Shown here piece by piece: positions 1-38,233 of a stretch of 38,233 nucleotides of DNA (its first letter is position 1; each line of letters starts with the position of its first letter). A model generated the notes under the pieces. The model was not told the origin of the DNA. It saw only the letters and a program-made list of their open reading frames with translations, and searched no databases. The DNA is from Vulcanimicrobiota bacterium. Its GTDB lineage: Bacteria > Vulcanimicrobiota > Vulcanimicrobiia > Vulcanimicrobiales > Vulcanimicrobiaceae. The stretch is taken from positions 1-38,233 of the forward strand of contig PMOG01000037.1 of NCBI GenBank assembly GCA_003161555.1. Direction: 5' to 3'. The position numbers were made by a program, and so were the translations under genes.

Positions 1-306
1 CCCCCGAGCAGCATGCTTGCATTCACCGCAGGAAGACCGTACAACATCGGCACGCCTACGCGCGGCTTCGTCGACATTGATGCGGGAGGTGAGGTCGACC
101 GCGTGTTCCAAGCGGACCTTGCGCCGTCCAACGATAGCGGCATTCAGTGGCACAGGTTCTCGAAGTCTCTCGACAGCTACGCCGGCAAGAACGTCATGAT
201 TACCTTTGGGGCGGACGCCACCGGCTCAGATATGACGGCAGCGTGGGTAGAATTTCCCAATGCCGGCATATATGCGGAGCCAGCCGGTCGGCGCGGGAAG
301 AAATAG
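1..306 (+). CDS. C-terminal end of a protein truncated by the window edge (unknown, probably cell-surface/glycan related)
   Basis: Frame is open from the left edge (PPSSMLAFTAGRPYNIGTP...) to a TAG at 304-306, 8 bp before the next likely start. Confidence 0.5.
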   Translation, partial: PPSSMLAFTAGRPYNIGTPTRGFVDIDAGGEVDRVFQADLAPSNDSGIQWHRFSKSLDSYAGKNVMITFGADATGSDMTAAWVEFPNAGIYAEPAGRRGKK

Positions 307-314
307 CGCCAGGC

Positions 315-1400
315 ATGAGGCGTTCGTCCACCGCGGCTTTGGACTCGATGCAGGTAACCGAAGCAGCGGACTTTCGGAGCGCATCAAGGCCGCGGGTCGT
401 CGGAGTCATCCCGACTTATCGTGCAGCGACTACTATTCGTACGGTTGTTAACCGTGTCCTGACAGTAGTCGACGCCGTGGTCGTTGTAGACGATTGCTGC
501 CCAGATCACTCGAGCGCCCTACTGGACGCCGATTCGCGGATCTGCGTCGTAGACCACGAACGAAATCGCGGTGTTGGCGCTGCAATGAAGACCGGCATTG
601 AGCGCGCCTTGGCGTGGGGCGCCGACTACGTCGTGAAGGTCGACGCAGACGACCAGATGGATACCGAATTCGTACCGCAGATGATCGACATCCTGGAGCA
701 GTACCCCGACATTGACCTAGTAAAAGGCAATCGCTTTGCGGACCCGGCGACCCTAAGGACGATGCCGGTTGCGCGATTGATGGGGAATGCTGGGTTGACG
801 CTGATGGTCAAGTTCAGCAGCGGCTACTGGACAATCGTCGATCCGACCAACGGTTTCATAGCGCTGAGGGCTGAGGCGATCCGCGATACCGATCTCAGTC
901 GCCTCTCTGATCGCTATTTCTTCGAGACGGACCTCCTCTGCACTTTCGGTCTTCGACGGAGGGTTATCGCCGAGCTCGAGATGCCCGCGATCTACCATAG
1001 CGAGAGCAGCAGCTCGTTATCGATACCGCGCGTACTTTTTTCGTTTCCGCCCAAACTCTTCGTCCGATTCCTCCGCCGCCTGCTGATTAACTATCTCGTG
1101 GTCGAAATGAATGTCGGCTCGCTGTGCGGATTGATCGGTTTACCGCTGCTGGTGTTCTCGGTGATCTTCGGCGCCGAGGAATGGGCGGTTTCGGTGTCCT
1201 CCGGGATCACGCGGCCGACTGGGACGATTATCCTGGCCCTGCTGCTATTCATGATCGGCTTCCAGCTTTCGCTACAGGCCCTGCTCTACGACGTGCAATC
1301 CTCGACGCGGACGCTCAAATTCAGGGGCGCTCGCGATCGCGGCACCCGCGAAGAGAGCGCGAGTGTCCTGAGCGGCGAGCTCGATCAGACCCGCACGTGA
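315..1400 (+). CDS. GT2 family glycosyltransferase (DPM1-like) with C-terminal TM segments
   Basis: VVGVIPTYRAATTIRTVVNRVL...VVVDDCCPD...GVGAAMKTGIERALAWGADYVVKVDADDQMD; hydrophobic C-terminus. ORF track start at 147 overlaps the upstream gene; ATG 315 is more likely. Confidence 0.85.
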   Translation: MRRSSTAALDSMQVTEAADFRSASRPRVVGVIPTYRAATTIRTVVNRVLTVVDAVVVVDDCCPDHSSALLDADSRICVVDHERNRGVGAAMKTGIERALAWGADYVVKVDADDQMDTEFVPQMIDILEQYPDIDLVKGNRFADPATLRTMPVARLMGNAGLTLMVKFSSGYWTIVDPTNGFIALRAEAIRDTDLSRLSDRYFFETDLLCTFGLRRRVIAELEMPAIYHSESSSSLSIPRVLFSFPPKLFVRFLRRLLINYLVVEMNVGSLCGLIGLPLLVFSVIFGAEEWAVSVSSGITRPTGTIILALLLFMIGFQLSLQALLYDVQSSTRTLKFRGARDRGTREESASVLSGELDQTRT

Positions 1401-1428
1401 GGCCTAGGTCACGGCAGCGAGCCGGGAC

Positions 1429-3150
1429 GTGCCCGTCGAACACCTGACGCTCCACATGCACGCACGAACCGTCGGGGCTCGCGTTGCGGACCATGCACAA
1501 CAGCGCCCGCATGACACTTTCTGCACTTTCTTGTCGTCGAAAATGGTCGAAACCATCACTTTTGGCGCGCTTTATGAACGCGCTACGGCGTACGCTCGTT
1601 TCTACCGAACCCGCGGTATCGGCGAAGGTGATATTGTCATCATCATTTTGCGCCATACGCCGCATCTGTACTACAGCTTTCTCGGCGCGCTGCTCGCTGG
1701 AGCCATACCGTCCTTCATGCCGTTTCCTTCGGCGAAGCAGCGATCGGACATCTACTGGCACGATCACGAACGGCTCTTCGAACGACTCCGACCACGCCTG
1801 ATCGTCACCTACGCGGAGAACCGCGACGCCGCGCACGCACACATCGAAAATTTCTCTATCGAGACCGTGGTCCCCACCGCAGAGCTATGCCAACCGGGCA
1901 CCGATGCGGTGGCATCGGACCTGCCGGGACTTGGCGCCGCACCAGATGACCTCGCATGTCTTCAACATAGTTCGGGTACGACGGGCTTGAAAAAGGGCGT
2001 CATGCTGACGCATCGGGAGATCCTGGATCATACCGAGGCGTACTCGAAAAGACTTTCATTTATCGCCGGCGATTCCATCGTATCCTGGCTGCCGCTGTAC
2101 CACGACATGGGCTTCATTGCATGCTTCATGACATCCCTGATCGAGGGCACGCATCTGATAGCGCTTGACCCTTTTGAGTGGGTCATGCGGCCACAGCTTC
2201 TCCTCGAGGCGATCGAGCGTTACCGGCCGTCACTATGCTGGCTGCCGAATTTTGCATTCAGCCACATCGTCAATGCTACCCAGCCCAGCGCAACCTTCGA
2301 CCTCAGCTCGGTGCGGGCGTTCATCAACTGCTCGGAGCCTTGTAAGCCCGGTACGTTCGAGCGGTTTCTGAACCGCTTCGAGAGTTGTGGCGTACGGCGC
2401 AACAACCTTCACGTCTGCTACGCCTTGGCGGAGAACGTGTTCGGAGCTACGCAAACGGTACCTGGGAACGCAGCCGCCGTGATCAATGTCGATGCCCACC
2501 GCTTTTCCACCGGCGAGATCGTGCCGGCACGGGCGGACAATGGGGCCCAAGACCTGCTCTCCTGCGGCCCCGCGCTCGACGGCGTATCGATCTCCGTGAG
2601 AGACGTCGACGGCGCGGTACTTCCGCCGAACCGGATCGGAGAGATCTTCGTAGCGAGCCAATACCTGTTTTCCGGCTACTATCTTCAGCCGGAGCTTACC
2701 GAGGCGAAACTACGTGACGGCTGGTACCAAACCGGAGATGTCGGATTCATGCATGACGGCGAGCTGTTCGTTACGGGACGCGTGGACGACATGCTCATCG
2801 TGAACGGACGTAACTACTATGCGCACGAGATCGAATACCTCATCAGCGAGCTTCCCGGTGTGCTCCCCGGCCGCAGCGTCGCAATCGGCGTCGATGATCA
2901 GCAATACGACGCGACGGTTGTCGTCGTGCTGGTCGAATGCACAGAACCCGACGCGTCAGGCGGCGACTTGGCGCGTGTCATTCGACGACGCATCCTCGAG
3001 CGGCTCGGCCTTGCAATCCATTCCGTCGTATCGCTGCGCAGCGGTCAGTTGGTAAAAACGACGAGCGGGAAGATAAGCCGGATTAAGAATAGGGAGTTGT
3101 ACATTCAAGGGGCGTTGACGGCCTCAGGAGACGTGCCGGCTATCTCATGA
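1429..3150 (+). CDS. Fatty-acyl-AMP ligase-like / acyl-CoA synthetase family adenylating enzyme
   Basis: LQHSSGTTGLKKGVMLTHREI (P-loop), LPLYHDMGFIACFMTSLIEG, YQTGDVGFMHDGELFVTGRVDDMLIVNGRNYYAHEIE, KTTSGKISRIKNRELY. GTG start at 1429 or ATG at 1456. Confidence 0.85.
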   Translation: MPVEHLTLHMHARTVGARVADHAQQRPHDTFCTFLSSKMVETITFGALYERATAYARFYRTRGIGEGDIVIIILRHTPHLYYSFLGALLAGAIPSFMPFPSAKQRSDIYWHDHERLFERLRPRLIVTYAENRDAAHAHIENFSIETVVPTAELCQPGTDAVASDLPGLGAAPDDLACLQHSSGTTGLKKGVMLTHREILDHTEAYSKRLSFIAGDSIVSWLPLYHDMGFIACFMTSLIEGTHLIALDPFEWVMRPQLLLEAIERYRPSLCWLPNFAFSHIVNATQPSATFDLSSVRAFINCSEPCKPGTFERFLNRFESCGVRRNNLHVCYALAENVFGATQTVPGNAAAVINVDAHRFSTGEIVPARADNGAQDLLSCGPALDGVSISVRDVDGAVLPPNRIGEIFVASQYLFSGYYLQPELTEAKLRDGWYQTGDVGFMHDGELFVTGRVDDMLIVNGRNYYAHEIEYLISELPGVLPGRSVAIGVDDQQYDATVVVVLVECTEPDASGGDLARVIRRRILERLGLAIHSVVSLRSGQLVKTTSGKISRIKNRELYIQGALTASGDVPAIS

Positions 3151-3413
3151 GCCTCGCAGAAGATGAACTGCTCCGCCGTGTTTCGGCGGTGGTGCGCACG
3201 ACGTTCGGACTCCCGCCAGGCTACGTCGTGAGTGCGGCAACGACGAGCGCCGACATCGACGGTTGGGACTCGCTCTCGCATTCGATACTCATTATGGGCA
3301 TCGAGGAACAGTTTGGGGTAGAGTTACCGATGGAGAGGGCGTTCGAATTGCACGACGTCGGGGAATTGATGGATCTCATTGGGGAGGCCGGCGGTGAACG
3401 CGGAGTGGATTGA
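3147..3413 (+). CDS. Acyl carrier protein
   Basis: 88 aa with phosphopantetheine site context DIDGWDSLSHSILIMGIEEQFGVELP; ATGA overlap with the upstream ligase. Confidence 0.88.
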   Translation: MSLAEDELLRRVSAVVRTTFGLPPGYVVSAATTSADIDGWDSLSHSILIMGIEEQFGVELPMERAFELHDVGELMDLIGEAGGERGVD

Positions 3414-4308
3414 CGAGCGGGGAATCGACAAACCAACGCTCCTGGTGTACGGGAATTGCCAGGCCGGCGCCGTTGCTGCGATCTTTGGGGTCGATGTCGT
3501 TCTCGCCGAGACGTACAACGTGCAGTACCTCGCGAGCTTCGACGACCGGGTCTCCGGCTCGCGCAATCTCGCGCCGGAGGTAATTGCCCGCACATCGCTG
3601 TTGCTGGAACAGTTCGACGCCAAAGCGTTTCCCTACCGCGGCCATCTTCCATCGCATTGCGCGAACGTCGTATTTCCATCGGTCGACCTCAACCTCTTGT
3701 GGCCGCTGAGATTCGGCAATCCGCTCAACGACCCACCGACCGAGGCAACGCCATGGGGACATTATCCCGAGGGCGACCGGCTCATCATCGACTGCGTTCA
3801 GCGCGGCCTGAGCGCCGACGAGACGCTGGCGCATTACCGGAGTCACTCTCACGCGCACCTGCCGAATCTCAGCCGATACGCCGAGATGGAACGCACTCGC
3901 TTACGAGCCCGCGAGGCGAAGTGCGACATCGTGATGAGCGACTTCATTTTTGAGCGATTGTCGAGCGACCGTCTCTTTTGGTCCGCAAACCACCCGACGA
4001 CCGTGTCGCTGCGAGAACTTTGCGGTCGCCTGTTGGCGGCGGCGGGACCTGCTCTGCCCGAATCGCACCTCGTCGATCTTGACCGAAGTCTGACCATGTT
4101 TGCTGCGGAAGGACCGTTGGGCTTCATGAGCGTCCCCATTCATCCGCTCATCGTCGAGCACTTCGATCTGGGCTGGTACGGTTCGGGTGATGGTAAAGAC
4201 TACGGGCTCCGGGTGGCGCCGGTTACCTACGATGAGTATTTTCGCGGCATGGCGTCCATCGCTATCGAGCGATTGGCTTCACGTGAAGCCGTGCAATCGG
4301 CGACGTAA
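3394..4308 (+). CDS. WcbI-like polysaccharide biosynthesis protein (putative acyl/acetyltransferase)
   Basis: N-terminal TLLVYGNCQAGAVAAIF resembles the GNCQ motif of WcbI-type proteins; GTG start at 3394 (or TTG 3379) overlaps the ACP end. Confidence 0.65.
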   Translation: MNAEWIDERGIDKPTLLVYGNCQAGAVAAIFGVDVVLAETYNVQYLASFDDRVSGSRNLAPEVIARTSLLLEQFDAKAFPYRGHLPSHCANVVFPSVDLNLLWPLRFGNPLNDPPTEATPWGHYPEGDRLIIDCVQRGLSADETLAHYRSHSHAHLPNLSRYAEMERTRLRAREAKCDIVMSDFIFERLSSDRLFWSANHPTTVSLRELCGRLLAAAGPALPESHLVDLDRSLTMFAAEGPLGFMSVPIHPLIVEHFDLGWYGSGDGKDYGLRVAPVTYDEYFRGMASIAIERLASREAVQSAT

Positions 4309-4328
4309 TCCGCGTCGCCGAGGCTCGT

Positions 4329-5171
4329 CTAGCCGCCCTTCCGAGCGACATGCACCCATGAATTCGCACCGAGAATGCCCAGCTTTCTCGACCAGAATCG
4401 ATACGTCGTCATCGAGCAGCCCAACGCTCCGAACCGGCGTTCGAGGTCGGCGATTGAAAAAATCCGATAGGCCAGAATGCCTTCCGGGCGGCAGGGGTCG
4501 GCATGGTAGACCGCGGGCACATGAAACACGATGTTGCCGCTCGCGTCGAGTTCGGCCAGAACAGTGTCGACTTCGCCGAACGGATCGAGCGGGACGGTGA
4601 AAACATACGAACCGCCGGGGCGCAGTATACGCACGATCTCGGTCTCGGCTTGGTGCGCGTCGGGAATGTGTTCCATTACTTCCGAGGTCACGATGACGTC
4701 GAAATAATCCGACGGGAACGACGTCGCAATCAGGTCTTCGTGGCGCACTCCGTTCACGAAATCACCGGATTGATGCTGCCCGCCGAAATATCCGGAGAAG
4801 ACAAGGTTTGAGTCGGTTAGAAATTTTCTGAGATAGACGAACAAGGCCGTGTTGCAATCGGCGATGTAGATTCGCATCCTCGCAGACCGGATATGCTCAG
4901 CGATGGCGACCAGCGAGGCGTTTGGATGCCCGAGAAGGGCGATCGATAGCGCGCATACGAGAGCCCGCTGGCGAGTTATCGAGCCGGACTCACGCGCGCG
5001 CACGTCCTCACGGAAGTTCGTCGTTTGAACCGTAAAGTCGGTGATCCGGCCGGCGACGTTGTCGTAGCCCTTGATTGATCCGCTCGCGAGCGCCTCACTG
5101 CAAACGATTTGGTCGAGTTCAACGTCGAAACTCGACTCGCTCTTCCGGTCGAAAGCTTCGACGAACAGCAT
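4329..5171 (-). CDS. Class I SAM-dependent methyltransferase
   Basis: MLFVEAFDRKSESSF...FDVIVTSEVMEHIPDAHQAETEIVRILRPGGSYVFTVPLDPFGE; ATG complement at 5169-5171, 2 bp from the flippase stop. The 610-aa ORF in the track is an out-of-frame upstream extension. Confidence 0.8.
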   Translation of the reverse strand: MLFVEAFDRKSESSFDVELDQIVCSEALASGSIKGYDNVAGRITDFTVQTTNFREDVRARESGSITRQRALVCALSIALLGHPNASLVAIAEHIRSARMRIYIADCNTALFVYLRKFLTDSNLVFSGYFGGQHQSGDFVNGVRHEDLIATSFPSDYFDVIVTSEVMEHIPDAHQAETEIVRILRPGGSYVFTVPLDPFGEVDTVLAELDASGNIVFHVPAVYHADPCRPEGILAYRIFSIADLERRFGALGCSMTTYRFWSRKLGILGANSWVHVARKGG

Positions 5172-5173
5172 CG

Positions 5174-6439
5174 TTAGAATCCCTCCGAAAATGAGCGAGC
5201 GTTCTGCTTTGAACCGACACCAATGAAAGTCGCCGCGAGGAGGGTTGCATGGCCGAAGAACAGCGTCCAAATTACTGCGATCAGCGACGGATGCCAGAAC
5301 GCAATGGTGAGCACCTCTGCCAGCCCGACGGTGGCAGCCGGCCAGACGAAGGCATAGCGATGCAATCCGATCTGGTATGCGGCGACAACGTTTGCTAGGC
5401 CCAGAGCACCGGCGGCGGCTACGTAGGTAGAAACGAGCGGCCCGGCTTCCCGGAACGCCTTCCCTGCAAAAAGCGCGACGACGCCCGCCGGGGCAATCGC
5501 TGCAAGGAAGGCCGCCGGGGCGATAATCGCAGCGCTCACGCCAAGCGCCGTGACCAGCAGCGGCGAGCCGGCTGCTCCTCTCGCCGCCAGTGCGGTGGCT
5601 TTCGGCATGACGAGAGTTGGAATGAATGCGAGCACTCCAAGCACCGCGCGCCCAATCAGCGCAGCTGCCGCATAGAGGCCAGCCGCGTTTGCATCGAAGA
5701 AATGCCGGACGAGCGCGACGTCGTACTGTGCGGAGAGCACCGTCAACACGAGTTGTGCTATACCCACACGTGAGGCGAGTCTTGCAATGTAGCCAGCCTC
5801 GAGATGGAAGGCTGCGCCGGTTGCACCGAGCGCGCCGCGAAAGGCCCACAAGTTGTAACCGAGGCAGGCGAGTTCTCCGATCGCAAATCCGGCAAGGGCG
5901 CCAATCGCGCCGTGCTGGATTGTGAGCGGGATCCCGATCGCGAACCGCACGCCTCCCTCGACCAAATACGACACCGACATCTCCCCAAACCGATGGGAAC
6001 CCTGAAAAATGCCGCGCCCAACGGTCGCGAAGGCAAAAGCGGCGAGGGTCAACGCACTCACGACGACCGGCTGAGCCGAAGGCAAATGAAAGAAGCCTGC
6101 CAGCGGTTGGCGGACGAGGACGACGACCACGACCGCAAGCGCGCCCAGCGCGCCCGCCCACAGGACCGTCATGCGCGTGAGAGCGTTCAGGGCCGACCGG
6201 TTTGAGGTCGCATCGAACTCCGCAGCCAGGCGCGCCACGACGATTTGGGCGACGCTTGCAGGTGCGGCGAGCGCGAAAACGGCCGCATTCAGCGACGTCA
6301 ACTCCCCGTATGGTTCGACGCCCATGACTCGGCTGGCGACCATGTAATACAGGTAGTTGAATACATTGGCGACGATGAGGCCGGAAAAAACGATCGCGCC
6401 GTGGTAGGCCAGATCGTTCCGGCGCAGGCGCGAAATCAT
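5174..6439 (-). CDS. Polysaccharide flippase, Wzx-like (MOP superfamily)
   Basis: 421 aa, about 12 hydrophobic segments; starts MISRLRRNDLAYHGAIVFSGLIVANVFNYLYYMVASRVMGVEPYGELTSLNAAVF, typical of the family. Confidence 0.8.
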   Translation of the reverse strand: MISRLRRNDLAYHGAIVFSGLIVANVFNYLYYMVASRVMGVEPYGELTSLNAAVFALAAPASVAQIVVARLAAEFDATSNRSALNALTRMTVLWAGALGALAVVVVVLVRQPLAGFFHLPSAQPVVVSALTLAAFAFATVGRGIFQGSHRFGEMSVSYLVEGGVRFAIGIPLTIQHGAIGALAGFAIGELACLGYNLWAFRGALGATGAAFHLEAGYIARLASRVGIAQLVLTVLSAQYDVALVRHFFDANAAGLYAAAALIGRAVLGVLAFIPTLVMPKATALAARGAAGSPLLVTALGVSAAIIAPAAFLAAIAPAGVVALFAGKAFREAGPLVSTYVAAAGALGLANVVAAYQIGLHRYAFVWPAATVGLAEVLTIAFWHPSLIAVIWTLFFGHATLLAATFIGVGSKQNARSFSEGF

Positions 6440-6467
6440 GAGGTCCCGGCCGAAGCCTGCGGCAACG

Positions 6468-8063
6468 TCAGCCGGTTTTCCGCCGTGCTCGCATCGCCGT
6501 CATAAACTGTCGTGCCGGCATCGTGAGCCGCCACGAGCGAGAACGCATGATGTCCGCGAGATGAGCCTCGGCCACAGCCGCACGTTCGTTCGCGTCTTGC
6601 CAGTTATAGGTCTCGAGTTTCAGCTGGGCAAGCATCTGTTCGCATCCCCGCCGGGCGTTTTCAGACTCGTCCAGGCGGCCGAGAAGCTCTTGCATCTCCG
6701 CCGAACGCGCGTTGAGCGCATTAGCCGTCGACTCGAGCTGGGTCTGAAGACGCAGTGCTTCCTGACGCGCGATCATCAGTTCAAAATCGAGCTTCCCGCG
6801 CTCGGCGACCAGTTCGGCTTCCTTGGCGTGAAGGTCGGCTTCGTGTCGCCGCTGGAATTCGGCTGTGGCGTCGCGCATCGAGTCACATTCCAAGCGGAGG
6901 CCGGCCAGTGCCCGCTCGAGGCGCTGACGCTCGGCCGCGGCGGCGCGGAGTTCCTCGCGGGCACGCTCCTCCGAAGCGGAGAGTTCCTCGCGGGCGCGCT
7001 CCTCAGACGCGGAGAGTTGCTCGCGAGCGCGCTCCTCAGACGCGGAGAGTTCCTCGCGAGCATGCTCCTCCGAAGCGGAGAGTTGCTCGCGAGCGCGCTT
7101 TTCCGACGCGGAGAGTTCCTCGACGCGCGCGCTCAGTTCCGCGCTGCGATGGCCTCCCGCCTCCAGCATCGCCTCGAGGCCGCCGGCGTGCTCTTGGAGC
7201 CGGCGGGTTTGGTTGCCATACTCCACGGCTTCCCGCTGGCGTTCATCCAGCTGTGCAGCCAAAGCCGGCGTAACGTCCAAGTTTCCGGGAGGCCGGTTCA
7301 GTTCGGCGGCCAGTCCGCCGGAGCGGACGTCGTCCAACAACTCGTCCCGCGGGTCCAGATACACGCTGCAGAGATCGGGGACCGTGACCGACTCCCTTCG
7401 CCCACAGATTGCGATAAAATACTGCGGATCGGGCAATGCGCTCATCGCCCCCTCAGCGGTGATCGAGGGTCCGAGCCACCGCGTCTCATTCCCCGCTCCG
7501 CGCAGCGGGTGGACGGCCGAGGCAGCAAAGATGCGCTGGCCAAAGACCTTGACCACGGGGAAGAACGACCGGAGCACGTCGCGGAACTCGTGGAAATACA
7601 ACTCGCGGACGTGGTACGGATTCTGTACCGCGCTGGCATCGCTATACACGAGCTTGTTTGGTGACGAGATCACCAGCAGGCCGTCGGGTCGCAGGACGCG
7701 GGTCAATTCCTTCAACATCCGCTCCTGCTCCGCGAGATGTTCGAGCGTCTCGAAGCTGACCACGAGATCGAAGGCCGCATCCCCGGCGGGAATCTGCGTG
7801 CAGTCTCCCAGCCGAAAGTCGAGGTTCATGGCGGTATATCGCGCGGCGGCATGCTGGATTGTCTCGCCGTCGTTATCGACGCCGATTGCGGAGGTTGCCA
7901 CCAGCGACAATGCCGCCGTGCCATATCCTTCACCGCATGCGATGTCGAGAACGTCCTTCCCACGTGCCAACTCAAGCACCATCGCGTACCGGTGAAAGTG
8001 CTCGTAGTAGATTTGGCCGCGCAGCTCCGGCACGTAGCGCTCGCCGGTAAAGGACAAATTCAT
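6468..8063 (-). CDS. SAM-dependent methyltransferase with long C-terminal coiled coil
   Basis: VLDIACGEGYGTAALS (motif I), VVSFETLEHLAEQERMLKELTRVLRPDGLLVISSPNK; then SASEERAREEL tandem repeats and terminal SRSWRLTMPARQF. Confidence 0.88.
   Translation of the reverse strand: MNLSFTGERYVPELRGQIYYEHFHRYAMVLELARGKDVLDIACGEGYGTAALSLVATSAIGVDNDGETIQHAAARYTAMNLDFRLGDCTQIPAGDAAFDLVVSFETLEHLAEQERMLKELTRVLRPDGLLVISSPNKLVYSDASAVQNPYHVRELYFHEFRDVLRSFFPVVKVFGQRIFAASAVHPLRGAGNETRWLGPSITAEGAMSALPDPQYFIAICGRRESVTVPDLCSVYLDPRDELLDDVRSGGLAAELNRPPGNLDVTPALAAQLDERQREAVEYGNQTRRLQEHAGGLEAMLEAGGHRSAELSARVEELSASEKRAREQLSASEEHAREELSASEERAREQLSASEERAREELSASEERAREELRAAAAERQRLERALAGLRLECDSMRDATAEFQRRHEADLHAKEAELVAERGKLDFELMIARQEALRLQTQLESTANALNARSAEMQELLGRLDESENARRGCEQMLAQLKLETYNWQDANERAAVAEAHLADIMRSRSWRLTMPARQFMTAMRARRKTG
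6948..7112 (-). repeat. Five tandem 33-bp units encoding 11-aa coiled-coil repeat (SASE[EK][RH]ARE[EQ]L)
   Basis: Residues 318-372: SASEKRAREQL-SASEEHAREEL-SASEERAREQL-SASEERAREEL-SASEERAREEL. Confidence 0.93.
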
Positions 8064-8084
8064 GAAGTAACTCCGGACGCGCTC

Positions 8085-10130
8085 TTATGCCCGGGCCGGC
8101 GCCAACGTCCCGCGCGTGCGCCGGACCCGATCGATGATCTCCAGCGCATCGGCGACGACCCGCCGGCTGCTGAAGGTCTCCAGTGGCCGGGAGCACTGTG
8201 CAGAAACGCTGTTCCAGAGTTCCGCGTCCGTGTATAAAGACACGATTGCCGCGGCGAAATCCTCCGCACTCTGGGCGATCAAGGCCTCGGAGCCGTGGTT
8301 CAGGTGGAAGCCGTCTGCGGCTAACGGTGTCGTCACCACCGGCACGCGATAGGAAAGTGCGTGACCAATCTTGCCTTTCACCCCTGCACCGTATCGTATC
8401 GGAGCGACAAAAACCCTCGCGCCCAGAAAAAAGGGTTCCACGTCGCGCACGTAGCCGGGCACGGAAACCCGCCGGCCGGCTAACGCGAGAACCTCGGCGG
8501 GCGGGTTCGCTCCGAGCAGCGTGACGTGCACGTCGCCGGCGCGTTTCCACACGATCGGCATGACTTGGGACACCAGCCACTTCACCGCATCGACATTCGG
8601 CGTGTGGTTGTATCCGCCGATGAAAAGCAGACCCTGGGTCGCGTCGAAAGGCGGATGGGATTCCAGGAGAACGTCATGGATCGTAGGCACGATCGCCACC
8701 GGTGCGACTCCGGCCTCCCGAAAGACTGCCGCCTCCGACTCCGTGACCACGATCGTCGCGTCCGATGCGCGCCCGCAGGTCAATTCCAACTCCTCGACGC
8801 GACGCCACTCGGAGTCGTCTCGCCCTTCGAGTTCAGCCTGCCGGCGCAAGCGCAAATGGTGAAGATCGATCGTATCGTACAGGATCGGAAGATTGCTGTG
8901 GCCACGGATCAGTGGCAAGTATTTCCGGCATAGTTCCGGGCGGCAGATCCAGACCGCGTCGACGGTGGGCAGCGCGTCGAGCAGCAACTCTTTGGAGCGC
9001 CTCGGGTCCCCCTCCGAATAATAGAGCAGTTCTACACCTTCCGCTTGGAGTTCACCACTGTACGGCTCGAGCGCCGCGATGTTGTCGGGCAGAAATACGA
9101 CGCGTTCGCCTGAGGCGACGAAGCCGTCGATGAGCTCGCGCAAACGCTTCGAGCCGGCTTCCCGGTCATACATGGGCACGTACGAGTCGATAACGAGGAT
9201 GCCGCCCCGCCTTCCTCCACGCGCTCGAGCCGCCATGCGCACCCCGGCGGCGCTCGGTGGCGAATGCTGCGCGGTCAGGACGGGCTCCCACTTCGAGAAG
9301 AATTTCGCCTGATTGACGACTTGGAATCGCTTCATTCCCGAGCCGAGATCGGTTCCTGACGAAAGGCCCTCGTAATGCGTCACTACCGAACGAGGTTCGT
9401 ACACGACGCGGTGGCCTCGGGCGCGAACCTGAAAACAAAGGTCGGCGTCTTCGTAGTACGCGGGAGCGAAGCGCTCGTCGAAGCCGCCGAGCTCGCGGAA
9501 GAGTTGAGTGCGAACGAGCAGCGACGCGCCGGAGACGTAGTCGACGTCCCGCACGAAATTGTATTCCGGCATGGCGGGAGAATCGAGCCGGCCGTAATTC
9601 CAACCGCCGGCATCGGCCCAGATGATACCACCCGCTTCCTGGAGCCGGCCGTCCGGGTACACCAGTTTCGAGCCGACGATCGCGATCGTCAGATCTCGTT
9701 CGGCTCGTTGCACGAGCGCCCGCAACGATCCGGTGGTTACCTCGGTATCGTTATTCAAGAACCACAGATAATCTCCGCGCGCGAGCAACGCAGCGCGATT
9801 GCACGACTTGACGAAACCGGCATTCTCGCCGTTCCGCAGGACCTCGATTTTCCGTAGCGCCGCCAGCTGACCGAGGGTGTCGTCGGTCGATGCATCGTCG
9901 ACGACGATCGCCTGCACGGCGATCTCCGGATCACAGCGGACCAACGATTCGAGGCAACGCCGGGTTACGGCCCAATTGTTGAACACCGGGATGATCACAG
10001 AGACAAGCGGATGCTTGGTTTCAAAGCGGCGATCGACGAGCCGCGCGAGCGCAGCTCCGCCGGCGTCCCCGGACACCGGGCCGGTACCGTTCGGCCTCGC
10101 GGACGGGGCCGAAGGCTCGGTTACAAGCAT
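8085..10130 (-). CDS. Multidomain glycosyltransferase (N-terminal GT2 plus C-terminal GT4-like)
   Basis: VSVIIPVFNNWAVTRRCLESLVRC...VVDDASTDDTL...LWFLNNDTEV, then ILVIDSYVPMYDREAGSKRL... and VPGYVRDVEPFFLGARVFVAPIRYGAGVKGKIGHALSYRVPVVTT. Confidence 0.9.
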   Translation of the reverse strand: MLVTEPSAPSARPNGTGPVSGDAGGAALARLVDRRFETKHPLVSVIIPVFNNWAVTRRCLESLVRCDPEIAVQAIVVDDASTDDTLGQLAALRKIEVLRNGENAGFVKSCNRAALLARGDYLWFLNNDTEVTTGSLRALVQRAERDLTIAIVGSKLVYPDGRLQEAGGIIWADAGGWNYGRLDSPAMPEYNFVRDVDYVSGASLLVRTQLFRELGGFDERFAPAYYEDADLCFQVRARGHRVVYEPRSVVTHYEGLSSGTDLGSGMKRFQVVNQAKFFSKWEPVLTAQHSPPSAAGVRMAARARGGRRGGILVIDSYVPMYDREAGSKRLRELIDGFVASGERVVFLPDNIAALEPYSGELQAEGVELLYYSEGDPRRSKELLLDALPTVDAVWICRPELCRKYLPLIRGHSNLPILYDTIDLHHLRLRRQAELEGRDDSEWRRVEELELTCGRASDATIVVTESEAAVFREAGVAPVAIVPTIHDVLLESHPPFDATQGLLFIGGYNHTPNVDAVKWLVSQVMPIVWKRAGDVHVTLLGANPPAEVLALAGRRVSVPGYVRDVEPFFLGARVFVAPIRYGAGVKGKIGHALSYRVPVVTTPLAADGFHLNHGSEALIAQSAEDFAAAIVSLYTDAELWNSVSAQCSRPLETFSSRRVVADALEIIDRVRRTRGTLAPARA

Positions 10131-10286
10131 CGTCTTCGGTCTCGAGTTCCTCTGCTATTTTTGCCGGGAGCGTACTAGACAAAAGGCCCAAAGAGGCAAT
10201 CGCAGCCCGGAACGCCTCGGCCGGAGCATTTCTTCTCGGAGGTTCCGACGCTTCACTCCCGACTTTTGGCCGCCTTAAGCAGCCCT

Positions 10287-11264
10287 TTACAGTGCGACAT
10301 CCCCCTCGGGCACTTGTTCGATCACCGAGTCCTCAACCACGAGAACGTTTTCCCATGAGACGGCCCGACGGTATTCACCGTTGGCCGAGATCCGCCAACG
10401 ATGGCCGTTGCGCACCAGAAAGATGGCCAGCTCGTTGTCACTGCCGGATGCCCCACGCACCAAGACGGGATCCTCCGTCGACGCCGCGAGCGCGATCAAA
10501 TCCTCGCCCCGGCGAATTGAGGCTGACGTTGCCACCGTGCTGAGGTATCGCTGAACGGCGACATCAGCCTCGCCGTCGAAGCGAATCTTGCCGCCATCGA
10601 TCCAGATGACTCGTTGACACGTTCGCGCCACATACGTGAGGTCGTGCGACACGAGAATGATCGTCGAATGCGCGTCCCAAAACCGCCCTATCCGCGCATC
10701 GCACTTCCTCCGGAAGCGCTCGTCGCCCACGGCCAAGACTTCGTCGAGGAGAAGGATGTCCGGCCGGAACTCGGTCGCGATGGCGAATCCGAGTCGAGCG
10801 CTCATGCCGGAAGAGAGTGTCTTGGTCGGCTGCTCCCGAATATCCGCGAGTTCTGCGAAGTCGAGAATCGCCTCGACGTGCCCGCGAACCAAAGCTTCGT
10901 CGTGGCCGAGCAACACCCCGTAATAGATGATGTTGTCGACCAGCGTCAGGTCCGGGTCGAAGCCGACACCGATCTCAATGAGCGGTGAAAGCGAGCCCGA
11001 AACCGAGACGGTCCCGCGCGTCGGGAGAAGAACGCCGGCGATCAGCTTGAGCAGCGTCGATTTGCCGCTGCCGTTTGGGCCGATGATGCCGACCTTCTCC
11101 CCATGGTCGATCGACAGAGTGACGCCGTCGATGACCGTATGGCGACGGGCGCCCACCCGGCCGATGCGCCAAATGTTCAGCAGCGTTCGCTTCAAATCGT
11201 AGTAGAGTTCTTCTTGCGTGCGTCGCGTAAGCGAAACGCTCGAAAATTCAATTGCCCGCGACAT
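10287..11264 (-). CDS. Polysaccharide ABC transporter ATP-binding protein (Wzt/TagH-like)
   Basis: VGIIGPNGSGKSTLLKLIAGVL (Walker A), LSSGMSARLGFAIATEFRPDILLLDEVLAVGD (signature/Walker B). Start at 11262-11264 gives a TGATG overlap with the permease stop. Confidence 0.92.
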   Translation of the reverse strand: MSRAIEFSSVSLTRRTQEELYYDLKRTLLNIWRIGRVGARRHTVIDGVTLSIDHGEKVGIIGPNGSGKSTLLKLIAGVLLPTRGTVSVSGSLSPLIEIGVGFDPDLTLVDNIIYYGVLLGHDEALVRGHVEAILDFAELADIREQPTKTLSSGMSARLGFAIATEFRPDILLLDEVLAVGDERFRRKCDARIGRFWDAHSTIILVSHDLTYVARTCQRVIWIDGGKIRFDGEADVAVQRYLSTVATSASIRRGEDLIALAASTEDPVLVRGASGSDNELAIFLVRNGHRWRISANGEYRRAVSWENVLVVEDSVIEQVPEGDVAL

Positions 11265-12115
11265 CAGAGCAGGTCCATAAACCGACGGCGCGCGAGACGG
11301 AACAACCCAACGCCCAGACCGAACGCAAGGAGTGCCGTACCGAAGGCAAGACCGATGTCGGCATAATGAATCGGACCCTGCTGGAGTGCAAGTTCGCGCA
11401 GCGCACCGATTTGCTGGCTGATCGGATTGATACGAAACCACACGCGAATTCGTTCCGGTGCGACTTGGGCCGGATAGAATAATGGGCTGGTCATCCACAG
11501 CATGAAGCCGGCGACTCCCCAAAGGTACGACACGTCCCGGAAGAAGACGTAGAGCGCGGACAGCGCCAGCGAAAAGCCGGCTGTTAGGAGCACGAGCCCG
11601 ATGAACGCCAACGGGATGAGCGCAACGCGCACCGGATCGTGCGTGACCACGATTGCAATGATGAACACGGCCGGGAATGTCGTGCACAGCTGTTGGATCA
11701 GGTCCGCAGCTACCGAGGAGAGCGGGAAAGCCGCCGGCGGGAGCGCGATCTTGTTCAGGAGGGCCCCGTTGGTGACGATCGTCGGCAGCGCTTCGGCGGT
11801 GGAATTCAAGAAAAACGTGACGACGGTCAGTCCGACGAATGCCGAAAGGAGATAGCGTACGATCGATCCATCATAGTATCGCGAGAATGCCGTGCCGAAG
11901 ACGACGGTGTACATCGCGGTCATCAGCAGGGGGTTCGTGAAGGACCAGAGCACGCCTAAGATGCTGCCGCGATACCGGATCTTGATCGAACGCATCGCCG
12001 CGACGCGTACGAAGGTCATCAGCCGCCGAGCGTCGTCCGGGCGGCGGGTCGAGAATGCAGGCGTCGGAGGGGCCGGTGGCACCTTGCCGGTTTCAAGAGT
12101 AGGACGCAAGCGCAC
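11264..12115 (-). CDS. Polysaccharide ABC-2 type permease (Wzm-like)
   Basis: IKIRYRGSILGVLWSFTNPLLMTAMYTVVFGTAFSRY and a C-terminal WFRINPISQQIGALRELALQQ region, characteristic of Wzm/TagG. Confidence 0.9.
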   Translation of the reverse strand: MRLRPTLETGKVPPAPPTPAFSTRRPDDARRLMTFVRVAAMRSIKIRYRGSILGVLWSFTNPLLMTAMYTVVFGTAFSRYYDGSIVRYLLSAFVGLTVVTFFLNSTAEALPTIVTNGALLNKIALPPAAFPLSSVAADLIQQLCTTFPAVFIIAIVVTHDPVRVALIPLAFIGLVLLTAGFSLALSALYVFFRDVSYLWGVAGFMLWMTSPLFYPAQVAPERIRVWFRINPISQQIGALRELALQQGPIHYADIGLAFGTALLAFGLGVGLFRLARRRFMDLL

Positions 12116-12167
12116 CGTATCTCTTCATCTCCTTTGCGCTACGGCATGCGGCATCGAGGGCCTCCCG

Positions 12168-15107
12168 TTACAGGCGCAGGCCGAAATCTTCAGCATCGAC
12201 CGTGAGGTTGGGGTTGTAGTACGGATCGCGCGCCGCCCAGCGCGGCCAGCGGCTGCGAATCGTGCCGACCTCCTCCATCGCCCGAGCGACCTTGCCGGGC
12301 GTGTCGTCCTCGCCGCGCGTCTTCGATTCGTAATGGTACAATCGCGCACGAGGCACGAAGACATTGCGATAGCCCGCGCGGTGGAGTTTGAGACAGAAGT
12401 CAATGTCGTTGAACGCAACCGCCATGCCTTCGTCGAGACCACCGACCTCCTCGTAGATGCTCTTGCCGACCATCAGACACGCTCCGGTCACCGCCAGATA
12501 GTTCGTATCGAGCTGCAGCGCGCCGTGGTAGCCGGGCGCATCGCCGGGCAGGAAACGATGCACGTGCCCCGCGAGGCCAAGGATTCCGAGCACCACACCG
12601 GCATGCTGCACGGTGCCGTCACCGTACAGGAGCAGCGCGCCGACCGCCCCGATGTGCTTGCGGCGGGCCTGGCCGAGCATCGCCTCCATCCAGTCCGGCG
12701 AAATGACTTCGGTGTCGTTGTTGAGCAGCAGGACGTACGGAGCATCGGTGGAGCGCACTGCGACGTTGTTGAGCCGCGAATAGTTGAACGGCGACGGGTC
12801 GCGGATGACGCGGAAGCGGGACGGCTCGCGGCCGAGCCAATGGTCGAGGACCTCCTCGGTCTCGCGCTCGCGGCTGCCGTTGTCGATGACAATCATCTCG
12901 AACGCGCCGTATGCGGTTCGTTCGAACACCGAAGCGATGCACGGTCGCAGCAAATCGGCGCGATCGCGGGTTGGGACGATCACGCAGACGCGTTCGTCCC
13001 CCGGCACAGCGAAGCGGACCTCGACGCCGGCGGCCACGGGCGCAACGGTGACCGCTTCGCCGCGGCGCTGCAGCGCAACCTCGACGGCCAGCGCCAAATC
13101 GGCTTTCTCGACCGCGTTGAACGGTCCGCGATGGCACAGCACTTCCGCGACGTGCACGATGCGTTCGGTACGCTCGGTCACGCGCAGCAGTGCCTCGTAC
13201 CAGCGCGCGCTTTCGAAGACGTCCCGCACACCGCCCGCACGTTCGAGCAGCGAACGGCGCATTGCACACAGATGTCCCCCATAGTCGCGCGTCAGCAGCG
13301 TTTCGGGCGACCAGTCCGGCTTGAACCACGGTGCGGAAGCGACCCCATTTTCGTCCAGCCGGTCCTCATCGGAGTAGATCACATCGACGTCGTCCTGCGC
13401 CGCCAGCGCGCAGGCAAAGAGCGCGTGCGGTTCGAGGCGGTCGCCGGGGTCGAGTGCGATGACGAAGTCCTCATCGCCGAACCAGGTGCCGCCGGGCGGC
13501 ACGCGCTCGACGCGCTCGTCGATCGCCAGCACGCCCGCGAGCTCCGGCGGGTCTTCCGATTCGTCGCGCCCGCGTCGATCGTCAGCGAGAACGCGAACTG
13601 ACCAATGGCCATAGAGCTGCTGCTGCAACGTGCCCACCGTCGCGGCGATTCCGGCGGCCTCACGCCCGCGCACGTCGATCACGATCGAGAACGTGACCGT
13701 GCGCGGCAGAAAGCGCGCCATCGCGCCGACGCGGTCGGCGTCCTCCGTTCGCAGCCGGTGGTGCTGACGGTAGAGCTGATAGGGGTCACCCAGCGAAGCC
13801 AGTTTGGCCGCCCGGTCCTTGGTGTCCGGAATCGGTACCGGGTCTTCGAGCGGGCCGATGCCCAACCGGCGACGCAGCGCGAACCATCGGTCGCGCAATT
13901 GCCAGAAGCGGCTCGTCCGCATCGTATCGATGGTGCGCCGCTGGCGCTGGACCAACGGGTAGAGATAGGCCACGTGGGCGAGCAGCGCATCGCGCGAACG
14001 CCCGTCGTCTTGGGCGGGGATCACCTCGATTGCGTCGAGCGTGCGCGCCGCGACGTGCCGCCATCCGCCGCGCGCGTCCAGATACGTGCGCCCATTCTCT
14101 GCCAGCGCGTCCAGTTGTGCCGTATCGGGTAAGCTCGCGACGGCGGTCTCCCAGCCGTCATCGGCGACGATCATGCCGCCGCCCGTTTCGCGCACAAAAG
14201 CCGCGACGCCGCGCGCGTTGGCCCCGCACAGCACGGCCTTCCCGTACGACCACGCTTCGATGACCTCGGGCGCAAAGGCCAGCCCCTCGCCGGCGACCGC
14301 CACCGCAGCGGCATAGGCAAAGAAAGCGGCGCGATCGCGCTCGTCGACGCCGTCGAGTCGTACGATCGATGCCGTTTCGACGTTCGTCAGTCCGGCCGGC
14401 GTGCCGTTCCCGACCAGCAGCACGTAGGGGCGGCCGTGGGTAACGCGGCGTACGCGCTCGGCATGCAGGTCCGCGCGCGGCACCGTATCGGCGGCGAGTC
14501 CGATGACGCGCGAGCGCGCACGCGCCTCGGGGCCGAACAGCTGAGCCACCAGTCGAAGCTCTGCGTCGGTCGTGCAGAGGATCGTTCGCGCGCGCGCGAC
14601 CGCTTCGGCGACTTCCCGCAAATGCACCACGGGCTCGTCATCGAGCAGCGGCACCAGCAGCGATCGTTCGGCAACCTCGGCAATGGCGCGCACCGTCGTC
14701 GGCACGCTCACGTCGATGAAGAGAAAAGCCTCGTAACGGTCGCCCGTCGCGCGCACTTGCGCCAGCAGATCCGGACAGCGCAGACGTTCGTCGAGCAGGG
14801 GTCGTGACGGTTCGACGACGGCCGGATTCTCGCGCGCCGCTGCGATGACGGCTTCTTCGTAGGCGACGCGGTCCGGGGCGAGCACGCGGAAGCGGTACAC
14901 CGGAAACGGCTCGGTGTGGTCGAGGCCGGCACGATAGAAGTTCGCGTCGGACGCTTCGGCCGTCGTCGTCGTGGTGAACACCTCGACCGCCAGCCCCTCG
15001 AGTGCGAGATGCGTCGCGTACGCGAAGGCGAAGCGTTCTTTGCGGCCACGCAGGTCGCGTCCGAAATAGGGTGCGACGATTGCGACGCGGTGCGCGGTGC
15101 GGCTCAT
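12168..15107 (-). CDS. Large multidomain glycosyltransferase (N-terminal GT4-like, C-terminal GT2)
   Basis: N-terminal RVAIVAPYFGRDLRGRKERFAFAYATHLA; central FWQLRDRWFALRRRLG linker; C-terminal VIVPTRDRADLLRPCIASVFERT...VIDNGS...LLLNNDTEVISPDWMEAMLG. Confidence 0.88.
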   Translation of the reverse strand: MSRTAHRVAIVAPYFGRDLRGRKERFAFAYATHLALEGLAVEVFTTTTTAEASDANFYRAGLDHTEPFPVYRFRVLAPDRVAYEEAVIAAARENPAVVEPSRPLLDERLRCPDLLAQVRATGDRYEAFLFIDVSVPTTVRAIAEVAERSLLVPLLDDEPVVHLREVAEAVARARTILCTTDAELRLVAQLFGPEARARSRVIGLAADTVPRADLHAERVRRVTHGRPYVLLVGNGTPAGLTNVETASIVRLDGVDERDRAAFFAYAAAVAVAGEGLAFAPEVIEAWSYGKAVLCGANARGVAAFVRETGGGMIVADDGWETAVASLPDTAQLDALAENGRTYLDARGGWRHVAARTLDAIEVIPAQDDGRSRDALLAHVAYLYPLVQRQRRTIDTMRTSRFWQLRDRWFALRRRLGIGPLEDPVPIPDTKDRAAKLASLGDPYQLYRQHHRLRTEDADRVGAMARFLPRTVTFSIVIDVRGREAAGIAATVGTLQQQLYGHWSVRVLADDRRGRDESEDPPELAGVLAIDERVERVPPGGTWFGDEDFVIALDPGDRLEPHALFACALAAQDDVDVIYSDEDRLDENGVASAPWFKPDWSPETLLTRDYGGHLCAMRRSLLERAGGVRDVFESARWYEALLRVTERTERIVHVAEVLCHRGPFNAVEKADLALAVEVALQRRGEAVTVAPVAAGVEVRFAVPGDERVCVIVPTRDRADLLRPCIASVFERTAYGAFEMIVIDNGSRERETEEVLDHWLGREPSRFRVIRDPSPFNYSRLNNVAVRSTDAPYVLLLNNDTEVISPDWMEAMLGQARRKHIGAVGALLLYGDGTVQHAGVVLGILGLAGHVHRFLPGDAPGYHGALQLDTNYLAVTGACLMVGKSIYEEVGGLDEGMAVAFNDIDFCLKLHRAGYRNVFVPRARLYHYESKTRGEDDTPGKVARAMEEVGTIRSRWPRWAARDPYYNPNLTVDAEDFGLRL

Positions 15108-16456
15108 CGCTCCGGCACCGGCACGTCGGCCACGTACGTCGCGGCCCGGCGCCGCTCGAACAGCCGGCGCGCGGCGACCTCGGCGACGGCGACACCGGTA
15201 ATCAGCCAGTAGACCGACGCGACCTTCGGAAAGAACAGCAGATCGTCGAAGATTTGGTGCGTGGCGAGCGCGATCGTCGCGCCGAGAGCGCCGACGATGA
15301 GCGGGCGGCGAATGCCGCTGCGCGCAAGCGTCACGATCGCTGCCGCAAAGAGCCCGATCGTCGCGGCCAGACCGATCAGGCCGCCTTCGGCCAAACTCTG
15401 CAGGTACAGGCTGTTCGCGTGCGTCCGCACGCCGCTGAGCCCGACCTCAGCCAGATCGAGTTCGTAGTTTCCGGCCCCCACGCCGACGATCGGTGACGTG
15501 CGCCAGAGTTCGATCGCGGCGTGCCAAAGTTGCGAGCGATTCGCGAGGTGATCGGCGGCCTGCGGCGCCTGATCCAGCGAAAAGTATCCGGACGGCACTC
15601 CGGCGCGCACGGCCGCGGCCACGGATGCGGCCAGCACGACAGCCACGCCCGCGACGTAACGCCAGGCCACGGCCTGCGGCGGGCGCAGGACAACCAAGAC
15701 CGCACCCACACCGATCAGGGCGCCGAGAATTCCAGCTCGCGAAACGGTCAGCAAATCCGTGACGGCGGCGAGGACCAGCACGACCGCCAGGATCCGGTCG
15801 CGATGTACGAGGGCCCGCGCGACGAGCACGGGCAGCACGATGTCGAAGTAGCCCGCCAACTGGTTCGGACCTTCGAGGGCACCCGCGATGCGTGGAAACA
15901 CCCACGCGTTCCCGTGCAGAAAGATGCCGCTGTGCGCGCCGACGAGGTACTCGGCGAGCGCTGACAGACAGACCAGCGCGACGCCCGCCTCGAGCGTGCG
16001 CCAGAAAGGCCGGTCGTCGGGATCGGTCGCGAACGCGACGATCGCGGCCAGAAAGAGCAGCAGGTACTCGCCGTTCTTCAAGGCTTCGCGCAGGACCGCG
16101 CCCAGATGCTGGGCGTGCAGGGCACTCAGCGCGATCGCCGCCAGCAGTACGGCGAACGCCGTCACCATCACGCGCACGGGAGCGGTACGCAGCGCGGCCA
16201 GGTCGGGCCGCGAGAACGCCAGCGCGACCAGCAAGCCGGCTACGCCGGCTTTCAACGTCGTGATCGTGGTTGGGCCGACGTAGCGCGGAAAGTCGAACGG
16301 CGCCAGCACGAGCAGCGCGGCGACACCCAGCGCCGGCCGGCGGCGGGTGAGGAGCCCGACTCCGACCGCGCACGCCAAATAGATCAGCGCGCTGACAAGG
16401 TCGATCGGAACGTGCGTTTCGTGACGCAGCGTCACCGTCCACGGGTGAAGGATCAC
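15104..16456 (-). CDS. O-antigen ligase/polymerase family polytopic membrane protein
   Basis: Polytopic; ...AGALEGPNQLAGYFDIVLPVLVARAL... and PIVGVGAGNYELDLAEVGLSGVRTHANSLYLQSLAEGGLIGL, typical Wzy/WaaL C-terminal pattern. GTG at 16454-16456 overlaps the MurJ stop (GTGA). Confidence 0.87.
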   Translation of the reverse strand: MILHPWTVTLRHETHVPIDLVSALIYLACAVGVGLLTRRRPALGVAALLVLAPFDFPRYVGPTTITTLKAGVAGLLVALAFSRPDLAALRTAPVRVMVTAFAVLLAAIALSALHAQHLGAVLREALKNGEYLLLFLAAIVAFATDPDDRPFWRTLEAGVALVCLSALAEYLVGAHSGIFLHGNAWVFPRIAGALEGPNQLAGYFDIVLPVLVARALVHRDRILAVVLVLAAVTDLLTVSRAGILGALIGVGAVLVVLRPPQAVAWRYVAGVAVVLAASVAAAVRAGVPSGYFSLDQAPQAADHLANRSQLWHAAIELWRTSPIVGVGAGNYELDLAEVGLSGVRTHANSLYLQSLAEGGLIGLAATIGLFAAAIVTLARSGIRRPLIVGALGATIALATHQIFDDLLFFPKVASVYWLITGVAVAEVAARRLFERRRAATYVADVPVPER

Positions 16457-17994
16457 GGCAGTGGGACGAGATCGCGAGGGCGGCGGCGCAAGAGCAGATC
16501 GGTCGCGAGCTGCAATTCCGATGAGTCGACAAGGCGCGCCAGCGCGAGGAATACGAAGGAGCCGAACAGCAGGTGCTCGCCCAAGCTCGTGATGCGCGCG
16601 ATCGTGTTCGGAGCGGGCGGCGGCCGGCCGACCTGCACCGCGGCCAGCGCGAAGGCCATCACGATCGAGCACGCGCCGACCTTGAGCAGCGTGACCAGGA
16701 TCGGCCGCACGTCGAAGCCGCCTAGGGCGCGCTGCGCGGCGGCGACGAGGGCCAGGGTCTGGAGCGATTGCGAGGTGGCGTTGGCAAGCAGCAGCCCGCG
16801 CGCACCCAGCGACGGCAGCCACGCGAGCGACAGCGCGACGTTGAGCGCGACGGTGAACACCGAGATCAGAATCGCCGTTCGCACCGCCCCGCACGCGTAG
16901 AGGCAGCGCGTCAGCACGACGTTCCCCGCCAGCGCTACCAGACCGACCGCGGCGAACGGCAGCAGCTGCGCGCAGAGCACCGTGTCTTCCGGCGTGAACG
17001 CACCCCGTTCGAACAGCGTCTGCACGATCGGTCCCGCGAGCATGCACAGCCCCCATGCCGAGGGTAGGGTGAGGAAGATCACCATCTGCAGCCCGGTCAC
17101 CAGGCTGCGCCGCATCGCAGGACGGTTCTTGTGCGCGAACTGACCGGCGAAGAGCGGGAAGATCACGGTCGCGATCGCGGTCACGAAGATCTGCTGCGGA
17201 AAGCCGACGACCTTGACGGCGAAGTTCATCGCCGAGATCGTCCCCGGGCTCATCACCGAGGCGAAGAAGCGGTCGAAGAAGAGCGCGATCTGTCCGGCCG
17301 CCGAGCCGATGGCGATCGGTCCCAGCACGTGCAGCAGCCGTACCAGCCCCGGGTGCCGCAGATCGACCGCGAAGCGGAAGGGCCGCAGCTGCAGAAACGG
17401 GGGAATCATGACCGCGAGCTGCGCGAAGGCTCCGGCGAGCGCACCGGCGACCAGCGCGTAGGGTCCCAGCCGCGACTGCGTCAGCGAGACGATCGCCACA
17501 ATGCAGAGGTTGGCGACGAATCCCTGTACCGCGGCGGCCCAGAACCGGTGATAGGCATTGAGCAATGCCGCGACCACGCCGCAGAGGCTGGTCGCGATGA
17601 TCGTCGGCATCAGCCAGCGCGTCATCACGATCGCGGTCAGCGCGTGGCCGTGGGGGAAGCGCGCGATCTGCGGCACGTACCAGGGCGCGAAAATCGCCCC
17701 GGCGATCGCGAGTACGCCGAGCACGACCACCAGCACGACGATCAGCGACGACGCGAGGCTGACGGCTTCGTCGCGACGGTCGGTCGTGACGTAGTCGCTG
17801 AACAGCGGGACCAGCGCCGTTACCAGCGCGCCGCTGAACACGCCGAAAAGAATGACCGGAACGACGGATGCGGCGAGGAAGGCATCCAGCTCCCACGACG
17901 CGCCGTAGAATTTTGCGTACACGACCTCGCGCACGAAACCGAGCAGCGTCGACGCCAGCGTTGCGGCGGCGACGAGCGCGGTCGACGTCGCCAA
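16453..17994 (-). CDS. murJ: MurJ/MviN-like lipid II flippase
   Basis: LVAAATLASTLLGFVREVVYAKFYGASWELDAFLAASVVP; MNFAVKVVGFPQQIFVTAIATVIFPLFA; LARCLYACGAVRT-like region. Start uncertain (TTG 17994 is the best short choice; the frame is open further upstream). Confidence 0.87.
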   Translation of the reverse strand: MATSTALVAAATLASTLLGFVREVVYAKFYGASWELDAFLAASVVPVILFGVFSGALVTALVPLFSDYVTTDRRDEAVSLASSLIVVLVVVLGVLAIAGAIFAPWYVPQIARFPHGHALTAIVMTRWLMPTIIATSLCGVVAALLNAYHRFWAAAVQGFVANLCIVAIVSLTQSRLGPYALVAGALAGAFAQLAVMIPPFLQLRPFRFAVDLRHPGLVRLLHVLGPIAIGSAAGQIALFFDRFFASVMSPGTISAMNFAVKVVGFPQQIFVTAIATVIFPLFAGQFAHKNRPAMRRSLVTGLQMVIFLTLPSAWGLCMLAGPIVQTLFERGAFTPEDTVLCAQLLPFAAVGLVALAGNVVLTRCLYACGAVRTAILISVFTVALNVALSLAWLPSLGARGLLLANATSQSLQTLALVAAAQRALGGFDVRPILVTLLKVGACSIVMAFALAAVQVGRPPPAPNTIARITSLGEHLLFGSFVFLALARLVDSSELQLATDLLLRRRPRDLVPLP

Positions 17995-18040
17995 CCGCCT
18001 CGGGGTGGGGGTTTCCGCGACGACGGTGAGTCGCGGCGGG

Positions 18041-18727
18041 CTAATGCGCGCCGACCCCCCGCAGCACGGCCGGAATCGTGCGCGCGATGATGGCGAGATC
18101 GCCGCCCGGCGACCAGCCGTCGATGTAGGAGTTGTCGAGCGCCATCCATTCCTCGAACGCGAGGTGCGAACGGCCCGATATCTGCCACAAGCAGGTGACA
18201 CCGGGTTTCACGACCAGCCGCCGCAGCGCGTAGGCGTCGTAGTGCGCGACCTCTTCGGGGAGCGGCGGGCGCGGTCCGACGATCGACATCTCGCCGGTCA
18301 AGACGTTCACGAAGTTGGGCAGCTCATCGATCGATGTGCGGCGCAAGAACGACCCCAGCGCGTGAAGCCGCGGATCGGCGCGCATCTTGAAGACCGGCCC
18401 GTCGGCTTCGTTGAATTTGCGCAGCTCGGGCAGCATCGCGTGGGCGTCGCGGACCATCGTGCGCAGTTTCCACATCCGGAAGCACCGCGCGCCGCGGCCG
18501 ACGCGTTCTTGCCGAAAGAGCGGGTTTCCGCCGCTGACGACGACGATCCCGAGCATCGCGCCCAGCACGATCGGCGCGGTGACCGTCAGGATCGCCAGCG
18601 AGAGACCGATGTCGATCGCCCGCTTTGCTGGAACGTACCAGCCCGGCCGCGCCGGAGCTGCGGGAAAGAGCACGCCGGCCGGCAGGTTGAGAGCCTCGCC
18701 CCGCAGCCGCAGCTCGGTGGCGCTCAT
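18041..18727 (-). CDS. Bacterial sugar transferase (undecaprenyl-phosphate sugar phosphotransferase, WbaP/WcaJ C-terminal-type)
   Basis: KRAIDIGLSLAILTVTAPIVLGAMLGIVVVSGGNPLFRQERVGRGARCFRMWKLRTMVRDA...LRRTSIDELPNFVNVLTGEMSIVGPRPPLPEE. Confidence 0.95.
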   Translation of the reverse strand: MSATELRLRGEALNLPAGVLFPAAPARPGWYVPAKRAIDIGLSLAILTVTAPIVLGAMLGIVVVSGGNPLFRQERVGRGARCFRMWKLRTMVRDAHAMLPELRKFNEADGPVFKMRADPRLHALGSFLRRTSIDELPNFVNVLTGEMSIVGPRPPLPEEVAHYDAYALRRLVVKPGVTCLWQISGRSHLAFEEWMALDNSYIDGWSPGGDLAIIARTIPAVLRGVGAH

Positions 18728-19851
18728 CGCGCCCCCGCGCCCAGGATCGCCTCAATGCGCCGGCCGACGTGGCCGAGGCCGTCGATGACGCCGAGGTCGG
18801 CGCCCGGTGCGGTTCCGTATTCGAGGTACGGCACGTATTCGCGCGTGTGATCCGTCCCTGGCTGGGTCGGATCGCAGCCGTGGTCGGCCGTGAAGATCAG
18901 GCCGTCGCCCGGACGGATTCGAGCCAGGACCTCGGGCAGCCGCGCATCGAGCCGTTCGAGCGCTTCCCCGTAGCCCCGAACGTCGCGGCGATGTCCGTAC
19001 TTCGTATCGAAGTCGTTCAGGTTCACGAACACCAGTCCATGATTGATAGCATCGGCCAACTGGAGCGCGCGGTCGAGCGCCTCGCCATTGTCGGCGACTC
19101 GCACGGACGACACGATCCCATGACCGCTGTAGATATCACAGATCTTCCCGACCGCATGGACCGCTACACCCTGCTCGTGCAGCCGGTCGAGCACGGTAGG
19201 CGGCGGCGGGATCGCATAATCCCGGCGGTTCGGGGTCCGAGCGTACGCACCCGGCGGCCCGGCGAAGGGCCGTGCGATCACGCGGTTGACTTCATTGGGC
19301 GGCACGAGCATCGCCCGGGCCCGTTCGCACCAGTCGTACAACGTTGCCAAGGGCACGGTCGCTTCATGCGCAGCCACCTGAAAGACCGAATCGGCCGAGG
19401 TGTAGAGGATCGGCCGGCCCGTCCGCTGGTGCTCTTCGCCCAGTTCGGCGATTATTTCGGTCCCGGAGGCCGTGCGGTTGCCCAGCGGCGGGAGGCCCAC
19501 GATCGCCGTGAAGCGGTCGACGACCTCAGGTGGAAAGCCGTCGGGGTACGTCGGAAAGGCCACCTCGGTGATCACCCCGACCATCTCCCAATGCCCGGTA
19601 ATGGTATCCTTGCCTTTTGAGCGTTCTCTAAGCCGAGCCACCGTAGCGGACGGCTCCCCCTCCGCTGATACGCCGCGAATCGCGGTGATGTGGCCCAGGC
19701 CCAGCCGTGCGAAGTTCGGCAGTTTCAAGCCGCCTACACGCTGCGCGACGTTTGCGATCGTATTGGCGTTCGTTCCGTCGTGGTATTCCTGCGCATCGGG
19801 AAGTGCACCGACTCCTGCAGAGTCCATGACGAATGCGAGAATGCGCGGCAT
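18724..19851 (-). CDS. deoB: Phosphopentomutase
   Basis: MPRILAFVMDSAGVGALPDAQEYHDGTNANTIANVAQRVGGLKLPNFARLGLG; GKDTITGHWEMVGV; FVNLNDFDTKYGHRRDVRGYGEALERLD; FTADHGCDPTQPGTDHTREYVPYL. Confidence 0.96.
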   Translation of the reverse strand: MPRILAFVMDSAGVGALPDAQEYHDGTNANTIANVAQRVGGLKLPNFARLGLGHITAIRGVSAEGEPSATVARLRERSKGKDTITGHWEMVGVITEVAFPTYPDGFPPEVVDRFTAIVGLPPLGNRTASGTEIIAELGEEHQRTGRPILYTSADSVFQVAAHEATVPLATLYDWCERARAMLVPPNEVNRVIARPFAGPPGAYARTPNRRDYAIPPPPTVLDRLHEQGVAVHAVGKICDIYSGHGIVSSVRVADNGEALDRALQLADAINHGLVFVNLNDFDTKYGHRRDVRGYGEALERLDARLPEVLARIRPGDGLIFTADHGCDPTQPGTDHTREYVPYLEYGTAPGADLGVIDGLGHVGRRIEAILGAGAR

Positions 19852-19910
19852 ACCCTGAGACGCGATTCCCGCCCCCGCAGGACCGTGCCTCCCGTCGAGG
19901 GGAACGCGTG

Positions 19911-21653
19911 ATGCTGCACATGCGCATCCTCGTTCTCCTCACGCTGGCATGCGGTTTTTTTGTGACCGCAGTTACTCGCGCCGAGGCGGTCCCTTCGACC
20001 AGCCTCGACGTCACGGCGAACAGCGTCGACTTCTTCTACAACCGCTACATCGTGACCGCCGACGGCAACGTGCGCGTGCGGCTCTCCGACGGTACCATAA
20101 TCCGCGGCGAAACGTTCACGATGGATCTGAAGCTGAACCGCTATTTAGTGGCCGGCGACGTCCACGTCGACGGGCCGACGATCCATCAGGTCGGCGCGGC
20201 GCTGGCCGGCTATCCGGACCTCGACCGCACCTACTTTCTGCCGGCTGCCGGCGCGCCCGAGCGCGACACGTACTACGGCTTGAACTGGAAGGATCCGCAC
20301 GTCGGGCGCGAGCAGCCCGGCGACGCGTATCACTTCCCCGACCTCACCGGCGAACGTCCGTACATTAAAGCGATCGGCGCGCGCATCGTCCCCAAGACGA
20401 ACGTTTTGTTCACGCGAGCCGAAGTGTACACGGCCGGTGTGTATCTGCCGACGCCCCACTACGCGGTTGTCTTTTCGCCCAATTCGCACTTCTTCGAAAA
20501 CGCGTTCCCGGGGGCCAGGGCCGATGTGAGCCTGCCCTTCAACGCCTCGGCGCACAGCCTCTCGGCGCTCCATCTGCGGAACGATCAATACAACGGCACC
20601 TACCTCGCCTTCGACCAGCACTTCGTGTGGGACAACGCCTACATCGTTGCCGCGATCGATCCGCTCACGCAGGAGCAGCGTCAGTACAATCTGCTCGGCT
20701 ACGAACGGTTCACGCCGAAGTTCGAGAGCCGCCTGTTCCTGCAAGAATCGGCCGGCGGTCCCGGCATCATCTATCAGCCGATCAACGCTGCCGGATACGC
20801 GCAGCTGCAGCTCAACGCCGGGCTGCGCCGCTCGGGGCTCAGCTACACCGAGGACAACTACTGGCAGTACCTGCTGGGGCTGCCGGACGTTCAGTTCGAT
20901 ACGATTGCGACCGCGGACTACGATCCGCGCTGGCGCGAGCATCCGATGGACGCGTCGCTGACCTGGACGGGGTTTGAGAACCGGCTCTTCACGCACGCGC
21001 CGATCCTGTTCCGGCTGCGCAGCATCGTCGGCATGGCGCACGACATCTACGGCTACGGCGGCTTTCCGAACGAGCAGCCGGGGCCGCCGGATTCGTTCTA
21101 TCACACCTTCGGCGGAACGATCTACACCTCGGGGCTGAAGCTCGGGCCGTATACGCTGACCCCATCGTACGACCGTCAATGGACCTGGTTCAATCTACCC
21201 CATGAGACCGACGCCCGTGACGCGCGCCTCTCGCTCTCACGCGGCTTCGCCCGGCAGCACGTCAACGCGCTGCTGACGTACGAGGTACGAACGACCAACG
21301 ACTATTGGGGCGCGGCCCAGTTGGCGGCGTATCCCAATTACGGGGTCATCACCACGCCCTTCGGCTCGTACACGACGCCCGACGCATTCCGCGGTTTGGC
21401 GACGTCGCGCGGCTGGACCGGCGGTCTGGTGTACACGCCGACGCAGTACTTCACCATCAACCTCCAGCTGGCGCGCTTCTACGACTTCCCGGTGCCGGTG
21501 CCGGGGTACTTCGGGCAGGAGCCCTGGCAATTCACCGGCGACGTGCGCTTCCGCATCTCGCGCCAAGTTCAGGTCGACCTCACCCGGATGTACTACTTCA
21601 ACTTCGCCAACCAACGTTGGTCGCCGCAGTTCGGGATCCAGTTCTCACCATGA
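19911..21653 (+). CDS. LptD/OstA-like outer-membrane beta-barrel protein (copy 1)
   Basis: Signal peptide MLHMRILVLLTLACGFFVTAVTRAEA; OstA-like repeat SLDVTANSVDFFYNRYIVTADGNVRVRLSDGTIIRGETFTMDLKLNRYLVAGDVHVDG; long aromatic/alternating barrel region ending QRWSPQFGIQFSP. Confidence 0.75.
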   Translation: MLHMRILVLLTLACGFFVTAVTRAEAVPSTSLDVTANSVDFFYNRYIVTADGNVRVRLSDGTIIRGETFTMDLKLNRYLVAGDVHVDGPTIHQVGAALAGYPDLDRTYFLPAAGAPERDTYYGLNWKDPHVGREQPGDAYHFPDLTGERPYIKAIGARIVPKTNVLFTRAEVYTAGVYLPTPHYAVVFSPNSHFFENAFPGARADVSLPFNASAHSLSALHLRNDQYNGTYLAFDQHFVWDNAYIVAAIDPLTQEQRQYNLLGYERFTPKFESRLFLQESAGGPGIIYQPINAAGYAQLQLNAGLRRSGLSYTEDNYWQYLLGLPDVQFDTIATADYDPRWREHPMDASLTWTGFENRLFTHAPILFRLRSIVGMAHDIYGYGGFPNEQPGPPDSFYHTFGGTIYTSGLKLGPYTLTPSYDRQWTWFNLPHETDARDARLSLSRGFARQHVNALLTYEVRTTNDYWGAAQLAAYPNYGVITTPFGSYTTPDAFRGLATSRGWTGGLVYTPTQYFTINLQLARFYDFPVPVPGYFGQEPWQFTGDVRFRISRQVQVDLTRMYYFNFANQRWSPQFGIQFSP

Positions 21654-22519
21654 TGCGCCGCTTGTCCGTGGTTCTGACCTCGGTCGCCGTCCTGATCCTG
21701 GCGCTGCCCTCGCTGGCGCAGCCGCAAGGCACGTTGATTCGCTTTACCGGTCAACTGCTCGACGTGCGCAACGGCTACGCGTACTTCAGCAGCGGCGACG
21801 CGTTCAAGCTTTCGCCGTCGTACAAGGTCGCGGACTACGACACCGGCGCTTCGACGACGCTGCAGCCCGCGGCGAAGATCTTTGCGCGCGCCGTTCTCGA
21901 CCCGGCAACGAAGGAAGTCGTGGAACTGGACATCACGACCCGCCGGCTGCCGAGCGACAGCGCGTACAGCACCGACGTGCAGCAGGCGATCGCGACCAAA
22001 CCGGCGATCGTCCTCGCGCCCGAGATCAAGGGCATCCCGGTCACCGGCAAGGAGGTCGCGGTCGAGTTCATCGTCACCGTTCCGCCTTCGACGCCGGTGA
22101 ACGCCGACGTGTACATCAGCACGGACGCCGGCGGTTGGAATCCGCAGGAAATCAAACTCGACCGGGTCGAGGGCGACCGCTATCGCGCCGTCCGCCGGCT
22201 CGCGTCGGGCACGCGCTTCGTGTTCCGGGTGACGCGCGGCTCGTGGAACTCGGTCGAGGTCGGACAAGACGGGCTCGAAGTGGCGCCGCACGCCTTCTTC
22301 GTGCGCGAGTCCGACGCGCAGTCGTGCCCCGCTACCGTGTACGCCTGGTCCGACAACCGCAGCGGTGCGCCGCAGGCGGCCCAGCCCGGCGCGGTGCCGA
22401 CCCCGTTCAATCCTAATCCGTTTGGCGGCAACCCACTCTATCCGCCCTCACGCGCGACGCCGCCGGGCGGCTTCCCGACGCCGCATCCGGCCCCGCCGCC
22501 GAACCGTCCTCCGCCGTGA
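21650..22519 (+). CDS. Exported protein with CBM20/E-set-like domain and Pro-rich tail (copy 1)
   Basis: Signal peptide MMRRLSVVLTSVAVLILALPSLAQ; VTVPPSTPVNADVYISTDAGGWNPQEIKLDRVEGDRYRAV...FVFRVTRGSWNSVEVGQDG. ATGATGA overlap with the upstream stop. Confidence 0.75.
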   Translation: MMRRLSVVLTSVAVLILALPSLAQPQGTLIRFTGQLLDVRNGYAYFSSGDAFKLSPSYKVADYDTGASTTLQPAAKIFARAVLDPATKEVVELDITTRRLPSDSAYSTDVQQAIATKPAIVLAPEIKGIPVTGKEVAVEFIVTVPPSTPVNADVYISTDAGGWNPQEIKLDRVEGDRYRAVRRLASGTRFVFRVTRGSWNSVEVGQDGLEVAPHAFFVRESDAQSCPATVYAWSDNRSGAPQAAQPGAVPTPFNPNPFGGNPLYPPSRATPPGGFPTPHPAPPPNRPPP

Positions 22520-24132
22520 GGCGCGCCCTGGCGGCGGCGCTCGTGTGTACCGCGTGCGCGGCCGTGCCGCAGGCTGCTCGAGCCCGCGCATCGGCGACGC
22601 TCGAGGGCGGCACGATCTCGTTTTTTGCCGATACGCTCTCGGTCGTCGCGCGCGACCGCGCCTCACTGCGCTTGATCGACGGCACGCACGTCAGCGGTGA
22701 TGCGGCATACGTCGATCTCAAGAACGACCGCGCCGTGCTGGCCGGCCACGCGCGCATCGAGCACGGCGGCACGACGGTGTCGGCCGACGCGATCGCGGTC
22801 GATCTGGACGCGAACCGGGTCGACCTGCTCGACGTCGGCACGGGGGTCAGCCGCACGACGCGAACGCTGGGGAGTCCCGTGCACGCGGAAATCGATGCGA
22901 AGCGTTTTGCGTTTCCGGACGTCGACGACCGCTACGCCTTCATCCGCTCGCGGCACGCCGCGATTACGCCGCGCGCGAACGTGCGCTTTTCCCCGGCCGC
23001 GTTCCCGACCTCGGTCGGCGGCGTGCCGGTGCCGTCGTACCTGTACACGTTTGCCACTGCGGCCGGTTTCGGTCAAACCACCTTGCCCGGTGCGACCTTC
23101 GATCAGCCCTACGGGCTCATCGGAACGCCGACTTCGCTGACCTCCGCCCACGCGCGCTGGGAGAACAACGACGGCGCGCTGGCGCTGCAGGAGCAGCTCG
23201 CGTCGGGCGATACGGCGTACGCGACCGGCGCGATCGATGCGCCCTTTCGCGGTACCGGTTCCAGCGGCTTCAACGCCTATCAGCGGTTGGGGACGCGCTA
23301 TACGTTTTTGGTCGACGGCAACGCGGCATTCGGCAGCCGCGAGGGTGACGCCACGCTGGGCGCGGCGTTCGGCACGGCCGGCGGGCGGCTCACGTATCAC
23401 CTGCAGAACGGCGGCTACTCGTCGTTCGATGCCAGCCTGCGCACGCCGGATCTGGAGTTGGTAGGTGGAAACACGCTGCGCCTGACCGCCGACGTCGGCT
23501 ACGACGCCCAACGCGGCGGCGATCTGTACCCGTACGTCGTGCTGCCCGGCGGTCGCGCCTACGGAACCGTGTGGCGCCACGGTCTCGACGCTTTTCTGGC
23601 GACGCCGATCGTGCACGGTCCGCTCGGCACGAGCATCGGTGTCACGCTCGACGGCAGCCGCACCTGGTACGCCTTCCCGCGGCATGCCGACGCCGTCACC
23701 GCGTCGGCCAACGCCTCGAAGAAGCTCACCCGGAATTTCTCCCTGTTTGCGGGCTACCAGAACACCTGGTCCTCACAAGTCTATCCGGGAGACCAATCGC
23801 TGTTCTTTCCGATCCCCTCCGCACCGCTCTTGACGCCCGACGGGATGCCATACTACGGCTGGTACGCCTACACCGGCGCGGCGGTCGCGCGCTACATGAA
23901 CCTCGACCTGCAGTACGCGCCGCCGACCAGCAGCACGTCGCTGCGTCTCTCGGCGCGGCACACCGACGACTTCTATCAGTTTGATGGTCTCGGGCGTCCG
24001 GTTTGGGAGCTGCGGCTCGATGCCCAGTTCCGTCCCTTTCCCAACGTCGGCATCGCACTGGGGCGCTCGTACGACTTCGGCTGGGGCGGCCGGCGCTGGC
24101 TGCCCGGCTGGAGCTTCGCGATCACCCCGTGA
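22516..24132 (+). CDS. LptD/OstA-like outer-membrane beta-barrel protein (copy 2)
   Basis: Signal peptide; SATLEGGTISFFADTLSVVARDRASLRLIDGTHVSGDAAYVDLKNDRAVLAGHARIEHGGTTVSADAIAVDLDANRVDLLDV; barrel-like tail ending RRWLPGWSFAITP. GTGA overlap with the upstream gene. Confidence 0.73.
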   Translation: MRRALAAALVCTACAAVPQAARARASATLEGGTISFFADTLSVVARDRASLRLIDGTHVSGDAAYVDLKNDRAVLAGHARIEHGGTTVSADAIAVDLDANRVDLLDVGTGVSRTTRTLGSPVHAEIDAKRFAFPDVDDRYAFIRSRHAAITPRANVRFSPAAFPTSVGGVPVPSYLYTFATAAGFGQTTLPGATFDQPYGLIGTPTSLTSAHARWENNDGALALQEQLASGDTAYATGAIDAPFRGTGSSGFNAYQRLGTRYTFLVDGNAAFGSREGDATLGAAFGTAGGRLTYHLQNGGYSSFDASLRTPDLELVGGNTLRLTADVGYDAQRGGDLYPYVVLPGGRAYGTVWRHGLDAFLATPIVHGPLGTSIGVTLDGSRTWYAFPRHADAVTASANASKKLTRNFSLFAGYQNTWSSQVYPGDQSLFFPIPSAPLLTPDGMPYYGWYAYTGAAVARYMNLDLQYAPPTSSTSLRLSARHTDDFYQFDGLGRPVWELRLDAQFRPFPNVGIALGRSYDFGWGGRRWLPGWSFAITP

Positions 24133-24722
24133 GTGCCGCACTGTTCGCCGCGGCGACTGCGGCCGTCGTCTTTCGCATCGTCCCGCTGGCCTGCAGCGGC
24201 GACCATCTCGCGGTCGCAGGCGGCGGCGTTTTGCGGCTCGCCGAGGGAAGCTCGTGCGCGGCGTTCGTTCCCGGACGCGCAACCGGCGTGACGGTCGGCG
24301 ACGACGGGCGGGTCACGCCGCATGCCGCCGGCTCGGATGCCCTTTCGGCCGCGAAGATTCCCCGCACCGCCTACGTCTTCGCGCCGGCGGTGGAGAGTGA
24401 CGCGGATCAGACGGCGCTGGTCACGGTGCAGATCGAGGTCAGCGTGCCGCCGCGCACGCCGCCCGGTGACGACATCTACATGAGCACCGACCGCAGCGAC
24501 TGGTCGCCCAGCGAAATCCGCATGGATCGCGTCGACCCGCGCCACTTCCGGTACGCGCTGCAGGTCCATCGCGGCGCGCGCGTCGCCTTCCGCATCACGC
24601 GCGGCTCGAACGCGACGCTCGAGCGCGACGTGAGCCGCGCCTTGCCGCCGGCGCACATCGCCGCCGGCGAGCCGAACGCGCGGGTGACCGTCGTGGTCGC
24701 CGCATGGGCCGACATCGATTGA
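24129..24722 (+). CDS. Small protein with CBM20/E-set-like domain (copy 2, paralogue of 21650-22519)
   Basis: VSVPPRTPPGDDIYMSTDRSDWSPSEIRMDRVDPRHFRYALQVHRGARVAFRITRGS aligns directly with copy 1. GTGA overlap with the upstream gene. Confidence 0.7.
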   Translation: MSAALFAAATAAVVFRIVPLACSGDHLAVAGGGVLRLAEGSSCAAFVPGRATGVTVGDDGRVTPHAAGSDALSAAKIPRTAYVFAPAVESDADQTALVTVQIEVSVPPRTPPGDDIYMSTDRSDWSPSEIRMDRVDPRHFRYALQVHRGARVAFRITRGSNATLERDVSRALPPAHIAAGEPNARVTVVVAAWADID

Positions 24723-27076
24723 TGGCGAGCCGCTCGCGCGCGTTCGCCCTGCGCGACAACGTCGCGGTCAACGCGCTCTGGTTGGGGATCCAATTCCAGG
24801 ATACCGCGATCCTGGCCATCGTCGTCCCCGCGCTGCTGCTGAAGCTCGCGCCGCAGTCGCACACGGGAGTGCTGGCGGCGCTGGCTACGGCGGTCGCCGC
24901 GGCCTGGGTCTTCATCCCGCCGATCGCCGGCGCGATCTCCGACCGGCTGGCGGCGCGCGGCGGCGATCGCCGCAAACACACCGCGGTCGTGCTGTTCGCC
25001 GACATCGCCGCGCTGATCGCGATGTCGTACGCGCACGCAGTCGGTTCGCTGGGCGTCGAGGTCGTCTGCGCGGGCGCCGCGATCGCGGCCGCATCATCGA
25101 TCTATCAGGCGCTGCTGCCGGAGATCGTGCCGCGCAGCGCCTGGGGTGCCGCGTCGGGCGCGCGCGGCGCGATGACGCTGATCGGGACGGTCGGCGGCCT
25201 GGCCGCGGCCGCCCTGCTGCCGCCGGACCGCGTGCTGCTGCTGATGGCGGCCGCGATCGCGCTGGTGCTGCCCAGCCTGGCGGCGATCCCGCGCGCCCGG
25301 CGCGAAGAGAAGCGCTCGGAACGCGCGGTCGTCCGCGATTGGCACGATCTCAACGTCACGCTGATCGCGCGCGGCTTCGTCGTGCTCGGCATGTCGCTGC
25401 TGTACACCTACATCCTGTACTTCTTCAGCGACGTGCTGGGCGTCCACAATGCGAGCTTCGGTACCGGCATGGTGGCCGGCGCGGCGCTCATCGGCGCGAT
25501 CGTCTCGAGCGTGATCGCGGGGCTGCTCTCCGACCGGATCGACCGCCGCTGCGTGGTCGCGCTGTCGGGCGTGCCGATGGTAGTCGCCGCGCTCGGCTTC
25601 GCGTTGTCGCCCGACCAGCATCTGATCTTTCTCTATGCCGCGCTTTTCGGGCTCGGCTACGGCGGCGTGTTCTCGGTCGGGTGGGCGCTCGCGCTCGACT
25701 CCATCCCGGCGCTCGGCGATGTGGCGCGCGATCTGGGCATCTGGGGAACGCTCTCCAACCTTCCCGGAATCGCGGCGCCGGCGATCGGGGCCTGGGTGAT
25801 CGCGCACGGCGCGACCCCGCGCCAAGGTTATCAGTTGCTCTTCGCGCTGGCTGCGGCGTCGTTCGCGATCAGCTCGCTGGTGGTACTGCGCGTCGGGAAG
25901 CGCCCGATCTCGTCGCTGGGATCGCTGCTGATGCTGACACTCATCGTGGTCACGCACCTGCAGTGGCTGGCACTGAAAGTCCGCATCCGGCAGTTCGGCC
26001 GGCTGCCGTTTCGCCGCGGGCCGACGGTACTGATCGCGAACCACCAGCACGAGGACGAATCGGAGATCGTTGCGCTGCGCTCGTTCGCGCAGGGTAGCTG
26101 GGGATCGAGCACGCTGACGGCGTCGTCGCGCCGCATGTACGAACCGGGTTTCTTCGCCGCACGTCTGCGCGCGTTCGCATGGATGCAGACGATCAACGCC
26201 GGTCCGTTCTTTCGTCTGCTCGGGATGCTGCCGCTCGAAAACGAACTCTCGTCGCGCCCGCTGCGCAGCTTGGCGCACACGCTGGTGCGCGCGCACGGCG
26301 ACCTCCCGCTCGACAACGTCTTTCGCGAAGACGCGCGCGCGACGCTTCCCGCCGGTGCGCAGATGCTGGGCGATTTTCTGACGCCGCACTTCTTCGCCGA
26401 ATCGTCGCGCTACATGAAGCTGTCGTTCGTGCGCGAGCCGTATCGCCGCGAGCTGCTGGTCGCACTGCGCTCCGGCGTCGACGATGACATCGCGGCGATC
26501 GTCGACATCGTGCAGCGGGGCGCGACCTTCTTCGTCGCGCCGGAGGGCTTCTACAGCACCGACGGGCACTTGCGGCCGCTCAAGGGCATCGTCGAGCATC
26601 TGGTGCCGATTGCCGACGTTTGGTTTGCGGCGATCGCGTTCGACACGTTCCGCGGGCGCCGGCTCTCGATGCTGTACCGGGTCGTGCAGCCGGCCGATCC
26701 GCGCGATCTGGGTGCTTCACTCGCCGCGGCACGTCCGGTAACGACGACCGCCTTGCTGGCGACCTGGATGCTGGCGATCGACTTGCCGTTCTCAGCGCAG
26801 GAAGCGCGCGACGCCGTAACGCGCGCGCGTGACACCTTTCCGCCGGGCGCTTTCGTCGATCCGGAGCTGCGCGACATCGACCGCTGCGTCGGCGAAGCGC
26901 TGGCGAATTTGGTGCGGCGCGGCACGCTGCTCTTCGACGGCGCCGCGTATCGGCTGACCACCGCCCGCCGCGACCCGCGTTTTCCGCTGGTCGACGACAT
27001 GCTCGCCTACCACGCAACGTTTCTCGCCGAAACGGTCTCCGCGCTGCATGCGCTGGCCCACGCCGAAGCCAGCTAG
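24722..27076 (+). CDS. MFS transporter fused to PlsC-like acyltransferase domain (LplT-Aas-like architecture)
   Basis: 790-aa ORF (786 aa from ATG 24722): polytopic MFS half, then RRGPTVLIANHQHEDESEIVAL (NHx3D-type motif) and TFFVAPEGFYSTDGHLRPLKGIVEH (PEG motif). TGATG overlap with the upstream gene. Confidence 0.75.
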   Translation: MASRSRAFALRDNVAVNALWLGIQFQDTAILAIVVPALLLKLAPQSHTGVLAALATAVAAAWVFIPPIAGAISDRLAARGGDRRKHTAVVLFADIAALIAMSYAHAVGSLGVEVVCAGAAIAAASSIYQALLPEIVPRSAWGAASGARGAMTLIGTVGGLAAAALLPPDRVLLLMAAAIALVLPSLAAIPRARREEKRSERAVVRDWHDLNVTLIARGFVVLGMSLLYTYILYFFSDVLGVHNASFGTGMVAGAALIGAIVSSVIAGLLSDRIDRRCVVALSGVPMVVAALGFALSPDQHLIFLYAALFGLGYGGVFSVGWALALDSIPALGDVARDLGIWGTLSNLPGIAAPAIGAWVIAHGATPRQGYQLLFALAAASFAISSLVVLRVGKRPISSLGSLLMLTLIVVTHLQWLALKVRIRQFGRLPFRRGPTVLIANHQHEDESEIVALRSFAQGSWGSSTLTASSRRMYEPGFFAARLRAFAWMQTINAGPFFRLLGMLPLENELSSRPLRSLAHTLVRAHGDLPLDNVFREDARATLPAGAQMLGDFLTPHFFAESSRYMKLSFVREPYRRELLVALRSGVDDDIAAIVDIVQRGATFFVAPEGFYSTDGHLRPLKGIVEHLVPIADVWFAAIAFDTFRGRRLSMLYRVVQPADPRDLGASLAAARPVTTTALLATWMLAIDLPFSAQEARDAVTRARDTFPPGAFVDPELRDIDRCVGEALANLVRRGTLLFDGAAYRLTTARRDPRFPLVDDMLAYHATFLAETVSALHALAHAEAS

Positions 27077-27081
27077 AGGTC

Positions 27082-27603
27082 TTACGGCACGGTGACGTTG
27101 ACGGCGGCCTGCGTCGTGCGGCCGCGTCGATCGCGCGCGACGAAGGTGACCGGAAAGCGGCCGTGCACGAAGGGCGGCAACGGCGGCAGCGTCGTCGAGC
27201 CGTTGAAGAGCCCGACGCCGGCGCGGGGCACCGCCATCGACGTTCCGCCGGCGTAGGCGACGACGGAGACGACGCCGGGCGTCGTTCGCACCGAAGCCGA
27301 GACGGTCGTTCCCGAGCCGACGACCGTGGGACTGAGGTTCACGCGAAGGATGTACGGCAGCGGATCGGCCGACGGCGTCCCGCGTGCGCGCGGGCTCGCC
27401 GGCGGCGGATTCGACGGCATCGTAGCGGCGGTTGCTGCCGGCGGCGGACGCGACGCGGCCGGTCGGGGACTCGGCGCGGCGGAGGCGGCGGGCGAACGGG
27501 AGCCGGACGCGCCGCTGCCGGCCCCGGCGGTGTGTGCGACGCATCCGGCCAGCACGAGTGCGAACGCCGCCGCTGCACCACGCAGAAACGCGGCCGGTCT
27601 CAT
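27082..27603 (-). CDS. Putative lipoprotein: Ala/Pro/Ser-rich linker plus ~90-aa beta-sandwich-like domain
   Basis: MRPAAFLRGAAAAFALVLAGC lipobox, low-complexity linker, then PYILRVNLSPTVVGSGTTVSASVRTTPGVVSVVAYAGG...VNVTVP. Confidence 0.65.
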   Translation of the reverse strand: MRPAAFLRGAAAAFALVLAGCVAHTAGAGSGASGSRSPAASAAPSPRPAASRPPPAATAATMPSNPPPASPRARGTPSADPLPYILRVNLSPTVVGSGTTVSASVRTTPGVVSVVAYAGGTSMAVPRAGVGLFNGSTTLPPLPPFVHGRFPVTFVARDRRGRTTQAAVNVTVP

Positions 27604-28010
27604 CGAACGGAGATGCCGATACCTCGCCAGACCTCGACGCCGTCCACGCTGCGCGCGACGACCTGCAGCGTGTAGCCGTGACGCAGCCAGAACGGGAGCC
27701 ACCACGGCACCGTGTAGGTCAGCGAGAAATGCCCCGGCGCGTCGCGGTGCATGGCAGCGTTGAAGTTCTGGACGCGCGCCTCGACGTAGCCGACGTTGTC
27801 CGAGGTGACCACGCTGCTCGACACCGGCCGGCCGGCGTGGAGATCGGTCGCGGAGAGGTGGAACTCGCGGATCTCCGGGTAGCCGTGCGGCGGCGGCGTC
27901 GGGCCGACGTGCCGGTAGACGGCGTCCGGGTCGGCGGTCGGGAACGCCGGGGCGGCTTCTCCGGCCAGCGCGGCGAGGGTGAGGGCAACGGCGAGCAGCG
28001 ACGAGAACAT
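27600..28010 (-). CDS. Secreted small protein carrying the same ~90-aa domain
   Basis: Signal peptide MFSSLLAVALTLAALAGEAAPA; PEIREFHLSATDLHAGRPVSSSVVTSDNVGYVEARVQNFN...GISVR; ATGA overlap with the downstream gene. Confidence 0.65.
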   Translation of the reverse strand: MFSSLLAVALTLAALAGEAAPAFPTADPDAVYRHVGPTPPPHGYPEIREFHLSATDLHAGRPVSSSVVTSDNVGYVEARVQNFNAAMHRDAPGHFSLTYTVPWWLPFWLRHGYTLQVVARSVDGVEVWRGIGISVR

Positions 28011-28037
28011 GGACGGGTGCTATCTTCCCCGCAGAAC

Positions 28038-29045
28038 GTGACGGTCCGCCGCGGGGCCGACGCGACGCTCAGCGTGGTCGTCCCACTCTACAACGAAGGC
28101 GCGAACGTCGAGGAGCTGCTGGCCCGGATCCGGCGGGTTGTCGACGAGCTGGCCCTACCGCCCGCGGCCTGGGAGTTGATCTGCGTCGACGACGGCAGCC
28201 GGGACGACACGCTGCCGCAGCTCTTGGCGGCCGCGGCCGCCGACCGGCACCTGCGGGTAATCTCGCTGTCGCGCAATTTCGGCCACCAGATCGCGGCGAC
28301 CGCCGGGCTCGACGCCGCTCGCGGCGACGCCGTCGTGCTGATGGACGGCGACCTTCAGGACCCGCCCGAACTGATCGGCGCCTTCTTGGCCAAGTTTCGC
28401 GAGGGCTACGACGTCGTCTACGCGACGCGCCGCAAGCGGGCCGGCGAGAGCCCGTTCAAGATTTTGACCGCGCGCGTCTTCTATCGCACGATCCGTCGCT
28501 TGACCAATGTGGCGATCCCGGTCGACACCGGCGATTTCCGGTTGATGAGCCGGCGCGTGATCGTCGCCTTGCGCAACGCGCGCGAACGCCACCGTTTCAT
28601 CCGCGGCCTCGTCTCGTGGGTCGGCTTCAAGCAGACCGGGATTCCCTACGACCGCGCCGAGCGGTTTGCCGGCGATTCGAAATACCCGTTCTCGAAAATG
28701 TTCCGCTTCGCGCTCGACGGGATCACGGCGTTCAGCGAGATCCCGCTGCGGCTCGCGACCTGGTTCGGGTTCGTCGTCAGTGCGATCGCCTTCGTGGTCG
28801 CGGTCATCGAGATCGGCATCCGCATCTTCACCGGCTACAATCTGCCGGGCTACACGTCGACCATCTTCGCGATCCTGTTCCTGGGCGGCGTCCAGCTGAT
28901 CACGATCGGGATCCTCGGCGAGTACGTCGGCCGGATCTACGACGAGATCAAAGGCCGCCCGCTCTATTTGGTCGCGGAGACGTCGGGCTCGGGGCTCGAC
29001 GCGCCGTCGGACTCGCTGCCGAGCACGGCGCCGGTGGTGAGGTAG
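28038..29045 (+). CDS. GT2 glycosyltransferase, DPM1/GtrB/ArnC-like with two C-terminal TM helices
   Basis: LSVVVPLYNEGANVEELLARIRRV...VDDGSRDDT...SRNFGHQIAATAGLDAARGDAVVLMDGDLQDPPELI...GVQLITIGILGEYVGRIYDEIKGRPLYLV. GTG start at 28038. Confidence 0.93.
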   Translation: MTVRRGADATLSVVVPLYNEGANVEELLARIRRVVDELALPPAAWELICVDDGSRDDTLPQLLAAAAADRHLRVISLSRNFGHQIAATAGLDAARGDAVVLMDGDLQDPPELIGAFLAKFREGYDVVYATRRKRAGESPFKILTARVFYRTIRRLTNVAIPVDTGDFRLMSRRVIVALRNARERHRFIRGLVSWVGFKQTGIPYDRAERFAGDSKYPFSKMFRFALDGITAFSEIPLRLATWFGFVVSAIAFVVAVIEIGIRIFTGYNLPGYTSTIFAILFLGGVQLITIGILGEYVGRIYDEIKGRPLYLVAETSGSGLDAPSDSLPSTAPVVR

Positions 29046-29989
29046 TTCCGGACGTAGTCGGTTACCGCATCCTCAAGCGTGGTGGCGTCGGCTTTCCAGC
29101 CGGCGCCGCGCAGCCGCGCGATGTCGGCGACGGTACGGTACTGGTACTTCCCGCGTAAGACGTCCGGCATCTCGACGTACGAGATCTGCGCGGGCAGGTC
29201 GAGCGCGGCGAACACGGCGCGCGCCAGATCGTTCCACGTTCGGTCGTGCCCCGCTCCGACATTGTAGAGTCCGCCCGCCGAACGCTTGCGCGCGAGATGG
29301 GCGGTGATCGCGGCGGCGTCCTTCACATAGAGGAAATCGCGCGTCTGCTCGCCGTCCGCGATGCCCGAACGATAGCTCTTGAAAAGCTCGATCGTTCCGG
29401 TCGCACGAATCTGTTCGTAGGCTTTGGCCACCACGCTGCGCATCTCGCCCTTGTGGTCCTCGTTCGGCCCGAACACGTTGAAGTACTTGAGCCCGACGAC
29501 GCGCTTGAGCAGACCTTCGCCGCGCAGCCACAGGTCGAAGAGGTGCTTGGAGTAGCCGTACATGTTCAACGGTCGCAGGCTGGATGGGCGCAAGTCTTCA
29601 CGCATCTCCGACTCGCGTGCACCGTAGGTCGCCGCCGACGAGGCGTAGACGAAGCGCGCGCCGCGCGCGAGCGCCCAGCGCGCGATCTCCTGCGAGCGGC
29701 GCAGGTTGTTCGCGATCAAGTACGAGGCGTTCTTTTCGGTCGTCGACGAGCAGGCACCCAAATGAAAGACGGTACCGATCTTGCCGAACGCTTCGGGCTG
29801 CGCCGCAATGCGCGGGTAGAATTCTTCCGCTTCGAAGTAATCGGCGAACCGCAACGGTACCAGGTGCCGCCACTTCTCGTCGCTGCCGAGCCGGTCGACG
29901 ACGATGACGTCGTCCTCACCGTCGAGGTTCAGACGGCGAACCAGAGCGCTGCCGATCAGGCCGGCGCCGCCGGTAACGACCGTTTTCAC
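28964..29989 (-). CDS. hldD: ADP-L-glycero-D-manno-heptose-6-epimerase
   Basis: VVTGGAGLIGSALVRRLN; VFHLGACSSTTEKNASYLIANNLRRSQEIARWAL; FNVFGPNEDHKGEMRSVVAKAYEQIRATGTIELFKSYRSGIADGEQTRDFLYVKDA. Confidence 0.93.
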   Translation of the reverse strand: MKTVVTGGAGLIGSALVRRLNLDGEDDVIVVDRLGSDEKWRHLVPLRFADYFEAEEFYPRIAAQPEAFGKIGTVFHLGACSSTTEKNASYLIANNLRRSQEIARWALARGARFVYASSAATYGARESEMREDLRPSSLRPLNMYGYSKHLFDLWLRGEGLLKRVVGLKYFNVFGPNEDHKGEMRSVVAKAYEQIRATGTIELFKSYRSGIADGEQTRDFLYVKDAAAITAHLARKRSAGGLYNVGAGHDRTWNDLARAVFAALDLPAQISYVEMPDVLRGKYQYRTVADIARLRGAGWKADATTLEDAVTDYVRNYLTTGAVLGSESDGASSPEPDVSATK

Positions 29990-30029
29990 GCGCGGAGCGT
30001 CGCGAGCTCGCGAAGCGAGGCCGTTTTCA

Positions 30030-31328
30030 TCACCGCTCTTTCATCGACACGGCCGCGTCCGCATCCCGCAGAACGGCGTCGATCACCGGCCGCACCGGCG
30101 GCGCCGCGTCGGCGATCGTGAAGGCCGGCGCGAGCCGGCGCGGCTCGAGTGAGGAACCGGCGATCTCGGCCAACACCTCGCCGGCGCGCACCGGCGTCCC
30201 CACGCGGGCCACGATTCGAATGCCGGCAAACGGGCCGTCGGCCGCCACCAGCGCTCGCGCCGCTTCGCCGACCGCCACGCCGTCGATCGCGCTGACCACG
30301 CCGTCGCGGGGCGCTCCGACGGTGACCCGGTGCGGGTGGGGAGCGATCGCATCGAGCGCCGCGGCCGACCCGCCCTGCGCCTGCACCAGCAGGCCCAAGC
30401 GCTCGTAGGCCGCCCCGGACGCCAGCGCGTCGAGGACGCGCGGCGTAACCTCCGCGGCGGGGATACCGCCAAGCCGCAGCAGCTCGTGCGCGATCGCCAG
30501 CGTCGCTTCCGCCAAACGCGGCTCGCGGTCGTCGCCGCGCAGAAAGTCACGCGCTTCGATGGCTTCGATCCCGGTGCCGACCGCGGCGCCCAGCGGCTCT
30601 TCCATATCGGTCACGAAGGCGGTCGCGCGGCGCCCGAAGCACGCGACCAGCCGCACCAGCGTGCGCGCCAAACCGCCCGCGGCGTCGAGCGTAGGCATGA
30701 ACGCGCCGCGGCCCGCCTTGACGTCGAAGACGATCGCATCGGCGCCGCCGGCGATCTTCTTCGAGACGATCGAGGCGGCGATCAGGCCGACCGACGCCAC
30801 GGTGCCGGTGCGGTCGCGCAGCGCGTACAGCTTGCGGTCGGCCGGCACCAGGCGATCCGACTGCGCGCCGATCGCACAGCCGATGCGCTCCACCTGGGCG
30901 ACGAACGCGACGGGGTCGAGATCGGTGCGCACGCCCGGGATCGCCTCGAGCTTGTCGAGTGTGCCGCCGGTGTGGCCCAGCGCGCGCCCGGAGAGTTTCG
31001 CCACCGGCACGCCGCAGGCGGCCACCAGCGGAACGACGATCAACGAGACCGTATCGCCGACGCCGCCCGACGAGTGTTTGTCGACGACCGGGCCCGCGAT
31101 GTGCGGATACGCCAGCACGTCGCCGGAGCGTACCATCGCCTCGGTCAGCGCGACGATTTCGTCGTCGTCGAGTCCACGGATCGCCGCCGCCATCACCAGC
31201 GCCGCAATCGGTACCTCGTCGATCGTCCCAGCCGCGTAGCCTTCGACGATCCGTGCCCAGGTCGGCGCGTCGAGCGCCTCGCCGTCACGTTTCGCCGCCA
31301 GCGCGCGCCGCAGCCATCCCTCGTCCAT
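30030..31328 (-). CDS. deoA: Thymidine/pyrimidine-nucleoside phosphorylase
   Basis: VVDKHSSGGVGDTVSLIVVPLVAACGVPVAKLSGRALGHTGGTLDKLEAIPGVRTDL; FDVKAGRGAFMPTLDAAGGLARTLV. deoA versus pdp not resolvable by eye. Confidence 0.94.
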   Translation of the reverse strand: MDEGWLRRALAAKRDGEALDAPTWARIVEGYAAGTIDEVPIAALVMAAAIRGLDDDEIVALTEAMVRSGDVLAYPHIAGPVVDKHSSGGVGDTVSLIVVPLVAACGVPVAKLSGRALGHTGGTLDKLEAIPGVRTDLDPVAFVAQVERIGCAIGAQSDRLVPADRKLYALRDRTGTVASVGLIAASIVSKKIAGGADAIVFDVKAGRGAFMPTLDAAGGLARTLVRLVACFGRRATAFVTDMEEPLGAAVGTGIEAIEARDFLRGDDREPRLAEATLAIAHELLRLGGIPAAEVTPRVLDALASGAAYERLGLLVQAQGGSAAALDAIAPHPHRVTVGAPRDGVVSAIDGVAVGEAARALVAADGPFAGIRIVARVGTPVRAGEVLAEIAGSSLEPRRLAPAFTIADAAPPVRPVIDAVLRDADAAVSMKER

Positions 31329-31371
31329 GCAGCGGCTCGGATTCGGTCGTCCGCGTCACGAAGCCCTCGAC

Positions 31372-32919
31372 GTGCCCAAGCGCCTCGCCGTCGCGGCGTT
31401 CGTACTCGCCGTCGCGCTGGCGGTCCCGCTACGGCTCTCCGCCGACGTCTGGGCTTACGCCGCATACGGCGCGCTGCTCGCGCACGGCATCGATCCGTGG
31501 GCGCACGCCTACGGCCCCGCGCAGATCGCGCCGCTGGGGGATCCGCTGCTCGACCGCGCGCTCGCCGCGTGGCACGGTTCGCTGCCGCGCGACGTCTACG
31601 GGCCGCTCTTCACGCTGCCGTGCGCCGCGCTCGTGGTCGCACTGCGCGGCGCGGGCCCGGCGGCGACCATCTTCGCACTTCGAGGGTTGGCGGCGGCGGC
31701 GCTGCTGGCGTGCATCGCCCTCGCGAGCCGGTCGCGGCCGCGTCTGGCGGCGCTGCTCGCCGTTCATCCGGTCGTCCTATGGACGGCGGCCGAAGGACAC
31801 AACGACGCCGTCTGGCTGGCCCTCGTGCTCGCCGGCGACCGCGTCCGGGCCGGCTGGCCGCGAACGGCCCTGCTGACGGCCGGCGCGCTGGTCAAGGCGG
31901 TCGCGGTGGTCCCGCTCGCGTCGGCGGCCGCGCGCGCGCCTCGTCGAACCTGGTCGGCCGGCGGAGCGGCCCTGGCCCTGGCGATCGGGTACGCGCCCCT
32001 GCTGTGGTCGCTGGTCGCCCACGGGCTCGACCAGACGGCGGGACCGCCGCGGCTCTCGCTGGTCCACGCACCGGCGCTGGCGACGTGGTCGGGTTCGAGC
32101 ATCCCGCTGGCCGTCGGCGCGGTGCTGGCGGGCATCGGCGCCGCGGCGGTCAGCCGGGCCTGGCGCAGCGGCGACCGGCTGGCCGCGGCCGCGCTCCTCG
32201 GCTGGCTGCTGCTCCCCGCACCGGAGCCGTGGTACGCACTCTGGTTCTTGCCGGTCATCGCCATGGTCCGGTCCTCGCCGGCTGCCACCGGCTTGCTGGC
32301 GGCGACGTTCTGCGGCGCGGCCGCGTACGTCCAAGACGCGGTCCCCGGAACCGCACTCCACAACCCCGCGTTGCTGGGAGGAACAATGCTCGCCCTCTAC
32401 GCGCTTCCACTGCTGCTTGCAGTGGTCGGCCAGGTTCCGGAGCCGCAGCCCCAAGCGCAGCCGGTCCCGCCGACGCCCCCGCCGCTGGTCTCCCCGTCGC
32501 CGTCACCGGTGGCGACGACCTCGCCAATTCCGGGCGGCACCGCGACCCCGCTGCCCTTGGCGACGCCCAGCCCCAACCCGACCGCGAGCATGTTCGCGTA
32601 CGTCGTCGACCCGCCGGCCGGGACGAACGCGTCCCCGCGCATCGTGGAGATCGCCATCAACGACCGCACGCTGCACCAGGGGCAGATCTTGCTGGTCAAG
32701 ATCACGACCTCGACCGACGTGACCGCCTTGATCGCGCGCACGATGGGCCACCAGATCGGCATTCCGATCATGTCGCCGGGCGTGTTTGCCGGCCAGCAGC
32801 AGCTGCCGTCGGGGATCCCGAATTTTCTGCTGAACCGCAACTACGAGATCGAATTCGTCGCCACGACCGCGGACGGCAAGACGACGGTCTTCGCCATCCC
32901 GCTCCGCCTGGAGCGCTAA
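31372..32919 (+). CDS. GT-C-type polytopic mannosyltransferase-like protein (MptB/GT87-like) with Pro-rich linker and C-terminal ~90-aa domain
   Basis: RLSADVWAYAAYGALLAHGIDPWAHAYGP...DVYGPLF...VLWTAAEGHNDAVWLALVLAGD...LPAPEPWYALWFLP; then PEPQPQAQPVPPTPPPLVSPSPSPV... linker. GTG 31372 preferred over ATG 31327. Confidence 0.72.
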   Translation: MPKRLAVAAFVLAVALAVPLRLSADVWAYAAYGALLAHGIDPWAHAYGPAQIAPLGDPLLDRALAAWHGSLPRDVYGPLFTLPCAALVVALRGAGPAATIFALRGLAAAALLACIALASRSRPRLAALLAVHPVVLWTAAEGHNDAVWLALVLAGDRVRAGWPRTALLTAGALVKAVAVVPLASAAARAPRRTWSAGGAALALAIGYAPLLWSLVAHGLDQTAGPPRLSLVHAPALATWSGSSIPLAVGAVLAGIGAAAVSRAWRSGDRLAAAALLGWLLLPAPEPWYALWFLPVIAMVRSSPAATGLLAATFCGAAAYVQDAVPGTALHNPALLGGTMLALYALPLLLAVVGQVPEPQPQAQPVPPTPPPLVSPSPSPVATTSPIPGGTATPLPLATPSPNPTASMFAYVVDPPAGTNASPRIVEIAINDRTLHQGQILLVKITTSTDVTALIARTMGHQIGIPIMSPGVFAGQQQLPSGIPNFLLNRNYEIEFVATTADGKTTVFAIPLRLER

Positions 32920-32925
32920 AACGCG

Positions 32926-32956
32926 AAAGCCGCGCGCCTGTTCGGCGCACGGCTTT
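32926..32956 (+). terminator. Probable intrinsic terminator hairpin after the GT-C gene
   Basis: AAAGCCGcGCGCC-TGTTC-GGCGCaCGGCTTT, imperfect inverted repeat with one mismatch, starting 7 bp after the stop. Confidence 0.55.
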
Positions 32957-33109
32957 GGTCATCATGACGCGGCGACCGCAGTCGCTCGGGCGTTAGTTGA
33001 CGGTCTTGATTTCGGCATAACTCAAGGGCTACACGTCAAAATGAACGCGAGCGCCATAATGCCGAGAGCAGGTGCAACCATACGGCGTGACCCGAACGCG
33101 TCGGGCGAT

Positions 33110-33751
33110 CTATACCTCCGCCGGACTGGGCCTGATAGACCATAACCGAACGCATGTTAAGAATGCCGCGCCCGCCAATGCGCACAATGCGCACAGAATT
33201 AATAAGTAGAGCGCGACATTCCCATATTTTTGAAGTACGGGCAGATACTCATTGGATAGCTTCAAAAGCCCGAAGAAGATCACATAAAGTGGGAACATCG
33301 CAATGCGCGCTGGGAATACAAGGAAAAGTCCCGTGGCCAGAAGGGCAATAGGTAGATAAAAAAGAGGCGCCGCGATTATGAATTGTGTTAGGTCTGATGA
33401 GCCTAGCAGCCCGAGCGCAGACGCGATCGCAACGCTAATCGTGAAGACAACGGAACTTAAAGCGACGACTTCTGTGCATTTTACTAATGCGAGTTGTAAT
33501 CGGCTTAGAGGAAGACTCACGAGAAGCCAGATCGTGCCTTTCGAGCGATCGTTACCAACCAGCCACCACGGCGATATTACAGGCACCGCGAGGAAAGTGA
33601 ATCCAAAGAGCATGGCGACGATTTTGCCGCGATGATCGCCAGTGATGTAGGCGTACGTGGGAATAGCGCACGCGAAGGTTATCATCCCTAACAGCATTTT
33701 CCAATGCACTCGGATGTCCAGGATTAGAATTGCGGTAAACTTTTCAAGCAT
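33110..33751 (-). CDS. ABC-2 type transporter permease-like membrane protein
   Basis: 213 aa, ~6 hydrophobic segments; WWLVGNDRSKGTIWLLVSLPLSRLQLALVKCTEVVALS typical of ABC-2 permeases; overlaps the ATPase end. Confidence 0.7.
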   Translation of the reverse strand: MLEKFTAILILDIRVHWKMLLGMITFACAIPTYAYITGDHRGKIVAMLFGFTFLAVPVISPWWLVGNDRSKGTIWLLVSLPLSRLQLALVKCTEVVALSSVVFTISVAIASALGLLGSSDLTQFIIAAPLFYLPIALLATGLFLVFPARIAMFPLYVIFFGLLKLSNEYLPVLQKYGNVALYLLILCALCALAGAAFLTCVRLWSIRPSPAEV

Positions 33752-34433
33752 TGGCCACGGTTAGGTAGAGTTCGGTAAGCGATCCGCCGGACTTCAGTTT
33801 GACATCGGCTTCGTTCCCATCAAATACGAGCATGCCATCCCGCAACAGGAGAAAACGCTTGCAAAGAGACTCGACCTCTTGTAAATCGTGCGACGAAACG
33901 ATAAACATCACATCGCCCTCAGATGCAAGCGTTCTCACTATATTCGTCAGCTCGACTCGAGAACCGGGATCTAGAGCGTTCCAGGGTTCGTCAAGTAAAA
34001 CGACGTCGGCTCTCCGCGCAAGCGCTACAACGAGAGCGAATTTCGCTAACATACCGGCTGAAGCTGCGCCCGTCCGCTTATGGCGGGGGATCGAAAACCT
34101 TTCGAGCGCTCGACGCGCGACGTCATTATCCCATGCGGGATAGCAGTGCTTAAACAAATCTAGGTGGTCCTCGAAGGTGATGCCATGGTACCAGACATCC
34201 CGGCCATGCGCAAAGCTGACTCTCGACAACCTATCTAAACGGCTCAAGTTGGCGCCGTTGAAGCTCACGCTTCCTTTATCGGTCTGTGAGATGCCGGCAA
34301 GAGCGCTGAACAGGGTGGTTTTCCCGGCGCCGTTGGCGCCAACTAACCCAATGAGCTGCTCAGTCAGCGTTAAGGTGATCGGTCCAAGACGAAAGTCCCG
34401 ATAGTCTTGGGTCAGCGCTTCTATTCGGAGCAT
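33744..34433 (-). CDS. ABC transporter ATP-binding protein
   Basis: LIGLVGANGAGKTTLFSALAGISQTDKG (Walker A); RADVVLLDEPWNALDPGSRVELTNIVRTLASEGDVMFIVSSHDLQEVESLCKRFLLLRDG. Confidence 0.92.
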   Translation of the reverse strand: MLRIEALTQDYRDFRLGPITLTLTEQLIGLVGANGAGKTTLFSALAGISQTDKGSVSFNGANLSRLDRLSRVSFAHGRDVWYHGITFEDHLDLFKHCYPAWDNDVARRALERFSIPRHKRTGAASAGMLAKFALVVALARRADVVLLDEPWNALDPGSRVELTNIVRTLASEGDVMFIVSSHDLQEVESLCKRFLLLRDGMLVFDGNEADVKLKSGGSLTELYLTVANA

Positions 34434-34435
34434 TG

Positions 34436-35108
34436 TCAGTGCATCCCCAAACTCTTCACGGCGTTGCCGTTCGCCACTGTAAGCAATGCTACTCCGACGA
34501 CGTACGGCAGAAGTGAAATTACAGCCGCCTTATATCCGATTCTTCCAAGACTCATCACGCCATAGACGAGCATAGCCGTGAACCATATGCTGAATGGATT
34601 GATCAGCCCCGCAAGATTAAAAGCGCCTCCGCTTGGCAAGACGAGATTTAGGCCAATCGGAGGGACCGCAAAGAACCGACTTGCGCCCACATAAGACCAT
34701 ACTGCGATTGAAACGAGTTGTCCTAACAGGAGGATCGTCTCGCTAGCGAGCACCAGGGGGGAAAATTTTGCTAAACGGCGCGTTCGCGCCGACGAAAAGC
34801 GAGGTCGCCCATGTCAGGTACGCGGTTATCCAAGCTTTGATGAGTAAAACAAATGGAGCCACGACGAGAGTCAAGAGCGTTCCCCACCGCAAACTAACAG
34901 CGACATGAGCCCTTTGAGTTTCATCGAGCATAGACAGCAAGTTTGTCGAGACTAGACGACTGTTTCCTAGTTGAACGATTATCGCGATAGGGGCGAGAGC
35001 CGCAAATATCGCGACCGCTCTTGTTGCTCCAGAGTCGACGTACTTGACGGCTTCCTTGGGGGCGACAAGCGTGTCGGCAACAAGAGAGGCTGTTTTGCTG
35101 ATGCTCAT
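34436..35108 (-). pseudogene. Yip1-like integral membrane protein, apparently split by a +1 frameshift
   Basis: 5' part (MSISKTASLVADTLVAPKEAVKYVDSG...SLFVGANAPFSKIFPPGAR*) and 3' part (...LVLASETILLLGQLVSIAVWSYVGASRFF...GNAVKSLGMH*) join to one polytopic protein if one C is removed from the CCCCCC run near 34756-34761. Confidence 0.6.
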
Positions 35109-35115
35109 GCGAGGT

Positions 35116-35661
35116 TCAAGCACCTGCACGGATAAGCACCGGCGCTGTTGAAGGGAAGTACGAGCTCGGCACAATTCGCACCCCCGACCAGGGATCGATC
35201 ATGCGATATTTTCCCGCGGTTCGAAGCGGTAACACAAGAATGTAGTGATGATCCTTTAGGACGATCGCCGCGGCTTTTTGGCTTTCACGACTGTAGGACA
35301 GGAAGGATTGAAGCGAAGTTTCCAATTTTCGCCGGCGCAATACCACTCTTACGTCGTCCAGAGAAACGCCTGTCAGGCTAACATTGAACTCACGTCTTAA
35401 GTCGTCAAACGAAACAATGATTCCGTTTACCCTGAGAAAGTTCGCGGCCGTAGCCGGGCCGCAATCCAGCAGTCCTCTCTGCATCACGAAAACCGAACCG
35501 CCTAAGCGGTTCGCGCGATCGGGATTGTTCGAAGCATCGCGATGCACCGTTGAGAGAATCAAGCTAACAGTCATGGGAATGCCACCGGCCGCGACGAGAA
35601 GCGCGCAGCCGATGGCAATCGCATGCCGTCCTAGGTGAATCCGAGAGTTCTCACCGATCAT
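35116..35661 (-). CDS. C39-like cysteine peptidase with N-terminal membrane anchor
   Basis: TM-like AIAIGCALLVAAGGIPMTVSLILS; VMQRGLLDCGPATAANFLRVNGI (Q...C), DHHYILVLPL (H), MIDPWSGVR (D). Confidence 0.75.
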   Translation of the reverse strand: MIGENSRIHLGRHAIAIGCALLVAAGGIPMTVSLILSTVHRDASNNPDRANRLGGSVFVMQRGLLDCGPATAANFLRVNGIIVSFDDLRREFNVSLTGVSLDDVRVVLRRRKLETSLQSFLSYSRESQKAAAIVLKDHHYILVLPLRTAGKYRMIDPWSGVRIVPSSYFPSTAPVLIRAGA

Positions 35662-35716
35662 CGCGCGAGGCGACGCTTTCAGCTCGACAGGGCTACCAGG
35701 ACCAATCCCATGAGAA

Positions 35717-36052
35717 TCACTTCAGGCTGCCCGGTACAGATACCGGCACCAACAAGAAACCCACCAACCTGGGCTTGAACGTGAGCATCACCGCCAAACT
35801 GCATAGCGCCAGCGCGGCAGCTTTGCGCATGAGCACCATCGCGCCGGGGCGATCGCCGATTGCGAGATGCTTCATTGACCGCAGCAAGTGGAGCGCTGGG
35901 GCTTGAATTACTGTTGGTTCACGCAGCTGCGCGAGTGCAGCGTCGGTGAGGGAAGGGTCCCCGGCAAAATAGAGCTGGTGCGCCCACGACGCATAGTCCC
36001 TGGAGGTTTCCGGGATCGGGGCGGCTTCTCGTGCGACCATGTCACCTCGCAA
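35717..36052 (-). CDS. Hypothetical protein
   Basis: 111-aa ORF upstream of and co-directional with the C39 gene; one hydrophobic C-terminal segment; no family recognised. Confidence 0.35.
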   Translation of the reverse strand: MRGDMVAREAAPIPETSRDYASWAHQLYFAGDPSLTDAALAQLREPTVIQAPALHLLRSMKHLAIGDRPGAMVLMRKAAALALCSLAVMLTFKPRLVGFLLVPVSVPGSLK

Positions 36053-36200
36053 GGCGTCAGTGGGCGGTCGGTCGATGCTTCGTGTTCCTGAACCTGCCGG
36101 CCTGGTGTCGCATGCCGATCCACGCTACCAGCGCACATACTGTGCGGGAGGTGCGCGGCTAGTAGAATCCGACGCCGCTGCGTGGTACACTCGTACGTCT

Positions 36201-38233
<2,033 letters not shown>

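Follow-up and report, generated by a model that had tools for sequence, protein, structure and literature searches.

An LptD-like barrel and a CBM20-like partner form a conserved gene pair throughout the Eremiobacteria and may constitute an additional outer-membrane translocon

Of the barrels that insert a large amphiphilic glycolipid into the outer leaflet, LptD has been described best. LptA/OstA-type domains are suited to amphiphilic lipids, and CBM20 domains usually bind alpha-glucans. Outer-membrane barrels with periplasmic partners are also described in polysaccharide systems: EpsX of Myxococcus, which is AlgE-like, works with the separately encoded OPX D1D2 protein EpsY in a Wzx/Wzy-type gene context (PMC9601211), and GfcD of the Escherichia coli group 4 capsule is a large barrel whose periplasmic partners GfcB and GfcC have an uncertain role in export and which was compared with LptD by its own authors (PMC8592465). 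Searches of the open-access literature, a scope outside which most subscription papers lie, returned no description of the family of LptD-like or duplicated LptD proteins reported here.

The window analysed is a stretch of 38,233 nucleotides from a Vulcanimicrobiota bacterium (contig PMOG01000037.1), in which four genes, named barrel1, small1, barrel2 and small2, lie among the following neighbours:

15104-16453, minus strand: Wzy_C O-antigen ligase/polymerase family protein
16453-18156, minus strand: MurJ-family flippase
18041-18727, minus strand: WbaP-type sugar transferase (Bac_transf)
18724-19851, minus strand: phosphopentomutase-like gene (Metalloenzyme), a divergent neighbour conserved in many relatives
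19911-21653, plus strand: barrel1, exported LptD-like putative outer-membrane barrel of 580 aa, from its class-wide family and its model
19998-20243, plus strand: predicted OstA/LptA-type N-terminal β domain of barrel1, residues 30-111 (model pLDDT ~64-88 by block; aligned weakly by hhalign with the LptA-like region in the LptD candidate of the same genome)
21650-22519, plus strand: small1, exported, with an N-terminal β domain, a CBM20-like domain and a Pro-rich tail, 289 codons
22049-22354, plus strand: CBM20-like domain of small1, residues ~134-235 (homologous domains pass the CBM_20 cut-off; CBM20 structures are nearly all of the best matches)
22516-24132, plus strand: barrel2, paralogue of barrel1, 538 aa (family profile matches LptA)
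22693-22812, plus strand: LptD_N-like segment in barrel2, residues 60-99 (matched weakly by Pfam, E 0.015; matches of the barrel2-family profile to LptA)
24129-24722, plus strand: small2, paralogue of small1, 197 aa, a CBM20-like domain with neither the complete N-terminal domain nor the tail
24704-27076, plus strand: fusion of an MFS transporter and a ~390-aa domain, the next gene after small2

With LptD, the barrels share the order of signal peptide, OstA/LptA-type β domain and barrel, and LptD structures are the best PDB fold matches of barrel1; yet the barrels are smaller (538-580 aa), neither barrel1 nor barrel2 matches an LptD model of Pfam or NCBIfam, the barrel1 profile gives no match to E. 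coli LptD, the partner gene is a different one and a separate LptD candidate is encoded in the same genome. The small proteins are related to the CBM20 starch-binding domain by their C-terminal fold, by an invariant first Trp and by homologous domains of relatives that pass the CBM_20 cut-off, but those of the window fall below this cut-off, appear to have replaced the second binding Trp and lack a catalytic domain, and small1 has in addition an N-terminal β domain and a Pro-rich tail. The arrangement is like that of EpsX/EpsY in its barrel, separately encoded partner and gene context, whereas the barrel here is LptD-like and the partner CBM20-like; from GfcD with GfcB and GfcC it differs in the folds of both the barrel domain and the partners.

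The four genes lie head to tail on one strand and, as an initial annotation made from the DNA alone had claimed, in the order barrel1-small1-barrel2-small2 at 19911-24722, all four being open at these positions by an ORF check. Successive genes overlap by 4 nt each (ATGA between barrel1 and small1, then GTGA twice), and small2 and the MFS gene by 19 nt; because of these overlaps the four genes are read as one coupled operon. The 4-nt overlaps suggest coupled translation of barrel1-small1-barrel2-small2, and the MFS gene may be part of the same operon. Among the regions compared, this fusion gene is confined to the genus of the window. Its ~390-aa C-terminal half, unrecognised by Pfam, carries NHxxxx and PEG motifs and by eye looks like a PlsC-type acyltransferase.

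The two barrels align over their whole length (hhalign Prob 100, E 2e-76, 511 aligned columns) at ~22% identity, and both end in similar RW.P....(F/I)..P tails (RWSPQFGIQFSP and RWLPGWSFAITP), as had been noted from the DNA. For single barrel sequences Pfam gave almost no signal, OstA_2 and LptD_N matched few members of the barrel families and weakly, PF04453 (LptD) had no match above its cut-off across the 149 genomes of the phylum, and sequence-only searches of the PDB with barrel1 or with the LptD candidate of the same genome yielded nothing useful. With the barrel2-family profile, the PDB does yield LptA chains (best E 5e-4). Likeness of the barrels to the LptD candidate of their own genome is weak (hhalign Prob 34 for barrel1) and limited to the N-terminal part. 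Only five relatives' loci qualified for use, so the alignments behind the structure models were shallow, and the AlphaFold2 model of barrel1, built from nine sequences, has low global confidence (pLDDT 59.5, pTM 0.43), with a confident all-β N-terminal domain and ~19 further strands (versus 26). When this model was compared with the PDB by Foldseek, ranks 1-14 were all LptD (E 4e-12 to 7e-8, prob 1.00) at TM-scores of only ~0.3, and the result therefore backs an LptD-like architecture but not its detail. Low-confidence models and sequence profiles together lend some support to an LptD-like fold of jelly roll plus large barrel, and the OstA-type N-terminus and LptD-like character first proposed for the barrels are supported by the barrel2-profile LptA matches, the weak Pfam matches, the β domain of barrel1 and the Foldseek ranking.

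Lipopolysaccharide genes occur across the phylum, with LpxC in 143 and LptF/G in 148 of the 149 genomes, and cells of Vulcanimicrobium alpinus were described with an LPS-covered outer membrane (PMC9758169). The LpxC cluster holds LptC-like and LptB-like genes and one LptF/G, while in all six genomes read, that of the window included, the gene after a second LptF/G encodes a protein of ~760-1035 aa. The copy in the genome of the window is ~860 aa long (L134:7438-10032, contig C200). Although Pfam LptD misses this protein throughout the phylum, its homologue in family f3 matches NCBIfam LptD (1.7e-6) and its profile can be aligned with E. coli LptD at the TxC/linker region (E 1e-4, a single comparison); on these grounds it is a candidate for the canonical-type LptD of the genome. 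Since it adjoins LptF/G elsewhere in the genome, barrel1 is ruled out as the only LptD, the barrels are taken not to be the LPS LptD, and insertion of LPS into the outer leaflet by them becomes less likely. The proposal that the small protein functionally replaces LptE is not supported: no small gene was seen beside the LptD candidate, LptE (PF04390) was undetected in all 149 genomes whether or not they have the module, and identity of the small protein with LptE itself is ruled out by the lack of a Pfam match and of linkage to the LptD candidate. In the regions read, the module is unlinked to lpt or lpx genes.

Small1 consists of a signal peptide-like start, an N-terminal β domain (residues ~30-96) and a C-terminal domain with the invariant W163; only the last is common to small1 and small2, which is without most of the N-terminal domain and without the Pro-rich tail. 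The paralogy of the two, also claimed at the outset, is confirmed by a search of the genome with small1 that recovers small2 (E 1.3e-16). The AlphaFold model of small1 (pLDDT 59.0, pTM ~0.4) gave 38 Foldseek matches at E <= 1e-3, nearly all of them CBM20-bearing proteins. Pfam CBM_20 matched 5 of 35 relatives weakly (best E 0.016), and proteins of f3 and f7 have homologous domains that lie above the cut-off or near it (L146 and L143 pass). A CBM20-like fold, predicted in the first annotation, is hence well supported for the small proteins by a low-confidence model together with sequence profiles. W163 corresponds to the first Trp of CBM20 starch-binding site 1; the second appears by eye to be V/R, at a position outside the printed alignments, so sugar binding is unproven. 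The small-family profile is weakly similar to BT3088, a glycan-binding protein of the cell surface (E 0.17); matches of the CBM20-like profile to ETV6 were set aside as low-score repeats. Two Cys in the N-terminal part of small2, residues 22 and 43 (24192-24257), may be joined by a disulphide; the small2 copies of L031 and L033 have both of them too. In f3, other CBM20-like proteins (L140, L141, L142, L146 and L147) share a gene neighbourhood beside a conserved MDTLDFVKVTEAAALAASRW... protein, with no adjoining barrel.

All relatives in the genome collection belong to Candidatus Eremiobacterota/WPS-2. Across the 149 genomes of this phylum, barrel1 relatives occur in three families (f1, f2 and f3) of one class and give marginal matches only elsewhere; the small family is distributed in the same way, save for one distant match to an esterase from outside the class (L143:1760-3070), whose N-terminal CBM20 domain scores 31.4 bits. 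Barrel1 was found in 47 of the 48 near-complete class genomes (at least 95% complete and at most 5% contaminated; counted by hand). The small gene lies directly downstream on the same strand, with 2-256 nt separating the aligned segments, in 73 of the 76 genomes where both could be placed, which upholds the initial annotation's expectation that the gene pairs are conserved as neighbours. The arrangement differs in G118, where 5 kb separate the two genes, in G126, where they are on different contigs, and in G130, where the barrel listed comes after the small gene close to the end of a contig and probably belongs to the barrel2 type. Barrel1-small1 is thus a class-wide core module of the Eremiobacteria.

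In the barrel1 regions read (counts by hand), MurJ was present in 13 of 13 from f1 and f2 and a WbaP-type transferase in 14 of 18, and Wzy_C, phosphopentomutase and GT2 genes were frequent; of these neighbours, MurJ and phosphopentomutase may serve housekeeping functions. The Poly_export domain of Wza-type OPX proteins was found neither in the barrels and small proteins nor anywhere in the genome of the window, which is 73% complete. An OPX protein is encoded elsewhere in the genome in 31 of the 48 near-complete class genomes; in the other 17 the domain was undetected, a domain-search negative being no proof of absence, and barrel1 and small are retained in every one of these 17. Mfd and a SurA-like chaperone lie near the module in several genomes (L078:14561-19283); SurA also neighbours E. 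coli lptD, possibly by coincidence.

Taken together, there is about an even chance that barrel1-small1, joined in some lineages by the older paralogous barrel2-small2, is an additional LptD-like outer-membrane translocon for a glycan or glycolipid, separate from the LPS LptD and served by a CBM20-like periplasmic partner. In such a translocon, the N-terminal OstA-type domain would receive its cargo, an amphiphilic glycan or glycolipid, in the periplasm, perhaps by docking to the bridge of LptA/LptC type that already serves LPS, the barrel would hand the molecule to the cell surface, and the CBM20-like domain would hold its glycan part or gate the barrel. The outer-membrane location of the barrel, its direct contact with the small protein, the glycan or glycolipid substrate and the use of the Lpt bridge are what we infer. 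The narrower version, a core class-wide translocon for a glycolipid in which a second LptD-type barrel family branches off a common Lpt bridge and a CBM20-like subunit stands where LPS export uses LptE, is offered tentatively, as less likely than not. The additional-translocon reading is supported by the LptD-like fold, the OstA profile similarity, the separate LptD candidate, the CBM20-like partner, the tight linkage of the pair, its near-universal presence in the class, the polysaccharide neighbours and the OPX-undetected genomes. It is weakened by the low-confidence models with their low TM-scores, the missing profile match to E. coli LptD, the weak match to the LptD of the same genome, the apparently lost second Trp and the possibly housekeeping nature of MurJ and phosphopentomutase. 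If it is true that a second LptD-like family, core to a whole class, nearly always comes with a protein of sugar-binding type, the mechanism of LptD would have been adopted a second time, for a different surface molecule; the pair would point to an undescribed route by which the Eremiobacteria, which are soil bacteria, place a sugar-containing molecule on the cell surface.

Barrel1 could instead export a WbaP/Wzy-type polysaccharide in the manner of EpsX or GfcD; the small protein would then be its periplasmic partner and the LptD-like domain an ancestral remnant. The adjoining WbaP-type transferase, MurJ-family flippase and Wzy_C genes, the retention of the pair in 17 near-complete genomes lacking a detectable OPX and the precedents of EpsX/EpsY (PMC9601211) and GfcD/GfcBC (PMC8592465) all suit this explanation, which we nevertheless consider rather unlikely, as an OstA-type domain fits amphiphilic lipids better than a free polymer, 31 of the 48 genomes also have an OPX protein, and Wzy_C may be the O-antigen ligase, with a product that is exported as LPS. 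Alternatively, barrel1-small1 might be a second LptD for LPS itself or a variant of it, with small1 as an LptE-like plug; this would agree with the phylum-wide LpxC and LptF/G, with the LPS-covered outer membrane reported for V. alpinus (PMC9758169) and with the failure to detect LptE in the phylum. That a separate LptD candidate adjoins LptF/G, that the module is apart from lpt and lpx genes in the regions read and that the barrel family is confined to one class while LPS genes are phylum-wide make it improbable.

Least expected is a passive or uptake porin for glycans such as alpha-glucans, in which the CBM20-like protein would be a surface or periplasmic binder and export would play no part. 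The usual alpha-glucan ligands of CBM20 and the weak profile similarity to BT3088 favour it, but near-universal retention in the class, an OstA-type domain on the barrel and the failure to recognise a degradative enzyme or TonB-dependent receptor beside the module among the genes scanned leave it a slim chance.

The two modules had been seen as a tandem duplication of a two-gene unit; their paralogy and tandem order stand, but the event is ancient. In a tree of 45 barrel rows, the barrel1 rows of all three families form one clade (98/98) and every barrel2-type row falls outside it, so the duplication predates the families of the class; a recent tandem duplication is ruled out by this tree, and the small1 rows show the same pattern, forming one clade (98/98) in a tree where small2 rows do not resolve. 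The barrels being about a quarter identical likewise indicates an old duplication kept in tandem. All four genes are also present in the relative genome G087 and both modules stand in tandem in f2 (L081 and L082), while most genomes lack copy 2 (barrel2-small2). The barrel2-type gene of f3 is located elsewhere, and in the regions read no adjoining gene was recognised as a small gene; by eye, this gene (L085, L086, L144 and L145) adjoins aminotransferase-like and NAD-epimerase-like genes in place of the small gene.
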